NCBI RefSeq assembly: GCF_024758705.1
Contig: NZ_CP096971.1
Coordinates: 2,232,001-2,296,000 of the forward strand
Direction of reading: 5' to 3'
Length of the DNA: 64,000 nt
DNA from: Sphingomonas sp. SUN019
Lineage (GTDB): Bacteria > Pseudomonadota > Alphaproteobacteria > Sphingomonadales > Sphingomonadaceae
The number at the start of each line of letters is the position of its first letter. Position 1 is the first letter of the stretch. The position numbers were made by a program, and so were the translations under genes. This document shows positions 1 to 64,000 of this stretch, piece after piece. The notes beneath the pieces are model-generated. The model worked only from the letters and a program-made list of their open reading frames with translations. It searched no databases and had not been told where the DNA came from.

Positions 1-963
1 ACGCTGGCCGAGGGACAGCGCGAATCGGGCGAGATCTGGTCGCGCTTTTCGGACGTGGCTGCGCAGACCCCGGCGGCATGGATCCACGCACCGCGGACAG
101 CGGAAGACGTAGTCGAACCGACCGCCGACAATCGCCCGATCGCCTTTCCCTACACCAAGCTGATGGTCGCCAATTCCTCCGTCAATCAAGGCGCGGGGTT
201 CATTGTCACGAGTCTCGCCGAAGCGCGCCGCCGCGGCGTGCCCGATGGGCGCGTGATCTATGTCGGACGCGGCGCGGCAGCGCACGAGCATGACGATTTC
301 CTGATGCGCGACCGCTACGACGCGTCGCCCAGCATGGAGGTGTGCCTGCGCCGCACGCTGGAGTTCAACGCGGTGACGGCGGACGACCTCGATCTGGTCG
401 AACTCTATTCGTGTTTTCCTTGCGTGCCGAAGATGGCGCGGCGCGTGATCGGCTGGCCGGTCGACAGGCCCGCAACGGTGTTCGGCGGGCTGACCTTCGG
501 TGGCGGTCCGATCGGCAACTACATGAGCCATGCGGTCGCCGAGATGGTCGATGCATTGCGAGGCGGGGAAGGATCGACGGGGCTACTATTCGCGAACGGT
601 GGCTTTGCGACGCACAATCACGCGATCGTGCTGGCGACCTCACCGCTGCCCGGCGCGGGCGAAGCGCACGACTTCGATTGCCAGGCGGAGGCGGACGCCG
701 CGCGCGGGCCGGTGCCCGAACTGGTCAAGGACTATGCCGGTCCAGCGACGATCGAGACGTACACCGTCTTTTATGCACGGGACGGATCGGCGAAGGGCGG
801 CGTGGTCGTGGCGCGGACGCCAGAGGGTGGCCGGACGCTGGCGAAGGTGCCGGGGGAGGATGCGGCGACGATCGCGTTCCTGACAAATGGCGCGGCCGAA
901 CCGGTCGGGAGCGCGGGCGAAGTCGTCGGTGGCGGCGAGGAACTGGTCTGGCAGAGCGCATAA
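1..963 (+). CDS. Thiolase-family (acetyl-CoA acetyltransferase-like) protein, 5'-truncated
   Basis: The frame is open from the first base of the window, so the start lies upstream; 320 C-terminal residues are visible. The region with [17 protein letters not shown] followed by [21 protein letters not shown] resembles the C-terminal half of thiolase-fold acyl-CoA acetyltransferases, where the His of the G-x-H-P-like loop is catalytic. The usual C-terminal CGGG signature is replaced by FANGGF, so this belongs to a divergent thiolase-like group and the exact reaction (acyl-CoA thiolysis or condensation) is uncertain. The last ~100 residues form a small extra domain also seen in this group. It is followed by an inverted repeat and then glcB. 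Confidence 0.75.
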
Positions 964-967
964 CCGA

Positions 968-1098
968 TCCTCCCCGGCACGGGGAGGGGGACCGCCGGCG
1001 CAGCCGGTGGTGGAGGGGGATCACCGCGAGCGACGCCGTGCGCGGCACGCCCCCTCCACCAGCCTGCGGCTGGTCCCCCTCCCCGTGCCGGGGAGGAT
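968..1098. repeat. Inverted dispersed repeat, family R1 (CTCCCC box pair)
   Basis: Two arms of about 48-50 bases (968-1020 and 1048-1098) are near-perfect reverse complements. Each contains a short inner palindrome (TCCTCCCCGGCACGGGGAGG) followed by a second GC-rich hairpin. The same pattern recurs at 19737-19867 and, as a single inner palindrome, at 50882-50906. It lies between two same-strand genes and could form a strong RNA hairpin after the thiolase gene. Confidence 0.85.
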
Positions 1099-1183
1099 TG
1101 ATGTTGCGCTTCTGCATCCGACTAGCCTAATCGCGCTCGCGCCCTCCCCAGGCAGCCACGACACGCTCAACGGAGGTATTTCC

Positions 1184-3229
1184 ATGCAGACCCGCGCCGG
1201 CCTTTCGGTCGACGATATGCTCGCCCGCTTCGTCGAGGAGCGCGCGCTGCCCGGCACCGGCATCGCACCAGAGGCGTTCTGGGAGGGGACCGCGGCGATC
1301 TTCGCGCGCTTCGTCCATGAAAACCGCGCCCTGCTCGACAAGCGCGAGGCGTTGCAGACGCAGATCGACGCGCGTTACTCGGGCGGTGAGCCGGTCGACG
1401 AAGCATTCCTGCGCGAGATCGGCTATCTCGTGCCCGAACCCGAGCCGTTCACGATCGGCACGTCGGGCGTCGACGCCGAAATCGCGACGATGGCGGGGCC
1501 GCAACTGGTCGTCCCCAGCCTGAATGCGCGCTTCGTCCTCAATGCGGCAAACGCACGCTGGGGCAGCCTGTACGACGCCTTCTACGGCACCGATGCACTC
1601 GACGCGCCGCCCGCTGTCCCCGGCGGATACGACACGGCGCGTGGCGCGGCGGTCATCGCTCGCGTCCGCGCTTTTCTCGACGAGGCGATTCCCGGCTGGT
1701 CGCTGGCGCTGACCGACGGCGAGTGCCCGCTGCCGTTCGCGCGCCGCGATGGCGGCTTCCTGTTCGTGAAGAACGGGCTGCATATCGAAATCGTCGTCGA
1801 CCGCGATCACCCGATCGGCGCCACCGATCCGCTGGGGATATCCGACGTCATCCTCGAATCCGCGCTGACGACGATCGTCGATCTCGAGGATTCGGTCGCA
1901 GCGGTCGACGCCGACGACAAGGTCGCTGCGTACAGCAACTGGCTCGGCCTGATGCGCGGCGATCTGGAGGAGAGTTTCGAGAAGGGCGGGCGGACGATCA
2001 CGCGCGCGCTGAACCCGGATCGCGAATGGACCGCGCCGAGCGGCTCGACCTTCACGCTGCCCGGCCGCAGCCTGCTGTTCGTGCGCAACGTCGGGCATCT
2101 GATGACGACGACTGCGGTCCTGCTGCCCGATGGCGGCGAAGCGCCGGAGGGCATCCTCGACGCGATCATGACCTCGCTGATCGGCCTGCACGACGTGCAC
2201 GGCCTCGGCACGCTGCGCAACAGCCGCGCGGGATCGATCTATATCGTGAAGCCCAAGATGCACGGACCGGACGAGTGCGCCTTCACCAATGCGCTGTTCG
2301 ACGCGGTGGAGGATCTGCTCGGGCTCGACCGGCACACGGTGAAGGTCGGGGTGATGGACGAGGAGCGTCGCACCTCGGCCAACCTCGCGGCCTGCATCTA
2401 CGCGGTCAAGGACCGGATCGTGTTCATCAACACCGGCTTCCTCGACCGCACCGGGGACGAGATGCACACCGCGATGCGGGGCGGCGCGATGATCCGCAAG
2501 GCCGAGATGAAGGCCGCGGACTGGATCAAGGCCTATGAGGATCGCAACGTCCGCATCGGCCTCGCCTGCGGCCTCAGCGGCAAGGCGCAGATCGGCAAGG
2601 GGATGTGGGCCACGCCCGATCGGATGGCCGATATGATGGAGCAGAAGATCGGTCACCCGATGAGCGGCGCGAATACCGCTTGGGTGCCGAGCCCGACCGC
2701 GGCCACGCTTCACGCGCTGCATTACCATCAAGTCGACGTGTTCGCGCGACAGCAGGAGATCGCTGCCGAGACCGTACCGCCGCTGGCGAAGCTTCTGACC
2801 CTCCCGTTCGCCGCCGCCGGGCGCAACTGGACGCCGGAGGAAGTGCGCGAGGAGCTCGACAACAATGCGCAGGGTATCCTCGGTTACGTCGTGCGCTGGA
2901 TCGACCAGGGCGTCGGCTGTTCGAAGGTGCCCGACATTCACGACGTCGGGCTGATGGAGGACCGCGCGACGCTGCGCATTTCCTCGCAGCATATCGCCAA
3001 CTGGCTGCTCCACGGCGTCTGTACCGAGGCGGAAGTAGACGCCGCGCTCGACCGGATGGCGGCGAAGGTCGATGCGCAGAATGCGGGCGACCCGCTATAC
3101 GTGAAGCTGACCCGCGACCGGCTGGCGTTTCAGGCGGCGCGCGCGCTGATCTTCGAGGGCGTCGCGCAGCCGAGCGGTTACACCGAACCCCTGCTCCACC
3201 GCTTCCGGCAACAGGCAAAAGCGGGGTAA
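1184..3229 (+). CDS. glcB: Malate synthase G
   Basis: Condenses glyoxylate with acetyl-CoA to give malate (glyoxylate/glycolate use), a cytosolic monomeric enzyme. The 681-residue product is close to the ~720 of the G isoform. The central [18 protein letters not shown], the [14 protein letters not shown] stretch and the C-terminal [20 protein letters not shown] block are typical of malate synthase G. The ATG at 1184 has a good ribosome site (GGAGGT at 1171-1176); the frame is open upstream but that part overlaps the R1 repeat and has no family match. No isocitrate lyase gene is adjacent. Confidence 0.95.
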
Positions 3230-3237
3230 CTTTTCTT

Positions 3238-3296
3238 CCGGGTGGCGTTCGGCGGGCGGCGCGGGTAAAGGCGCTGTCGATCCGCCAGCCACCCGG
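3238..3296 (+). terminator. Long inverted repeat between glcB and rpiB
   Basis: CCGGGTGGC (3238-3246) pairs with GCCACCCGG (3288-3296), and an inner GGCGG/CCGCC (3251-3255 / 3282-3286) extends the stem. There is no T-run after it, so it is either a weak terminator for glcB or a leader structure just upstream of rpiB, whose ATG follows 15 bases later. Confidence 0.4.
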
Positions 3297-3310
3297 GAAT
3301 ACCCCAAAGA

Positions 3311-3751
3311 ATGCGCATCGCCATCGCCTCCGATCACGCCGCCGTCGCGCTGAAGACGGTCGTCGCCGCATGGCTGCGCGATCAGCGCTATGACGTGATC
3401 GATCTCGGCACCAACGGCGACGCGTCGGTCGATTATCCCGATTACGGGTTCGCGATCGCCGAAGCCCTGGCCGACGGGCGCGCCGACCGCGGCATCGCGC
3501 TCTGCGGCTCCGGCATCGGCATCGCGATCGCGGCGAACCGCAACCCGGCATGCCGTTGCGCGCAGGTCAGCGAACCGCTCTCCGCGCGCCTCGCGCGCAC
3601 GCACAACGACGCCAACGCCATCGCGCTCGGCGCGCGACTGATCGGCGAGACGATGGCGATCGCCTGCGTCGAGGCGTTTCTGTCCGCCGATTTCGAAGGC
3701 GGCCGCCACCAGCACCGCGTCGACAAGCTTTCGATGAAGGAAATCGCATGA
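3311..3751 (+). CDS. rpiB: Ribose-5-phosphate isomerase B (RpiB/LacA family)
   Basis: Interconverts ribose-5-phosphate and ribulose-5-phosphate (pentose phosphate pathway) or a related aldose-ketose pair. The 146 residues begin with [10 protein letters not shown] (Asp8, His9) and contain [12 protein letters not shown] with the catalytic-base Cys65, both family hallmarks. Its stop codon overlaps the glyA start (ATGA at 3748-3751), so the two genes are translationally coupled. The rpiB-glyA-nrdR order is common in alphaproteobacteria. Substrate specificity within RpiB/LacA cannot be read with certainty. Confidence 0.93.
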
Positions 3752-5058
3752 GCACCAACCCCGCCGCCTTGCACGACGTCCAGCCCGACGGCTTTTTCAC
3801 CCGCGGCCTGGCCGATGCGGACGCCGCGGTGTTTGCCGGGATCGCGCACGAACTCGACCGCGAACAGACGCAGATCGAGCTGATCGCATCCGAGAACATC
3901 GTGTCGAAGGCGGTGCTGGAGGCGCAGGGATCGGTCTTCACCAACAAATATGCGGAAGGGTATCCGGGCAAGCGTTACTATCAGGGCTGCCACCCGTCCG
4001 ACGAGGTGGAGACGCTGGCGATCGAGCGCGCGAAGAGGCTGTTCGACTGTGGCTTCGTCAACGTCCAGCCGCATTCGGGCGCGCAGGCGAACGGCGCGGT
4101 GATGCTCGCGCTGGTGAAGCCGGGCGAGACGATCCTCGGCATGAGCCTGGATGCGGGCGGCCACCTGACGCACGGCGCAAAGGCGGCGATGTCGGGCAAA
4201 TGGTTCAACGCGGTGCAGTACGGCGTCGATGCGGCGACGCACCTGATCGATTTCGATCAGGTCGAACGCCTCGCGACCGAGCACAAGCCCAAACTCATCA
4301 TCGCGGGAGGTTCGGCCTATCCGCGGCAGATCGATTTCGTCCGGTTCCGCGCCATCGCGGACAAGGTCGGGGCGTATTTCATGGTCGACATGGCGCATTT
4401 CGCAGGGCTGGTCGCATCGGGCCATCACCCCTCCCCGCTGCCGCACGCGCACGTCGTGACGACAACGACGCACAAGACGCTCCGCGGGCCACGTGGCGGC
4501 ATGGTGCTGACCAATGATGAGGCGATCGCCAAGAAGATCAACTCGGCGGTCTTCCCGGGGCTGCAGGGCGGCCCGCTGATGCACGTCATCGCCGCCAAGG
4601 CGGTCGCGTTCGGCGAGGCGCTCGAGCCGGGGTACAACAGCTATATCGCCGCCGTGGTGGAAAACGCCAAGGTACTGGCGGCGACGCTGAAGGAACGCGG
4701 CGCGGACCTCGTCTCTGGCGGCACCGACACGCACCTCGCGCTGGTCGACCTGACCCCGCTGGGCGTGACCGGCAAGGACGCCGACGAAGCGCTGGAGCGC
4801 GCCGGGATCACCTGCAACAAGAACGGCATCCCCAACGATCCGCTGCCCCCGGTGAAGACCAGTGGCATCCGCGTCGGCAGCCCCGCGGGCACCACGCGCG
4901 GCTTCGGCGTCGCTGAATTCCGCGAGATCGGCAACATGGTCGCGGACGTGCTCGACGGCCTGCGTCAGAAGGGCGAAGGCGGCGACCCCGCAGTCGAAGC
5001 CGACGTCCGCAACCGCGTGCGCGCGCTGTGCGCACGATTCCCGATCTATCAAGGATAA
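3748..5058 (+). CDS. glyA: Serine hydroxymethyltransferase
   Basis: PLP enzyme converting serine and tetrahydrofolate to glycine and methylene-THF, feeding one-carbon metabolism. The 436-residue length is normal. The PLP-binding lysine lies in [13 protein letters not shown] (Lys243), and [15 protein letters not shown], the [13 protein letters not shown] block and VDMAHFAG are classic. The ATG at 3748 overlaps the rpiB stop. The reading frame extends upstream inside rpiB but only this start matches the family N terminus. Confidence 0.98.
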
Positions 5059-5063
5059 CGCGA

Positions 5064-5240
5064 ATGTCGAAGATCGACGAAGTGCAGGATAATGTGAAGA
5101 ACACGCCGGGCCTCGGCAAGAGCATGGCGAAATGGGGCGCGCTGGGCGCGGTCGTCGCGATCCCCGTGCCCTTCATCGGCCCGGTGATCGGCGCCGTCGT
5201 CGGTGCGGCCTATGCCTACAGCAAGCGAGACAAGATCTAG
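5064..5240 (+). CDS. Small glycine-zipper membrane protein (58 aa), function unknown
   Basis: Short ORF starting 5 bases after the glyA stop with ATG at 5064. It has a charged N-terminal half (KIDEVQDNVKNTPGLGKSM) and one hydrophobic, Gly-rich segment (GALGAVVAIPVPFIGPVIGA) resembling glycine-zipper helices, ending YSKRDKI. Its stop codon directly abuts the nrdR GTG start, so it sits in the glyA-nrdR operon. I do not recognise a characterised homologue; a small inner-membrane protein is the most that can be said. Confidence 0.75.
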   Translation: MSKIDEVQDNVKNTPGLGKSMAKWGALGAVVAIPVPFIGPVIGAVVGAAYAYSKRDKI

Positions 5241-5702
5241 GTGCGTTGCCCGTTCTGCGGACATGACGCGAGCCAGGTGAAGGACAGCCGTCCGACCGAG
5301 GACGGCGCGGCGATCCGGCGACGGCGGCAATGCGAGGGCTGCGCCGCACGCTTCACCACGTTCGAACGGATCCAGCTCCGCGAACTGACCGTCGTCAAAT
5401 CCGAGAACCGCCGCGAACCGTTCGAGCGCGAGAAACTGCTCCGCTCGATCGGCATCGCCGCGCGCAAGCGGCCGATCGACGCGCTGGCGATCGAACGGCT
5501 GGTGTCGGGCATCCAGCGCCAGTTGGAGACGCAGGGCGAATCTGACGTGTCGTCGAAACGCATCGGGGAGATGGTGATGGACGGGCTGAAGGGCCTCGAT
5601 TCGGTCGCCTACATCCGCTTCGCCAGCGTCTATCGCGATTTCAGCGAGGCGAAGGATTTCGAGGCGTTTGCGGGGTCGGTGGAGGAGGTGGGGCGGGGAT
5701 GA
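5241..5702 (+). CDS. nrdR: Transcriptional repressor NrdR
   Basis: Zinc-ribbon plus ATP-cone repressor of ribonucleotide reductase genes; binds nrd boxes and senses dATP/ATP. Four zinc cysteines are visible (Cys3, Cys6, Cys31, Cys34), followed by [15 protein letters not shown] and an ATP-cone domain across residues ~49-139. Length 153 is standard. The GTG start immediately follows the stop of the small membrane protein. Confidence 0.97.
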
Positions 5703-5775
5703 TGGTTCAGCCGTTGTTTCACAGTGACACCCAATACCAATGAGAACGATTCTGATCCCGTTGCAATCCCATCGC

Positions 5776-5825
5776 GCTCATCCTGAGGAGAGGCTGAGCT
5801 TGTCGAAGCCTCGTCACGAAGGACG
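5776..5825 (+). repeat. Dispersed repeat box A, family R2 (forward)
   Basis: About 50 bases containing GCTCATCCTGAGGAG, CTGAGCTTGTCGAAGC and GAAGGACG. It matches, in inverted orientation, box B at 6101-6159 and the paired boxes at 37226-37334. Its inner end (GGACG) directly abuts the GTG start of the GIY-YIG reading frame at 5826. Confidence 0.9.
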
Positions 5826-6959
5826 GTGACGTTCCACGCCTATCTGCTGCGATGCGCCGACGGCAGCTATCATGCCGGGCATTCCGACAATCTCGAGGCA
5901 AGGCTGGTCGCGCACCAGCAGGGGACGCTGAAAGGCTACACTCAATCGCGGAGACCGGTCGAACTCGTCTGGTGCGAAATATTCGAGGAACGCGATCAAG
6001 CCTTTCGCGCGGAACATCAGATAAAGGGTTGGTCGCGCGCCAAGAAGGAGGCGCTGATCCGGGGCGATTTTGCGGCGCTTCGGACGTTGTCGAGCCGGGC
6101 CGTCCTTCGAGCCCTTCGAGACGCCGCTTCGACAAGCTCAGCGGCTCCTCAGGATGAGCGGGTGGATCAACCACCCCCCATTCGTCCTGAGGAAGGGCTG
6201 AGCGGAGGCGAAGGCTCGTCTCGAAGGACCGCTCCAGCAACCAACCCCATCATCGTTCTGGTCCGCCCGCAACTCGCGCAGAACATCGGCAAGGCGGCGC
6301 GCGCGATGCTCAACTTCGGGCTGGTCGACCTGCGCCTCGTCGCCCCACGCGACGGCTGGCCGAACCCGCTCGCCGGACCCGCTGCGTCCGGCGCAGACAT
6401 CGTACTGGAAAAAGCACAGCTGTTCGACACCGTCGCCGAAGCGGTGGCCGATTGCGCGCACGTCTATGCGACGACGGTGCGCAAGCGCGGGGTGACCAAG
6501 CCGGTCGTGTCCCCGGAGCAGGCCGCGCACGCGATCCACACCGTGCCGGGGCGCGTCGCGATCCTGTTCGGGCCGGAGCGGTCGGGGCTGGAGACGGACG
6601 ACGTGGCGCTCGCCCGGACAATCATCACCGTGCCGATCAACCCCGAGTTCGGCAGCCTCAATCTGGCGCAGGCGGTGATTCTGGTCGCCTATGAATGGTC
6701 CAAGGGGCAGAAACTGTCGCAGCCGCCCGAGACCGACCTGCCGCTGCCCGCGCCGCAGGAGGAGCTGGAGGGGATGATCGCGCAACTGGAGGCGATGCTG
6801 GCGACGACCGGCTATTATTTCCCGCCCGCGCGCGCCGAAACATCGCGCCGCACGCTGCGCACGTTGCTGACGAAACCCGGCTGGTCGAGTCAGGAGGTGC
6901 GGACGCTGCGCGGGGTGCTGTCGGCGCTGAAAGGAAAGAAGCCGAGAAGTCCGGCCTGA
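5826..6959 (+). CDS. GIY-YIG nuclease domain fused to TrmJ-type RNA 2'-O-methyltransferase
   Basis: Residues ~3-92 are a small GIY-YIG endonuclease of the UPF0213/YhbQ-like kind: AYLLRC, then SYHAGHSDNLEARL (Tyr-x-x-Gly and Arg), then EHQIKGWSRAKKEALIRGD. Residues ~93-137 are encoded by translated R2 repeat DNA and have low-complexity character. Residues ~140-377 are a SPOUT methyltransferase like TrmJ (tRNA Cm32/Um32): NPIIVLVRPQLAQNIG, FGPERSGLE and NPEFGSLNLAQAV. One uninterrupted frame covers all parts. No ATG lies between the domains; the GTG at 6162 could start the methyltransferase separately. Thus it may be made as a fusion, as two products, or both. The methyltransferase call is strong; the functional meaning of the fusion is inference. 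Confidence 0.85.
   Translation: MTFHAYLLRCADGSYHAGHSDNLEARLVAHQQGTLKGYTQSRRPVELVWCEIFEERDQAFRAEHQIKGWSRAKKEALIRGDFAALRTLSSRAVLRALRDAASTSSAAPQDERVDQPPPIRPEEGLSGGEGSSRRTAPATNPIIVLVRPQLAQNIGKAARAMLNFGLVDLRLVAPRDGWPNPLAGPAASGADIVLEKAQLFDTVAEAVADCAHVYATTVRKRGVTKPVVSPEQAAHAIHTVPGRVAILFGPERSGLETDDVALARTIITVPINPEFGSLNLAQAVILVAYEWSKGQKLSQPPETDLPLPAPQEELEGMIAQLEAMLATTGYYFPPARAETSRRTLRTLLTKPGWSSQEVRTLRGVLSALKGKKPRSPA
6101..6159 (-). repeat. Dispersed repeat box B, family R2 (reverse), inside the fusion gene
   Basis: Reverse complement of the box A type: CGTCCTTCGA, then CGCTTCGACAAGCTCAGCGG, then CTCCTCAGGATGAGC. Compared with box A it carries a short internal duplication of a CTTCGAG-type stretch. It begins just after the codons of the GIY-YIG domain and is translated as part of the linker of the 5826-6959 gene. 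Confidence 0.88.
6181..6229 (+). repeat. Dispersed repeat box C, family R2 (forward)
   Basis: Forward copy with TTCGTCCTGAGGAAGGGCTG and CTCGTCTCGAAGGACC, slightly diverged from box A in the middle (GCGGAGGCGAAG in place of the CTTGTCGAAG stretch). With box B it forms a palindromic pair separated by 21 bases; all of it is translated within the fusion gene linker. Confidence 0.82.
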
Positions 6960-6975
6960 AGGGCTGTTTGTTTTG

Positions 6976-7063
6976 AAGACGGCACCAGCCCGCTCCCCCA
7001 CCCGGCCTCCCACAGCATATCCTGAATGGGAGGTCGGGTGGGGGAGCGGGCTGGTGCCGTCTT
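6976..7063. repeat. Long palindrome, family R3 (37-bp arms, 14-base loop)
   Basis: Arms 6976-7012 and 7027-7063 are reverse complements with a single mismatch (36 of 37). The loop (7013-7026) reads CAGCATATCCTGAA. A second member with perfect 29-bp arms and the same loop in inverse orientation lies at 41453-41524. It sits between the convergent fusion gene (plus) and tRNA-Phe (minus), so it may terminate transcripts from both sides. Confidence 0.9.
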
Positions 7064-7073
7064 ACCAAAAAGG

Positions 7074-7149
7074 TGGTGCCCGAGGGCGGATTCGAACCAC
7101 CGACACTGCGATTTTCAGTCGCATGCTCTACCAACTGAGCTACTCGGGC
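7074..7149 (-). tRNA. tRNA-Phe (anticodon GAA)
   Basis: Read on the minus strand it starts GCCCGAG and ends CTCGGGC-A-CCA, giving a perfect 7-bp acceptor stem, with CCA encoded. The anticodon arm is TGCGA-CTGAAAA-TCGCA, placing GAA at positions 34-36. The T loop GGTTCGAATCC is present. It lies downstream of the yacG gene on the same strand and probably ends that transcription unit. Confidence 0.97.
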
Positions 7150-7178
7150 ACACGGCCTTGCGGCCGGGAGCGGTTCCC

Positions 7179-7364
7179 CTAGTCGCGGTCTTCGCCGCTG
7201 TCCAGACTGTTCTCCAGCCCGGCTTGATCGGCCGGCGGTCCGGGGATGCGATAGCCTTCGCCCAGCCATTGCAGCAGATCGCGATCGCGGCAGCCGCGGC
7301 TGCAGAATGGGTTGTGCTCTGGCGCGGTCGGCGCGCGGCACACGGGGCATTTCGTCTTCGTCAT
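7179..7364 (-). CDS. yacG: DNA gyrase inhibitor / zinc-finger protein YacG
   Basis: Small zinc protein (61 aa) that binds GyrB in E. coli. The zinc site is Cys6-x2-Cys9 and Cys21-x3-Cys25 (KCPVC and FCSRGCRDRDLLQWL), with the conserved RDRDL-x-W after it. The C terminus is acidic. It overlaps the end of the RNase E/G-like gene by 4 bases, so it is the last protein gene in the infA-maf-RNase-yacG operon. Confidence 0.93.
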   Translation of the reverse strand: MTKTKCPVCRAPTAPEHNPFCSRGCRDRDLLQWLGEGYRIPGPPADQAGLENSLDSGEDRD

Positions 7365-8281
7365 GTGTCGAACATAGGGGTTCGCCCGGTCCGGCGCACG
7401 AGGTCTGCCAGCCAGTCGGCGCGAGCCTCGATCCGCGCGCGGACCGCGGGCGGCAGGCGGTGGGTGTTGGGCGCGGTTGGCGGGGTTCGCTCGATCGTGC
7501 GCAGCGCGGCGCGGGCGGCCGAGGCGACGGGATCGGCGCGGAGCAGTTCGGGGAGCGAGGCGCGCAGCCGCGGACGGACGATCTGGAGGAAGCCGAAGCC
7601 ATTCATCGCGGTGCGCTCGGACGGCTGGGGAAGATGCGCATCGATCGCCGCGGCGACCGCCTGACGCGGGGCCTTCCCGGCGAGCGTGGGGAAATCGACG
7701 CCGATCGAACCGCCGATGTCGTGCCGCACGATCGCCTGCGCCACCGCCATCGCGGCGCGTTCGGCGAGCAGCTCCAGCGGGCCATCGCCATCGACGTCGA
7801 ACAGGATCATCGCAGGCGTCGGGGTCATGCGCAATGCGCCGCCCGCGAACGCGATCTCGCCGGTCAGCGCCTCGTCGAGCACTTCGGACCAGCCCGCCGC
7901 CTCCAGCACGTCGGGTTCGTGCGCCCGCAGGTCGCGGACCGCGCCGTCGAGACGGTCGCGTAAGCGTGGTCCGGGTGTTGGGTCGCGCTCGCTAAGCACC
8001 GCCTTGGCGCGCTTGGGGCGGCCGTGTTCGGGGATCGCCTCGCGGACGATCTCGACGGTCATGCGCTGGCCTTGCGTCACGCCGGATGGTGCGCGGTCGA
8101 GCAGGACTTCCACGCCGTCGTCGAGCGTCACGATCGTACGATCGGTCAGCTTGCCCGTGACGACCTCGCCGAGCCGGTGCGCGGTGTCGACCAGTTCGAT
8201 CCGCGCCTGAACGATGCGGTCATCGTCGATCAGCGCGGCGCGCGCCTCGCCGATACCGTCCTCATACAGCCATTCAGGCAT
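7361..8281 (-). CDS. RNase E/G-family ribonuclease-like protein (short form, 306 aa)
   Basis: Contains an N-terminal S1-like segment (VTGKLTDRTIVTLDDGVEVL, residues ~40-70) and a core reminiscent of RNase E/G: IGGSIGVDFPTL, then TAMNGFGFLQIVRPR. The family's acidic metal residues appear as ILFDVDGDG near residue 160 and the VDFP aspartate. It is far shorter than E. coli RNase E or G and has no C-terminal zinc-link or scaffold region. Such short versions next to maf and yacG are typical of sphingomonads. The ATG at 8281 overlaps the maf stop by 8 bases; the frame is open further upstream but that overlaps maf. Confidence 0.8.
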   Translation of the reverse strand: MPEWLYEDGIGEARAALIDDDRIVQARIELVDTAHRLGEVVTGKLTDRTIVTLDDGVEVLLDRAPSGVTQGQRMTVEIVREAIPEHGRPKRAKAVLSERDPTPGPRLRDRLDGAVRDLRAHEPDVLEAAGWSEVLDEALTGEIAFAGGALRMTPTPAMILFDVDGDGPLELLAERAAMAVAQAIVRHDIGGSIGVDFPTLAGKAPRQAVAAAIDAHLPQPSERTAMNGFGFLQIVRPRLRASLPELLRADPVASAARAALRTIERTPPTAPNTHRLPPAVRARIEARADWLADLVRRTGRTPMFDT

Positions 8282-8852
8282 AAACGCCCGCCGCCGCGAG
8301 CAGCGCGCGGGTTTCGAACAGGGGCAAGCCCACCACGCCGGAATGCGAGCCGGAGAGGAAACGGACAAACGCCTCGGCGCGGCCCTGGATCGCGTAGCCG
8401 CCCGCTTTGCCAAGGCCCTCGCCGCACGCGACATATTGGTCGATCTCCGCGGCCGAGAGCGGCTTGAATGCGACGATCGTGTCGGACAGGCGGGTGCGGA
8501 CTTTGCCGTCGGCCGCGATCACGCACACCGCGGACAAGGCGTGATGGCGGCGGCCGGAGAGCTTCGTCAGCAGGTCGCGCTGGACCGCCTCTGTCTCGGC
8601 CGGGGGCAGAATGCGGCGGCCGAGCGCGATCGTCGTGTCGCCTGCGATCACCACTTCGTCGGGCGCGCGCTCCACCGCCGCGGCCTTTTCGACCGCGAGG
8701 CGTAGCGCATAGACGCGCGGCAGTTCGCCCTTCAGCGGCGCTTCGTCGATCGCGGGCGCGGCGATGCGCGTCGGCACGATGCCGATCCGCGCGAGCAGCT
8801 CGCGGCGGCGCGGGGATGACGATGCTAAAACAAGCCGGTTTTCGGGCGGCAT
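8274..8852 (-). CDS. Maf-family nucleotide pyrophosphatase (first copy)
   Basis: Nucleoside triphosphate pyrophosphatase of the Maf/HAM1-like fold that hydrolyses non-canonical or dTTP/UTP-type nucleotides. The signature LASSSPRRRELL (residues 9-20) and GDTTIALG are present. The 192-residue length is normal. It lies between infA and the RNase E/G-like gene and overlaps the latter by 8 bases. A second, distinct Maf gene is at 53506-54096 beside the origin, so the genome carries both subfamilies. Confidence 0.92.
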   Translation of the reverse strand: MPPENRLVLASSSPRRRELLARIGIVPTRIAAPAIDEAPLKGELPRVYALRLAVEKAAAVERAPDEVVIAGDTTIALGRRILPPAETEAVQRDLLTKLSGRRHHALSAVCVIAADGKVRTRLSDTIVAFKPLSAAEIDQYVACGEGLGKAGGYAIQGRAEAFVRFLSGSHSGVVGLPLFETRALLAAAGVYA

Positions 8853-8864
8853 CCGCCGCCGCCC

Positions 8865-9110
8865 TTATTGCGGGCCGGGGCCGCCGCGGCCAGGCATGAA
8901 GCGATAGGTGATCCGCCCCTTGGTCAGGTCGTAGGGGGTCAGTTCGACGAGCACTTCGTCGCCGACCAGCACGCGGATGCGGTTCTTGCGCATCTTGCCT
9001 GCGGTATGGCCGAGGATTTCGTGATCGTTCTCCAGCTTTACGCGGAACATCGCATTGGGCAGCAGTTCGACCACCTGCCCACGCATTTCGAGAAGTTCTT
9101 CTTTCGCCAA
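8865..9110 (-). CDS. infA: Translation initiation factor IF-1
   Basis: 81-residue S1/OB-fold protein that occupies the 30S A site. The sequence [19 protein letters not shown] and the downstream [15 protein letters not shown] are diagnostic. The conserved N terminus begins AKEELL, directly after a TTG at 9110, so I take TTG as the start; a GAGA-type ribosome site lies about 9 bases upstream. An open frame extends further upstream but its residues are not conserved. A Gly/Pro-rich tail (GRGGPGPQ) is typical of alphaproteobacteria. Confidence 0.95.
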
Positions 9111-9295
9111 GCAGTGTCTCTTTCGGGTTCGGACGCGTGGCGCGCCCTTAGCGGAACGCCTGTGAAAAGGGAAGCGAGGGGGCCGGGAGCGGGCAAGGGT
9201 TCCGAAGGTTCCGGGAAACGGTGCTTTCGCGCCTTCCCTCTGCGCCCAAGGAAATGGTGTCGCTGGGCGTGCGAGACAAGCTGCCGGGCCGAAGG

Positions 9296-12156
9296 TCACG
9301 GCGCGTCCGCGTTGCGCGCACGGCGACGGGCGACGCGGACGTTGGCGCGGACGCCGGTGGTGGCCAGCGGGTTCACCAGCGCCTCATACCGGCCGAACAG
9401 ATGTTCGACGCGGTCGCGGTCCGACGCGAACGGGGAGGGGCGATAGAGTTTGTCAACGGCCGCATCGAGCGCGTGATGCGCGCGGCGGAGATCGGCGGGC
9501 ATCGTGTCGGGATCGTAAAGGTCGGCCAGACTGGCGGTCGGATGCGCGGCGCGCGCGTCGAGCACGGCTTGCGCGAGGGCCTCGATCTTCGTGCGTTGCG
9601 CCGGGGTGGCATCGGGCCACGGGAAGGTGTTATAGACGAGGCCAATCGAATAGCGAAAATCGCTCTTGAGACGACCACCGATGTGGCTGAGCCAAGCCAT
9701 ATGCGCTCGACTATTGAAAAAAGCAAAGTGCCACAGTGACGCGCCGGCCAAGCAAAGAGCGGCGTCACTCGGAATTATTGGTGGCTCCAACCACCCGATC
9801 GGCACATATTCTCGACGCTCCGAACTAACTCTTGGGATTAGCAAAAATGGCTCTGTTGGCAATAGATTAATATGATATGTTGTAGGCGTCTTGGCCAGTA
9901 CTTGTGTTGGAGGACTTTTACTTTTTTCTCGGAATGAACGGACTGACGAGATACGATCAACGACGTGTGGCATACGTCTCAATCGGTCGGGCTTTGCTTC
10001 GTGCAGGGCCAGAATCCAGCGTTGCGTTCCGTTTATGAACTCTTCTGCGCCAACAAATGGCCGCATAAGGTCAGCCGCTTCGGGCTCGATATCCAGAAAC
10101 TGACGACGTTCTGAAGAAGTGAAAATGAAATTACCGCCATCGATTGGCTTCGAGCCGATCACTAGCCGAGGGGCATCGTTGATCGGTCGACCTTCCTCCC
10201 TCACTACTAAATGTTGATTCGCAACGCCGCGAGCATCAAACAAATACGCCGTCAGCGCCTCATGCCGACTCTCGATCGGATCGCGGCGGATATCGGGATA
10301 GCTGAACAGCCGTTTCTCGTTCGGCTCGTTATCGCGGTGCGTCAGTCCGATGACTACGACATGGACGTGCGCCTTGCCGCGGGCCTCGCTGCCCCAACTG
10401 AAGGTGCGGTGCGCGAACGAGATTTCGAGATGGAAGCGTTCGAACAGGATCGGCCACAATTGCGCGACCTGTTCGCCTTGACTGATCGAATTGGTTGCAA
10501 CGAAGGCGACGCGTATTTCGCTGTTCGCTGTTCGCTGTTCGCTGTTCGCTGTTCGCTGTTGTGTATGCTTATCCGCGGCGCGCAACCACTAATATACGCC
10601 CCCGCCTTGATAAACCAGGCCGCGACGAAATCGAGCGTTCCGCCGCTGCCGCCCAGCCCGGCGATCGCGCGGACCTGCGCGCGTTGTTCGGGGGTCTGGA
10701 ACTTGGCGCCGACGAACGGCGGGTTGCCCATGATGTAGTGCAGTTTTTCGGGCGCGATCAGGCTGGACCAGTCCGCCTCCAACGCATCGGCGTGCAAGAT
10801 GTGCGCGGAATTCTTCAGCGGGATGCGCGCCGAATTGCCCTGAAACGCTGCGTTGTAATCGTTGTTGGCCAGGTGATCGGCCATCCACATCGCCACCTCT
10901 GCGATGCGCGCGGGAAATTCCTCGATCTCGATGCCATGGAATTGTTCGACCGTGACGCGGCTGAGCAGCACGGCGTCGATCTGTTGCGTAGGGTACAGCG
11001 CCTTCAGGCAATCGAGTTCCAGCCGCCGGATCTCGCGATAGGCGACGACCAGGAAATTGCCGCAGCCACAGGCGGGATCGAGGAAGGTGAGGCGCGACAG
11101 TTTCGCCTGATATTCAAGCAATGCGGCATCGCGCCCGGTGCGGCGCGCGATCAGCTTGTCGAGTTCGGCGCGCAGGTCGTCCAGGAACAGCGGCCCGATG
11201 ACCTTCATGATATTGGCTTCGGACGTGTAGTGCGCGCCCTTTGCGCGCCGTTCCTTCGCGTCCATCACCGACTGGAACAGCGACCCGAAGATCGCCGGGC
11301 TGACCCCGGTCCAGTCGTGGCGGCACGCGTCGATCAACTGCCGGCGCATCTTCGCATCGAAGACGGGCGTGCGCAGCCGCCCGGAGAACAGCTGACCGTT
11401 GATATAGGGAAAGGCGTTCAATTCCCCCGACAGACCGGTCTGGCGATCGTCCTCATGCGTGTCGAGGACGTCGAACAGCTCCATCAGGATGCGGCCGGTG
11501 TCGCTGCCGTCCTCCCGCGTGTCGTTCTGCAGCAGTTCTAGGAAGATGTCCTTGGGCTGGAAGATGCCGGTGTCGTCGGCGAACATGCAGAACAGCAGAC
11601 GGACCAGCAGTTGCTCCAGCGCATGGCCGCGGTAGTTCGCCGCCTCCAGCGCGTCGTGGAGCAAACCCATCAGTTCGGCCGCCTTGATCGTCACCCCCGC
11701 CTGCGTTTCGAACGTGCGCTGGCGGCCGAGGACAAAGGCGAACGCCTCGATATGTTGGTGCAGGTCGGCAAGCGCGAAGCGGGTTTCCGCGCCGGTATCC
11801 AGATCGAGCAGCCGCCAGGTCTGGAAATCGCATGTCAGGACATGGCGCGGCTGTTCGGCGGGCGGGATGCCGTCGATGTAGTCCAGCGCCTGCACGCCCG
11901 CGCGATCCAGGTCGAGCCGCGCGCTTTTCTGTTCGATCAACAGGGTGCGCGGCCAGAACAGGTCCATGAAGCCGTGCTTGTTGTTCAGCAGCTTCACACG
12001 TTGTTCGCAGGTGGCGACGCGCCGGCGCTTCACGCCGAAGATGTCGAAGAAATCATTGTAGAAGGACTGGGTTTCGCCCTTCTCATAATGCGCGCCCTGC
12101 CATTCTTCGCTGAACGCGCGGGCGCGGCGCTTGATCTCGTCCCAACCCAGCCGCAT
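9296..12156 (-). pseudogene. MmeI-like type IIL restriction-modification enzyme, frame interrupted at a 7-bp tandem repeat (probable phase-variable OFF state)
   Basis: Two overlapping minus-strand frames make one gene. The first (12156 to 10354) has an N-terminal nuclease site Asp65-x9-Glu75-x-Lys77 (DLFWPRTLLIEQK), a helical spacer, methyltransferase motif I FLDPACGCGNF (Asp360) and motif IV NPPF (478-481). It loses homology at AGAYI (~residue 521). Homology resumes in a second frame at RVAFVATNSISQGEQ and runs to 9296 through the target recognition and C-terminal regions. The break coincides with six tandem copies of a 7-bp unit (10517-10560). Adding one unit or removing two joins the frames into ~950 residues, the family's usual length. 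As it stands the product is a ~600-residue protein without target recognition. No other lesion is visible. MmeI-type enzymes methylate and cut with one polypeptide, so this is a single-gene defence switch by inference. Confidence 0.85.
10517..10560. repeat. Heptanucleotide tandem repeat (TTCGCTG)x6, minus strand CAGCGAA
   Basis: Six complete copies plus two bases, perfect. On the coding strand the unit is CAGCGAA. Because 7 is not a multiple of 3 the tract encodes the repeating heptapeptide SEQRTAN in every frame and contains no stop, so copy-number change alters only the downstream frame. Frame arithmetic: current 6 copies joins wrongly; 4 or 7 copies restore the MmeI-like frame. Confidence 0.97.
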
Positions 12157-12200
12157 CGCACGTCCCCTTGAGCGCGCTATGTGCCGAGGATTCCGGGCAA

Positions 12201-12235
12201 AGAAAAGCCCCGCCCGGTGGTCACCGGACGGGGCT
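12201..12235 (-). terminator. Rho-independent terminator of the TonB-dependent receptor gene
   Basis: On the minus strand an imperfect GC-rich stem (AGCCCCGTCCGGTG with CACCGGGCGGGGCT) is followed by TTTTCTTTG. It lies 27 bases beyond the receptor stop codon. Confidence 0.85.
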
Positions 12236-12261
12236 CGCGGGTCGTACGCTCCCCCCGAGCG

Positions 12262-15162
12262 TTACAACCCGTAGCTGAGCCGCACGTACCCGAACCGGCC
12301 GGGCACGTCGTAGGTGGTCGGATCGTAGTTCGGACCGGCGCACGAGAAGCACGCGGGCGGATCGGTGTCGAACACGTTGTTCAGGCCGAGCGTCAGCCCG
12401 AACCTTTCCTCCATCCAGCTCGGCCGGAACGTCACCTGCGCATCGCCGTAGAAGCGGCTTTTCAGCTCGCGGCCGTTCTGGTTTTCGATCACGTTGTCGA
12501 TGTATCGACCGGTCAGCGCCAGCGCCACGGGGCCGATGTCCCAGTCGATCGTCGCCTGCCCCTTGAAGTTGGGATAGGCCTGATCGAGCGGGTCGGCGCC
12601 GCGTTCGGTGCCGGTATAGTCGGTCACCGTCACGCCGTTGGTCGCGGGCACGGTTTCCTTGTAGCTCAGCAGGTAATTGCCGCTGACCGACAGGCCGAAC
12701 GTGCCGACGCCCGTCTCACGCGTGCGCAGCGTGAAGGTGAAGTCGATCCCGTCGGTTTCGATCCGGCCGATGTTCAGCAGGACCGCGTTGATGTTCGAGA
12801 TGAACCCGTTCTGCGTGCGGTTGACGGCGGCGCAGGACAGGGGATCGCCAGTCAGCACGCAACGGCTGAGCAGCACGCTGCCCGGGATCGACGAAATCGC
12901 GCCGTCCACGGTGATGTCGTAATAATTCACCTCCAGGCTGAGCGCGCTGGCGAAGCCGTTGCGCGCCCACGTCGGGCTGTACACGCCGCCGTAGATCCAG
13001 GTTTCGGCCTTTTCGGGTTGCAGGCCTGAGTTGCCGCCGGTCAGCAGCGCGATCTGCCCGCCCTGCGGTTCGGTGTAGCTGCCGTTGGCCGGCACGCCGT
13101 TGGCGATGCAGTTCGTGCGCACGGTCGCATTGCTTTGGAACAACCCGCCCGGCGCGCTGGTGCACGGGTCGTCGAGCGGCTGATCGAAGCGCGACTGCGC
13201 GCCGAACAATTCGCCGATCGAGGCTGCGCGATAGCTTTCGGCATAGGAAGCACGCAGCAGCAGGTCCGACACCGGCTTCCACAAGACGCTGCCCGACAGG
13301 ACCGTGTTGCTGCCGAAGGTCGAAAAATCCGAGTAGCGCACCGCGCCGCTCAGTTCGACCAGGTTCAGGAATGGGACGTCCTTGATCAGCGGCAGGCGAA
13401 GCTCGCCATAGACTTCGTTGACCTTGAACGCGCCGCGCGCGGCCTGCGCCGGAATGTCCGAGCCCAGCCCGGCCTGGATGACCGGATCGGGGGTGAAGCT
13501 GCCCTGTTGATAGCGGTGCTCATATCCCGCCGCGACGCCGATCGGGCCGCCCGGCAGATCGAACAATTCGCCCGACACGTTGAAGGTGTAATCCTCCAGC
13601 CGCTGCTGGCTGCGCGAACGCTCGTCGAACGCCACGAAGCCCAGCATCGCAGGCGTGATCGATCCCTGACCGCCGAACACGTTGAACGGCACGCACGCTC
13701 CGGTGCACTGGCTGAGCGGTCCCAGCGCCTGCTGCAGCCGTGCGGCGTTGATGTTGCCGGTGAACAATTGCTTCGCGTCGTTCCAGCCGAGCACGACGTT
13801 AGCGTCGTAATACCAGTTCCTGCCGAACAGGTCGAACTTGCCGTCGACCGTGCCGGTCACCGACATCGTATCGACCGTCTGGTTATAGGTCCGCTGGCCG
13901 TTCTCGGTCACGCGGCGTGCGATGAACGAATAGGTCGCGGGCTGGCCGTTGGTGCCCGAATTCAGCGTGATGCCGAACGGGTTGAACGGATTGGTCGCGT
14001 CGATCGACACGGTGTCGAGCAGATTGCCGTTGCCCGCGTCGGGCCCCAGGAACAACGGCAGGAACGCCGCCTGATTCTGCGACTGCCGATGGTTCCATAC
14101 CGCCTTCACGCGCACGTTGAACGCTTCCGAAAACTCCGCGCGCGCATTGGCGAACGTGCCGTAGCGTTCGTTGGGCGTCAGGAAATAGTTGAAAGGCGCG
14201 AAGTTGAATCGGTCGGAGTTGGTGAAGGCGCGGAAATCGCCACCGACCAGGGTCGGGTCGTACACGCCGCGGCCGTTGAGCGGCGGGTTGCGCACGGTCA
14301 CGCTGCCGCCCGCGGGCAACGACGGGTTGCCGGTGTTGAACACGATGCGCCCGTTGACCGCCGCCGACGAACAGCCGCCGACCGCGTCGGTGCAGCTGGT
14401 CTGCCCGGGATTGGGGAATTGCGAGATCGCCCGGTCGCGCGTCCGCACCGAATCCTGCTTGGTGTAGAAACCGCCGACGTCGAGATGGACGCGGTCGGTG
14501 CCGCCGCCCCAGCTCAACTGGTAGTTCTGCGTCGCGCCGTCGTCTTCCTTCAGATACTGGCCGTATTGCGCCGACGCGCGAAAGCCCTTCTGCCCCGATT
14601 TCGTGATGATGTTGACGACGCCGCCGATCGCGTCCGTGCCGTACAGCGCGGAGGCGGCCGACTGCAGCACCTCGACCCGCTCGATCATCACGTCGGGAAT
14701 CGAATTGAGATCGACGGTGCCGGGAATGCCGCTCGCCGATGCGCCGTTTACGTAGCGCAGGCCGTCGACCAGCACCAACGTGCGCTTCGACCCCAGATAG
14801 CGCAGGTCGATCGCCGCCGAACCCGCGCCGACGCCGCCGCCGTCCGGCGGGTTGCCGAGGTTGCCCGAATTGTTGAATTTGGTGTTGAGGCCACCCGACG
14901 AGGCGGGAATGCGTTGCAGCACGTCGGCGATCGACGACAGGCCGGTCTTGGCGACCGCTGCGGAATCGATCGTGACGACGGGCGACGGATTGTCGAGCGG
15001 GTCGCGGCGGATGCGCGATCCGGTGACGACGACCTCCTGCGATTCCAGCGTGGCGGGATCCTCGGTCGGCGCGGCCTGCGCAAAGGCCGGCGCGGCCGAA
15101 AGCCCCGCGATCAGCGCCGTCGCCGCTACGCCGGAACGAACGATAGATTTCGTAACGCGCAT
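12262..15162 (-). CDS. TonB-dependent outer membrane receptor
   Basis: 966-residue outer-membrane active transporter. A signal peptide (ATALIAGLSAAPAFAQA) precedes the TonB box region EVVVTGSRI and an N-terminal plug (DVLQRIPASSGG, ALYGTDAIGGVVNIITKSG), then a ~700-residue beta barrel with the C-terminal consensus ending in GYVRLSYGL. The ATG at 15162 has GGGGA as ribosome site. Iron-siderophore or carbohydrate substrates are possible; sequence alone does not say. It stands alone between two defence-type genes, with its own terminator and a 180-base upstream region. Confidence 0.95.
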   Translation of the reverse strand: MRVTKSIVRSGVAATALIAGLSAAPAFAQAAPTEDPATLESQEVVVTGSRIRRDPLDNPSPVVTIDSAAVAKTGLSSIADVLQRIPASSGGLNTKFNNSGNLGNPPDGGGVGAGSAAIDLRYLGSKRTLVLVDGLRYVNGASASGIPGTVDLNSIPDVMIERVEVLQSAASALYGTDAIGGVVNIITKSGQKGFRASAQYGQYLKEDDGATQNYQLSWGGGTDRVHLDVGGFYTKQDSVRTRDRAISQFPNPGQTSCTDAVGGCSSAAVNGRIVFNTGNPSLPAGGSVTVRNPPLNGRGVYDPTLVGGDFRAFTNSDRFNFAPFNYFLTPNERYGTFANARAEFSEAFNVRVKAVWNHRQSQNQAAFLPLFLGPDAGNGNLLDTVSIDATNPFNPFGITLNSGTNGQPATYSFIARRVTENGQRTYNQTVDTMSVTGTVDGKFDLFGRNWYYDANVVLGWNDAKQLFTGNINAARLQQALGPLSQCTGACVPFNVFGGQGSITPAMLGFVAFDERSRSQQRLEDYTFNVSGELFDLPGGPIGVAAGYEHRYQQGSFTPDPVIQAGLGSDIPAQAARGAFKVNEVYGELRLPLIKDVPFLNLVELSGAVRYSDFSTFGSNTVLSGSVLWKPVSDLLLRASYAESYRAASIGELFGAQSRFDQPLDDPCTSAPGGLFQSNATVRTNCIANGVPANGSYTEPQGGQIALLTGGNSGLQPEKAETWIYGGVYSPTWARNGFASALSLEVNYYDITVDGAISSIPGSVLLSRCVLTGDPLSCAAVNRTQNGFISNINAVLLNIGRIETDGIDFTFTLRTRETGVGTFGLSVSGNYLLSYKETVPATNGVTVTDYTGTERGADPLDQAYPNFKGQATIDWDIGPVALALTGRYIDNVIENQNGRELKSRFYGDAQVTFRPSWMEERFGLTLGLNNVFDTDPPACFSCAGPNYDPTTYDVPGRFGYVRLSYGL

Positions 15163-15340
15163 GGAAAAGTCCCCTTTATTGCCCCACGACCAATTCATTG
15201 TGTCGTATTGTTGCAATAAAGCCCGAGGTGACGTGTTCACGCAATACGCTAACCGCCGTATCGGGACGGTTACGAAACTATTTAGATGGTGCGATGCAAA
15301 AAAGTCACGGATCGGCCCGATTGCGCTATCGCAGGTTCGC

Positions 15341-16345
15341 TCAGCCGAGAAACTCGCCCAAGCGCGCGACGATCGCCTCCTCGAGCCGATAAATGTCGGT
15401 CAGGTCGGAAACCGCGTGGCGCGTTTCTGCCTTGTCGACGAACGTGCCGACGTAGCGCGTGGTCGGGCTGTTGAAATGCAGCCTAGCGATCGTCTTGCGA
15501 TTGTTGTCGTCGAGCAGGATCGCGCAATAGGATTTTGAATCGCGGATCACGATACGGTTAGGCGCAACGTGCCGCGCGGCGATTGCCTGAACGATACGGA
15601 AGCCGCCGATTTCGTCCTCGGTGGTGATCACGCCATCGCCCTCCGACATATCGTCCGACGCGCCCTCATCGATGATCTCGGGCGCGGGATTGGCGACGTC
15701 GAGTGCGGAGGTGAGGCGGTCGTTCACGCGATCACGGATGAACGATGCGATGGTGTTGGTCAGCGTCGCGTGAAGCTGCTCCTTCACCGCCGCGGTGATC
15801 CGGCCGACCTGCACGCGCGCCGCCATCGATTGAAGCTTCAGGCGGCTCGCCTCGGCGACGATCGAGTCGATGTCGAAATGCGCGCGGGCGAAGCGCTCGA
15901 TCGTCGTCGGGTCGGTCCGTTTCAGCGCGTTCATCGAGAAAGCGAAGAACGGCTTGTCATCCATCTTGTTCGGCTGTTCGATGTCCGAATAGAATTGGTA
16001 GATCACGCCGTTGGTCAGGATCGCAACGCGCGCGTCGGTCGTCGCGAAATAGCGGAACAGCTGCGACGCGTGTTTCAGGTCCAGTTCGACCGAGGACGGC
16101 TTGCATTCGATCAGGATGCTTAGCCGACCATCGATGCAGATGGCATAGTCGACCTTTTCGCCCTTTTTGATCCCGACATCGGCGGTGAATTCCGGGATAA
16201 CCTCAGACGGGTTGAACACGTCGTAGCCGAGCGCCTGGAGGAACGGCATGACCAGCGCGGTCTTTGCCGCTTCTTCGGTCAGCAGCAGCTCACGATGCTG
16301 CGCTGTGCGCTTCTCAAGCTCGATCAGCCGTGACGCCAGTTCCAT
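15341..16345 (-). CDS. Solitary HsdR-N-type PD-(D/E)xK nuclease-domain protein
   Basis: 334 residues. The N-terminal ~190 residues resemble the nuclease domain of type I restriction HsdR subunits and related standalone proteins. The acidic site is KVDYAICIDG (Asp66) and LIECKPSS (Glu80, Lys82), and the QLFRYFATTDARVAILTNGV block is typical. There is no helicase motor, HsdM or HsdS nearby. The C-terminal ~100 residues (from ~235) look like a small beta domain (YCAILLDDNNRKTIARLHFN) also found in such solitary proteins. Defence or DNA-repair role is inferred from the fold and the neighbouring MmeI-like gene. Confidence 0.8.
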   Translation of the reverse strand: MELASRLIELEKRTAQHRELLLTEEAAKTALVMPFLQALGYDVFNPSEVIPEFTADVGIKKGEKVDYAICIDGRLSILIECKPSSVELDLKHASQLFRYFATTDARVAILTNGVIYQFYSDIEQPNKMDDKPFFAFSMNALKRTDPTTIERFARAHFDIDSIVAEASRLKLQSMAARVQVGRITAAVKEQLHATLTNTIASFIRDRVNDRLTSALDVANPAPEIIDEGASDDMSEGDGVITTEDEIGGFRIVQAIAARHVAPNRIVIRDSKSYCAILLDDNNRKTIARLHFNSPTTRYVGTFVDKAETRHAVSDLTDIYRLEEAIVARLGEFLG

Positions 16346-16446
16346 GCGTTGCTCCCCCCGATTGACGAGCGAGGCTGGCGATTTTCGCTTGTTTGTTCAA
16401 TCCCCTGATGACCGTTCTTTGCAAGTTAGGCTCTTGGTTAAGGGAA

Positions 16447-16547
16447 ACTCCGTCCGATACGGATCGGATGGAGTTTGGAAGGGCCTCCAGCGTCGCGGCG
16501 AAGCCGCGCCGTCGGACGGACGGGCGGGAAATTTGTCCCGCCCGTCC
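16447..16547. repeat. Two GC-rich palindromes, R4-type repeat, downstream of hppA
   Basis: An imperfect palindrome at 16447-16475 (CTCCGTCCGATACGGATCGG region), then GCGGCGAAGCCGCGCCGTCGG (the R4 core) and a 12-bp perfect stem (GGACGGGCGGGA / TCCCGCCCGTCC, 16518-16547) with a 6-base loop. Core R4 sequence recurs at about 47405 and 49385. Read on the minus strand, the hairpin follows the hppA stop by ~40 bases and could terminate that gene. The rest of 16346-16587 holds nothing else recognisable. Confidence 0.75.
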
Positions 16548-16587
16548 GCCGTCCGGGCTTTGGCTGATCGCCGCCTACCGCTTCGCG

Positions 16588-18747
16588 TTAGGTGGCTGCC
16601 AAAGCCGCGAGCAGCAACAGCGCGACAATGTTAGTAATCTTGATCATCGGGTTCACCGCCGGGCCCGCCGTGTCTTTGTACGGATCGCCGACGGTGTCGC
16701 CGGTCACCGCGGCTTTGTGCGCCTCGCTGCCCTTGCCGCCGTGATTGCCGTCCTCGATGTATTTCTTCGCATTGTCCCACGCGCCGCCGCCGCTGGTCAT
16801 CGAGATCGCCACGAACAACCCCGACACGATCACGCCGAGCAGCATCGCGCCGAGTGCGGCAAACCCCGCCGCCTGCCCCGCCACCAAGGTGATGGCGTAG
16901 TACAGCGCGATCGGCGACAGCACCGGCAGCAATGAGGGTACGATCATCTCCTTGATCGCGGCCTTTGTCACCAGATCGACCGTGCGGCCATAGTTCGGGC
17001 GGCTGGTGCCGAGCATGATGCCGGGGTTGTTGCGGAATTGCTCGCGCACTTCCTCCACCACCGCCCCCGCTGCGCGGCCGACCGCAGTCATGCCGAACGC
17101 GCCGAACAGATACGGCAGCAACGCGCCGAGCAGCAGCCCGACGATGACGTAGGGGTTGGACAGGCTGAAATCGACCGTGATGTCGGGGAAATACGTCTGC
17201 AGATCGGTCGTGTATGCGCCGAACAGCACCAGCGCCGCCAGACCCGCCGAGCCGATCGCATAGCCCTTCGTCACCGCCTTGGTCGTATTGCCGACCGCGT
17301 CCAGCGCGTCGGTGCGGTGGCGAACGTCGTCGGGCAGGCCCGCCATTTCGGCGATGCCCCCGGCGTTGTCGGTGACCGGGCCATAGGCGTCCAATGCCAC
17401 GACCATCCCGGCCTGCGACAGCATCGCGGTCGCCGCAAAGGCGATGCCGATGATGCCCGCTAGCTGGTACGACACGATGACCGCGACGACGATGACGAGC
17501 GTCGGCAGCGCGGTGGATTCAAGGCTGATCGCCAGACCCTGAATCACGTTGGTGCCGTGGCCGGTTTCCGACGCCTTCGCGATCGACTTCACCGGGCGAT
17601 AGTTGGTGCCGGTGTAATATTCGGTGATCCAGACGAGCAGCCCGGTGACCGCAAGCCCGACCAGCGAGCACCAGAACAGATCCATGCCGGTGAAGCTGGT
17701 GCCTGCGATCGGTGCGGCGTTGTTGGGCAGGTCGCTGGTCAACGCGTCGGTGCCCGCATCGAGGAAGCCCGCGCCGCCGATCACCGCATTAAGGTCGCCC
17801 AGCACATAGTGCATGGCTAGATAGATTGCCGGGATCGACAGGATCGCGCTGGTCCAGAAGCCCTTGTACAGCGCCCCCATGATGCTGCCCTTGCCGAGCC
17901 GCACGAAATAGGTGCCGATGATCGAGGTGATGATGCACACCCCGCCGATGATCAGCGGCAGCGTCATCAGCCGCATCAGTTCCGCCGCGTCGGCGGTGAT
18001 CAGCAGCGCGATCGAGATCATCGTCACGCCCAGCGTCACGACATAGGTTTCGAACAGATCGGCGGCCATGCCCGCGCAATCGCCGACGTTGTCGCCGACG
18101 TTGTCCGCGATGACCGCGGGGTTGCGGGGATCGTCCTCGGGGATGCCCGCTTCGACCTTGCCCACCAGATCGGCGCCGACGTCGGCCGCCTTAGTGAAGA
18201 TGCCGCCGCCCAGACGCGCGAAAATCGAAATGAGCGATGCGCCGAACGCCAGCGCGGTCAGCGCCTCGACGATTTCGCGCGCGTTGGGGGCCAGCGCCTC
18301 CGGCCCGGTCAGATACCAGAAGAAGCCCGCGATCGAGAGCAGGCCGAGCCCCGCGACGAGCATTCCCGTCACCGCGCCCGAGCGGAACGCCATCGTCAGG
18401 CCGCCCTGCAGGCTGGTGCGCGCAGCCTCCGCAGTGCGCACGTTGGCGCGGACCGAGATGTTCATGCCGACATAGCCCGCGACGCCCGACAGCACCGCGC
18501 CAATGACGAATCCGACCGTGGAAAGTACGCCCAAGGTGATCGCCAGGATTACCGCGACGATGACGCCGACGATCGCAATGGTGGTGTATTGGCGGCCCAG
18601 ATAGGCCTTTGCGCCTTCCTGAATGGCGGACGCGATGTCCTGCATCTTTTCATTGCCGGGCGAGGCGCGGAGCACCTGCTGGCTGGTGACGAAACCATAG
18701 ACCACGGCCAACAGGCCGCAGAGAATGGCGATATAGACTGGCGTCAT
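16588..18747 (-). CDS. hppA: Membrane-bound proton-translocating pyrophosphatase (K+-independent type)
   Basis: 719 residues with about 16 membrane segments; couples pyrophosphate hydrolysis to proton export. The PPi-binding signatures [11 protein letters not shown] and [12 protein letters not shown] are intact. The segment [10 protein letters not shown] has Lys where potassium-dependent enzymes carry Ala, which by family rules points to the K+-independent class. The ATG at 18747 gives MTPVYIAIL, starting the first membrane helix; the upstream extension has no support. Confidence 0.96.
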
Positions 18748-18831
18748 CGCGTGGCTATCCCCTCTTCGTTTCCGCACGGCCTCTGATGAGCCGCAATCCT
18801 CGGTTGCGGGAGGGGTAGAGGCCGCGTTTCG

Positions 18832-19731
18832 TCAGCGCAAGCAGGCTTGATGCTCGAATCCGAGGGTTTTCGGCAGCGGGACGGGCGCGTCGCCGTTCGT
18901 TAGCGATAAGCCCGCGCCATCGGCGAACGCGCCGATCCGCGTGGCGGGAGCGGCGGGGCGCTCGTCCGGGGCCAGCGCGAACAGCAACTGGTAGTCGTCG
19001 CCCGCGGTCGCGGCGGGAAGCGCGTCGTCGCCAGCGAAGGCGCGATACGCGGCCGACAGGGGTACGCGTGCCAGGTCGATCGTCACCGCCAGCCCGCTCG
19101 CGACCGCCATGCGCGCCGCGTCGATCAGCAGGCCGTCGGACACGTCCATCATCGCGTGGACCTGCGGGGCGAGCAATTTCCCTTCCGCGATCCGTGGGTG
19201 CGGACGGCGATAGGCGGCAAGCAGGTTGGCCGGTCCTTCGGTCCCTCGCGCGATGGCGAGGCCCGCCCCTGCGTCGCCGATCGTGCCGGTGACCCAGAGC
19301 GTGTCGCCCGCTTGCGCGCCTGATCGCGGCGGGGCGATGGCGTCGACGCCGATCGCAGTGAGCGTAATGACACGCGGCGCGCCGGGCGGGAGCGAAATGG
19401 TGTCGCCGCCGAGCAGCCGGCAGTCCAGCGCCGCGAGCGCCGCGGCGAACCCGGCGAGGAACGCGCGGTCCCACGCATCGTCGGTCAGCGGGTGGTTGAG
19501 GAGGACGCCTTCGGGCGTCGCGCCCTTGGCGGCGAGATCGGACAGGTTCGTCGCGACCAGCTTCCACGCGACGTCGTCGGGCGGGTCGGTGGGGAGGAAA
19601 TGGACGCCCTCGACCAAAGTATCGGTGGTGAGCGTGTACGGTCCGAGCGTCGCGGTGTCGTCGGCCAGGCCATGCGCGCCGCGGTGGAGCGGCAGGCGGC
19701 GCAGGGCGGCGATGAATTCGGCTTCGGTCAC
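18832..19731 (-). CDS. thiL: Thiamine-monophosphate kinase
   Basis: ATP-dependent kinase making thiamine diphosphate, last step of the thiamine pathway. AIR-synthase-like fold: GLADDTATLG near the N terminus (usually GDDAA), TTDTLVEGVHF, NLSDLAAKGATP, MDVSDGLLIDAARM and AGDDYQLLFAL. GTG start at 19731. Length 299 is normal. It lies downstream of nusB on the same strand, separated by an R1 repeat. Confidence 0.95.
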   Translation of the reverse strand: MTEAEFIAALRRLPLHRGAHGLADDTATLGPYTLTTDTLVEGVHFLPTDPPDDVAWKLVATNLSDLAAKGATPEGVLLNHPLTDDAWDRAFLAGFAAALAALDCRLLGGDTISLPPGAPRVITLTAIGVDAIAPPRSGAQAGDTLWVTGTIGDAGAGLAIARGTEGPANLLAAYRRPHPRIAEGKLLAPQVHAMMDVSDGLLIDAARMAVASGLAVTIDLARVPLSAAYRAFAGDDALPAATAGDDYQLLFALAPDERPAAPATRIGAFADGAGLSLTNGDAPVPLPKTLGFEHQACLR

Positions 19732-19736
19732 TTCTT

Positions 19737-19867
19737 ATTCCTCCCCGGTACAGAGAGGGGGACCGCCCGCCTCTTCGGCGGGTGGTGGAGGGACAGCCAA
19801 GCAGGACCGGGGCTTGTGGCTGCCCCTCCCCCACTTCGTGGTCCCCCTCCCCGTTCCGGGGAGGAAT
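19737..19867. repeat. Inverted dispersed repeat, family R1, between nusB and thiL
   Basis: Two arms in opposite orientation. The left begins ATTCCTCCCCGGTACAGAGA and carries a CCGCCCGCCTCTTCGGCGGG hairpin; the right ends GTCCCCCTCCCCGTTCCGGG and GAGGAATT. It has the same architecture as 968-1098. It lies inside the apparent nusB-thiL operon. Confidence 0.82.
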
Positions 19868-19870
19868 TGG

Positions 19871-20326
19871 TCACGCGCGCACATCTTTCGCGATTCCGTC
19901 GAGCAGCCCGTTGACGAACCCCTTCTCGCGCTTGTCGTAGAAGGCGTCGGCCACGTCGACATATTCGGTGATCACCGCCCCCACCGGCACGTCGGCGCGG
20001 GCGAGCAGTTCGTACGTCCCGGCGCGGAGGATCGCCTTCATCGGCTTGTCGAGCCGCGCCAGCGTCCAGCCGCTCGCCAGCTTTTTTTCGATCAGCAGGT
20101 CGATCTCGCCGCTTCGCGCGTGCGCGCCGGTGACCAGATCGTCGAAGAAATCGATATCGGCCTCGGCATATTCGGCATCCTCGATCGTCGCCCCCAAGCG
20201 GTGATTGTGGAATTCGGTGAGCAGGACGGCCATCGCGGTGCCCTCCATCTCATGCTGGTACAAGGCCTGGACGGCGGCGAGGCGCGCGGCGGCGCGGGCC
20301 TTCGATCGTGTATTGGTGCGGGACAT
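19871..20326 (-). CDS. nusB: Transcription antitermination factor NusB
   Basis: 151-residue all-helical RNA-binding protein that joins the rRNA antitermination complex with NusE. N-terminal RSKARAAARLAAVQALYQ and C-terminal ADVPVGAVITEYVDVA plus EKGFVNGLLD are the family signatures. It follows the his genes on the minus strand and precedes thiL. ATG start. Confidence 0.96.
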   Translation of the reverse strand: MSRTNTRSKARAAARLAAVQALYQHEMEGTAMAVLLTEFHNHRLGATIEDAEYAEADIDFFDDLVTGAHARSGEIDLLIEKKLASGWTLARLDKPMKAILRAGTYELLARADVPVGAVITEYVDVADAFYDKREKGFVNGLLDGIAKDVRA

Positions 20327-20344
20327 GGGCGAACGCCTATGCTC

Positions 20345-21640
20345 CTAGTGGTTCAACCGCAACCGTAGCGCGACCGACTTCGCGTGCGCAGGCAGCCCCT
20401 CGGCATTGGCCAGCGCGACCGTCGCCGGGCCGAGTTTGCGCAAGGCGGCTTCGTCGAGTTGCAGGAAACTGGTGCGCTTCATGAAATCGGCGACGCCCAG
20501 CCCGCTGGCGAAGCGCGCACGGCGACCGGTGGGGAGGACGTGGTTCGGCCCCGCGACATAGTCGCCGATCGCCTCGGGCGTGTGCCGCCCGAGAAACGCG
20601 GACCCGGCGTGGCGCAACAGGTCGAACAGCGCCTGCGGATCGTCGCACGCGAATTCGACGTGTTCGGGCGCGAGCCGGTCGACGAAGGGGATCGCTTCGT
20701 CCAGCGTCTGTGTCACGACGACCGCGCCGTTGGTTTCCCAAGCGGTGCGCGCGACCTGTTCGGTAGCGAGCGTGCCGAGTTGCGCCTCGACCGCCGCCGC
20801 CACCGCATCGGCAAAGTCCGCATCGTCGGTGAACAGGATCGATTGCGTCGTCACGTCATGTTCGGCCTGGCTGAGCAGGTCGGCGGCGATCCAGTCGGGA
20901 TCGTTCTTGCCATCGGCGACGACGACGATCTCGCTCGGCCCCGCGACCATATCGATCCCCACGACGCCGTATACCTGCCGTTTGGCCTCCGCGACCCAGG
21001 CGTTGCCGGGACCGGTGACGACATCGACCGCGGCGATCCGACCGGTGCCCCAGGCCAGCGCCGCGATCGCCTGCGCGCCGCCGATGCGCCAAACCTCGTC
21101 CGCGCCGCCGAGGTGCGCCGCGGCGAGGACGAGCGGTGCGATTTCACCGTTCGGGGTCGGCGTGACGACCACCAGCCGCTCGACGCCCGCGACCTTTGCC
21201 GGAATCGCGTTCATCAGCAGCGTGGACGGATAGGCCGCGCGTCCGCCGGGGACGTAGACACCCGCCGCATCGACCGCACGCCACCGCGCGCCGAGCCGGA
21301 CGCCCGCGGCGTCGGTGAAGGCGCTGTCCTCCGGCCGCTGTTTCTCGTGATACGCCCGGATGCGGGTGGCGGCGAGTTCGAGCGCGATGCGCAACTCGGG
21401 ATCGAGCGCCTCGAACGCCGCCGCACAATCCGCCAGCGGCACCTGCCACCCGGTCACATCGAGATCGTGGCCGTCGAACTTCTGGGTGAACGCGCGGAGG
21501 GCGGCGTCGCCCTCGTCGCGGACGCTACGCAGGATCGTGGATACATCGCGCGTCACGTCAGCCGAGGATTCGCGGCGCGCATCCACGAGTGTAGCGAAGG
21601 CTGCAGCGAAATCAGCGTCCGCAGTCGAAAGGCGAATCAT
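20345..21640 (-). CDS. hisD: Histidinol dehydrogenase
   Basis: Zinc- and NAD-dependent enzyme oxidising histidinol to histidine, the last two steps of the pathway. 431 residues with [47 protein letters not shown] and QAEHD, which hold the catalytic and zinc ligands. The ATG at 21640 overlaps the hisG stop (ATGA). The reading frame stays open upstream across hisG, but only from 21640 does homology begin. Confidence 0.97.
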
Positions 21641-22284
21641 GCCGCAGCGCGCCGGAACGCCTCCACTAGCGGCACGACCTCCGCCCGCGTCTTCATCGCC
21701 GCGCGGTTGACCACCAGGCGCGAGGTCACGTCCATGATCCGCTCGAACTCGACCAGCCCGTTCTCCTTCAGCGTTCGGCCCGACGACACCAGATCGACGA
21801 TCCGCGGCGCGAGGCCGAGCGTCGGCGCCAGTTCCATCGCGCCGTTCAGCTTGATGCACTCCGCCTGCACGCCGCGTTTTGCAAAGTGGGCCGCGGTGAC
21901 GTGTGGGTATTTGGTTGCGACGCGGACGTGGCTCCATCCGCGCGGGTCGTCGGTCGCGGCAAGGTCGGCGGGCTCGGCGACCGACAGGCGGCAATGCCCG
22001 ATGCCGAGATCGACCGGCGCGTACAGTTCGGAATAGGCGAATTCGGCCAGCACGTCGGACCCGACGATGCCGAGCTGCGCCGCGCCGTGCGCCACGAAAG
22101 TCGCGACGTCGAACGCGCGGACGCGGATCAGCTCGATCCCCGGCGTATCGGTGGTGAAGCGCAGTGCGCGGCTGTCCTCGTCGCCGAACGCGGCCTCGGG
22201 CACGATGCCCGCGGCGGCGAGCAACGGCAGCGCCTCGGCCAGGATGCGCCCCTTGGGCACGGCGATCACGATAGGGCTGGTCAC
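21637..22284 (-). CDS. hisG: ATP phosphoribosyltransferase, short form
   Basis: First enzyme of histidine synthesis. 215 residues with [18 protein letters not shown] at the N terminus and [13 protein letters not shown] and [14 protein letters not shown] in the body. The length marks the short HisG form, which needs the HisZ regulatory subunit; no hisZ is seen in this window. GTG start at 22284; coupled to hisD by a 4-base overlap. Confidence 0.96.
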
Positions 22285-22342
22285 GGCCGGGCTTTACGCA
22301 GGCCCCCGTGCAGGCGCAACAGACGCAGACGGAGGGATATCG

Positions 22343-23458
22343 ATGGGACACGAAGCCGAGAACCGACAGTCGTTCCACGTCCAGGCAGGCTATTGCACCG
22401 CGATGGCCGCGCCGGTCACCGCGCGCATCGCGACGGTGCTGGCCGACGCGCTCGACCGGACAAGCGAAACCGGGCGGCGCGTGCTCGACTGGCCGGGCGA
22501 GCCGGTGGCGGACGCGCTGGTGCTGCGGTTGATCGGCGGGTTCCATGCGCTGCACCGGCGCGGCGTCGATCCGGCGCTGTCCCGCGTGTTCACCGGCGAG
22601 GTCGCCGATTCCGCTTCGGTGATCGACACGCTCCGCGCGACGCTGCGCACCCACGATGCCGATCTGCTGCCATGGCTCGACGGCCCGCCGCAGACCAACG
22701 AGGCGGGGCGGTCCGCGGGGCTGATGACCGGGCTGCTGCATATCGCTGAACACTACGGTCCCCGCGTCGGATTGCTCGAGATCGGATCGAGCGCAGGATT
22801 GAACCTGCTGATCGACCGTTACGCCTTCGACCTCGGCGGCGTCCGCGCCGGGCCGGGCGATGCCGAACTGACGATCCGCCCGGACTGGCGCGGCCCCCCG
22901 CCGCCCGCCGTGCCGATCGCGATCGAGAGCGTGCGCGGGGTGGACATCGCCCCCGTCGACGTGCGCGATTCCGCCCCGGCCGAACGGCTGGAGGCCTATG
23001 TCTGGGTCGAGAATATCGAACGGCAGGAGCGACTGGCGACCGCGATCGACATGGTGCGGCGGCATAGCGTAAGCCTAGATCAGGGCGACGCCGCGGCGTG
23101 GGTCGAGGCGCGGCTCGCGGAGCCGCAACCCGCGGGCGTCACGCGCGTGCTGATGCATTCGGTCGTCTGGCAATACCTTCCGCCGCCCACGCAGGCGCGC
23201 ATCCGCGACGCGATGGACGCCGCGGGTGCGCGCGCCACGCCCGATCGCCCGCTCGGCTGGGTGATGATGGAGCCCAACCGCGACCTCCACCGCCACGAAG
23301 TCCGCGTCCGCGGCTGGCCCGGCGACCGCGCGATGGAGCTGGTCGCGCTCACCCACGCGCACGGCGCCTGGGTCGAAGGACTCGCGCCGCCGTATGAGAC
23401 GCGCGACTACGTCATGCGGCGTGGGCCGTATGAAGCGGACGCCACAGCCACACCTTAA
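22343..23458 (+). CDS. DUF2332 family protein
   Basis: 371 residues, divergent from hisG. FHVQAGYCTAMAAPVTARI at the N terminus, GLLEIGSSAGLNLLIDRYAF (a Rossmann-like SAM-binding-type loop, residues ~146-165) and VLMHSVVWQYLPPPTQARI near the C-terminal third fit DUF2332. A methyltransferase-like fold is suggested but no activity is known to me. ATG at 22343 preceded by GGAGGG. Confidence 0.85.
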   Translation: MGHEAENRQSFHVQAGYCTAMAAPVTARIATVLADALDRTSETGRRVLDWPGEPVADALVLRLIGGFHALHRRGVDPALSRVFTGEVADSASVIDTLRATLRTHDADLLPWLDGPPQTNEAGRSAGLMTGLLHIAEHYGPRVGLLEIGSSAGLNLLIDRYAFDLGGVRAGPGDAELTIRPDWRGPPPPAVPIAIESVRGVDIAPVDVRDSAPAERLEAYVWVENIERQERLATAIDMVRRHSVSLDQGDAAAWVEARLAEPQPAGVTRVLMHSVVWQYLPPPTQARIRDAMDAAGARATPDRPLGWVMMEPNRDLHRHEVRVRGWPGDRAMELVALTHAHGAWVEGLAPPYETRDYVMRRGPYEADATATP

Positions 23459-23492
23459 CCGATTATCCAGCTTCGTCCGCGACAATGCGCAG

Positions 23493-23846
23493 ATGGCTGA
23501 CGATGCCGATCCGATGCGCAACCCGCGCAGCAGCGTAATCATCCGCGCCTTGATCGAGGTGCCCGGCGTCCAATCCGAACGCCGCGTGCGCAATCTGTCG
23601 GCCACCGGCGCATGCGTCGACGATGACGGCACACTGGCGACGGGCATGATCCTTCGCGTGTCGATGGGCAGCATCCATGCGATCGAGGCCGAGGTCATGT
23701 GGACCCGCGCGACGCTGGCCGGCATCCGCTTCGCCTGGCCGGTCGATCTGCGGGAGGCGCGTCGCCCGCGCGGCAGCGCCGCCCGCTTCACCGCCGCGGC
23801 GGGATGGGTGGTGGAGGTCGACGACCCGTATCGGCGCCGCGGCTGA
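23493..23846 (+). CDS. PilZ-domain protein
   Basis: About 117 residues consisting mainly of a PilZ-type domain, which often binds cyclic di-GMP. The arginine-containing start RNPRSSVIIRALIEV, then RRVRNLSATGACVDDDG (RxxR-like and the N/D-x-S-x-x-G motif) and the WTRATLAGIRFAWPV strand are visible. Start choice between ATG 23493 and a second Met (23514) is uncertain. It is a solitary domain with no neighbouring signalling gene. Confidence 0.8.
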   Translation: MADDADPMRNPRSSVIIRALIEVPGVQSERRVRNLSATGACVDDDGTLATGMILRVSMGSIHAIEAEVMWTRATLAGIRFAWPVDLREARRPRGSAARFTAAAGWVVEVDDPYRRRG

Positions 23847-23969
23847 CCCCGCGTCTCCCGTCGCGGCCCACGCGCGGAGCCATCTCGATCCCGGAGAGTT
23901 CACACGCACGGCGACCGCTTGCCGGGCGACCCGCGCATCCGTTTCCACCTTTCTCCAAAGGCCCGCCGC

Positions 23970-25049
23970 ATGACCATCGCCCGAAAGCGCGTCGAGAACG
24001 GCGGCCTGATCCTGTTCCTCTTCATCATCACGGTGGCGCTGGCGCTGATCGTGTCGAACTTCATCGGCGCATTGCTGTGGGCGGCGCTGGCGGCGTTGCT
24101 GTTTCAGCCGTTGTTCCAGCGGATGTTGGCGCGCTGGCCCGGCCGCCGCAATACCGCCGCGGCGGTCACGATGTTGATCATCACGGTCGCGGTGATCATT
24201 CCGGCGATGGTCCTCGCCAGCCTGGTCGTGGAGCAGGCGGCGGGCGTCTATGTCCAGATGCGCAGTGGGCAGATCAACTTCGCGTCATACTTTCAGCAGG
24301 TGCAGGACGCACTGCCCGATCGTCTGCAGCGCGCGCTCAGCAGCTCGGGCCTCGACAGTTTCGAAAACATCCAGACGCGGCTGTCGCAGGCGCTCAGCAG
24401 CAGCGTCAGCACCATCGCGCGGCAGGCGCTGTCGATCGGCGCGAACGCTGCCGCCTTTTTGCTGGCGTTCGGCGTCGGGCTGTACGTCACTTATTTCCTG
24501 CTGCGCGACGGGGAGCGCATCGGCCCGGCGATCGTCCGCGCGCTGCCGCTGGAGCCGTCGGTGGCCCGGCGCATCGCGGACAAGTTCGTCGCGGTCGTGC
24601 GCGCCACGATCAAGGGATCGGGCGTCGTCGCGCTGGTGCAGGGCGCGCTGGGCGCGATCACCTTCTGGATCGTTGGCCTGCCCGCGGCATTGCTGTGGGG
24701 AATGCTGATGGCGATCGCCGGATTGCTGCCCGCGGTTGGCCCGGCGATCATATGGGCGCCGGTCGCGATCTATCTGCTGGCGACGGGCGCAATCTGGCAG
24801 GCGATCGTCGTAGCGCTGTCGGGCGTGCTGCTGATCGGGCTGGCCGACAACATCCTGCGCCCGATCCTGGTCGGCCGCGACACCGGCATTCCCGACTGGC
24901 TGGTGTTGGTCACGACACTGGGCGGCATCAACCTGGTGGGCTTAAGCGGCATCGTCGTCGGCCCGCTGGCGGGCGCGCTGTTCATCACCGGCTGGCAGAT
25001 CCTGACCGAGCAGCGGTTGGGGCGGGTCGAGGATGACGCGGTCGAATGA
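23970..25049 (+). CDS. AI-2E family transporter (PerM-like permease)
   Basis: 359-residue polytopic inner-membrane protein. Two N-terminal helices (LILFLFIITVALALIVSNF and neighbours), a soluble segment (~residues 95-150), then several C-terminal helices with GLPAALLWGMLMAIAGLLPA and the VGPLAGALF end motif. The family includes TqsA and sodium/proton antiporters, so the substrate cannot be told. ATG at 23970. Confidence 0.9.
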   Translation: MTIARKRVENGGLILFLFIITVALALIVSNFIGALLWAALAALLFQPLFQRMLARWPGRRNTAAAVTMLIITVAVIIPAMVLASLVVEQAAGVYVQMRSGQINFASYFQQVQDALPDRLQRALSSSGLDSFENIQTRLSQALSSSVSTIARQALSIGANAAAFLLAFGVGLYVTYFLLRDGERIGPAIVRALPLEPSVARRIADKFVAVVRATIKGSGVVALVQGALGAITFWIVGLPAALLWGMLMAIAGLLPAVGPAIIWAPVAIYLLATGAIWQAIVVALSGVLLIGLADNILRPILVGRDTGIPDWLVLVTTLGGINLVGLSGIVVGPLAGALFITGWQILTEQRLGRVEDDAVE

Positions 25050-25131
25050 GCGGGCCGCTCCAACACCCCCATGCAACATCGGCCTCTCCCGCGTTCGTTG
25101 CAGGAGCCGTGTGGCATCGTATAGCCGCTGC

Positions 25132-26055
25132 CTATCGCCAAAGCCGTGCTATCAACCGTTCGCCAACCGGATCGTAGCTGGCAAGGTCGGATCGCGTGAA
25201 CGGAAAAAAGTCGTTCCGCCCGAAATAGGCTTCGCTTAACTCCGCGAAATATTCGGCTGCGTTGTTGCGGGCATAGGCATCGCTGATCGAACCGTCGTGC
25301 CGTTTTACGCGTCGATAAAGGCCGCTCTCCATCGCTTGACGGTAAGTCGCGTGTATATCCGCGCGGTCTTGCTTCGACAGCCGCGCTTGATAAGCGTGCG
25401 CAAGTTCGTGCAGCACGGCACTCGGTTGAACCTTCACCGTCTCTACAAACATGCCCGCATCGGACAATTCGATGGCGTTCAGCATTTCCACCGTCCGGCC
25501 ATGCGCGACGAGCCAGTCGGGATCGGGATGGAACATGCCGCCGGGACCGGCATGGTCGTGAAGGAAGATCGGCGTCGAACGTACTTGCGCCAAAGATGCT
25601 GGCGGCAGGGCGGTTTCCGTCTGTTCAAACAGTCGCGAAAGCGTGACGAGGGCGGTCTTTGCAGGTTCAGCGCCGGGATCGAGCGCCTGATCGACGAAAA
25701 CGTGCCATCCGGGGCGGACGGCCACCGAGCGATAGCGGCTCGTACCGACGTAGGTTCCGGAGGATATTTCGTCGATTAGCACCGTTCGCCGACAACGGCC
25801 CTTCGGATCGGTCAACACGAACGTATGGCCCACAAAGGTCTCGAGCGAGATATGCGCGCCGGGGGCGATCGTACCGAAATGGACCTGCTTGCCCTTCGAA
25901 TCGATCCACGACAGTAAAAGTGGGAGCCGCTCACCATTCTGAAAGGCGTGGTTGACGGGGCGGGCCACGGCGTCCGTCGTCTGCAACGCCGAAAGACGCG
26001 CGCATGTCGGTGACGCAACAGCGATACTCGAGAGCAGCAGGGCAACGACGATCAA
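25132..26055 (-). CDS. Secreted HExxH metallopeptidase with N-terminal VHL beta-like domain
   Basis: 307 residues. A signal peptide (residues 1-15, VVALLLSSIAVAS) is followed at ~36-95 by a VHL beta-like domain: LLLSWIDSKGKQVHFGTIAPG, then ETFVGHTFVLTD, the spacing seen in von Hippel-Lindau proteins. Residues ~205-307 hold a zinc site HELAH (216-220) with a downstream Glu in NAAEYFAEL (Glu268 or Glu272), typical of gluzincins related to the lethal-factor-like fold. The start is TTG at 26055, supported by GAGGAGG 6 bases upstream. Base composition is lower in GC than its neighbours. The substrate is unknown. Confidence 0.8.
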   Translation of the reverse strand: MIVVALLLSSIAVASPTCARLSALQTTDAVARPVNHAFQNGERLPLLLSWIDSKGKQVHFGTIAPGAHISLETFVGHTFVLTDPKGRCRRTVLIDEISSGTYVGTSRYRSVAVRPGWHVFVDQALDPGAEPAKTALVTLSRLFEQTETALPPASLAQVRSTPIFLHDHAGPGGMFHPDPDWLVAHGRTVEMLNAIELSDAGMFVETVKVQPSAVLHELAHAYQARLSKQDRADIHATYRQAMESGLYRRVKRHDGSISDAYARNNAAEYFAELSEAYFGRNDFFPFTRSDLASYDPVGERLIARLWR

Positions 26056-26140
26056 TACAGGCCTCCTCGCAAGGTGCCCTTACTATGCGCCTGTAATTGC
26101 GGCAGTTCCGGGGCGGGCTGCACCACCGCGAACCTAAGCT

Positions 26141-27358
26141 CTAAACCGGCATCCCCTGCAGCAGTTTCGGCAGCGCGCCGCTCTCGCCGCGCGCTTCCGC
26201 CATGAAGCGCGCCTTCAGCGGGGGGATGCGGTCGACGGCGGAGATGCCGAGGCGGCGGACGGCGCTGGCGGTCTTGCCGGGGATGCCGAACAGGCGGGTT
26301 AGTGTGTCGGTGGCGGTCGCGACCAGGAACGTGTCGAGGCTGCGCCATTTCTGATAGCGGTCAAGCAGTTGCGCATCGCCCTGCTCCAGCCCCAGCCGCC
26401 GCCCCTCGACCAGCACCTCGGCAAGTGCTGCGACATCGCGGAAGCCTAGGTTCAGCCCCTGACCCGCGATCGGATGAATGCCGTGCCCCGCGTCGCCGAC
26501 CAGCGCGAGCCGCGTATCGGTGATGCGCGCGGCATGATGGAAACCGAGGGGATAGGTCGCGCGGGGACTCGCGTCGGACAGCGTGCCGAGGAACCCGCCC
26601 ATCATTTTCTCCGCCTCGGCCAGGAACGCGCGATCCGACAGCTTGAGCATCGCGGGCGCGTCGTCGGCCTTGACGGTCCACACGATCGCCGAGCGGTGGC
26701 CGATCGCGTCGTCGGGCAACGGCAGCAGCGCGAACGGGCCGGAGGAATAGAAGATCTCGTAGGCGATGTCCTCGTGCGGCTGCTCGTGGTGGAACGCGCC
26801 GATGATCGCCGCGTGATTGTAGCGCCAGTTGGCGACGGTGATCCCCGCTGCCTGCCGCGTCGGCGAGTTGCGGCCCTCGGCGGCGACGAGCAGCGACGCG
26901 GTGGCCGTCGTGCCGTCGCTGAGCGTCGCGCGGACCTCGGCCGCGTCGCGCGTCACGTGCGTGGCGCAGGTCTTCATCCGCAGGTCGACGCCCTTCGCGT
27001 CTCGCGCCGCCTCGTACAACGTCGTCCGCAGCAAGCGATTCTCGTACATCGTGCCGAGCGCATCGTCGTCCGCATCGGGAATGAAATCGAGCTTGCCCGG
27101 CGCCAGGCCGTCGCTCACCCGAATCTGCCGGATCGCACAGCCCTGCCCCGCGATCTTCGCCCCCACCCCGATCGCGTCGAGCATCCGGTGGCTGGCGCTC
27201 GCCACCGCCGACGCGCGGCCGTCGAACCCCGCCGCCAGCGTGACCGCGGGGTCGGCCGGATCGACGACGATCGCGGTCAGGCCGTGCGTATCGAGCGCCA
27301 CCGCCAGCGTCGAGCCGACCAGCCCGCCGCCAAGGATAAGGACATCAGCGTGTTCCAT
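26141..27358 (-). CDS. UbiH/UbiF/VisC-type FAD-dependent hydroxylase
   Basis: 405-residue class A flavin monooxygenase, likely acting in ubiquinone ring hydroxylation. N-terminal dinucleotide loop ILGGGLVGSTLAVAL, central AAEGRNSPTRQAAGI and the FAD-ribityl motif VGDAGHGIHPIAGQG followed by LNLGFRDVAALAE are all present. ATG at 27358; the open frame upstream is antisense to ftsK and not real. Which ring position it hydroxylates cannot be judged from sequence alone. It is divergent from ftsK. Confidence 0.92.
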   Translation of the reverse strand: MEHADVLILGGGLVGSTLAVALDTHGLTAIVVDPADPAVTLAAGFDGRASAVASASHRMLDAIGVGAKIAGQGCAIRQIRVSDGLAPGKLDFIPDADDDALGTMYENRLLRTTLYEAARDAKGVDLRMKTCATHVTRDAAEVRATLSDGTTATASLLVAAEGRNSPTRQAAGITVANWRYNHAAIIGAFHHEQPHEDIAYEIFYSSGPFALLPLPDDAIGHRSAIVWTVKADDAPAMLKLSDRAFLAEAEKMMGGFLGTLSDASPRATYPLGFHHAARITDTRLALVGDAGHGIHPIAGQGLNLGFRDVAALAEVLVEGRRLGLEQGDAQLLDRYQKWRSLDTFLVATATDTLTRLFGIPGKTASAVRRLGISAVDRIPPLKARFMAEARGESGALPKLLQGMPV

Positions 27359-27460
27359 CCGCCACGCTCTAGCGTGATAGCGTGCCCAAGCCAACGCGGA
27401 CGGCTTGACGCCGGACTCGCCGAGGCAGATTAATTCACCGGGCTTTTTCGGGGATTTCAG

Positions 27461-29767
27461 ATGGCGAGCCGGGCTGACGCGTCCCGAAGAGAAACGGGGC
27501 TTTGGCGCGAGACGGTGAAGGCGGGGGCGGTGCGCAGCGGCGCGCTGGTGACGGCGTGCGCGCTGTTCGCGCTGACCTTGCTGATGGCGCTGGCGCTGGC
27601 GAGCTACAAGCCCGGCGATCCGTCGCTCAATACCTCCGCGGGCACGATCGGGAACCTGATCGGAGCGCCGGGCGCATGGTTCGCCGATCTGGCGCTGACG
27701 CTGCTTGGCCCGGCGGTGGCGTTGCTGCTGCCGGTCGCGCCGATCGTCGCGCTGCGGCTGTGGCGCGATCAGCCTGCGGGCGCATGGGGTCGCACGTTGC
27801 GCGGCGCGGGTGTCGGCGTGGCGCTGATGGCGACTGCGCTCGCCTGCGTCGACGACGAAGCCGTGCTGGCGCTGCCGTTCGGCTGGGGCGGCGCGGTCGG
27901 TTCGGGCGTGGTGGCGGGCGCGCGCTGGGCGCTGGCCTTTGCGAACGATGCGCGGATCACGTGGTGGAGCATTGTCGCGCTGGGCGTCGTCACCGGGACA
28001 AGCGGTGCGATCGTCTGGGCGCGCAGCCTGGAGATCGACATGCCGCGCCGCTGGCGCGACCGCCGCCTCGCGCTGCCCGCGCCGCGTGGCGGGCAGGACG
28101 ACGCCGACACGCCGCTGCAACTGGTGCGTCGGCCGGTCACGCCGCGTCCGCTCGCGCAACCCGATCCGCGTCCCGGCCCGGTCATCGCAGACCGCAATAT
28201 TGCGCCAGCCCAGCCCGCCAAGGCGAAGCCGCGCCAGACGCAGCTCGATCTGCGCGACAATTACAAACTTCCGTCGCTCGACCTGCTGACCCCCGCCCCG
28301 CCCTCCCCCAACGTCGGGATCGACAAGGCCGCGCTCGAACGCAACGCCCGGTTGCTCGAAACCGTACTCGACGATTTCAAGGTGAAGGGTTCGATCACCG
28401 AGGTCCGGCCCGGCCCGGTCGTGACGATGTACGAGCTCGAACCCGAATCGGGCGTGAAGGCCAGCCGCGTGATCGCGCTGGCCGACGATATCGCGCGCAA
28501 CATGAGTGCGATCTCCGCGCGCGTCGCGACCATCCCCGGCCGCACCGTGATCGGCATCGAGCTGCCCAATGCGAAGCGCGAATCGGTGTCGCTGCACGAA
28601 CTCGTCGGGTCGCAGACATTCGAGGATCAGAACGCGCAACTTCCTGTTATTCTTGGGAAGAATATCGCCGGCGATCCGGTCATCGCCGATCTGGCGCCGA
28701 TGCCGCATCTGCTGGTCGCGGGCACCACTGGCTCTGGCAAATCGGTCGGCCTGAACTGCATGATCCTGTCGCTGCTGTACCGGCTGACCCCCGATCAGTG
28801 CCGCATGATCATGATCGATCCCAAGATGCTCGAACTGAGCATGTACGACGACATTCCGCATCTGCTTTCCCCCGTCGTCACCGATCCCGCGAAGGCGGTC
28901 CGCGCCCTCAAATGGGCGGTCGAGCAGATGGAGGATCGCTATCGGCAGATGTCGTCGCTCGGCGTGCGCAGCCTCGCGGGCTTCAACGACAAGATCCGCA
29001 CGAGCCGCGCCAAGGGCCAGCCGCTCGGCCGCCGCGTGCAGACCGGTTTCAATCCCGAGACCGGCGCACCGATCTATGAGGAGGAGAAGCTCGAATACGA
29101 CGTGCTGCCGCAGATCGTGGTGATCGTCGACGAGCTCGCCGACCTGATGATGACCGCGGGCAAGGAAGTCGAATTCCTGATCCAGCGGCTCGCACAAAAG
29201 GCGCGCGCGGCGGGCATCCACCTCATCATGGCGACGCAGCGCCCCTCGGTCGACGTCATCACCGGCGTCATCAAGGCGAATTTGCCGACCCGCATCAGCT
29301 TCCACGTCACGTCGAAGATCGATTCGCGCACCATCCTGGGCGAACAGGGTGCCGAGCAACTGCTCGGCAAGGGCGACATGCTCTACATGCCCGGCGGCAA
29401 GGGGATCGTCCGCGTCCACGGTCCCTTCGTCAGCGACGACGAAGTCCGCGCGGTGACCGATCACTGGCGCGCGCAAGGGACGCCCGACTACATCACGTCG
29501 GTCACCGAAGAACCCGAACAGAGCTTCGACTTGGACGGTGCGCCTACGGGTGAGGATTCCGCGGAGGATCAGCAATATCGGTCGGCGATCCAGCTGGTGT
29601 GCGAATCGCAAAAGGCCTCGACCAGCTGGCTTCAGCGCCAGCTCCGCATCGGCTACAATTCCGCCGCCCGGTTGATCGAGCGGATGGAAAAAGACGGCAT
29701 CGTCGGCCGCCCCGACCACGTCGGAAGACGCGAAGTCCTGCGCGATGCCGACGGGCATGCGATCTGA
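27461..29767 (+). CDS. ftsK: DNA translocase FtsK
   Basis: 768 residues. About four N-terminal membrane helices anchor it at the septum, a short proline-rich linker (residues ~200-280) follows, then a RecA-like motor with Walker A GTTGSGKS (421-428) and Walker B VIVDELADLMM (~residue 556), and a C-terminal winged-helix gamma domain (SWLQRQLRIGYNSAARLIERM) that reads KOPS. It segregates chromosome termini during division. ATG at 27461. Divergent promoter space with the UbiH-type gene is 102 bases. Confidence 0.97.
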   Translation: MASRADASRRETGLWRETVKAGAVRSGALVTACALFALTLLMALALASYKPGDPSLNTSAGTIGNLIGAPGAWFADLALTLLGPAVALLLPVAPIVALRLWRDQPAGAWGRTLRGAGVGVALMATALACVDDEAVLALPFGWGGAVGSGVVAGARWALAFANDARITWWSIVALGVVTGTSGAIVWARSLEIDMPRRWRDRRLALPAPRGGQDDADTPLQLVRRPVTPRPLAQPDPRPGPVIADRNIAPAQPAKAKPRQTQLDLRDNYKLPSLDLLTPAPPSPNVGIDKAALERNARLLETVLDDFKVKGSITEVRPGPVVTMYELEPESGVKASRVIALADDIARNMSAISARVATIPGRTVIGIELPNAKRESVSLHELVGSQTFEDQNAQLPVILGKNIAGDPVIADLAPMPHLLVAGTTGSGKSVGLNCMILSLLYRLTPDQCRMIMIDPKMLELSMYDDIPHLLSPVVTDPAKAVRALKWAVEQMEDRYRQMSSLGVRSLAGFNDKIRTSRAKGQPLGRRVQTGFNPETGAPIYEEEKLEYDVLPQIVVIVDELADLMMTAGKEVEFLIQRLAQKARAAGIHLIMATQRPSVDVITGVIKANLPTRISFHVTSKIDSRTILGEQGAEQLLGKGDMLYMPGGKGIVRVHGPFVSDDEVRAVTDHWRAQGTPDYITSVTEEPEQSFDLDGAPTGEDSAEDQQYRSAIQLVCESQKASTSWLQRQLRIGYNSAARLIERMEKDGIVGRPDHVGRREVLRDADGHAI

Positions 29768-29820
29768 GGGGGATTCCCCTCGACTCACCAATGTGTCATC
29801 TTCGTCTGAAGGAGGTCTTG

Positions 29821-30075
29821 ATGGACCGCTTGCTCCAGCGCCAGCAGATCGATCAGAATTATGATGCGTTCCAGCGCGTGCTCGGTGTCGTGCTCGCCAC
29901 TCACCGCGACGAACATGCGCTCATTCGCGATCGTGAAATCATCGGCTATTTCACGTCCGCCGGCGACGCCTATCGCGCCGGCCTGCGCCGGTTTCCCGAT
30001 CACCGTTTTTCGATTCAAGAAGTAACCGACGAACCTATCGACCTGGGACTTCATTCGCACGTCCGCGGTGATTGA
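29821..30075 (+). CDS. Small protein of unknown function, partner of the retropepsin-like gene
   Basis: 84 residues, no membrane segment. The ATG at 29821 is preceded by GAAGGAGG, a strong ribosome site. The sequence (DQNYDAFQRVLGVVLATHRDE, then EIIGYFTSAGDAYRAGLRRF) gives no family I recognise. Its 3' end overlaps the GTG start of the next gene by 8 bases, so the two are co-translated. Confidence 0.65.
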   Translation: MDRLLQRQQIDQNYDAFQRVLGVVLATHRDEHALIRDREIIGYFTSAGDAYRAGLRRFPDHRFSIQEVTDEPIDLGLHSHVRGD

Positions 30076-30460
30076 ATGGCGACGAACCGGTCGTCGGATT
30101 GTCCTTGATATCGACATTCTGCGGCCCGACCCGGCGACCGACCTGACGGCGGTGCGCGTGGTCGCGCTGCTGGACACTGGTGCAACGTCATCTGGCGTGG
30201 CCAAGCGTATCGCCGACGAACTTCGATTGCCGTCGATTGGCAAGGAACCGATCAACACGGCGGGCGGCACAATCCTCGCCGAGCGATTTCTGTTCCGGGT
30301 AGCCTTTCCAATCAGCGGATCGTTCCCGCATGTGTTTGACGACATTACCGGCTTCGAATTGACCGACCACGGAAGCTTTCAGGCGGTGCTAGGGATGGAT
30401 GTGCTTTGCCGATGCGACTTTACGATGCAGCGAAACGGAGACTGCACGTTACGGTTCTGA
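30068..30460 (+). CDS. Retropepsin-like aspartic protease domain protein
   Basis: 130 residues. VVALLDTGATSSGVAKRIADEL (Asp36-Thr-Gly-Ala) is the hallmark of retroviral-type and bacterial single-domain aspartic proteases, and the later strand QAVLGMDVLCRCDFTM matches the (I/V/L)LG(M/R)D(W/V)L pattern that follows. No signal peptide. GTG start at 30068 inside the end of the upstream small gene. Proteolytic activity would require dimerisation, as in retropepsins; unproven here. Retroelements (reverse transcriptase, integrase) are absent. Confidence 0.78.
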   Translation: MIEWRRTGRRIVLDIDILRPDPATDLTAVRVVALLDTGATSSGVAKRIADELRLPSIGKEPINTAGGTILAERFLFRVAFPISGSFPHVFDDITGFELTDHGSFQAVLGMDVLCRCDFTMQRNGDCTLRF

Positions 30461-30475
30461 GTAATGAGCTGCGGG

Positions 30476-31174
30476 CTAATTAAGGTTCGCGGCAAAGAAC
30501 TTTTCTGTCCGCTCGTCCGCCAGCTTCGCCGCTTCATCCGCCCGCCGCTCGCCGAACTCGGTGGCGAAGCCGTGGTCTTCGCCGGGATAGTCGAAGATCG
30601 TCACCTTGGGGTGATCGTCCAATCCCTCGTGCATCCGCCGTTGCGCCGCCTTGTCGACGAAATGATCCTCCTCCGGCACATGCAGTAGCATCGGATGCGC
30701 GATCGCATGCTTCTCGCCCAGCAGGCCGTCGATCCCGACGCCATAGTAGCCGACGCTGGCATCCACGTCGGTGCGCGCCGCGGTCATGAAGGCCAATCGC
30801 CCGCCAAGACAATACCCGACCGCGCCGACCTTGCCCCCCGCACCCAGTTCACCGCGCGCGAAGCGGATCGTCGCTTCGATGTCGGCGACGCCCTTGTCCT
30901 GATCGAACTGTCCCATCAGCGCCAGCGCGCGGTCGAACTCGGGCGTCACGTCAGGGTCTAGTTGGACGCCCGGCTCGATCCGCCAGAACAGATCGGGTGC
31001 AATCGCCAGATAGCCCTGTTCGGCCAACCGGTCGCACTTGCTGCGAATGCCGGGATTCACCCCGAAAATCTCTTGGATGACGATGATCGCTGCGGTCGGC
31101 GCGCCCGCCGGGTCCGCGCGATAGGCATTGAAGCTGCCGGTGTGATCCAGCGTTTCGATCGTCACGTCGGTCAT
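30476..31174 (-). CDS. Dienelactone hydrolase family protein
   Basis: 232-residue alpha/beta hydrolase. VIQEIFGVNPGIRSKCDRLAEQG near the N terminus, nucleophile Cys in VGYCLGGRLAFM, acid Asp in VPEEDHFVDK, His in PGEDHGFATE: the Cys-Asp-His triad of dienelactone hydrolases. Cytosolic, no signal. ATG at 31174 overlaps the ogt stop. Substrate may be any carboxylic ester or lactone. Confidence 0.93.
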   Translation of the reverse strand: MTDVTIETLDHTGSFNAYRADPAGAPTAAIIVIQEIFGVNPGIRSKCDRLAEQGYLAIAPDLFWRIEPGVQLDPDVTPEFDRALALMGQFDQDKGVADIEATIRFARGELGAGGKVGAVGYCLGGRLAFMTAARTDVDASVGYYGVGIDGLLGEKHAIAHPMLLHVPEEDHFVDKAAQRRMHEGLDDHPKVTIFDYPGEDHGFATEFGERRADEAAKLADERTEKFFAANLN

Positions 31175-31635
31175 CCATCAATCCTTGCAAAGCGCCGCTC
31201 GTGATCGAGCAGCCAGTTCTTGGTCGCGATTCCCTCGCCCGCCGAATAATGTCCACTTCCGCCGACGATTCGATGACAAGGAACGACTATCGGCAGTGGA
31301 TTCTTGCGGCACGCCTGACCGATCGCGCGCGCACTCGATCCGATCCGCGTGGCGACTGCGCCGTAACTCGCGGTTTCTCCCGCCGCGACTGCGACGATCG
31401 CGGCGCGCAACGCCTCTCCGCGCGGGGTACTCAGCGGTGCGAGCGGCAGATCGAAAGTGATACGCTCGCCCGCGAAATATTCCTGCAACTGGTTGGCCGC
31501 AGCGCGCACCGCAGCGCTCGACGCCCGCTTCGCCGCGCCGTCCCGGTCGATCGCGATCCGGCTGATCGACTCATCCCCCTCGATCCGAACGAATCCGATC
31601 GGCGTTGCGATAATCGCATGATCGCGCGCATACAT
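31171..31635 (-). CDS. ogt: Methylated-DNA--protein-cysteine methyltransferase
   Basis: 154-residue suicide repair enzyme removing O6-alkyl groups from guanine. Active-site PCHRIV has Cys120; the helix-turn-helix GETASYGAVATRIG and arginine finger ARAIGQACRKNP precede it. ATG at 31635 gives MYARDHAI; upstream frame is open but unsupported. It forms an operon with the hydrolase gene. The symbol ogt is used for the single-domain form; ada cannot be excluded by name alone. Confidence 0.93.
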   Translation of the reverse strand: MYARDHAIIATPIGFVRIEGDESISRIAIDRDGAAKRASSAAVRAAANQLQEYFAGERITFDLPLAPLSTPRGEALRAAIVAVAAGETASYGAVATRIGSSARAIGQACRKNPLPIVVPCHRIVGGSGHYSAGEGIATKNWLLDHERRFARIDG

Positions 31636-31704
31636 GGACCCACGGTAATCCGCCGACGCGATCGGCTCAACCACCACGGAGCGAACGACCATGAAAGTGA
31701 CCCC

Positions 31705-31941
31705 ATGAAAGTTACGATAGAGGTCGATTGCACGCCCGAGGAAGCGCGGCGCATGATGGGACTGCCCGACCTGACGCCGCTCCACGATCGCTACATCGCG
31801 ATGATGCAGGACGCGATGGAAGGCAGTGTGCGCCCCGAACTGCTGGAGAACATGATCAAGAGCTGGGCGCCGATGGGCGATGCGGGCATGTCGTTCTGGC
31901 GCAAGATGATCGAGGCCGGGACGGGCGGAAAGCCGGGCTGA
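31705..31941 (+). CDS. DUF6489-like small protein upstream of mnmE
   Basis: 78 residues, begins MKVTIEVDCTPEEARRMMGL and is rich in Met. There is no catalytic motif or membrane segment. The ATG at 31705 lies 13 bases after a second, near-identical ATGAAAGT at 31691. Position directly before mnmE, ending 2 bases from it, suggests an operon with the tRNA-modification genes. I recall this short family in sphingomonads; its role is unknown. Confidence 0.7.
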   Translation: MKVTIEVDCTPEEARRMMGLPDLTPLHDRYIAMMQDAMEGSVRPELLENMIKSWAPMGDAGMSFWRKMIEAGTGGKPG

Positions 31942-31943
31942 CG

Positions 31944-33221
31944 ATGGACACGATCTTTGCGGTGTCGAGCGGCCGCCCGCCCGCGGCCATCGCGGTCGTG
32001 CGGGTAAGCGGGGCGGCCGCGTCCGCAGCCGGTCTGGCGTTGGCGGGAGCATTGCCGACGCCGCGACGCGCGTCGATGCGCGCGTTGCGCGCTGTGGACG
32101 GCGTATTGCTGGATCATGCCTTGCTGTTGTGGTTTCCGGGACCGGCGACCGCGACGGGGGAGGATTTGCTCGAACTGCATCTGCATGGCGGGCGGGCGGT
32201 GGTCGACGCGGTCGAACAGTCGCTCGGCGCATTACCAGGTCTGCGGGCGGCGGAGCCCGGCGAGTTCACCCGGCGCGCGCTGACCAATGGGCGGATCGAT
32301 CTGGCGCAGGCGCAAGGGCTCGCTGACCTGCTCGAGGCGGAAACCGAGGATCAACGGCGCGCCGCGATCAGTGCGGCCGACGGTGTACTCAGCCGATCGG
32401 TGCATGGCTGGCTGGATACGCTGTCCGGCATCGCCGCTCAGGTGGAAGCGACGCTCGATTTTTCTGACGAGGATGATGTCGCGACGCCCGACCTCTCATC
32501 ACTCGACACGGCGACCAGAGCGTGGATCGCCGAAGTCGCCGCGCTGCTCGATCAGCCCTCGGTCGAGCGTCTTCGCGAAGGTGCGCGCATCGTTCTCGCC
32601 GGGCCACCAAATGCGGGCAAGTCCTCGCTCTTCAACGCGTTGCTGGATCGCGAGGCGGCGATCGTTACGCCGATCGCGGGCACCACGCGCGACCTGATCG
32701 AGGCGACCGTCGTGCGCGGTGGACAGGTCTATACGTTGGTCGACACCGCTGGCCTGGCCGACTACACCGATGATCCGGTCGAGCGGATTGGGATCGACCG
32801 TGCACACCGAGCGACGCTAAGCGCCGATCTGATCCTGTGGCTCGACGACCAGCCGCCGCCGGACCGCCCTGCCCTGGCGCTTCACGCCCGCGCGGACGTG
32901 CCCGGTCGCGAGACGGTTTCGGCCGACCGGCAGCCGGTATCGATCGCTCATCCCGCCAGTGTCGCCGCCCTGTGGGAAGCGATCGCCGCGAAGGTGGGTA
33001 CGATCTACATCGCCCCCGGCGCGATGATCCTGGCGCGGTCGCAACGCGACGCCATCGAAACCGCGTTGACCGCTTTGCGCCTCGACGGATTTGCCGACGA
33101 CCTGCTGATTCGCGCCGAGGGGCTGCGCCGGGCTAGTCACGCGCTGGCGCAGCTACTAGGGACCAACGCGACCGAGGCGATGCTCGACGCGCTGTTCGGA
33201 CGCTTTTGCATCGGAAAGTGA
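31944..33221 (+). CDS. mnmE: tRNA uridine-5-carboxymethylaminomethyl modification GTPase MnmE
   Basis: Partner of MnmG in making cmnm5/mnm5 on U34 of tRNAs. 425 residues: N-terminal folate-binding domain ([33 protein letters not shown]), central G domain with P-loop GPPNAGKSS (220-228), [11 protein letters not shown] and DTAGL motifs, and a C-terminal FGRFCIGK whose Cys is catalytic. ATG at 31944 gives [20 protein letters not shown]. Overlaps mnmG by one base. Confidence 0.97.
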
Positions 33222-34942
33222 TGTTTCACGTGGAACAATCGTTCGACGTATTGGTGATCGGCGGCGGCCATGCAGGAACCGAAGCGGCGGCGGTCGCCGC
33301 GCGTCGCGGCGCGCGTGTCGGGCTCATTTCGCACGATCCCGCAAAGATCGGGGCCATGTCATGCAATCCGTCGATTGGGGGCTTAGGAAAAGGGCACCTC
33401 GTTCGGGAGGTCGATGCCTTCGACGGATTGATGGGGCGCGCCGCCGATGCCGCGGGCCTCCATTATCGGATGCTAAACCGGCGCAAGGGTCTCGCCGTCC
33501 AGGGTCCACGCGTCCAAGCAGATCGCACGCGCTACGCCGCCGCAATCCGAGCGATGCTTGCCGCCGAACCCGGCGTGACGATCTTCGCTGGCGAAGCGGT
33601 CGCGTTGCGGCTGGAGAGCGGCGCAGTTGCCGGGGTCGAACTTGGCGACGGCAGCACCCTGAATGCGCGCGCCGTGGTGCTCGCCACGGGCACCTTCCTT
33701 GGCGCGAAAATCTTTCGCGGCGAGGAGCGGCTGGCCGGCGGACGGGTCGGGGAGTCCGCCGCACTCCCGCTGGCGCAGCAACTTCGTGAACTCGCGTTAC
33801 CGATGCGACGGTTGAAGACGGGCACGCCGCCTCGGCTAGATGGCCGGACGATCGACTGGGCGCGCCTCTCGATGCAGCCGTCGGATGCCGAGCCTTGGAC
33901 CATGTCGCCGATGTCGCGTGGTAGGCCGCTCCCGCAACTGGCCTGCGCGATCACGCGCACGACCGAGTTGACGCACAATATCATCCGCGGTGGTCTCGAC
34001 CGTTCACCGCTATACGGCGGCGCGATTGCGGGTGAAGGGCCGCGGTACTGCCCGTCAATCGAGGACAAGATTCACCGCTTCGGCGACCGCGACGGGCATC
34101 AGGTGTTTCTCGAACCGGAGGGCATCGACGACATGGCGGTATATCCCAACGGAATCTCGACCTCACTGCCAACCGACGTTCAACACGCGATGGTCGCGTC
34201 GATCCCCGGTCTCGAACGCGCCGCGATCACGATGCCCGGTTATGCGGTCGAATATGATCATATCGATCCTCGAGCGTTGGATGCGACGCTAGGGTTGACC
34301 GCAATGCCGGGCCTGTTTCTCGCCGGGCAGATCAACGGCACCACGGGTTATGAGGAGGCCGCCGCTCAAGGCCTGATCGCGGGGGCCAACGCGGCGGCCT
34401 ACGCATGTGATGTCGCCCCCCTGATCCTCGATCGTGCAAGCAGCTACATCGGGGTGATGGTCGACGATCTGGTGCTGCAGGGCGTGACCGAACCATATCG
34501 TATGTTGACCGCCCGCTCCGAGTACCGCCTGGCCTTGCGCGCGGACAATGCCGAGACACGCCTGTCAAAGACCGCGGATGAGCACGGCTGTCTATCCACT
34601 GCCCGCCAGATTCATGTCGCCGATCGCCAAGAGGAGCGGGCGCGCTATCACAGCGACACATCTACGACGTCGGTCGATCTCGATATTGTGCGCGAGATCG
34701 AGGAAGACCGGCGTTATGCCCCTTATCTCCTGCGCCAGTCGGAGGAGATCGCGCGGATGCGCCGCGATGCGACGGTGGCGATCCCGACCGACGCCTCGCT
34801 GGAATCGATCCCTGGGCTCAGCAACGAGATGCGCGAACGTCTCCACGCCGCGCGCCCCGCGACTCTTGGCGAGGCATCGCGGGTGCGCGGCGTCACCCCT
34901 GCCGCACTCACCGCACTCTGGCTTCACGCGCGCGCTTCGTGA
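33221..34942 (+). CDS. mnmG: tRNA uridine-5-carboxymethylaminomethyl modification enzyme MnmG (GidA)
   Basis: FAD enzyme acting with MnmE. 573 residues with [19 protein letters not shown] at the N terminus, [35 protein letters not shown] and [16 protein letters not shown], all family marks. Somewhat shorter than the 629 of E. coli. The ATG at 33221 shares one base with the mnmE stop, and the first codons encode MFHVEQ from a parS site. Two more upstream codons of the same frame exist inside mnmE; the parS-associated ATG is the better start. Confidence 0.97.
33222..33237 (+). promoter_or_regulatory. parS centromere site 1
   Basis: TGTTTCACGTGGAACA fits the consensus TGTTNCACGTGNAACA for ParB loading at all positions. 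It is read as Met-Phe-His-Val-Glu at the start of mnmG. parB lies 3.1 kb downstream. Confidence 0.95.
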
Positions 34943-35556
34943 CAGAGGACGAAGCACGGCAGTGGATCGCGCATAGCTTCGATACGTCAGTGGCAAAACG
35001 GATCGAGGGCTTCGTCGACGCGGTCGTCGTAGAGAGCACCAACCAGAACCTCGTTGCACGATCGACGCTCGATACGATCTGGCAGCGCCACGTCGTCGAC
35101 TCCGCCCAGCTTCTGTCGCTCGCGACCGACGCAAAGGGACGCTGGATCGACATCGGCACCGGCGCAGGGTTTCCGGGCATGATCGTTAGTCTGATTACCG
35201 AAGCCCCGACAATCCTTATCGAGCCGCGCCGAAAACGCGCAGAGTTCCTTGCAGCGTTCGTCGACCGCGCGGGCTTGGCCAAGCAGATCACCATATCCGC
35301 AGCGCGCGCGGAAGTGACGAAATCGAAGCCCGCGGCCACCATATCGGCGCGAGCGGTCGCCTCGGTCTCAGAAATATTCGCGATGTCGCGTCATCTGGCC
35401 GACAATGGGACACGCTATCTCCTCCCGCGCGGGCGGTCGATCGTAGACGAACTTGAAAATGCGAAGGCGGGATGGCACGGAATGTTCCACGTGGAACCCA
35501 GCATGACAGATCCGGAATCCGGCATCCTGGTCGCCTCAAGGGTGCGACCGCGATGA
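34939..35556 (+). CDS. rsmG: 16S rRNA (guanine-527-N7)-methyltransferase RsmG
   Basis: 205 residues. SAM-binding [14 protein letters not shown], the [12 protein letters not shown] loop and [12 protein letters not shown] are typical. It methylates G527 in the 530 loop, loss of which gives low-level streptomycin resistance. GTG at 34939 overlaps the mnmG stop. A parS site is embedded near its C terminus, read as MFHVEP. Confidence 0.96.
35483..35498 (+). promoter_or_regulatory. parS centromere site 2
   Basis: TGTTCCACGTGGAACC, 15 of 16 to the palindrome TGTTCCACGTGGAACA. It lies inside rsmG, 55 bases before parA, in the same codon phase as site 1. The final base departs from consensus, so it may be weaker. 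Confidence 0.85.
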
Positions 35557-36335
35557 TCTGCGTCGCGGTGGCTAATCAAAAGGGCGGGGTCGGTAAGACG
35601 ACTAGTGCGATCAATCTCGCTACCGCGCTCGCCGCGACCGGACAGCGCGTTCTGCTGATCGACCTCGATCCGCAGGGCAATGCTTCGACCGGCCTCGGCA
35701 TCCCGCAATCAAAGCGCGTGGTGTCGACCTATCACGTGCTGGTCGATGGACGCGGAATCGAGGACGGGGCAGTCGCCACCGGCATCCCGCGGCTCGACGT
35801 GCTCCCCGCCACGGTCGACCTGTCGGGCGCGGAGATCGAGCTGGTTGAACTCGAACAACGCACCCACCGCCTGCACCGCGCGCTCGAGGCCTGCGCCCCG
35901 CGCTGGGACATCGTGCTGATCGATTGCCCGCCCTCGCTCGGACTGCTGACGATCAACGCGATGGTCGCGGCAGATTCGTTGCTCGTGCCGCTGCAATGTG
36001 AGTTCTTTGCGCTAGAGGGGTTGAGCCAGCTCCTTAGCACCGTCGAACGCATCCGCGCGCGGTTCAACCCGTCGCTGTCGATTCTCGGTGTCGCGCTGAC
36101 GATGTATGATCGCCGCAACCGACTGACCGAACAGGTATCGAACGACGTGCGGGCCGTGCTCGGCCGTGTCGTGTTCGAAACCGTCATTCCGCGCAATGTC
36201 CGGCTGTCGGAAGCACCGAGCCACGGCCTGCCCGCCTTGATCTACGACCACCGCTGCAGCGGTTCCGAAGCCTATATCGCCCTCGCTCGCGAACTGATCG
36301 CGCGCCTCCCCCGTCTCAGCGAGGTCGCCGCGTGA
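35553..36335 (+). CDS. parA: Chromosome partitioning ATPase ParA
   Basis: Deviant-Walker ATPase that moves ParB-parS complexes. 260 residues: KGGVGKTTSAINLA (Lys of the deviant Walker A), VLLIDLDPQGNASTGLG (Asp switch) and LIDCPPSLGLLT. ATG at 35553 overlaps the rsmG stop; rsmG-parA-parB is an operon as in most alphaproteobacteria. Confidence 0.97.
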   Translation: MICVAVANQKGGVGKTTSAINLATALAATGQRVLLIDLDPQGNASTGLGIPQSKRVVSTYHVLVDGRGIEDGAVATGIPRLDVLPATVDLSGAEIELVELEQRTHRLHRALEACAPRWDIVLIDCPPSLGLLTINAMVAADSLLVPLQCEFFALEGLSQLLSTVERIRARFNPSLSILGVALTMYDRRNRLTEQVSNDVRAVLGRVVFETVIPRNVRLSEAPSHGLPALIYDHRCSGSEAYIALARELIARLPRLSEVAA

Positions 36336-37216
36336 CCGATTCCAAACGTCCCCGCTCCGGCCTCGGCCGCGGTCTCGGCGCATTGCTCGGCGATATCGCG
36401 CGCGACGATGCCGAGACGACCAATGTCGGCAGCAGCGCCAGCGGCGTCCGGATGATCCCGGTCAGCGCGATCGCGCCGCATCCGGAGCAGCCGCGCCGCC
36501 GCTTCGACGACGCCGCGCTGGACGAACTCGCCGCGTCGATCGCCGAACGCGGGATAATCCAGCCAATCATCGTGCGCCCTCACGGCCATGATTATCAGAT
36601 CGTCGCCGGCGAGCGCCGCTGGCGTGCGGCACAACGCGCGCGATTGCACGAGGTGCCGGTCGTCATCCGCGACTATACCGATTCGGACACGCTGCAGATC
36701 GCGCTGGTGGAGAACATCCAGCGTCAGGAACTGAATGCGATCGAAGAGGCCGAGGCCTATCAGCGGTTGCTGAAGGAATTCGGCCATACCCAGGATGCGC
36801 TGGCCAAGGTCGTTCACAAATCGCGCAGCCACGTTACCAACCTGTTGCGATTGCTCGATCTTCCCAAGGGCGTGCAGTCGAAGGTCGTCGAGGGAGCGCT
36901 GACGATGGGCCATGCGCGCGCGATGATCGGCGCGCCCGATCCCGACGCATTGGCGGACGAGGTGATCGCCAAGGGCCTGTCGGTTCGCCAGACCGAGAAA
37001 CGCGCCGCCGCCGCCAAACCGGCGCGCGCGCGAACCCGCCCCGCGCCCGCCGAAGGCAATGCCGACATCGCAGCGCTGGAACGGCAGCTCGCCGATCTGC
37101 TCGGATTGAAGGTGCGGATCAGCCACAGCGAGAAGGGCGGCACGCTCAGTCTGGAATATTCGACGCTCGACCAACTCGACATGGTGTGCCAGCGCCTGAG
37201 CGGGGAGCGGATTTGA
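36332..37216 (+). CDS. parB: Chromosome partitioning protein ParB
   Basis: 294-residue CTPase-clamp DNA-binding protein. N-terminal RSGLGRGLGALLGD, the CTP/PadC-like motif QIVAGERRWRAAQRA (GERRxRA), HTH region ALAKVVHKSRSHVTNLLRLL that reads parS, linker, and C-terminal dimer domain. GTG at 36332 overlaps parA by 4 bases. The neighbouring parS sites are its likely targets. Confidence 0.97.
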   Translation: MTDSKRPRSGLGRGLGALLGDIARDDAETTNVGSSASGVRMIPVSAIAPHPEQPRRRFDDAALDELAASIAERGIIQPIIVRPHGHDYQIVAGERRWRAAQRARLHEVPVVIRDYTDSDTLQIALVENIQRQELNAIEEAEAYQRLLKEFGHTQDALAKVVHKSRSHVTNLLRLLDLPKGVQSKVVEGALTMGHARAMIGAPDPDALADEVIAKGLSVRQTEKRAAAAKPARARTRPAPAEGNADIAALERQLADLLGLKVRISHSEKGGTLSLEYSTLDQLDMVCQRLSGERI

Positions 37217-37225
37217 CCCACTCCC

Positions 37226-37334
37226 GCTCATCCCGAGGAGGGCTGAGCTTGCCGAAGCCCCGTCTCGAAGGACGTGCTGCGAACCGTCCTTCGAGACACC
37301 AGTTCGACAAGCTCAATGGCTCCTCTGGATGAGC
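37226..37334. repeat. Paired dispersed repeat, family R2, without gene
   Basis: Forward box 37226-37274 (GCTCATCCCGAGGAGGGCTG, CGTCTCGAAGGACG) and reverse box 37285-37334 (CGTCCTTCGAGACACCAGTT, GACAAGCTCAATGG) are inverted around a 10-base spacer. This is the empty version of the arrangement at 5776-6159, where a GIY-YIG reading frame fills the spacer. It lies just after the parB stop and may serve as its terminator. Confidence 0.9.
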
Positions 37335-37362
37335 GGGTCGATAAATTGAACTTCGTTAGAAC

Positions 37363-38379
37363 CTAGCGCTTCCCGGCCACCAGCTCGACCATCGCGTGGT
37401 CGGCGAGAAGGTCGCCGACCGTCCCGCCGCCCGCCATCACGCCACGCTCCGCGCGCCTGACGTGCGCATGCGCCCGCGCCAATGCGCCCGCGTTCCAACG
37501 CCGCAGCGCCGCGGCGGTCGCCGCCTCTTCCTTCCAGAACACGCGGTTGCGCTTCATCACGGACCCGACATCGGCCCCGCCATCGATCTCTCCGCGCATA
37601 TCGGACAGCGCCATCAACCGCCGCGCCAGTTGCCGCAGCCACCCGACCGGCGAAGTCCCCGCCTCCCCCAGTCGCCGCAGCGCACCGGCCAGCACAGCGC
37701 CCTTTCCCGCCAGCACCGCCTCGATCAACGACGACAGATCGGCCTCGCCCAGATCGGCCCCGACCGCATCCAGCGCAGCGTCATCGATCTCGCCCGGCCG
37801 ATCAGCCGCAGCATCTAGGTACAGCGCCAGCTTCTCGATCTCCCGCGCCATCACCGCCCGGTCGCCGCCGCTCGCCTGCGCCATCCGTCGCGCCGCGCTG
37901 CCGACCAGCCGCAAACCGGATTCGCGCGCCAGAGCGACCGCGATCGCCTCCAAGCCCTGTCCATCGGGGACATAACACGCCAGCACCAACGCCGCGGGTG
38001 AATCGAGCGCCAGCTTGGCAAGCTTCCCCGTCGCGCGGATGCCCGGCGCGACGATCACCACCGGATTGCCTGCGCGATCAGCCTGCAGCAACGCCTCGAC
38101 CGCGGCGAGGCTCTCCTCTCCCGCGCCGGTCACGCGAATATGCCGCGCCCCGCCGAACAGCGACAATGCCGCCGCCTCGTCCGCCAGCCGCGCCGGATCG
38201 GCCTTCAGCGTCGCGGTCTCAAGATCGATCCGCTCCGCCTCCGGCCCCATCGCCTTCGCCAGCCGCTCGGCATAGGCCATCGCACCCGCCTCGTCGGGGC
38301 CGTAGAGCAGGTAGAGCCGGATATCCGCGGGCGGCCGATCCATCGCCGCCTTCATTTTCGGCTCTTTGGCGGCTGTCAC
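37363..38379 (-). CDS. holA: DNA polymerase III subunit delta
   Basis: Clamp-loader subunit that opens the beta clamp. 338 residues: LYLLYGPDEAGAMAYAERLA at the N terminus, three-domain AAA-like organisation without Walker A, and ALYLDAAADRPGEIDDAALD in the third domain. GTG start at 38379 overlapping the lptE stop (GTGA). Last gene of the leuS-lptE-holA operon. Confidence 0.93.
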   Translation of the reverse strand: MTAAKEPKMKAAMDRPPADIRLYLLYGPDEAGAMAYAERLAKAMGPEAERIDLETATLKADPARLADEAAALSLFGGARHIRVTGAGEESLAAVEALLQADRAGNPVVIVAPGIRATGKLAKLALDSPAALVLACYVPDGQGLEAIAVALARESGLRLVGSAARRMAQASGGDRAVMAREIEKLALYLDAAADRPGEIDDAALDAVGADLGEADLSSLIEAVLAGKGAVLAGALRRLGEAGTSPVGWLRQLARRLMALSDMRGEIDGGADVGSVMKRNRVFWKEEAATAAALRRWNAGALARAHAHVRRAERGVMAGGGTVGDLLADHAMVELVAGKR

Positions 38380-38870
38380 GGTGTCGCTTGATTGCGCCGC
38401 GCATAGATCGCGACACGCGCGACGATCTTGTCGGCCAGTATCTCCGACAGCCGCTCCAGCGCGCTCGCCTCGCCCGCGATCGTCGCATATTCGCTGCCGA
38501 CCACATCGATCCCCGCGTCCGACCCGGCGGTCGCGTCCAGCACCACTGTGCCCTTGCCCAATTCAACCAATTGATATCGTGCGCGTAAAGTCCGGCGTTC
38601 GCGCGCCACGCTGTCGTCGCGCCGCACCGCCAGCCCGATGATATTGTCGTCCAGCTTGATGTCGAGCCGGTAACGCGGCGTACGCTGTTCGACCGCACCC
38701 AGCCGGTCGCGCAGCGCATTGGCCACCAGCCAGCCCGATTTACCCTCGATCGGCGCGACCTCGACCTCGCCGAGCGACGCGCCGACCGGCCCCGAGCTTC
38801 CGCCGGAATACAGCGGTTGCAGCCCGCAAGCGGCCAGCGCCAGCGGCAGCAAGAGTACGAAGGCTCTCAT
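38376..38870 (-). CDS. lptE: LPS-assembly lipoprotein LptE
   Basis: Outer-membrane lipoprotein plug of LptD. Signal peptide with lipobox LALAAC, lipidated Cys15, then GLQPLYSGG, the LptE-family N terminus. 164 residues with the [19 protein letters not shown] and [14 protein letters not shown] blocks. Overlaps leuS (ATGA) and holA by 4 bases. The leuS-lptE-holA order is common in proteobacteria. Confidence 0.93.
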
Positions 38871-41425
38871 GCGACGAGATTCACGAGACGATCCGGCACG
38901 ACGATCACCTTTCGCGGGGTCTTTCCCTCGAGGATTCTGACAACCTTGTCAGACGCCAGCGCCGCGGCCTCGATCTGGTCCTTGGGCAGCCCCTTGGCCA
39001 TGGTCAGCGTATCGCGCAATTTGCCGTTGACCTGGATCGCGATCGTCACCTCATCCTCGACCAGCAGCGCGGGATCGACAACAGGCCAAGCGGCATCCGC
39101 AATCAATCCCTCGCCGCCCGCCAGACCCCACGCTTCTTCGGCGATATGCGGCACCATCGGGGCGGTCAGCAGCATCAGCGCGCGTACAGCGGCGGTGCGC
39201 GATGCGGACGGCGCGGCCTTCTCGATCGCATTGGCGAGTTCGTAGATTTTCGCGACGGCCTTGTTGAACGCCAGCGCCTCGATATCCGTGGCGACTCCCG
39301 CGATCGTCTGGTGCAACTTGCGATCTAAAGCCTTGTCGTCACCTTCACCGCCTTCGATCTGGAACTGCCGCCACAGCCGCTGGACAAATCGCCACGCGCC
39401 CTCGATCCCCGCCTCGGACCATGGCAAATCGCGCTCGGGCGGGCTGTCGGACAGCATGAACCACCGCACCGCATCCGCGCCGTACTGGTCGACGATGCCG
39501 GTCGGATCGACGGTGTTCTTCTTCGACTTCGACATCTTCTCGACGCGGCCCGAAGTCACCTTCCGTCCAGTCGATTTCTCTCTCAGTCCGTCGTCGGTCC
39601 GTTCGATTTCATCAGGAGCAACCCAATATTGACGCTGTATGGGCTCGCCATGCTGTGGCGTAGGCCCATTGTCGATCGCACTATACGTCTCGTGCGTCAC
39701 CATCCCCTGCGTAAACAGGCCCGCGAACGGCTCGCTAACGTCGAGCATCCCGACATGCTTCAGCGCCCGCGTCCAGAACCGCGCATACAGCAGATGCAGG
39801 ATCGCGTGCTCGACCCCGCCGATATATTGCCCGACCGGCAGCCATTGCTCCGCCACCGCCTTGTCGAACGGCTTATCGTCCGGCTGGCTGGCGAAGCGTA
39901 TGAAATACCACGACGAATTGACGAACGTGTCGAGCGTATCGGTCTCGCGTCTCGCGTCACCGCCGCACGTCGGACATGCGACGTGCTTCCACGTCGGATG
40001 GCGATCGAGCGGGTTGCCCGGCACGTCGAAGTTCACATCCTCGGGCAGCACGACCGGCAATTGGTCCGCCGGCACCGGCACCGCGCCGCACGCGTCGCAA
40101 TGGATGATCGGGATCGGCGTGCCCCAATAACGCTGGCGGCTAACCCCCCAGTCGCGCAGACGATAGACCGTCGATCCCTCGCCCCATCCGCCAGCCTCGG
40201 CGCGCTGGATGACGGTGCGCTTGGCGTCCTCGACATCCATCCCGTCCAGGAAATGCGAATTCACCAACGTGCCCGGCCCGCTATACGCCTCGTCGCCCTC
40301 GAACACCGGGTCTTCCAGATGCCCGTCGGACACGACGCGCGTAACGTTCAGATCGTACTTCCGCGCGAAATCCAGGTCGCGCTGGTCATGCGCGGGCACG
40401 CCGAACACCGCGCCCGTCCCGTATTCCATCAGCACGAAATTGGCGATGTAGACCGGCAATTCCCACGCGTTATCAAACGGATGACGCGCGCGCAGCCCGG
40501 TATCGAAGCCCAGCTTCTCCTGCGTCTCGATCGCCGCCGCGGTTGTCCCGCCGCGCTTGCACTCCGCGATGAACGCCGCCGCCTTGGCATCACCTTCCGC
40601 TAACCTTAGCGCGATTGGATGGTCCGCCGCGACCGCGACGAAGCTCGCGCCGAAGATCGTGTCGGGGCGCGTCGTGAACACCTCCACCACGCCCTCGCCC
40701 GCATCGCCTGCGCTGGTCAGCGCGAAGCGGAACGTCAGCCCCTGGCTCTTGCCGATCCAGTTCTCCTGCATCAGCCGCACCTTGTCGGGCCAATGCTTCA
40801 ACTCGCCCAGACCCTCGATCAGATCGTCGGCGAAATCGGTGATCTTCAGGAACCACTGCGAGAGCTTGCGCTTCTCGACCAGCGCGCCCGATCGCCAGCC
40901 GCGGCCGTCGATCACCTGTTCGTTGGCCAGCACGGTCATGTCGACCGGATCCCAATTGACCGCCGATTCCTTGCGATAGACCAGCCCGTGCTCGAACAGT
41001 TTCAGGAACAAAGCCTGTTCGTGCCCGTAATAATCGGGCTCGCACGTCGCCAGCTCGCGCGTCCAGTCGAGCGCGAAGCCCAGCCGCTTCAGCTGCGCCT
41101 TCATCGTGGCGATATTGTCGCGCGTCCAGCCGCCGGGGTGGACGCCCTTCTCCATCGCGGCGTTTTCCGCAGGCATTCCGAACGCATCCCACCCCATCGG
41201 GTGAAGCACCTCCATGCCCTGCATCCGGCGATACCGCGCCAGCACGTCGCCCATCGTGTAATTGCGGACGTGCCCCATGTGGATCTTCCCCGACGGATAG
41301 GGGAACATCTCGAGCACATAGCTTTTGGGCTTGGGCGAATCGTCGCGCGCGGCGAAGGTCGACCGTTCGTCCCACACCTTTTGCCAGTGCGCGTCGGCCT
41401 TCAGCGCGTTGAAACGATTAGTCAT
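38867..41425 (-). CDS. leuS: Leucyl-tRNA synthetase
   Basis: Class I synthetase charging tRNA-Leu, 852 residues. HIGH-type motif [22 protein letters not shown]1 editing domain (residues ~225-415) with [12 protein letters not shown], and KMSKSKKN as the KMSKS loop. ATG at 41425 gives [20 protein letters not shown]; the upstream frame runs into the R3 palindrome and is not used. Confidence 0.98.
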
Positions 41426-41452
41426 TTGTTGGCAGCTTCGCTGAGTGGCGAT

Positions 41453-41524
41453 GCCAGCCCGCTCCCCCTCCCCGCCTCCCATTCAGGATATTCTGTGGGA
41501 GGCGGGGAGGGGGAGCGGGCTGGC
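41453..41524. repeat. Perfect palindrome, family R3 (29-bp arms, 14-base loop)
   Basis: Arms 41453-41481 and 41496-41524 are exact reverse complements; loop TTCAGGATATTCTG is the reverse complement, bar one base, of the loop of the copy at 6976-7063. It sits in the 114-base gap between the DUF3576 gene and leuS on the minus strand. Confidence 0.92.
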
Positions 41525-41539
41525 ACCGTATCGTCGGCA

Positions 41540-42004
41540 TCAGCCGACCAAAGAAGCACGCCGCAGGTCGCGGGCGCGCGTCAGGATGATGTCCTCCAGC
41601 TTCTGCGTCGTGGCGGCCTCGACCGGCGCGGACACCCACTGCCCGCCGCGGTTCACTTCGCGCAGCGCCGCGACACGCACCGCATCGGCGCGCAGATCCT
41701 GGTCGAGAATCGACACAGTCACCTTCATCCGCTCGGTCGGAACCTGCGGGTTGATGTACCAATCGGTGACGATGACGCCGCCATTGGAATCGGTCTGCAG
41801 CAGCGGCATGAACGACAGCGTGTCCAGCGTCGCACGCCACAGATACGAATTGACGCCGATCGTGGTGATCCGCGACGCGGCAAGGTCCGCCTTGGGACGA
41901 TCCTTGCCGCCTCCACAAGAGGCGACAGCAAGGGCGGCGCTAACGCCAAGCGCGAGACGCAACGGGCGGAACATCGGCATCGTCCTGATCAGGGTAAAAA
42001 ACAT
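41540..42004 (-). CDS. DUF3576 family lipoprotein
   Basis: About 154 residues. Signal peptide with lipobox-like LAVASC, then GGGKDRPKADL and the conserved body IGVNSYLWRATLDTLSFMPL, which marks DUF3576. ATG at 42004 has GAGG 8 bases upstream; the ATGs at 41980 and 41974 are alternatives that leave a shorter signal. Alphaproteobacterial, often just upstream of leuS as here; function unknown but probably envelope-related. Confidence 0.88.
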   Translation of the reverse strand: MFFTLIRTMPMFRPLRLALGVSAALAVASCGGGKDRPKADLAASRITTIGVNSYLWRATLDTLSFMPLLQTDSNGGVIVTDWYINPQVPTERMKVTVSILDQDLRADAVRVAALREVNRGGQWVSAPVEAATTQKLEDIILTRARDLRRASLVG

Positions 42005-42161
42005 CCGGGCAACCTCTATAGAGGCGTATATCCCCCGGCAAGCACCACCGAAATGCGGCGAATTGTGGGCATGATGCAACACTCTTGGATAAAGCGACTC
42101 CCTCTGAGTCGACTCGGGACAGAATCGTGATAGGCGAGTGTTGTAGGGGCTGGAGGGACTC

Positions 42162-42860
42162 GTGATCGCTGCGCGCTTTATTGTCGGTATATCGGTCGGG
42201 GCGCTCGTCGCCGCGGGCGTCGCCGTCGCGCCTGCGTTCGGAGCGCCCGAATTGAGTTCGCCCGCCAAGCGAATCGCCCCGTCGGCGCGAATTGCGGGTG
42301 GCTTCACCCCCGCCGCCGCCGATCCGCGCCTCGCCGCGGTGTTCGCGCGCGCCGGGCTCGACAGCAGCGATTTCCGGTTCACCCCGTCCGAAACGCGCGC
42401 GGGCAACCGCGCGGTCACCGTCGCGGTGCGTGCGCGCTCGAACCGCGGCAGCGTGACCGCACCTGCCGCCGTCTCGACCGTCGGCATCGCGCCGATTGCC
42501 TACAACCTTGGCGTGGCGGTCGGCTGGAAGCGTTTTGCGGTGACCGGCGACGTCGCCAAGGTCGATCTGGCTGGCCAGCCGGGCAGCCGCGAGAGCGCCG
42601 ACCTGGCGGTCAGTTATTCGCTGCCGCGCTTCACCGCCAGCGTAAAGGGCGGCGCCGATCGCGCATTGCCAGGCGCTGCGAAGATCGTCGATACCGACCG
42701 CAGCTATTCGCTCGACGTCGGCGGGTCGTATTCGCTCACCCGCAACATCGATCTGACCGCGGGCCTGCGCTACAAATCCGAACGCGAACGCCTCGCCCGC
42801 GTCGCCGACGACCGCCGCGACAGCCAAGCGGTCTATGTGGGCACCGCTTTCCGCTTTTGA
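42162..42860 (+). CDS. Predicted outer-membrane beta-barrel-like protein
   Basis: 232 residues with a signal peptide (VGALVAAGVAVAPAFGA) and a C-terminal half of alternating strands (RFTASVKGGADRAL, SYSLDVGGSYSLTRNIDL) ending in VYVGTAFRF, the terminal Phe typical of outer-membrane barrels. The N-terminal half is Ala-rich and low in structure. GTG start at 42162. No family name is recognised with confidence; a small porin-like or surface protein is the best guess. Confidence 0.7.
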   Translation: MIAARFIVGISVGALVAAGVAVAPAFGAPELSSPAKRIAPSARIAGGFTPAAADPRLAAVFARAGLDSSDFRFTPSETRAGNRAVTVAVRARSNRGSVTAPAAVSTVGIAPIAYNLGVAVGWKRFAVTGDVAKVDLAGQPGSRESADLAVSYSLPRFTASVKGGADRALPGAAKIVDTDRSYSLDVGGSYSLTRNIDLTAGLRYKSERERLARVADDRRDSQAVYVGTAFRF

Positions 42861-42863
42861 TGC

Positions 42864-43376
42864 TTAGCGGGTCCACGCATCGATCGCCGCCCAGCCATCG
42901 AACCCGCGCAGCCGCCTGAACCGTCGCGCATCCATCCCCCCGAGCGCGATCAACGCTCCCGGAACCTCCCGCACGATCAACATCGCGCGCACATTCGACA
43001 ACATCCGCGCATCCTTGTGTGACCGCGTCGCAAACATCGGCGACACAAACAGAACATCCGCGCCCAATCGCCGGGCGGCGACAGCCTCCGACCGGCAATG
43101 CACTGAAAACGTGAGGATTCCTCGTCGGCTCCGATTATGCGTCCCCATCTCGCCGCGCATCGGTGCAGCCCCCGCCCGCACCACAACCAGCCCACGCGCA
43201 CGCGCGATCCGCGCTACCTTCGCAAACATCCGCCGCCGCTCCGGTTCCGGCGTGGCGTAGTGCCGGAACACAATTCCCGCCCCCCGCGGCAGCCGTTCGA
43301 TCGCGGCCCACAACCCGTCGCCCAGCCGCTCGTCGGTCATCAGCCACAGGGTAGGCACGGGGTGGCGGCGGCGCAT
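42864..43376 (-). CDS. ThiE/TenI-like thiamine phosphate synthase homologue
   Basis: 170 residues, TIM-barrel type. Starts MRRRHPVPTLWLMTDERLGD, then ILTFSVHCRSEAVAARRLGA and DVLFVSPMFATRSHKD, which match the G-x-S-x-H-x(2)-E and GADY-x-x-x-GP-x-F-x-T-x-x-K loops of ThiE. The phosphate-binding C-terminal GG is kept (IALGGMDARR). It is short compared with E. coli ThiE (211) and could be a TenI-like non-synthase. Diverges from the YggS gene 22 bases away. Confidence 0.75.
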   Translation of the reverse strand: MRRRHPVPTLWLMTDERLGDGLWAAIERLPRGAGIVFRHYATPEPERRRMFAKVARIARARGLVVVRAGAAPMRGEMGTHNRSRRGILTFSVHCRSEAVAARRLGADVLFVSPMFATRSHKDARMLSNVRAMLIVREVPGALIALGGMDARRFRRLRGFDGWAAIDAWTR

Positions 43377-43398
43377 CGGCGCACCTATAGCCCGCCCG

Positions 43399-44067
43399 AT
43401 GACCCCAGACGACCGTCCAGAAAACCGTCTCGCCGACATTTGCAACCGCATCGATCGCGCCGCGAATCTCCGCCGCTCCCCCCACCCCGTCACGCTGATC
43501 GCGGTGTCAAAGACCCACCCCGCCACCGCGATCGAACCGTTGCTCGCCGCCGGTCACAGTGACTTCGGCGAGAACCGCGTGGCGGAGGCGCAGGAGAAAT
43601 GGCCAGCGTTGCGCGCAGCTTACCCTGACGCAAAACTCCATTTGATCGGGCAACTCCAGTCGAACAAGGCCGTCGACGCGGTCGCCCTGTTCGACGCGAT
43701 CCACTCGGTCGACCGCGCTTCGCTGGTCACCGCGCTGGCAAAGGCGATGGACGCCGCCGACCGCCGCCCCACCTGCTTCGTCCAGGTCAACATCGGCGAC
43801 GAACCACAAAAGGGCGGCTGCGCCACCGCCGACCTCCCCGCGCTACTGGCGCACGCGCGCGCCGCCGACCTGCCAATCGCAGGTCTGATGTGCATCCCCC
43901 CCGCAGATGTGGAAGCCGCCCCATACTTCGCGTTGCTGGCCAAACTCGCCCACGACGAAGGCGTCGAGGGCCTTAGCATGGGCATGTCCGAAGACTTCGA
44001 AACCGCGGTGATGGCTGGCGCCACCCACGTCCGCGTCGGCTCCGCCCTGTTCGGCGCACGCGCATGA
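43399..44067 (+). CDS. YggS-family pyridoxal-phosphate homeostasis protein
   Basis: 222-residue PLP-binding barrel. Lys38 in LIAVSKTHPATAIE is the PLP lysine; FGENRVAEAQEKW, LHLIGQLQSNKA and GLSMGMSEDFETAVMAGATHVRVG are family marks. Maintains PLP and amino-acid balance. ATG at 43399. Its stop overlaps the next gene (ATGA). Confidence 0.95.
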   Translation: MTPDDRPENRLADICNRIDRAANLRRSPHPVTLIAVSKTHPATAIEPLLAAGHSDFGENRVAEAQEKWPALRAAYPDAKLHLIGQLQSNKAVDAVALFDAIHSVDRASLVTALAKAMDAADRRPTCFVQVNIGDEPQKGGCATADLPALLAHARAADLPIAGLMCIPPADVEAAPYFALLAKLAHDEGVEGLSMGMSEDFETAVMAGATHVRVGSALFGARA

Positions 44068-44738
44068 AACTCCCGCTAAAATTTGGGGCAATCCTGTTCG
44101 ATTTCGACGGCGTGCTGATCGAAAGCGAATATGTCGGCAACCGTCAGATCGCCGAATACCTCACCGGCATCGGCCACCCGACCACGCCCGAACAGTCGAT
44201 GGCGAACTTCATGGGCCTAGCCGGACCCGACTTCCACGCGGCGGTGGAAACTTGGATCGGCCGCCCGATCCCCGACAGCTTCCACGCCGCGCGGCAGGCC
44301 GAGGACACGCGTGTCATGACCGAAGGAATCGACGCGGTGACGGGCGCGATCGCCTTCGTCCGCTCACTACCAGCGGACCTGCCCAAGGCCGTCGTCTCCT
44401 CCAGCTCGACCCGCTGGATCCGCCGACACCTCGATCATATCGGCCTGTCGGACGTGTTCGGTGACCACATCTACAGCGGCGCGGAACACGTGCGCCGCGG
44501 CAAGCCCGCCCCCGACCTGTACCTCTACGGCGCGGCGCAACTCGGCATCCGGATCGATCGCTGCGTGATTCTGGAGGATTCGCCCGTCGGCGCGACCGGC
44601 GCTGTCGCCAGCGGCGGCCACGTCATCGGCCTGTGCGCAGGCTCGCATTGCGGGGCCGACCATGCCGAGCGGCTGCGAGCGGTCGGCGTTCACGCAGTGG
44701 CTAGTAGCTTCAATGAAGTGTGTTACGCTCTCCTTTAG
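44064..44738 (+). CDS. HAD-superfamily hydrolase (beta-phosphoglucomutase/phosphatase-like)
   Basis: 224 residues. Nucleophile motif ILFDFDGVLIESE, a cap domain (~residues 18-90), motif II VVSSSSTRWIRRHLD, motif III KPAPDLYLYG and acidic motif CVILEDSPVGATGA. Substrate unknown; phosphosugar phosphatases are the nearest kind. Coupled to the YggS gene by a 4-base overlap. Confidence 0.9.
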   Translation: MKLPLKFGAILFDFDGVLIESEYVGNRQIAEYLTGIGHPTTPEQSMANFMGLAGPDFHAAVETWIGRPIPDSFHAARQAEDTRVMTEGIDAVTGAIAFVRSLPADLPKAVVSSSSTRWIRRHLDHIGLSDVFGDHIYSGAEHVRRGKPAPDLYLYGAAQLGIRIDRCVILEDSPVGATGAVASGGHVIGLCAGSHCGADHAERLRAVGVHAVASSFNEVCYALL

Positions 44739-44750
44739 CTAGTTTTCAAT

Positions 44751-45500
44751 GTGGGCGGGGCGCTGATGTTTATGCTACTTTTGGTCGCCCTTTTTGGCGT
44801 TCTGGTAATCGCCGTTGTATTGATATTCGCTAGCTTGCACACATCGGCGGTCAGTGCAGAAGCCGATCGCAAAGAAAAATTTGAGCGAGTTGCGCAAGCT
44901 ACCATGGAGCACTCCCTCGTGCATGCTCTTGCGGCGGGAGACGTGATTATTGGCGCAGCTCCGGCGCAACGTGCCTTATTCTACAAAATGGCGGAACAGC
45001 AGGAAGTTTGGATACCGTATTCTGCACTTGCGGGCGTAGAATTGACTCCGATCTGGCAGGTTAGTGAAGACAATGTCGGGGAGACACGGACGAAACGTGG
45101 CAACCAGTTGGTCAGCGCCGGTATTGGAGCCGCGTTGGCTGGACCGGTCGGTGCCGTAATTGGCGGTCTAAGCGCCAAAACGACGACCACTTCGTTCAGT
45201 TCGACCAGTCGTTTGCTGTCATCGCTGGAGCTTAAGTTGCGTATCAAGGATCCACGCAAGCCTTTCTTAAGTCTTGAAATAACCGAGCGCAATATAGCCG
45301 GCACGAACGTAACGTCTGAGCTACGTCACGCTGCCGAATCACTTGCCGCACTGATAGCTAATAATGTGGAAGAAAATGAAAAACCTGCGCAACTAGTGCC
45401 TGCCACATCCGATCCAACCCTATTCCCTGAAAGTCGTGACACGGCTCGTCAACCTTATCAGCCGCAACGCGGATGGTGGCAAAGGACATTTGGGGGTTAG
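44751..45500 (+). CDS. Membrane-anchored protein of unknown function, lower GC
   Basis: 249 residues. One N-terminal hydrophobic helix (LLLVALFGVLVIAVVLIF), a soluble region, and a Gly-rich hydrophobic stretch (AGIGAALAGPVGAVIGGLSA) near residue 130. No enzyme motif recognised. Starts GTG 44751 or ATG 44766; the second lies directly before the helix. GC is visibly lower than the neighbours (29 of 60 bases at 44821-44880), suggesting recent acquisition. Confidence 0.7.
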   Translation: MGGALMFMLLLVALFGVLVIAVVLIFASLHTSAVSAEADRKEKFERVAQATMEHSLVHALAAGDVIIGAAPAQRALFYKMAEQQEVWIPYSALAGVELTPIWQVSEDNVGETRTKRGNQLVSAGIGAALAGPVGAVIGGLSAKTTTTSFSSTSRLLSSLELKLRIKDPRKPFLSLEITERNIAGTNVTSELRHAAESLAALIANNVEENEKPAQLVPATSDPTLFPESRDTARQPYQPQRGWWQRTFGG

Positions 45501-45527
45501 GGATCGACCTGCGTCAAGCACAACCCT

Positions 45528-46592
45528 TCAAAGCTGATGCCCCGTCCGGTCGCGTTTCGTCGCGAGGTACCTCTCGTTGTGCGGGTTGGCCGGCAGGAAA
45601 TGCGGGACGCGTTCGACGACCGTGATACCTTGCGCTTCAAGCCCTGCGACCTTCGCCGGATTGTTCGTCAGCAATCGCACATTCCGCTGCCCCAGCAGCT
45701 CCAGCATCCGCGCCGCCACGCCGAAATCGCGCGCGTCGATCGCGAAGCCCAGGCGGGTGTTGGCGTCGACCGTATCGAAGCCCTGATCCTGCAGCGCATA
45801 GGCGCGCAGCTTGTTGATCAGGCCGATCCCCCGCCCCTCCTGCCGCAGATACAGCAGGATGCCCCAGCCGCTCGCCCGGATCGCACTGATCGCGGCGTCC
45901 AATTGCGGACCGCAGTCGCATTTGAGACTCCCGAGCGCGTCGCCGGTCAGGCATTCGCTGTGCAGCCGCACCAGCGGCGGCTGGCCGGTCGGTTCGCCAA
46001 TCAGCAGCGCGATATGCTCGCCCGGCGATTCGGGGGTACGGAAAGCGACGATCTCCGCATCCTCGGCGTGCGCCACCGGCAGCCGCGCACGCGCTGCGAT
46101 CGTCAGGCGTGCGGCGTCCTCGTGCGCGTCAATATCGGCCCCTGTAATGCCGACTTCGCTGATCGCGACCTCCCCATCATCACCTTCGCGCACGAAAAAG
46201 GCCGGGAGCAGCCCCGCGATTCGCGCGAACCGCAGCGCCGCCGCCGCATCGTCCGCATGCGCCACCGGGATCGCGCGGAACGGCCCTTTCAGCGGGGTCG
46301 CCAGATCGAATTGCGGATCGGCCAGCGCAGTCGCGGCGTCGAAATCGAGCCACGGCGCGCGATCGACGAGCACCGGCGCGTCGGGCACCGCGGCCTCGAT
46401 CTGGTTCGCCAGCTTCAGCGTCGCCGCGCGACCCGCCGATAGAAGCACCGGCGCACTCGACTCAGGGTCGAACGCCACCAGCCGCACCGCGTCTGCGGTT
46501 TCGATCGGCAGCAACGACAACGCCCCCACGCGCACAGGCCATCCGCGGCGCAGCGCGTCGATCGCGCGGGCGACAGATCGCGGGTCGCTCAA
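45528..46592 (-). CDS. ribA: GTP cyclohydrolase II with N-terminal extension
   Basis: 354 residues. The C-terminal ~200 residues carry the GTP cyclohydrolase II core, with zinc ligands in [37 protein letters not shown] and [17 protein letters not shown]. It opens the GTP ring in riboflavin synthesis. The N-terminal ~150 residues are DHBP-synthase-like in size but lack recognisable catalytic motifs (a degenerate fusion seen in alphaproteobacteria). TTG start at 46592, overlapping the xth stop (TTGA). Confidence 0.93.
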
Positions 46593-47371
46593 AAATCGAA
46601 CTCGGTCACGATCGGCACATGGTCCGACGGCTTCAGCCAGCTACGGCATTCCTCATACACGTGATGCGCGCGCGCCGCCTTCGCCGCATCGCCGGTCGCC
46701 CACATATGATCCAGCCGCCGACCGCGATCGTTGACCGTGAAATCGGGCGAACGATAGCTCCACCACGTATGCAGCCGCGCCGGCGCAGGGTGGAAATGCC
46801 GCCCCAGGTCGGTCCAGTCGTTCGACGCCTTCAGCGCATCCAGCGCTGCTACCTCGACCGGCGTATGGCTGACGACGTTCAGCAATGCCTTGTGGCTCCA
46901 CACGTCGCACGGCAGCGGCGCGATGTTGAAGTCGCCGGTCAGGATCGTCGGGCCGTCCAGCCCCTCCGACCAGCGCGTCATGCGCTCGACGAAATCCAGC
47001 TTCTGCCCGAATTTCGGGTTGATCTCCCGATCAGGCACGTCGCCCCCCGCGGGGACATAGACGTTCTCCAGTCGGACGCCGTTTTCCAGCCGCACCCCGA
47101 TATGCCGCGCCTCGCGGTTCGCCTGCCAGTCGAGCCGGTCGTCCTCCTGCACCGGCACGCGAGCGATGATCGCGACGCCGTGATGCATCCGCTGACCGTG
47201 GAGCAGGATATGCCTGTACCCCAGCGCCTTGAACGCCGCGACCGGAAAGTCGGCGTCGATGACCTTGGTTTCCTGCAGGCACAGGATATCGGGCTCGTTC
47301 TCGCGCAGGAACTGCTCGACGATGCCGATGCGGAAGCGCACCGAATTGATGTTCCAGCTGACGATCTTCAC
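46589..47371 (-). CDS. xth: Exodeoxyribonuclease III
   Basis: 260-residue AP endonuclease / 3'-5' exonuclease. [43 protein letters not shown] and [12 protein letters not shown] with the terminal SDHVPIV catalytic Asp-His are all present. GTG at 47371 precedes KIVSWN; the extra upstream residues lie in a repeat. Overlaps ribA by 4 bases. Confidence 0.95.
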
Positions 47372-47404
47372 GGGAGGGGCGTTAGACCGCTCAATCGGCG
47401 GTAA

Positions 47405-47495
47405 CAAGCGCGCCGCGGCGAAGCCGCGCCGTCGGTCGAGGCTTCGCCTCGCCGGCCGTGCTTGTGCGAGTCAGGCGGACGTTGCCGCCTGCCGC
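47405..47495. repeat. GC-rich dispersed repeat, family R4
   Basis: Contains GCGGCGAAGCCGCGCCGTCGG, then GAGGCTTCGCCTC (6-bp stem), then AGGCGGACGTTGCCGCCT (6-bp stem with 6-base loop at 47473-47490). The core is shared with 16495-16515 and 49388-49410. It lies between xth and lolA. Confidence 0.75.
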
Positions 47496-47502
47496 ACTGC
47501 GC

Positions 47503-47525
47503 AGAAAGGCCCCCGCTCCGGGGGC
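47503..47525 (-). terminator. Hairpin terminator between lolA and xth
   Basis: GCCCCCG-CTC-CGGGGGC (47509-47525), a 7-bp perfect stem with 3-base loop, followed on the minus strand by CCTTTCT. It is the likely end of the lolA transcript; the 47526-47678 stretch between it and lolA has only a small palindrome (AGCGACAGGTTCGCT, about 47640) and no gene I can recognise. Confidence 0.65.
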
Positions 47526-47678
47526 TTGGAGCGAGGGCCGACCTGGCGTTCGTCACGCAGGCGGGAAATGGAGCTATCCAGGCAACAGGGGGGAAAATCC
47601 CGAACCGCCCCAAATCCGCGACGCAGCCTCTAAGACAGCGAACCTGTCGCTCAGATGAACGATTGTACAGAAACGCCG

Positions 47679-48284
47679 TTAGCTTCGCCCGCCACGACTC
47701 CGTGGGTCGTTCCAGCGGAACGTTCCGTCGCTGACCGATCCGTTGAACCGCTGGTTCGACAGGCGGATCGTCGTGCGATTGCCCTGGCTGTCGAGCATCA
47801 CCCAACCCTGCAGCATCAGCCCGCCCGGCGCCGCGGCGTCGCGCGCGAAAACCATCGTGATGCGGCCATATTCGGGATGTTTCGGATCATAGCCCTCGAC
47901 CGAGACGAGGCGTGGATCGAACCCCGGCACGATCTTGGCGAACTTCGTGATGTCCTTGTCGGGGTTGATCAGCACGCCCAGCGGGGTGTTGCCAATCGGC
48001 CAGCGCTGCACCTGCTTCACCGAATAGTCGATGAAGGTCAGCGCCTTGCCGTCGCCGACGATCAACAGCGGTACGCCCTTTTCATATTGAAAGCGGATCT
48101 TGCCCGGCTTCTTCAGCGTCAGCGTGCCGTTCAACACCTTTCCCGCGCGATCGGTCTGGCTGAAATTCGCGGTCATCGTGGTCGTCGCGCGCAAATGCTG
48201 CTGCACCGCCGCCAGATCGCCGCTTTGCGCCACCGCAGGGGCCGCGATCGCGACCGCCGCCGTCAGCGCCGTGAAATACTTCAA
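47679..48284 (-). CDS. lolA: Outer-membrane lipoprotein carrier protein LolA
   Basis: About 201 residues from the TTG at 48284, with the signal peptide LKYFTALTAAVAIAAPAVAQ. The TTG is preceded by GGGAGAG at ribosome-site spacing, whereas the ATG at 48302 (six codons upstream) has none; both are possible. The mature part carries TANFSQTDRAGKVLNGTL, GKIRFQYEKGVPLLIV and TPLGVLINPDKDI, the LolA fold. It ferries lipoproteins through the periplasm. Confidence 0.92.
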   Translation of the reverse strand: MKYFTALTAAVAIAAPAVAQSGDLAAVQQHLRATTTMTANFSQTDRAGKVLNGTLTLKKPGKIRFQYEKGVPLLIVGDGKALTFIDYSVKQVQRWPIGNTPLGVLINPDKDITKFAKIVPGFDPRLVSVEGYDPKHPEYGRITMVFARDAAAPGGLMLQGWVMLDSQGNRTTIRLSNQRFNGSVSDGTFRWNDPRSRGGRS

Positions 48285-48348
48285 GGAATCTCTCCCGGTC
48301 ATGAAATGCGCTTTATGCAATCGCGCGTTGAACGCGGACTGAACCGGA

Positions 48349-49065
48349 TCACATGAACAGGGACGCCAACCCCTGCGTCTCCGCGGTGCCGATCCACCCT
48401 TCATAGATCATCTTGCCCGCGACCAGCACGATGACGCCGAGCCCGACATAGGCGATCCAGCGATAGCGATCGATGATCCGCGCGATCAGGTTGGCTGCCA
48501 GCCCCATCAACGCAACCGACAGCAACAGGCCGACCACCAAGATTCCGGGATGCTCACGCGCCGCGCCCGCGACCGCCAGCACATTGTCGAGGCTCATCGA
48601 TACGTCCGCCACGGCGACCGCCCACGCCGCCCCCGCGAAACTGCGCGCCGACTTCACGCCGCTGTGTTCGTCGCCGACGATCTCGTCGGACCCCGCGCTG
48701 TGCGAACCTGCGCGAATTTCGCGCCAGAACTTCCAGCTGACCCACAGCAGCAGCAGCCCGCCGGCAAAGATCAGCCCGACGACACCCATCAGCCACGTCA
48801 CGATCAGCGCGAAGAAGATGCGCAGCACCAGCGCCGCGCCGATCCCGATCAGGATCACCTTCTTGCGCTGCTCCGCCGGCAGCCCCGCGGCGAGCGCCCC
48901 GACGACGATCGCATTGTCGCCCGCCAGCACCAGATCGATCATCAGCACCGATCCGAACGCCGCGAGTGCTGCGGGTTCGGTGATGTTGGAGAAATCCTTC
49001 AGGATGTTATGCCAGATGTCCGCGGGCGATCCAGGGCCGATGGCGGTGGCCGCTTCGGCCAGCAT
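48349..49065 (-). CDS. TerC/YjbE-family integral membrane protein
   Basis: 238 residues, about seven membrane helices. The signatures LMIDLVLAGDNAIVVGALAA and VADVSMSLDNVLAVAGAA are the two paired Asp-Asn motifs of the TerC/YjbE family, linked to metal-ion efflux. The central loop (residues ~115-145, HSAGSDEIVGDEHSG) is cytosolic. ATG at 49065. The two upstream open codon runs overlap the ABM gene. Transport substrate unproven. Confidence 0.88.
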   Translation of the reverse strand: MLAEAATAIGPGSPADIWHNILKDFSNITEPAALAAFGSVLMIDLVLAGDNAIVVGALAAGLPAEQRKKVILIGIGAALVLRIFFALIVTWLMGVVGLIFAGGLLLLWVSWKFWREIRAGSHSAGSDEIVGDEHSGVKSARSFAGAAWAVAVADVSMSLDNVLAVAGAAREHPGILVVGLLLSVALMGLAANLIARIIDRYRWIAYVGLGVIVLVAGKMIYEGWIGTAETQGLASLFM

Positions 49066-49076
49066 GGCGATTAGGC

Positions 49077-49370
49077 TCAAACGATCGACTCCTCGAAGTA
49101 GCTGACGACCGGCATCGGATCGTAGAATTGGTGTAGCAGGCCGCGCCAAGCTTCATACCGGTCCGACATGCGGAATCCATCGCGGTGCGCGGCGATGTCG
49201 CTCCATTCCACCAACAGCAGATAGGTTTCGGGCTGGTCGATGGCGGGACGGACGATAATTGAGCCGAAACCGGGCGAGGCGGCAATTAATGCACGGGCTT
49301 CGCGCATTGCGGCCTCGAACGCGAGTTCCTGGCCGGGTTTTACTGACAAGACGGCGTGTTCGAGGATCAT
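49077..49370 (-). CDS. Antibiotic biosynthesis monooxygenase (ABM) domain protein
   Basis: 97-residue ferredoxin-like dimeric barrel. ILEHAVLSVKPGQELAFEAA, ARALIAASPGFGSIIV and YLLLVEWSDIAAHRDGFR are the usual three blocks. Often a quinol or heme monooxygenase-like protein; no specific activity can be assigned. It ends 12 bases before the TerC-like start, same strand. Confidence 0.88.
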   Translation of the reverse strand: MILEHAVLSVKPGQELAFEAAMREARALIAASPGFGSIIVRPAIDQPETYLLLVEWSDIAAHRDGFRMSDRYEAWRGLLHQFYDPMPVVSYFEESIV

Positions 49371-49382
49371 GTGGAAACTCCT

Positions 49383-49478
49383 GGCAGCGCCGCGGCCAAG
49401 CCGCGCCGTCGGCCGGGCTCTCGCCCACCGGCCGAGCCGGTGCGAGTCCTGCGGCAGGATGCCGCAGGCCGCACTCGG
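49383..49478. repeat. GC-rich dispersed repeat, family R4, downstream of rho
   Basis: Core CGCGGCCAAGCCGCGCCGTC is followed by ACCGGCCGAGCCGGT and CTGCGGCAGGATGCCGCAG, two more palindromic hairpins. Same family as 47405-47495. It begins right beside the rho stop codon and could terminate its transcript. Confidence 0.72.
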
Positions 49479-50735
49479 CTACTGATTCATGGAATCGAAG
49501 AAATCCGCATTCGTCTTCGAATCCTTCATCTTTCCCAGCAGGAATTCCATCGCATCGACGGTGCCCATCTGCATCAGGATGCGGCGCAGCACCCACATCT
49601 TGGACAACTGACCCTTCTCGACCAGCAGTTCCTCCTTGCGCGTGCCCGATTTACCGACGTCGATCGCCGGGAAGATGCGCTTGTCGGCCACCTTTCGGTC
49701 GAGCACGATCTCGGCGTTGCCGGTACCCTTGAACTCCTCGAAGATCACCTCGTCCATGCGGCTGCCGGTATCGATCAGCGAGGTCGAGATGATGGTCAGC
49801 GATCCCCCCTCCTCGATGTTGCGCGCCGCACCGAAGAAGCGTTTCGGCCGCTGCAGCGCGTTCGCGTCGACGCCGCCGGTCAACACCTTGCCCGACGAAG
49901 GCACAACGGTGTTGTAGGCGCGGCCGAGACGCGTGATGTTGTCGAGCAGGATCACCACGTCCTTCTTGTGTTCGACCAGCCGCTTGGCCTTTTCGATCAC
50001 CATCTCGGCGACCTGAACGTGGCGCGTCGCGGGTTCGTCGAAGGTCGAGCTGACGACCTCGCCCACCACGGTGCGCTGCATATCGGTCACTTCCTCGGGC
50101 CGCTCGTCGATCAGCAGCACGATCAGAAACACCTCGGGGTGGTTGATGCTGATCGCGCGCGCGATGTTCTGCATCATGATCGTCTTGCCGACGCGCGGCG
50201 GCGCGACGATCAGGCAGCGCTGCCCCTTGCCGAGCGGCGTGACGACGTCGAGCACGCGGCCCGTCTTGTCCTTGATCGTGGGGTCTTCGATCTCGAGCTT
50301 CAGCCGTTCTTCGGGATACAGCGGCGTCAGGTTGTCGAAATTGACGCGGTGGCGAACCGCCTCGGGGTCTTCGAAATTGACCTGCGTCAACTTGGTCAGC
50401 GCGAAATAGCGTTCGCCGTCCTTCGGCCCGCGGATTTCGCCCTCGACCGTGTCACCGGTGCGCAGGCCGTGTTTGCGCACCTGGTTCGGGCTGACATAGA
50501 TGTCGTCGGGACCGGCGAGATAGCTCGCCTGGGCGCTGCGCAGGAAGCCGAAGCCGTCCTGCAGCACCTCGATCGTGCCCTCGCCCATGATCATTTCGCC
50601 GTTCTCGGCCTGAACCTTCAGGATCGCGAACATCAGATCCTGCTTGCGCAGCGTACTGGCGCCCTCGACGCCCAGTTCCTCGGCCAGCTGAACCAGCTCC
50701 GCCGGGGCTTTCTTCTTCAAATCCTTGAGATGCAT
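49479..50735 (-). CDS. rho: Transcription termination factor Rho
   Basis: 418-residue hexameric RNA helicase. Starts [20 protein letters not shown]; the cold-shock RNA-binding domain spans ~50-120 ([20 protein letters not shown]), the P-loop is PPRVGKT, with [15 protein letters not shown] and [20 protein letters not shown] as Q and R loops. ATG at 50735. Downstream of hemJ on the minus strand, separated by a hairpin repeat. Confidence 0.98.
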
Positions 50736-50881
50736 AAATTTTGTCCGAATAGGTCGGTAGGGGAAAGGCCCGGTTCGGCGAATGTCGCTCTGGAACGAGA
50801 CTGCAGGAGGCAGCGGGCCGGGACCGGCCGCACCGTGCGAAGGACGTAGGATTCGCGTGAGGGCAAGTCAAGCGACTCAGA

Positions 50882-50906
50882 TTCCTCCCCGTGCCGGGGA
50901 GGATTT
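50882..50906 (-). terminator. Short R1-type palindrome downstream of hemJ
   Basis: ATTCCTCCCCGTGCCGGGGA (stem CTCCCC/GGGGAG) lies 7 bases past the hemJ stop. It is the inner palindrome of the R1 family. No T-run follows on the minus strand, so termination is plausible but not certain. Confidence 0.6.
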
Positions 50907-50912
50907 AAAGAG

Positions 50913-51371
50913 TCAGAACGGCTTCACGATCACCAAAATCACGATCAGCGTCACAGCCAGCGCCGGGACTTCGTTCATCATCCGCAACCGCCGGTTCGCC
51001 AGCGTCGGTTTCCCCGCCGCCAGTTTCTTCGCATAGCCGACCGCCCAGCCGTGATATCCCGACAACAGAAAGACCAAAAGCAGCTTCGCATGAAGCCAGC
51101 CCAGGCCCGGCGCACCCGCGAGCAGGCCGAGGTTCACCGCCAGCAACAGCCCCAGCACCCACACCATCACCAGCGCGGGGGTCAGGATGATGCGGCAGAG
51201 CTTGTCCTCACGCTCGATCCAGCGCGCTTCCTCGGCCGCGTCGCCCAGCCCTTCCTGATGATAGACCAAATAACGTGGCAGCATGAACAGCCCCGCCATC
51301 CAGAAGATCACGAAGATCAGATGCGCCGCCTTCACCCAATCATAGGCCACGCCCAGAAACCCCGGCCCCAT
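50913..51371 (-). CDS. hemJ: Protoporphyrinogen oxidase HemJ
   Basis: 152-residue four-to-five-helix membrane protein oxidising protoporphyrinogen IX. His in VKAAHLIFVIFWMAGLFML, LPRYLVYH, and HAKLLLVFLLSGYHGW are conserved histidine- and tyrosine-bearing helices of the family. ATG at 51371 shares one base with the hemE stop (TGATG); a GTG 3 bases earlier is possible. It acts downstream in the same heme pathway as hemE. Confidence 0.93.
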   Translation of the reverse strand: MGPGFLGVAYDWVKAAHLIFVIFWMAGLFMLPRYLVYHQEGLGDAAEEARWIEREDKLCRIILTPALVMVWVLGLLLAVNLGLLAGAPGLGWLHAKLLLVFLLSGYHGWAVGYAKKLAAGKPTLANRRLRMMNEVPALAVTLIVILVIVKPF

Positions 51372-52369
51372 CACGCCCCCCGCACCCGCGCCAACAGCCG
51401 CTCGACATGCGCGATCGGCGTGTGCTGGTCGATCCCGTGGCCAAGGTTGAAGACGTGCGGGCGATCACGGAAGGCGGCGAGCACCCGGTCGATCGCGCCG
51501 TCGAGCGCCTCACCGCCCGCGATCAACGCCAGCGGATCGAGATTGCCTTGCACGGGCATTCCTTCCGGCACCACCGTGTTCGCCCATTCGGGATCGACCG
51601 TTTCGTCCAGCCCCAACGCATCGACGCCGGTTTCGCGCGCGTAAGCGGGCAGCTTGCCGCCCGCACCCTTCGGGAAACCGATGATCACCGCCTGCGGGCA
51701 GCGCGCCTTCAGCTTCGCCACGATCGCGGCGTTGGGCGCGATCACCCAGCGTTCGAATTGCGCGGGAGACAGGCTTCCCGCCCAACTGTCGAACAATTGC
51801 ACCGCCTCGACGCCATTCTCGATCTGCTTCGCGAGATATTCGACCGTCAGTTCGGTGATCGCATCGATGATCGCCGCGAACGCCTGTCGGTCGTTATACG
51901 CGAACCGCCGCGTCTCACCCTGATCGCGGCTGCCATGCCCGGCGACCATGTACGTGGCCACGGTCCACGGCGATCCGGCGAACCCCAGGAACGTCGTTTC
52001 GGGCGACAGCGCCGCCGCCACACCGCGAACGGTCGCATAGACCGGCTCCAGCCGGGCCGTAACACGTTCCAACGAGGCGAGTGTGGTGTCGACCAGCGCC
52101 GGTTCGAGCCGCGGCCCCTCACCCGCGCCGAACGACAGATCCTGCCCCAGCGCCCACGGCACCATCAGGATATCTGAGAACAGGATCGCGCCATCGAAGC
52201 CGAACCGGTTGATCGGCTGCAACGTCACCTCCGCCGCTGCGACCGGATCGGTCGCCAGCGCCAGGAAACCGCCCTTCTGCGCGCGCAGTTCGCGATATTC
52301 GGGCAAATATCGCCCGGCCTGTCGCATCAGCCAGATCGGGGGGCGTTCGCGGCGTTCGCCCTTCAACAC
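51371..52369 (-). CDS. hemE: Uroporphyrinogen decarboxylase
   Basis: Heme-pathway enzyme producing coproporphyrinogen III. GERRERPPIWLMRQAGRYLP is the N-terminal signature, and SPWTVATYMVAGHGS and LFDSWAGSLSP follow. The listed GTG (52369) yields 332 residues, but the frame carries LTDTKRLLAV just upstream, which most homologues have as MTLTDTKRLLA. The only candidate codon there is CTG at 52396, so the true start may be a CTG within the origin region. Overlaps hemJ by one base. Confidence 0.94.
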   Translation of the reverse strand: MLKGERRERPPIWLMRQAGRYLPEYRELRAQKGGFLALATDPVAAAEVTLQPINRFGFDGAILFSDILMVPWALGQDLSFGAGEGPRLEPALVDTTLASLERVTARLEPVYATVRGVAAALSPETTFLGFAGSPWTVATYMVAGHGSRDQGETRRFAYNDRQAFAAIIDAITELTVEYLAKQIENGVEAVQLFDSWAGSLSPAQFERWVIAPNAAIVAKLKARCPQAVIIGFPKGAGGKLPAYARETGVDALGLDETVDPEWANTVVPEGMPVQGNLDPLALIAGGEALDGAIDRVLAAFRDRPHVFNLGHGIDQHTPIAHVERLLARVRGA

Positions 52370-52532
52370 GGCCAGCAGGCGCTTCGTATCCGTCAGAGCG
52401 AACCGTCCCTCTTCACTATAGAAGAATCTTTAAAAGGGTTGTTGATGCAGTAGGCGCGTTGGTTGCGGGGCTTACGGCGCTCTGCCGGATATGCCAACAG
52501 GTTGCGAGGCCGTCCGCCCTCATCCGTCCCCG

Positions 52533-52541
52533 TTATCCACA
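52533..52541 (+). promoter_or_regulatory. DnaA box 1 (TTATCCACA)
   Basis: Exact match to the DnaA consensus TTATCCACA, in the hemE-ppsR intergenic region. Confidence 0.9.
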
Positions 52542-52544
52542 GCC

Positions 52545-52553
52545 TGTGGATGA
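52545..52553 (-). promoter_or_regulatory. DnaA box 2 (TCATCCACA on minus strand)
   Basis: TGTGGATGA on the plus strand, one base from consensus; convergent with box 1, three bases apart. Confidence 0.8.
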
Positions 52554-52575
52554 AAAGCGGGGATGTGAACGGGAT

Positions 52576-52584
52576 TGTGGATGA
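52576..52584 (-). promoter_or_regulatory. DnaA box 3 (TCATCCACA on minus strand)
   Basis: TGTGGATGA on the plus strand, identical to box 2; same orientation. Confidence 0.8.
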
Positions 52585-52655
52585 TCGCGCTTCTGTCCAC
52601 CGCTCTGTCCGATGCTTGGCGGCAGGTAGCGGTTGCGCTACCGCCGGTCCCCATG

Positions 52656-52664
52656 TTGTCCACA
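52656..52664 (+). promoter_or_regulatory. DnaA box 4 (TTGTCCACA)
   Basis: One base from consensus; ends 5 bases before the ppsR ATG at 52670, so DnaA binding there could affect ppsR expression. Confidence 0.75.
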
Positions 52665-52669
52665 GGTTC

Positions 52670-53509
52670 ATGCTGATGCCGGTTCGGCTGCATCTGCACC
52701 TGCTGTCGGATTCGACCGGCGAGACGCTGGAGAACATCGCGAAGGCCGCGCTCGCGCAATATGATGATGTCGAGACCGTGAGGCATTTCTGGCCGATGGT
52801 CAGGACCGAGGCGCACCTCGACCGCATTTTACAAGAGATCGCGCAGAACCCCGGCCTCGTCATCTACACGCTCGTCAACGCGGCCACGCGTCGCGCGCTC
52901 GAACAGCGTTGCCGCTCGCTCGGCTTGCCGATGGTCGCGCCGCTCGATCCGGTGACCGATGCGCTGTCGGACCTGCTCGGGCAGCAGGCGAAGGCGCGGC
53001 CGGGACGTCAGCATGTCCTCGACGCGGCCTATTTCGCGCGGGTCGACGCGATCCAGTTCACGATCGCGCATGACGACGGGATCGCGTGGGAGGAATGGGA
53101 GGACGCCGATATCGTCCTCGCCGGGGTCAGCCGGTCGTCGAAAACCCCGACCTCGATCTATCTCGCCAATCGCGGGTACAAGGTGGCGAACATTCCGATC
53201 GTCGTCGAAAGCCCGCCGCCGACCACGCTCTACCGGCTGAAAAATCCGCTGGTCGTGGGCCTCACCACCAGCGCCGACCGCTTGATCCAGGTCCGCCGCA
53301 ACCGCTTGCTGTCGCTCAACCAGGCCCCTGAGACGGCGTATGTCGATCAGGAAGCGGTAGCGCGCGAGCTGGCGTTCGCGCGGCGGATGTTCGCCGACAA
53401 CGGCTGGCCGGTGATCGACGTGACGCGCCGATCGATCGAGGAAACCGCCGCGGCGATTATCTCGCTCGTCAACGAACGCCGCGGCGAAGGATCGAGAGAC
53501 GCCGAATGA
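52670..53509 (+). CDS. ppsR: Pyruvate, water dikinase regulatory protein / PPDK regulatory family (DUF299)
   Basis: Bifunctional kinase/pyrophosphorylase of PEP synthase or pyruvate phosphate dikinase. 279 residues: HLLSDSTGETLENIAKAAL at the N terminus and the P-loop GVSRSSKTPTSIYLA near residue 150. Start at ATG 52670 or 52676. This is the gene next to the origin in many alphaproteobacteria. It overlaps the downstream maf start by 4 bases. Confidence 0.93.
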   Translation: MLMPVRLHLHLLSDSTGETLENIAKAALAQYDDVETVRHFWPMVRTEAHLDRILQEIAQNPGLVIYTLVNAATRRALEQRCRSLGLPMVAPLDPVTDALSDLLGQQAKARPGRQHVLDAAYFARVDAIQFTIAHDDGIAWEEWEDADIVLAGVSRSSKTPTSIYLANRGYKVANIPIVVESPPPTTLYRLKNPLVVGLTTSADRLIQVRRNRLLSLNQAPETAYVDQEAVARELAFARRMFADNGWPVIDVTRRSIEETAAAIISLVNERRGEGSRDAE

Positions 53510-54096
53510 CGCTCATCCTGGCCTCCCAGAGCGCGTCACGCCGCGCGATGCTCGACGCGGCGGGCGTCCCCTACGTAGCGCAACCTGCGCACGTCGATGA
53601 AGACGCCGCGAAGGCCTCGCTCGCGGGCCGTCCGCCGCGCGATGTCGCCGATGCGCTCGCCGAACTGAAGGCGCTGAAGGTGTCGCAGCGCGAGCCCGCC
53701 GCGCTGGTGCTGGGGTCAGACTCGCTTGCGGTGCTCGACGACGGGACGATCCTCGACAAGCCGACCAGCCGTGAGGACGCGGCCGATCATTTGCAGCGGA
53801 TGTCGGGCAAGCGCCACGATCTGGTCAGCGCTGCGGTGATTGCGGAAGGCGGACGCGCGGTGTGGCGGCACGTCGATATCGCGCGGATGCACGTCCGGCC
53901 GCTTTCCTACACGTTCATCGACTGGTATCTCGACCGTGAATGGCCCGCCATCGCAGGATGCGTCGGCTGCTATCGGATCGAGGGGCCGGGGGTGCAGTTG
54001 TTCAGCCGGATCGAAGGAAGTCAGTTCACGGTCCTCGGCATGCCATTGCTGCCAGTGCTCGATTACTGCCGCACGCGCGGGGTGCTGGCGGCGTGA
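53506..54096 (+). CDS. Maf-family nucleotide pyrophosphatase (second copy)
   Basis: 196 residues, starts MTLILASQSASRRAMLDAAG with the S-x-S-x-R-R motif and LVLGSDSLAVLDDG. This is the subfamily next to ppsR-aroE in alphaproteobacteria (E. coli YceF/YhdE relatives); the other copy at 8274-8852 is the infA neighbour. ATGA overlap with ppsR. Confidence 0.92.
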   Translation: MTLILASQSASRRAMLDAAGVPYVAQPAHVDEDAAKASLAGRPPRDVADALAELKALKVSQREPAALVLGSDSLAVLDDGTILDKPTSREDAADHLQRMSGKRHDLVSAAVIAEGGRAVWRHVDIARMHVRPLSYTFIDWYLDREWPAIAGCVGCYRIEGPGVQLFSRIEGSQFTVLGMPLLPVLDYCRTRGVLAA

Positions 54097-54187
54097 GTTG
54101 TCGTTTTCCGCGAACTTTCGGAACTTTCGCGCGCGCAAAATCGCGCCAGCGTCTCAACTTTCTCAACATTCGCGTGTCGCACCGCCG

Positions 54188-54997
54188 GTGACGCGCCCGT
54201 ATGCGGAAGTGATCGGCGATCCGATCGCGCATTCCAAATCGCCGCTGATCCACGGTTTCTGGCTGAAGAAACTCAGCATCGACGCCGATTACCGCGCGAC
54301 CCACGTGACCGCGGACGGACTGGCGGACTATTTTGCCGATCGCCGCGCCGATCCCGCATGGCGCGGGTGTAACGTCACGATCCCGCACAAGCTGGCGGCG
54401 CTCGATCATGTCGAGGACCGCGGCGACGTCCGCGCGACGATCGGTGCGATCAACTGCGTGCTCCGGGACGGCGATGCGCTGATCGGCACCAATACCGATG
54501 CGGGCGGATTCTACGCGCCGATCGCGGATCTCGATCTGACCGGCCAGCCCGTCGTCGTGGTGGGCGCGGGCGGGGCGGCGCGGGCGATCCTGTTCGCACT
54601 GTCGCGGGTCGGGGTCGGCCGCGTGACGATCCTCAACCGCAGCCCGTTGAAAGGGGCGGCGTTGCTCGCGACCTTCGGCTTGAAGGGCGACGCTTTGCCG
54701 CTGTCCGCCAAACTTCCGTCCGCCGCGTTGCTGGTCAACACCAGCGCGCTCGGCATGACCGGCCAGCCGCCGCTCGACCTCGACCTGACGCCGCTGCCCG
54801 ATGACGCGATCGTGTACGACATCGTCTATGCGCCGCTGGAGACGCCGCTGCTGCAGGCGGCGGCGGCGCGCGGGCTCGACACCGTCGATGGTCTGCAGAT
54901 GCTCGTCGGCCAGGCGGCGATCGCGTTCGAACTGCTGTTCGGGGTCGCCCCGCCCGAGGGATGCGACGACGAACTGCGGGCGTTGCTGACGCAATGA
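54188..54997 (+). CDS. aroE: Shikimate dehydrogenase
   Basis: NADP-dependent enzyme of aromatic amino-acid synthesis. 269 residues: GDPIAHSKSPLIHGFWL, WRGCNVTIPHKLAALDHV (catalytic Lys), the nucleotide loop VVVGAGGAARAILFAL and NTSALGM. The GTG at 54188 matches the family start. Ninety-one bases after the maf stop; no rRNA or tRNA between. Confidence 0.96.
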   Translation: MTRPYAEVIGDPIAHSKSPLIHGFWLKKLSIDADYRATHVTADGLADYFADRRADPAWRGCNVTIPHKLAALDHVEDRGDVRATIGAINCVLRDGDALIGTNTDAGGFYAPIADLDLTGQPVVVVGAGGAARAILFALSRVGVGRVTILNRSPLKGAALLATFGLKGDALPLSAKLPSAALLVNTSALGMTGQPPLDLDLTPLPDDAIVYDIVYAPLETPLLQAAAARGLDTVDGLQMLVGQAAIAFELLFGVAPPEGCDDELRALLTQ

Positions 54998-55013
54998 GCA
55001 ACCCTTCATTCGT

Positions 55014-55083
55014 CGCCCCGGCCTTGAGCCGGGGTCCCGCTGTCTGTCGGGCCGCAGAAGAAGCGGGACCTCGGCTCTTTGGC
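55014..55083. repeat. Dispersed GC-rich inverted repeat, family R5
   Basis: CGCCCCGGCCTTGAGCCGGG then GTCCCGCT pairs with AGCGGGACCTCGGCTC further on. One copy only in this window. It lies between aroE and coaE (plus strand); a role as aroE terminator is possible. Confidence 0.6.
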
Positions 55084-55103
55084 CGCGGTGACGGAGATGG
55101 ATT

Positions 55104-55697
55104 ATGCTGAAGCTCGGCCTCACCGGATCGATCGGCATGGGCAAGTCCACCGTAGCGGCGATGTTCGCCGACGAGGGCGTGCCGGTGTTCGACGCCGACG
55201 CCGCCGTCCACCGCCTGCAAGGCCCGGCGGGCAAGGTCGTCGCCGCGATCGAGGCGCGCTTTCCGGGCACGACCGGTGCGGGTGGCGTGAACCGCACCGC
55301 GCTGGCCGAAGCCGTGCTGGGCGACGATGCGGCGATGAAGGCGCTCGAACGAATCGTCCATCCCGCGGTCGGTCTGGAACGCGCCGAATTCCTCGAAATC
55401 CACGCATCTGCGCCGCTGGTGGCGTTCGATATCCCGCTCCTGTTCGAGACCAATGGCGAGAAATCGGTCGACAAGGTGGCGATCGTCTCCGCCACCGCCG
55501 ACGTTCAACGCGCCCGCACGCTTGCCCGCCCCGGCATGAGCGAAGCGAAATTCGCTGCGATTCTCGCGCGTCAGACGCCCGACGCGGAAAAGCGCGCGCG
55601 CGCCGATTTCGTGATCCCGACCGACGTCCCGCTGGACGAAACGCGCGGCCATGTCCGCCGGGTCATCGCTTGCTTGTTGGCACGCGAAGGCGGATAA
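55104..55697 (+). CDS. coaE: Dephospho-CoA kinase
   Basis: Last step of CoA synthesis. 197 residues with P-loop [12 protein letters not shown] (residues 5-16) and [20 protein letters not shown] in the LID/CoA region. ATG at 55104 preceded by ACGGAGATGG. Followed 8 bases later by dnaQ. Confidence 0.96.
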
Positions 55698-55705
55698 TCG
55701 CGGGA

Positions 55706-56407
55706 ATGCGGGAGATCGTCTTCGATACCGAAACCACCGGTTTGAGCTTTTCCGGTGGCGACCGTCTGATCGAGATCGGGTGCGTCGAACTGGTCAACCG
55801 GATCGAAACCGGCCGCACCTTCCACGCTTATTACAACCCCGGCCGCCCGGTGCATCCCGAGGCGTTCGCGGTGCACGGCATTTCGGACGCATTCCTGTCG
55901 GACAAGCCATTCTTTCCGGCCGCGGTCGATGCGCTGATCGATTTCATCGCCGACGCCCCGCTTATCGCGCACAACGCCTCGTTCGACTGGGGATTCCTGA
56001 ACGGCGAACTCGGGCTGTGCGCGCGCGACGCGCTGTGCACGACGCGGATGGTCGACACGCTGGCGATCGCGCGGACGCGGCATCCCGGGGCGAAGCACTC
56101 GCTCGATGCGCTCTGCTCGCGCTACGGAATCGACCGTTCGCACCGTGTGCTCCACGGCGCGCTCCTCGACGCGCAACTGTTGGCGCAGGTGTACGTCGAA
56201 CTGACGGGCGGCCGCCAGATCGGGCTGGGGCTGGTCGCCGAGACGATCGCCGTTGCGCCCGTTTTCACCAACATCACACCATCGGTCCACCGTGCGCCGC
56301 GGGTCTTTTCGGCGACACCTGCGGAACTTGCCGCGCATCAAGCGTTCATGGGGAGGGTGAAGAATCCCGTCTGGGGGATTTCGCAAGCTACTGTGGCGTC
56401 CGGTTGA
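55706..56407 (+). CDS. dnaQ: DNA polymerase III subunit epsilon (proofreading exonuclease)
   Basis: 233 residues. Exo I VFDTETTGL (Asp6, Glu8), Exo II IAHNASFDWGFLN, Exo III SHRVLHGALLDAQLLAQVY: the DEDDh arrangement is intact. ATG at 55706. The coaE-dnaQ pair is a common alphaproteobacterial arrangement. Confidence 0.96.
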   Translation: MREIVFDTETTGLSFSGGDRLIEIGCVELVNRIETGRTFHAYYNPGRPVHPEAFAVHGISDAFLSDKPFFPAAVDALIDFIADAPLIAHNASFDWGFLNGELGLCARDALCTTRMVDTLAIARTRHPGAKHSLDALCSRYGIDRSHRVLHGALLDAQLLAQVYVELTGGRQIGLGLVAETIAVAPVFTNITPSVHRAPRVFSATPAELAAHQAFMGRVKNPVWGISQATVASG

Positions 56408-56459
56408 CGCCAGGCGCGCCCGCCGGTCCCGGCGGACGCCCATCAATGGAGAAGTACAT

Positions 56460-57044
56460 ATGGATATCCGGGTTTCTGGTCATCAGGTCGCTACTGGCGA
56501 TGCGCTCAAGGGCCACGTCGAGGACCGTCTCCAGGGTATCGCCGACAAGTATTTCTCGCGCGCGATCTCGGCCGAAGTGACGCTGGGCAAGGGGCCGCAC
56601 GATGCGGGCTTCAAATGCGACATCGTCGCGCACGTCATGAAGGGCCTGGTGCTGAAGGGCAGCAACGACGGCTATGACGCGCACCGCGCCTTCGACGGTG
56701 CGGCGGAGAAGATCGAGACCCAGTTGCGGCGCTATATGCGGCGGCTGAAGGACCGGCATTCGGCCCAGAACATGGAAGCGGTGGAGAGCGCCGCTTACGA
56801 TAATGCGGGATATACGTTGTTCGCGGAAACGCGCGACGAGGAGGAGGCGGGGGATTCGCCGCTGATCGTCGCCGAAACGCGTGTCGACGTGCCCGATGCG
56901 ACCGTGTCGGACGCGGTGATGATGCTCGACCTGCGCAACACCGCGGCGTTGTTGTTCAAGAATTCGGGGACGGGATCGTACAACATGGTCTATCGCCGCG
57001 GCGATGGCACGATCGGCTGGGTCGAACCGCAACGCGCCGACTGA
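56460..57044 (+). CDS. hpf: Ribosome hibernation promoting factor, long form
   Basis: 194 residues. N-terminal beta-alpha domain (MDIRVSGHQVATGDALKGHV, LGKGPHDAGFKCDIVAHV) that sits in the 30S decoding site, and a C-terminal dimerisation domain (VSDAVMMLDLRNTAALLFKN, YNMVYRRGDGTIGWVEP) that links two 70S particles. Length marks the long HPF. Just upstream of ptsN, as usual in proteobacteria. Confidence 0.95.
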   Translation: MDIRVSGHQVATGDALKGHVEDRLQGIADKYFSRAISAEVTLGKGPHDAGFKCDIVAHVMKGLVLKGSNDGYDAHRAFDGAAEKIETQLRRYMRRLKDRHSAQNMEAVESAAYDNAGYTLFAETRDEEEAGDSPLIVAETRVDVPDATVSDAVMMLDLRNTAALLFKNSGTGSYNMVYRRGDGTIGWVEPQRAD

Positions 57045-57066
57045 TTCCTCCTTTTTCGTTAGAGTA

Positions 57067-57552
57067 ATGATGTCCACCGATATCAGCGATCTGCTGTTTC
57101 CCGATCTCGTCGTCGTGGGGCTTACCGCGACGACGAAAAAGGCCTTGTTCCAGCAGGTCGGCGCACTGGCGGCACCGGTGCTGTCGTTGCAGGCCGAGGC
57201 GATCGCCGATGGTTTGGCGGCGCGCGAAAAGCTGGGGTCGACGGGCTTCGGCGGCGGCGTCGCGATTCCGCATGCGCGGATCGAGGGACTGGCGCGCATC
57301 GTCGTTATCGTCGCGCGGCTGGTGCGGGGAATCGAGTTTCGCGCGGTCGACGATGCGCCGGTCGATATCGTCGTCGCGATGCTATCGCCGCCGGACGCGG
57401 GCGCGGAGCATCTGAAGGCGCTGGCGCGCGTCTCGCGCCGCTTTCGCGACCGCAAGTTCGTCGAGAAGCTGCGCGGCGCGGGGTCAGTCGACGCCTTCTA
57501 CGCCCTGCTCACTGCGGATGATCTTGGAACTGGGCAGCGTGACGCGGCCTGA
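57067..57552 (+). CDS. ptsN: Nitrogen-type phosphotransferase EIIA component (EIIA-Ntr)
   Basis: 161 residues. Phosphorylated His69 lies in GFGGGVAIPHARIEGL. Participates in the regulatory PTS that senses nitrogen, potassium and carbon state. ATG at 57067 (a second ATG at 57070). The thioesterase gene starts inside its 3' end. Confidence 0.94.
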   Translation: MMSTDISDLLFPDLVVVGLTATTKKALFQQVGALAAPVLSLQAEAIADGLAAREKLGSTGFGGGVAIPHARIEGLARIVVIVARLVRGIEFRAVDDAPVDIVVAMLSPPDAGAEHLKALARVSRRFRDRKFVEKLRGAGSVDAFYALLTADDLGTGQRDAA

Positions 57553-57994
57553 AGGCGCAGCGGCGCATCACCGCGCGCTGGAGGCGTTGTACGCCGCAGC
57601 ACCGATCAACCGGTTCTTCGATTCGACGCTGGAGATCACCGCACCGGGCGAGGCGCGAATCCACTTCACCGTCGACCAGCGCCATTTTCACGCGGGCGGC
57701 GCGGCGCATGGGACGAGCTATTTCAAGATGCTCGACGATGCGGCTTTCTACGCCGCGAACAGCCTGGTCACCGATCGATTCCTGCTGACGACGCAGTTCA
57801 GCTTGTTGTTCACGCGCCCTCTGGGCGAGGGGCCGGTGACCGCGGAAGGGCGCTGGATCAGCGGGCAGCGCCGCGTGTTCGTCGCCGACGCGCGATTGAT
57901 CGCGGCGGACGGGGAGGAAGTGGCGCGCGGCACCGGCACGTTCATGCGCAGCCGGATCGCGCTGTCGGGTCTGCCCGGTTATCGCCTGCCATGA
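57518..57994 (+). CDS. Hotdog-fold thioesterase (PaaI-like)
   Basis: 158 residues. RHFHAGGAAHGTSYFKMLDD is the hotdog core, with AAFYAANSL and TTQFSLLFTRPLGEG strands following. Acts on an acyl-CoA substrate not identifiable here. The ATG at 57518 lies 35 bases inside ptsN. Confidence 0.86.
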   Translation: MILELGSVTRPEGAAAHHRALEALYAAAPINRFFDSTLEITAPGEARIHFTVDQRHFHAGGAAHGTSYFKMLDDAAFYAANSLVTDRFLLTTQFSLLFTRPLGEGPVTAEGRWISGQRRVFVADARLIAADGEEVARGTGTFMRSRIALSGLPGYRLP

Positions 57995-58326
57995 ACGCGC
58001 GGCTCCCAACACATCTGATCGTTGGGGCGCTGTTGCGGCGCACGAACAATGCAGGCGGGATGGGCGTGGTGCGCGCGCGGGGTGACGATCAGGGCGGAAT
58101 GATCCTGGTGATCGCCGACGATGGCGCGTCCGTGAAGGTGCTGGAACGCGGCCTTGGACCGGATGGAAACGATGCGCTCATCACATCTGGTCCGTCGAAC
58201 ATCAGCGGCGAATCGATTGAAGAATATTGGAAAAGACGCCGCGCGCGCGACCCCGATCTCTGGATAGTTGCTCTGGATACCCCGGACGCCGAACGGTTCG
58301 CCGCTGAAACGATCCTCGGTCATTGA
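57991..58326 (+). CDS. DUF1491 family protein
   Basis: 111 residues. RLPTHLIVGALLRRTNNAGGM, GMILVIADDGASVKVLERGLG and YWKRRRARDPDLWIVALDTP are the conserved DUF1491 blocks. Alphaproteobacterial, function unknown. ATGA overlap with the thioesterase gene. Confidence 0.88.
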   Translation: MNARLPTHLIVGALLRRTNNAGGMGVVRARGDDQGGMILVIADDGASVKVLERGLGPDGNDALITSGPSNISGESIEEYWKRRRARDPDLWIVALDTPDAERFAAETILGH

Positions 58327-58481
58327 CTGGTAACCGAGCGCAACGCACGTGACCGTCATTGGTTCAATGCGTTGTGCCGCTTCCGGGTGCGATCCGGTCG
58401 GTTACGCAGTCGGGGGGGATCCCGGCCGGTCGGTTAAACAGCGATCGCGTCCGCGCACCCACCGCACAAAATTGCTGGTTG

Positions 58482-59126
58482 ATGTCGTTCGTTTCCCGGG
58501 CCGTTATTTCCGCGGCCGTTTCCCTTTCCGTCCTCGGGCTCGCCGCACATAGCTCGGCCAGCCTTGCCGCCGAGGTCGAATATACCGTGATCCCTCAGCC
58601 GGTCGCCACCGCACTCCCGATTCCCGTCCCTGCGGTCATCACCCTTCCCGCGACCGCGCCTACCCCGGCTCCGAACGTCACTGCCGACGTGCAGGAGGAC
58701 GATGCGGTCGCTTATCCTACGCTGGCCGCTGCGGTCGCCGCCCAGGAGACCGCCGACGCCGACGACGAACAGCTCCGCTGCCTGGCGGGTGCGATCTATT
58801 ATGAATCGAAGGGCGAGCCGCTCGCAGGGCAACTCGCTGTCGCCGCGGTGATCCTGAACCGCGCGTCGTCGGGCCGCTTCGGCAAGACGCCATGCTCGGT
58901 CGTCACGCAGCGCGGGCAATTCTCGTTCGTGCGCGGCGGCCGTATCCCCGCAATCGACGCCAACCGCCCGTCGTACCGCACTGCGCTCGCCGTCGCGAAG
59001 GTCGCGATGGCCGATGCGTGGGACAGCGTTGCCGAGAAGGCCTTGTTCTTCCACGCGCGCCGCGTCTCGCCCGGCTGGAGCAAAGTGAAGGTCGCATCGA
59101 TCGGCAATCACGTTTTCTATCGCTGA
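58482..59126 (+). CDS. Cell wall hydrolase, SleB type
   Basis: 214 residues. N-terminal signal peptide or anchor (SFVSRAVISAAVSLSVLGLA), a Pro-rich linker, then the SleB/CwlJ hydrolase domain from ~100: CLAGAIYYESKGEPLAGQLA (catalytic-type Glu), VAAVILNRASSGRFGKTPC, KALFFHARRVSPGW. Cleaves peptidoglycan, probably as a lytic enzyme in the periplasm. ATG at 58482. Confidence 0.92.
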   Translation: MSFVSRAVISAAVSLSVLGLAAHSSASLAAEVEYTVIPQPVATALPIPVPAVITLPATAPTPAPNVTADVQEDDAVAYPTLAAAVAAQETADADDEQLRCLAGAIYYESKGEPLAGQLAVAAVILNRASSGRFGKTPCSVVTQRGQFSFVRGGRIPAIDANRPSYRTALAVAKVAMADAWDSVAEKALFFHARRVSPGWSKVKVASIGNHVFYR

Positions 59127-59147
59127 TAGTTTTCGCTGATTTTGGGG

Positions 59148-59163
59148 CGGGGTCTTCACCCCG
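59148..59163 (+). terminator. Hairpin downstream of the cell wall hydrolase gene
   Basis: CGGGGT-CTTC-ACCCCG, 6-bp stem with a UNCG-like tetraloop, 21 bases after the stop codon. The following bases are TTCGTGAAATG, so no strong T-run. Confidence 0.5.
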
Positions 59164-59178
59164 TTCGTGAAATGTTCT

Positions 59179-59209
59179 AAGGCGTGACGGGTTATGCTAG
59201 TCACGCCTT
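59179..59209 (+). promoter_or_regulatory. 10-bp hairpin with the mmcB start codon in its loop
   Basis: AAGGCGTGAC pairs perfectly with GTCACGCCTT; the 11-base loop contains the ATG (59194) of the mmcB frame. CTTCTTCTTG follows. Either it terminates the upstream gene or it hides the start region of mmcB. Confidence 0.6.
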
Positions 59210-59685
59210 CTTCTTGTCTGGACGATCCGGAATCGGCTCTCTGCGCCGCCGATGTCGCGCGCGGCGTGACGCGGATGTTGTTGCGGCATGAACTGGTGGC
59301 GATCGGGGAGGTGCCGCTCGACGGCGGCCGTCGCGCTGATCTGATGGCGCTGGACGCGCGCGGGCAGATCGTGATCGTCGAGATAAAGGTGTCGCGCGCC
59401 GACCTGCTCGGCGATGCGAAATGGCAGGATTACCTGGCGCATTGCGACCGCTTCTTCTGGGCGGTGCCGGCCGGGTTCGATGCGTCGCCGATCGATGGCG
59501 CGGCGTTTCTTCCGGAGCGGACCGGGCTGATCGTCGCGGATCGCTACGACGCGGCGGTGGTGCGAGAGGCGCGCACCGATCCGCTCCCCTCGCACGTCCG
59601 GAAACGCTGTACGTTAGCCTTCGCCCGCCGCGCGGCGCGGCGGTTGGTGGCGCTGTCCGATCCCGAGGCGGTCGCGCCGTTCTAG
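59194..59685 (+). CDS. mmcB: MmcB-family DNA repair nuclease-like protein
   Basis: 163 residues. Contains ALCAADVARGVTRMLLRHEL, GRRADLMALDARGQIVIVEI (acidic Asp and Glu of a PD-(D/E)xK-like core), KVSRADLLGDAKWQDYLAHC and HVRKRCTLAFARRAARRL, matching MmcB of Caulobacter, an SOS-linked repair factor. Start uncertain: the ATG lies in a hairpin loop, and CTG (59218) is a less likely alternative. Confidence 0.85.
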   Translation: MLVTPSSCLDDPESALCAADVARGVTRMLLRHELVAIGEVPLDGGRRADLMALDARGQIVIVEIKVSRADLLGDAKWQDYLAHCDRFFWAVPAGFDASPIDGAAFLPERTGLIVADRYDAAVVREARTDPLPSHVRKRCTLAFARRAARRLVALSDPEAVAPF

Positions 59686-59686
59686 A

Positions 59687-60289
59687 CTAGAATTTCGGCC
59701 CCGCGACCGCCCGCGGTGCGCGTTTTGGCTTTTCGTCGATCAACTTGGCAATCGCCGGAGCGCGCCCGTCGATCTTCGAATAGTCACGCGCGGAACGCCC
59801 TGCGACATTGTCGGTCTGGTCGGGATCGGCCCCCGCCGCCAGCAAGGCGCGGACCAGCGGTAGATCGCGCTTTTGCACCGCGCGGATCAGCGGGGTCTCG
59901 CCGCTCGAATTGCCGAGATTGACGTTCGCCTTGTCCAGGATCAGCACGTCGACTAGCGCATTCTGCCCGAACTGGACCGCGATCAGCATCGGCGTCTCGC
60001 CGCGCCCGTCGCGCAAATTCGGGTCGGCGCCGCGCGCCAGCAGATAGCGCAGGTACGATTCGTCGCCGCGCTTGATCACGATATGCAGCGCGCCTTCACC
60101 GGTTGTGATGTCGCGCGCGTCGATGATCCGCTGCCCTGGCTTGTCGAGCATCGCGATGACCTCGTCGCCTTTGGCGGCCTTCACCGCCTCGAGAAACTTG
60201 TAGCTTTGCGACTGCTGCTGGGCGGCGGCGGGAAGGGCGGACGCCGACAGCAGGAATGCGGCGGCGAGAAGGGCGGGGCGGATCGTCAT
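59687..60289 (-). CDS. Secreted ankyrin-repeat protein
   Basis: 200 residues. Signal peptide (LLAAAFLLSASALPAAAQ) then four ankyrin repeats from ~60 (TGEGALHIVIKRGDESYLRY, RGETPMLIAVQFGQNALVDV, SGETPLIRAVQKRDLPLVRA, NVAGRSARDYSKIDGRAPAI). It most likely mediates protein contact in the periplasm; partner unknown. Ends one base from mmcB's stop, convergent. Confidence 0.9.
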   Translation of the reverse strand: MTIRPALLAAAFLLSASALPAAAQQQSQSYKFLEAVKAAKGDEVIAMLDKPGQRIIDARDITTGEGALHIVIKRGDESYLRYLLARGADPNLRDGRGETPMLIAVQFGQNALVDVLILDKANVNLGNSSGETPLIRAVQKRDLPLVRALLAAGADPDQTDNVAGRSARDYSKIDGRAPAIAKLIDEKPKRAPRAVAGPKF

Positions 60290-60352
60290 ACTCGGCTACA
60301 AGGTCCATCGCTGTTGCGGTTCGCGGTCTAACAGATCAAGGCTGGCCATGCC

Positions 60353-60934
60353 ATGAACCTACGCTTCCTCGCCACCATGTTGTTGTTCGCGCCGCTGGCG
60401 TGCTCGCCCGGCAAACAGGCCGAACGCCCGCCGCTGGAAGGCGCGAAGCTGGGCGGCGATTTCGCGCTCACCGATCAGGACGGGCGACGGGTCACGCAGG
60501 CGGCGTTCTCGGGCAAATACCGCATCATGTACTTCGGTTATACCTTCTGCCCGGACGTCTGCCCGGTCGACGTGCAGAATATCGGCGCGGCGATGAAGTT
60601 GCTCGACAAGGACGAGCCCGCGCTGGCGGCGAAGATCGTCCCCGTCTTCGTCACGGTCGATCCCGCGCGCGATACCCCCGCGGTGGTCAAGCAATTCGTC
60701 CGCGCATTCCATCCGCGGATGGTCGGCCTGACCGGCACGCCCGCGCAGATCGCCGCCATCGCGAAGGAATATGCGATCTATTACGCGAGGGGCGCGGGGA
60801 CCGCGGACGGGTATATGATGGATCACAGCCGCCAGGCGTATCTGATGGACCCGAACGGCAAGCCGCTCGCGCTGCTGCCGCAGGATGGAACGCCGCAAGC
60901 CATTGTCGCCGAGATCAAGCGGTGGGCGACGTGA
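60353..60934 (+). CDS. SCO1/SenC family copper-binding protein
   Basis: 193 residues. Lipoprotein-type signal LLFAPLACSPGK, thioredoxin-like fold with copper Cys pair in YTFCPDVCPVDVQNIG and distal His in GYMMDHSRQAYLMDP. Involved in metallation of cytochrome oxidase CuA or thiol redox. Overlaps YcgN-type gene by 4 bases. Confidence 0.94.
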   Translation: MNLRFLATMLLFAPLACSPGKQAERPPLEGAKLGGDFALTDQDGRRVTQAAFSGKYRIMYFGYTFCPDVCPVDVQNIGAAMKLLDKDEPALAAKIVPVFVTVDPARDTPAVVKQFVRAFHPRMVGLTGTPAQIAAIAKEYAIYYARGAGTADGYMMDHSRQAYLMDPNGKPLALLPQDGTPQAIVAEIKRWAT

Positions 60935-61359
60935 AATATTGGGAAGACACGCCGCTCGAAAAGCTCGATCGCGGACAGTGGGAGTCGCTGTGCGACGGCT
61001 GCGGCAAATGCTGCATTCACAAGCTGGAGGATGAGGATACCGGCGAACTCGTCGCGACCAACGTCGCGTGCCGGCTGCTCGACCGGCGCAGCGGACTGTG
61101 CTCGAACTATCGCCACCGCCATGCCTATGTCGCTGAATGCGTGCGGCTGACGATGGACAACGTGCGCGACATCGACTGGCTGCCGCAGACCTGCGCGTAT
61201 CGACTGCGTGCGGCGGGCGAGCAATTGCCCGAGTGGCATTATCTGGTGTCGGGCGATCGCGAGGCGGTGCACCGCGCCGGGGAATCGGTGCGCGGGTGGA
61301 CGATCAGCGAGGACGATGCGGGTGATCTCGAGAACCATATGGTAGACCGCGAACTGTGA
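60931..61359 (+). CDS. YcgN-family cysteine-cluster protein (UPF0260)
   Basis: 142 residues. Cys-rich CDGCGKCCIHKLEDEDTGEL and CRLLDRRSGLCSNYRHRHAY, then WLPQTCAYRLRAAGEQLPEW, the invariant UPF0260 pattern; a metal cluster is likely. GTG at 60931 (KYWEDTPLEKL) is preferred over GTG 60922. Coupled to SCO by overlap. Confidence 0.9.
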   Translation: MKYWEDTPLEKLDRGQWESLCDGCGKCCIHKLEDEDTGELVATNVACRLLDRRSGLCSNYRHRHAYVAECVRLTMDNVRDIDWLPQTCAYRLRAAGEQLPEWHYLVSGDREAVHRAGESVRGWTISEDDAGDLENHMVDREL

Positions 61360-62054
61360 GCGTGGCGCTCGAGGTCGTCCGGCATCCGCAGGCGCGGCGC
61401 GCAAAGCTGTCGGTCGATCCGGCGAGTGGTCGGACGCGATTGGTGCTGCCGCCGCGCGCGTCGCTGAAGCGCGCGCTGGCCTGGGCCGAAACGCAGGCCG
61501 ACTGGATTTCGCAGCAGCATGAGCGATTGCCCGAGGCGCGGCCGTTCGCACCCGGCGCGGTGCTGCCGTTCGACGATGCGGCGCTGACGATCGACTGGGC
61601 GGAATCGTATCCCCGGCGCGTGACGCGTGATGGCGATCGGCTGCTCGTCGGCGGCCCCGCGGATATGGTCGCGCGACGCGTCGAGGCCTGGCTGAAGCGT
61701 GAGGCGCTTCGGCTCCTTGGCGAAGACACCGCTTACTACGCAGAACGCGCGGGCGTGTCGGTCGCGCGGGTCAGCGTTGGCGATCCGCGCGGGCGGTGGG
61801 GAAGCTGCGCGGCGTCGGGGACGGTCCGCTACAGTTGGCGCCTGGTGCTGGCCCCGTCAGCAGTCAGGCGCGCGACCGCGGCGCATGAAGTCGCGCACCG
61901 CGTCCATATGAACCATTCGCCCGCCTTCCACGCGCTGGTCGCCGAACTGTACGGCAGCGATCCAACGCCGCACCGCGCTTGGCTGAAGGCGCATGGCGCA
62001 GGCCTTCACTGGTTCGGGCGGTCTTCCTCAGGGGCGATTTCGCGCGAATCATAG
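61356..62054 (+). CDS. YgjP-like M48/WLM-type zinc metallopeptidase
   Basis: 232 residues. The zinc motif HEVAHRVHMNHSPAFHALV gives HExxH plus a later His, and RGRWGSCAASGTVRYSWRLV is the conserved strand before it. Function unknown; no signal peptide seen. GTG at 61356 overlaps the YcgN-type stop (GTGA). Its last 49 bases overlap the 3' end of the convergent PBP gene. Confidence 0.9.
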   Translation: MSVALEVVRHPQARRAKLSVDPASGRTRLVLPPRASLKRALAWAETQADWISQQHERLPEARPFAPGAVLPFDDAALTIDWAESYPRRVTRDGDRLLVGGPADMVARRVEAWLKREALRLLGEDTAYYAERAGVSVARVSVGDPRGRWGSCAASGTVRYSWRLVLAPSAVRRATAAHEVAHRVHMNHSPAFHALVAELYGSDPTPHRAWLKAHGAGLHWFGRSSSGAISRES

Positions 62055-64000
62055 GTCCGCGTGCGCGGAGCGTCGCGCACCGGATCGCGACCGGTGACCC
62101 GGTCGATCCAGTCCTGATCCATGCGTTGTTCGGGTTGACCCTGACGTTGTGGTTGGCGTTGCGGCGGGGCGGCGGGAATCGGATAGCCGTCCTCGTCGAC
62201 CTGCACCGGCGCGCGCTCGGCTTGAGGCGACGGGCGTTCGACTCCTTGACCGGGGACGAGCTGTTCGTCGACCGGCGCGCCCTGATCGCCGCCGACCGGA
62301 TTGCCGTCCTCATCGACGAACAGCCCGTTGTCGGGCTCGCCGAAATAGCTCTCCTCGTCCGGCTCCATCTGCCATTCTGGCAACGTCACCTGCGTATCGA
62401 ACTGCTCGATCGGGCGTTTGGCGACCGCGGCTTTCATGAATTGCGCAAAGGCTTGCGCAGGGGCCTGTCCGCCGCTGAGGCCGCCGACTGCGCGCGCGTC
62501 GTCGCGACCCATCCACACGCCGGTGGTGATGCCGCTGGAGAAGCCCAGGAACCAGCCGTCCTTCGACGAACTGGTCGTACCGGTCTTGCCCGCCACCGGC
62601 CGTCCGATCTGCGCCGAACGGCCGGTGCCGGTGGCGACCGCGGTTTGCAGGAGGTCGGTCATCTGCGCCGCGACATAGGGTGCGACCAGCACGCGGCTGC
62701 GATCGACCTCATGCTGATAGATTACTTCGTTGTTCGCGGTCACGCGCGTGATCCCGAACGGCGTTACCGCCACTCCCTTGTTGGCGACGCTGGCGAAGGC
62801 GCGGGTCATGTCGATCAGTCGCACGTCGGACGTGCCGAGGACCATCGATGGGTGGGTGTTGACCGCAGTCGTGATGCCGAAGCGCCGCGCCATGTCGGCG
62901 ACGGTCGCGAAACCGACCTGTTGCCCCAGCTTCGCCGCGATCGTGTTGAGCGAATAAGCAAACGCGGTGCGCAGCGTCACCTGGCCAGAATTGCGGCGTG
63001 AGCTGTTGCGCGGGGACCAGCCGTCGATAGTGACGGGTTCGTCGATCTCGGTGCTTTCGGGCGTCTTTCCGGCTTCCAATGCCGCAAGATAGACGAACAA
63101 TTTGAACGATGATCCCGGCTGACGTTCGGCCTGCGTCGCGCGATTGTAGATCGACGCGACGTAATCGCGGCCGCCGACCATCGCGCGTACCGACCCGTCG
63201 CGGTCGAGCGCAACCAGCGCGCCTTGCGTGCCCTTGGGTGAATTGGCGCGGATCGCGGCGTCGGCGGCGCGCTGCATCGACAGGTCGAGGGTGGTCCACA
63301 CCTCCAGCGGCTTTTCGGTCTCGTCGATCAGCAGGTCGAGTTGTGGCAGCGCCCAGTCGGTGAAGTAGCGCACGCTGTTCTGCTTCGGCTCGGGCGCGAG
63401 CTTCACCGCCTGCGGATCGGCCGCGCGCGCCTGCGTCGCGGTGATCGCGCCGGTGTCCTGCATCACCTGCAGCACCACCTGCGCGCGGTCGACCGCGGCC
63501 TGCGCATCGGCGGTGGGGGAGTAATTGGAGGGGGCTTTCACAAGCCCGGCGATGATCGCGGCCTCGGACAGTGTCAGTTCGTTCGCGCCGTGCCCGAAGA
63601 ACTTCCGCGCCGCGGCGTCGATGCCGTACGCGCCGCCGCCGTAATAGACCTTGTTCAAGTACAGTTCGAGAATCTGATCCTTCGAAAATTTGCGCTCCAT
63701 CGCCAGCGCGAGAATCCATTCGCGGAATTTCCGTCCGAATTTCTTCTGGTTGTTCAGGAACACGTTGCGCGCCAGCTGCTGCGTGATCGTCGATCCGCCC
63801 TGCGTCCAGCGCCCGCGGTCGTACCGGACCTTCACCGATCGCGCGACGCCGATCGGGTCGACGCCCAGATGGCTGCGAAAGCGGCGATCCTCGACCGCGA
63901 TCGTAGCGTCGCGCATCACGGCGGGAATGCGCGAATAGTCCAGCCAGTCGCCGTAGCTTGGCCCCATCGACACCAGCACGGTGCCGTCGGCGGCATGAAC
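62006..64000 (-). CDS. Class A penicillin-binding protein (PBP1A-like), N-terminal part beyond the window
   Basis: The frame is open to the window end, so the N terminus (membrane anchor) lies outside; ~664 C-terminal residues are seen. Transglycosylase signatures AVEDRRFRSHLGVD, GGSTITQQLARNVFLNN and KFGRKFREWILALAMERKF are followed by transpeptidase motifs SSFK (active Ser), SLN and KTGT. A Pro/Gln-rich tail (QPQRQGQPEQ) closes the protein. Convergent with the YgjP-like gene. Confidence 0.95.
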   Translation of the reverse strand, partial: VHAADGTVLVSMGPSYGDWLDYSRIPAVMRDATIAVEDRRFRSHLGVDPIGVARSVKVRYDRGRWTQGGSTITQQLARNVFLNNQKKFGRKFREWILALAMERKFSKDQILELYLNKVYYGGGAYGIDAAARKFFGHGANELTLSEAAIIAGLVKAPSNYSPTADAQAAVDRAQVVLQVMQDTGAITATQARAADPQAVKLAPEPKQNSVRYFTDWALPQLDLLIDETEKPLEVWTTLDLSMQRAADAAIRANSPKGTQGALVALDRDGSVRAMVGGRDYVASIYNRATQAERQPGSSFKLFVYLAALEAGKTPESTEIDEPVTIDGWSPRNSSRRNSGQVTLRTAFAYSLNTIAAKLGQQVGFATVADMARRFGITTAVNTHPSMVLGTSDVRLIDMTRAFASVANKGVAVTPFGITRVTANNEVIYQHEVDRSRVLVAPYVAAQMTDLLQTAVATGTGRSAQIGRPVAGKTGTTSSSKDGWFLGFSSGITTGVWMGRDDARAVGGLSGGQAPAQAFAQFMKAAVAKRPIEQFDTQVTLPEWQMEPDEESYFGEPDNGLFVDEDGNPVGGDQGAPVDEQLVPGQGVERPSPQAERAPVQVDEDGYPIPAAPPQRQPQRQGQPEQRMDQDWIDRVTGRDPVRDAPRTRTYDSREIAPEEDRPNQ

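Follow-up and report, generated by a model that had tools for sequence, protein, structure and literature searches.

Does a tandem heptanucleotide that breaks a restriction-modification gene of Sphingomonas sp. SUN019 act as a reversible switch, or does it mark a gene that has been lost? The question is raised by two overlapping minus-strand reading frames in the 64,000-nucleotide stretch of DNA analysed here (hereafter the window), which meet at an array of CAGCGAA units. We approach it through the gene itself, then through the same position in its relatives, and finally by weighing the explanations that could account for both.

The divided gene and its CAGCGAA tract

The locus comprises an upstream ORF of 600 aa (12156-10354, minus strand) and an overlapping downstream ORF of 429 aa (10585-9296, minus strand), the latter counted from a nominal TTG and entering its family-conserved part at IRVAFVATNS (10516). 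According to the ORF list, Pfam and PADLOC, the upstream ORF carries MmeI_N (the nuclease), MmeI_hel and most of MmeI_Mtase, with the frame shift lying inside the repeat tract, and the downstream ORF carries the end of MmeI_Mtase, MmeI_TRD and MmeI_C; across both ORFs the five MmeI Pfam domains stand in the expected order of nuclease, helical spacer, methyltransferase, target recognition and C-terminal domain. The profiles continue from one ORF to the other, with positions 7-189 of the 259-position MmeI_Mtase profile matched upstream and 186-258 downstream, and positions 3-535 and 532-909, respectively, of the 912-position PADLOC type IIG profile. A natural full-length relative (the protein P0035) matches residues 1-913 of MmeI (PDB 5hr4) over its residues 1-945 with an E value of 1.2e-244, and the first structural match of its predicted model (mean pLDDT 82, built with 34 sequences) is again 5hr4. 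Sequence comparison thus supports the assignment of the gene to the MmeI-like (type IIL) restriction-modification enzymes, with nuclease and methyltransferase in one protein, as the first-pass annotation had proposed from the letters and their translations. The single open polypeptide of this family is absent from the assembled 6-copy allele and is found in full-length relatives, P0035 among them.

Type IIL enzymes protect DNA by adenine methylation of one strand and cleave at a distance. The putative nuclease site of the SUN019 gene (11923-11973, minus strand) comprises Asp65 in GFMDLFW and Glu75 and Lys77 in LLIEQKS, all invariant in a 34-row alignment, which we take to have the catalytic roles of their counterparts in MmeI. 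The sequence DPACGCGNF (residues 360-368; 11053-11079, minus strand) is presumably the SAM-binding motif I, and IMGNPPFVG (10708-10734, minus strand; NPPF within residues 475-483) presumably the catalytic motif IV, so that the nuclease residues and methyltransferase motifs previously described as intact are all present. Near the gene, a 334-aa ORF (15341-16345, minus strand) matches HSDR_N, the N-terminal part of type I restriction R subunits.

Six perfect CAGCGAA units occupy 10517-10558 on the minus strand, and the period-7 tract extends to 10560, Tandem Repeats Finder reporting 6.3 copies with a 100% match over 10517-10560. No other perfect period-7 tract in the window is as long as these 44 bp, the next measuring 17 bp, and in 100 Markov-1 shuffles such tracts reached at most 23 bp, which rules out an origin by chance. 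Three or more consecutive CAGCGAA units were found nowhere else in the 3,807,233-bp genome, and a 126-bp region around the tract matched only itself, by which a copy of a repeat dispersed in the genome is likewise ruled out. The tract lies downstream of NPPF in a 95-bp linker (10508-10602, minus strand) between a conserved helix (LDFVAAWFIKA) and the next conserved strand (AFVATNS), and the same linker measures mostly 33-36 bp in short-linker relatives. In the P0035 model, the linker connects a helix (residues 507-523) with a strand (545-551), and residues 526-537 have a pLDDT below 50.

With 6 copies the frame is broken and ends at a stop at codon 600, and among the copy numbers computed (0-12) only 1, 4, 7 and 10 leave the frame open, giving 941, 948, 955 and 962 aa. 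The gene therefore holds a perfect array of a unit length that is no multiple of three, inside the reading frame and far above chance, which is open at some copy numbers and closed at others. The six units, their coordinates and the arithmetic by which 6 copies are OFF and 4 or 7 open had all been given correctly in the first-pass annotation, to which 1 and 10 copies can be added; it had placed the break between motif IV and the target-recognition part, and the break does lie beyond motif IV, but it splits the methyltransferase domain itself and not its junction with the target-recognition domain.

Both halves are well preserved. Conserved residues were defined as those shared by at least 90% of 34 relatives, the window not being one of these; of such residues the window retained 216 of 216 upstream of the linker and 134 of the 135 that lie downstream (135 of 136 when the cut was placed slightly differently), and therefore the gene is not visibly decaying. 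At the level of sequence, the intact halves fit a recent or a reversible break, reversibility not being proved thereby.

Repeats and inserts at the same linker in relatives

Frame-shifting simple repeats were found in the linker of 5 out of 113 distinct DNA loci with a recognisable linker, the window included; one set of these loci was the best 80 of 554 encoding stretches, and the motif search recovered no linker in 34 of 179 loci, 11 of which were heptamer-pattern loci and not MmeI-like genes. Besides the window, the repeats are GGCTTGGC in 4.25 copies in L011, from a genome of the same genus (G012), GATCAGC in 8.1 copies in L110, from a Novosphingobium MAG whose contig ends soon after, G10 in L152 (G493) and G8 in L176 (G812, a one-contig genome), and all five loci are out of frame.

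Such repeats are concentrated at the linker: 5,440 bp of linker sequence contain 5, compared with 6 in the 317,562 bp that make up the remainder of the gene and 32 in 427,876 bp of flanking DNA. With relatedness ignored, these counts correspond to Poisson probabilities of 9e-8 versus the gene and 7e-5 versus the flanks, and of 4e-6 versus the gene when the window is left out. The homopolymer threshold in this count was 8, lowered from 9 after the G8 had been seen, and at 9 the linkers hold 4 and the rest of the gene 1. The six in-gene repeats are five homopolymers of 8 and one heptamer, and two in-gene repeats of period 3, which preserve the frame, were not counted. The heptamer is TTTTGAA in 4.3 copies and belongs to L119, an MmeI-like gene of a Prochloron MAG, where it lies close to the gene start, about 1.58 kb ahead of the linker. 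The count for the rest of the gene gives no support to repeats as a property of the gene in its entirety, and the enrichment over the flanks is the weaker of the two. Poly-G is not specific to the linker genome-wide, as runs of at least 8 number 18 in G812, 21 in G493 and 13 in G012. The SUN019 genome itself has a single G run of 9 or more, a G12 at positions 1501-1512 of locus L181 (G000:C1:1831672-1831683), immediately behind the stop codon of the ORF that spans 88-1494 in that locus, which is a possible second slippage site.

The linker also takes up other DNA. Sorted by pattern, 201 proteins from two best-hit lists comprised 98 with short and 90 with long in-frame linkers, 8 that lacked the second motif, P0150 among these being in frame by eye, and 5 left untyped. 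These proportions are not frequencies, because the three protein lists of the analysis hold the best 120 hits each and a repeat-bearing sequence served as query for two of the three. Many of the long in-frame linkers read like translated palindromic repeats, and the one whose DNA was searched against its own genome, that of G348, had 24 matches there, some of which are the two strands of one place. Long in-frame inserts that resemble dispersed palindromic repeats were observed at L147 (3061-3213, in G348), L046, L051, L052, L062, L146, L156 and L173. Out-of-frame linkers with no simple repeat also occur, namely in the DNA locus L098 (the same locus as L172), in L150, which is broken elsewhere too, and in the proteins P0027, P0076 and P0093. 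The L098/L172 locus, from Erythrobacter, has a 176-bp palindromic-looking insert and conserved halves (214 of 216 and 132 of 135 residues).

Among the proteins, the truncated P0033 (608 aa) and the full-length P0035 (959 aa) share an identical sequence in residues 1-541. Starting within the NSEQRTA repeat and running to the end of P0033, 74 of 74 codons could come from a single DNA sequence read in two frames 7 bp apart, compared with at most 8 codons in 30 shuffles. Judged by this codon compatibility, the comparison having been made from the proteins, the two fit a difference of exactly one 7-bp unit and hence an ON/OFF pair in another lineage; since both have only a few units, the difference may be a single duplication rather than the product of frequent slippage. 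An ISDQRSA repeat is likewise present in a full-length protein (P0136, 955 aa) and in a truncated one (P0084, 620 aa), here in different backgrounds. Taken together, 12 sequences bear repeats (5 identified by DNA and 7 by protein, with the repeat of P0096 and P0041 read off the protein alone), and three of them, P0035, P0136 and P0071, are in frame at the linker and nine are not, P0071 losing the frame later. Three of twelve is compatible with one in three, and therefore compatible with drift too.

A tree of the upstream halves, inferred with FastTree only from the 246 usable of 274 candidate rows (269 proteins and five loci), requires at least 8 gains or losses of repeats and 30 of long in-frame inserts. 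The octamer gene falls into a single clade with both poly-G genes, whose poly-G linkers may go back to one inherited tract, and the four rows with CAGCGAT call for 3 changes. No heptamer occurs in the five rows nearest the window on the tree (P0001-P0005), whose linkers are in frame, and therefore the tract looks recent in the window's lineage. The first-pass annotation had named relatives with continuous genes and no tract as an observation that would refute a switch, and these five rows go part of the way towards it. In a sample of one genome per species, no second allele of the window's locus was found.

In overlapping samples of genomes, the upstream half has matches with E up to 1e-40 in 27 of 250 genomes of the genus, and P0035 has matches in 27 of 396 genomes of the order at 1e-150, in 31 of 397 of the family at 1e-120, in 6 of 80 genomes of the genus of G493 and in 2 of 7 of that of G812. 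Four-copy CAGCGNN arrays were found in 4 of 295 genus genomes, SUN019 included, and so were rejected as a common feature of the genus. The other three arrays are CAGCGGG at G098:C1:147847 and G184:C2:120529 and CAGCGGT at G074:C4:235.

A probable reversible switch and its rivals

Based on these comparisons, we propose that the gene is probably a phase-variable single-gene MmeI-like (type IIL) restriction-modification system that is at present OFF, a reading already advanced in the first-pass annotation and now supported by the frame-shifting repeats that four other loci carry in this linker and by the P0033/P0035 pair with its one-heptamer difference. Slipped-strand mispairing during replication would add or remove 7-bp units at the CAGCGAA tract, and one copy number in three would restore a single open frame and the whole enzyme, in which the peptide encoded by the repeat (SEQRTAN per three units) would add a floppy loop to the methyltransferase domain. 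In either of the remaining frames, translation would stop soon past the loop; the product would contain the nuclease and half of the methyltransferase but lack the target-recognition part, so that target recognition, modification and specific cutting would be lost together; because nuclease and methyltransferase share one chain, the OFF state would remove both at once. We infer that units are gained and lost in this strain, that an in-frame enzyme would be active and that selection acts on switching, and likewise a rate and a benefit of switching.

The same break could be that of a recent pseudogene, in which a heptamer array expanded out of frame in an insert-tolerant linker and left a dead gene bound to decay. 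The many kinds of insert that the linker accepts would suit such a history, as would the out-of-frame linkers that have no simple repeat, the in-frame share of 3 in 12 that fits chance, and the nearest relatives without the tract. Against it, one of 351 family-conserved residues has been lost and decay is not visible, several kinds of repeat recur at one linker, and P0033 and P0035 differ in the way expected of a gain or loss of exactly one unit. We therefore regard a dead gene as unlikely, and the switch as likelier, because the relatives carry different repeats at the same linker.

That the 6-copy gene is functional as it stands, as two polypeptides or through ribosomal frameshifting, would agree with both halves being open and conserved and with the possible TTG start of the downstream ORF at 10585; however, the break falls inside one domain, no clear ribosome-binding sequence could be recognised by eye just 5' of that TTG, in contrast to the AAGGGGA before the upstream ATG, and no common recoding signal is apparent since the other repeat loci differ in their repeats and frame offsets, which makes a split or recoded enzyme very improbable. 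An assembly error, with the true unit number in frame and fixed, is scarcely credible: repeat counts are more prone to error than unique sequence, but the tract is only 44 bp long in an assembly of one contig (3,807,233 bp) rated 100% complete, and the repeats of the relatives and the P0033/P0035 pair would be left unexplained.

If the switch is true, its presence in a Sphingomonas-group alphaproteobacterium, together with the parallel repeats that relatives have in this protein loop, would make the origins of such switches testable, namely why this loop is used, how an array starts and whether phage pressure maintains it. The gene could also address how a cell whose chromosome is unmethylated lives through a switch back to ON. 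Tentatively, we extend the switch reading beyond this locus: it is possible, though somewhat less likely than not, that in Sphingomonadales one floppy methyltransferase-domain loop of MmeI-like enzymes has repeatedly become a switch site, where dispersed palindromic elements enter repeatedly in frame and unrelated slippage-prone arrays (CAGCGNN heptamers, octamer and poly-G) arise repeatedly. Frame switching of a complete restriction-modification system would then have arisen more than once at a single protein position among environmental bacteria.

Comparison with known systems

MmeI (5hr4) has, by way of the P0035 match, the same domain order over its whole length, but a short continuous linker where the window has the tract. 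Rickettsia palindromic elements are dispersed palindromic DNA inside genes that is read as extra protein. The long in-frame linkers of many relatives resemble them, and the window differs in having a tandem heptamer in a 126-bp region without a second copy in the genome.

The published phase-variable restriction systems compared here come from host-adapted pathogens. A literature search on Sphingomonas and Sphingomonadales found no paper, and in titles and the beginnings of abstracts no heptamer-switched member of the MmeI family was recognised. The heptanucleotide repeats of Haemophilus influenzae and Neisseria share heptamer slippage with phase variation, and titles and abstract beginnings gave no link between them and MmeI-like genes. 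In Campylobacter jejuni, Cj0031c is a single-chain type IIG enzyme switched by a poly-G in its reading frame, and it resembles the window in an OFF state of two frames and in conserved domains on either side of the tract, but its repeat is poly-G and not a heptamer, and the excerpted text mentions MmeI 0 times (PMC4889913). In Helicobacter pylori, JHP1272 / HP1353-HP1354 is described as a type IIG, MmeI-like and suggestively type IIL system with an ON/OFF repeat in frame, differing from the window in that its repeats are homopolymers and that a second repeat alters specificity by adding a domain (PMC3936762). Phase-variable type IIG enzymes are already known from Campylobacter and Helicobacter, so that the proposed heptamer switch of an MmeI-like gene would be a new variant of them.
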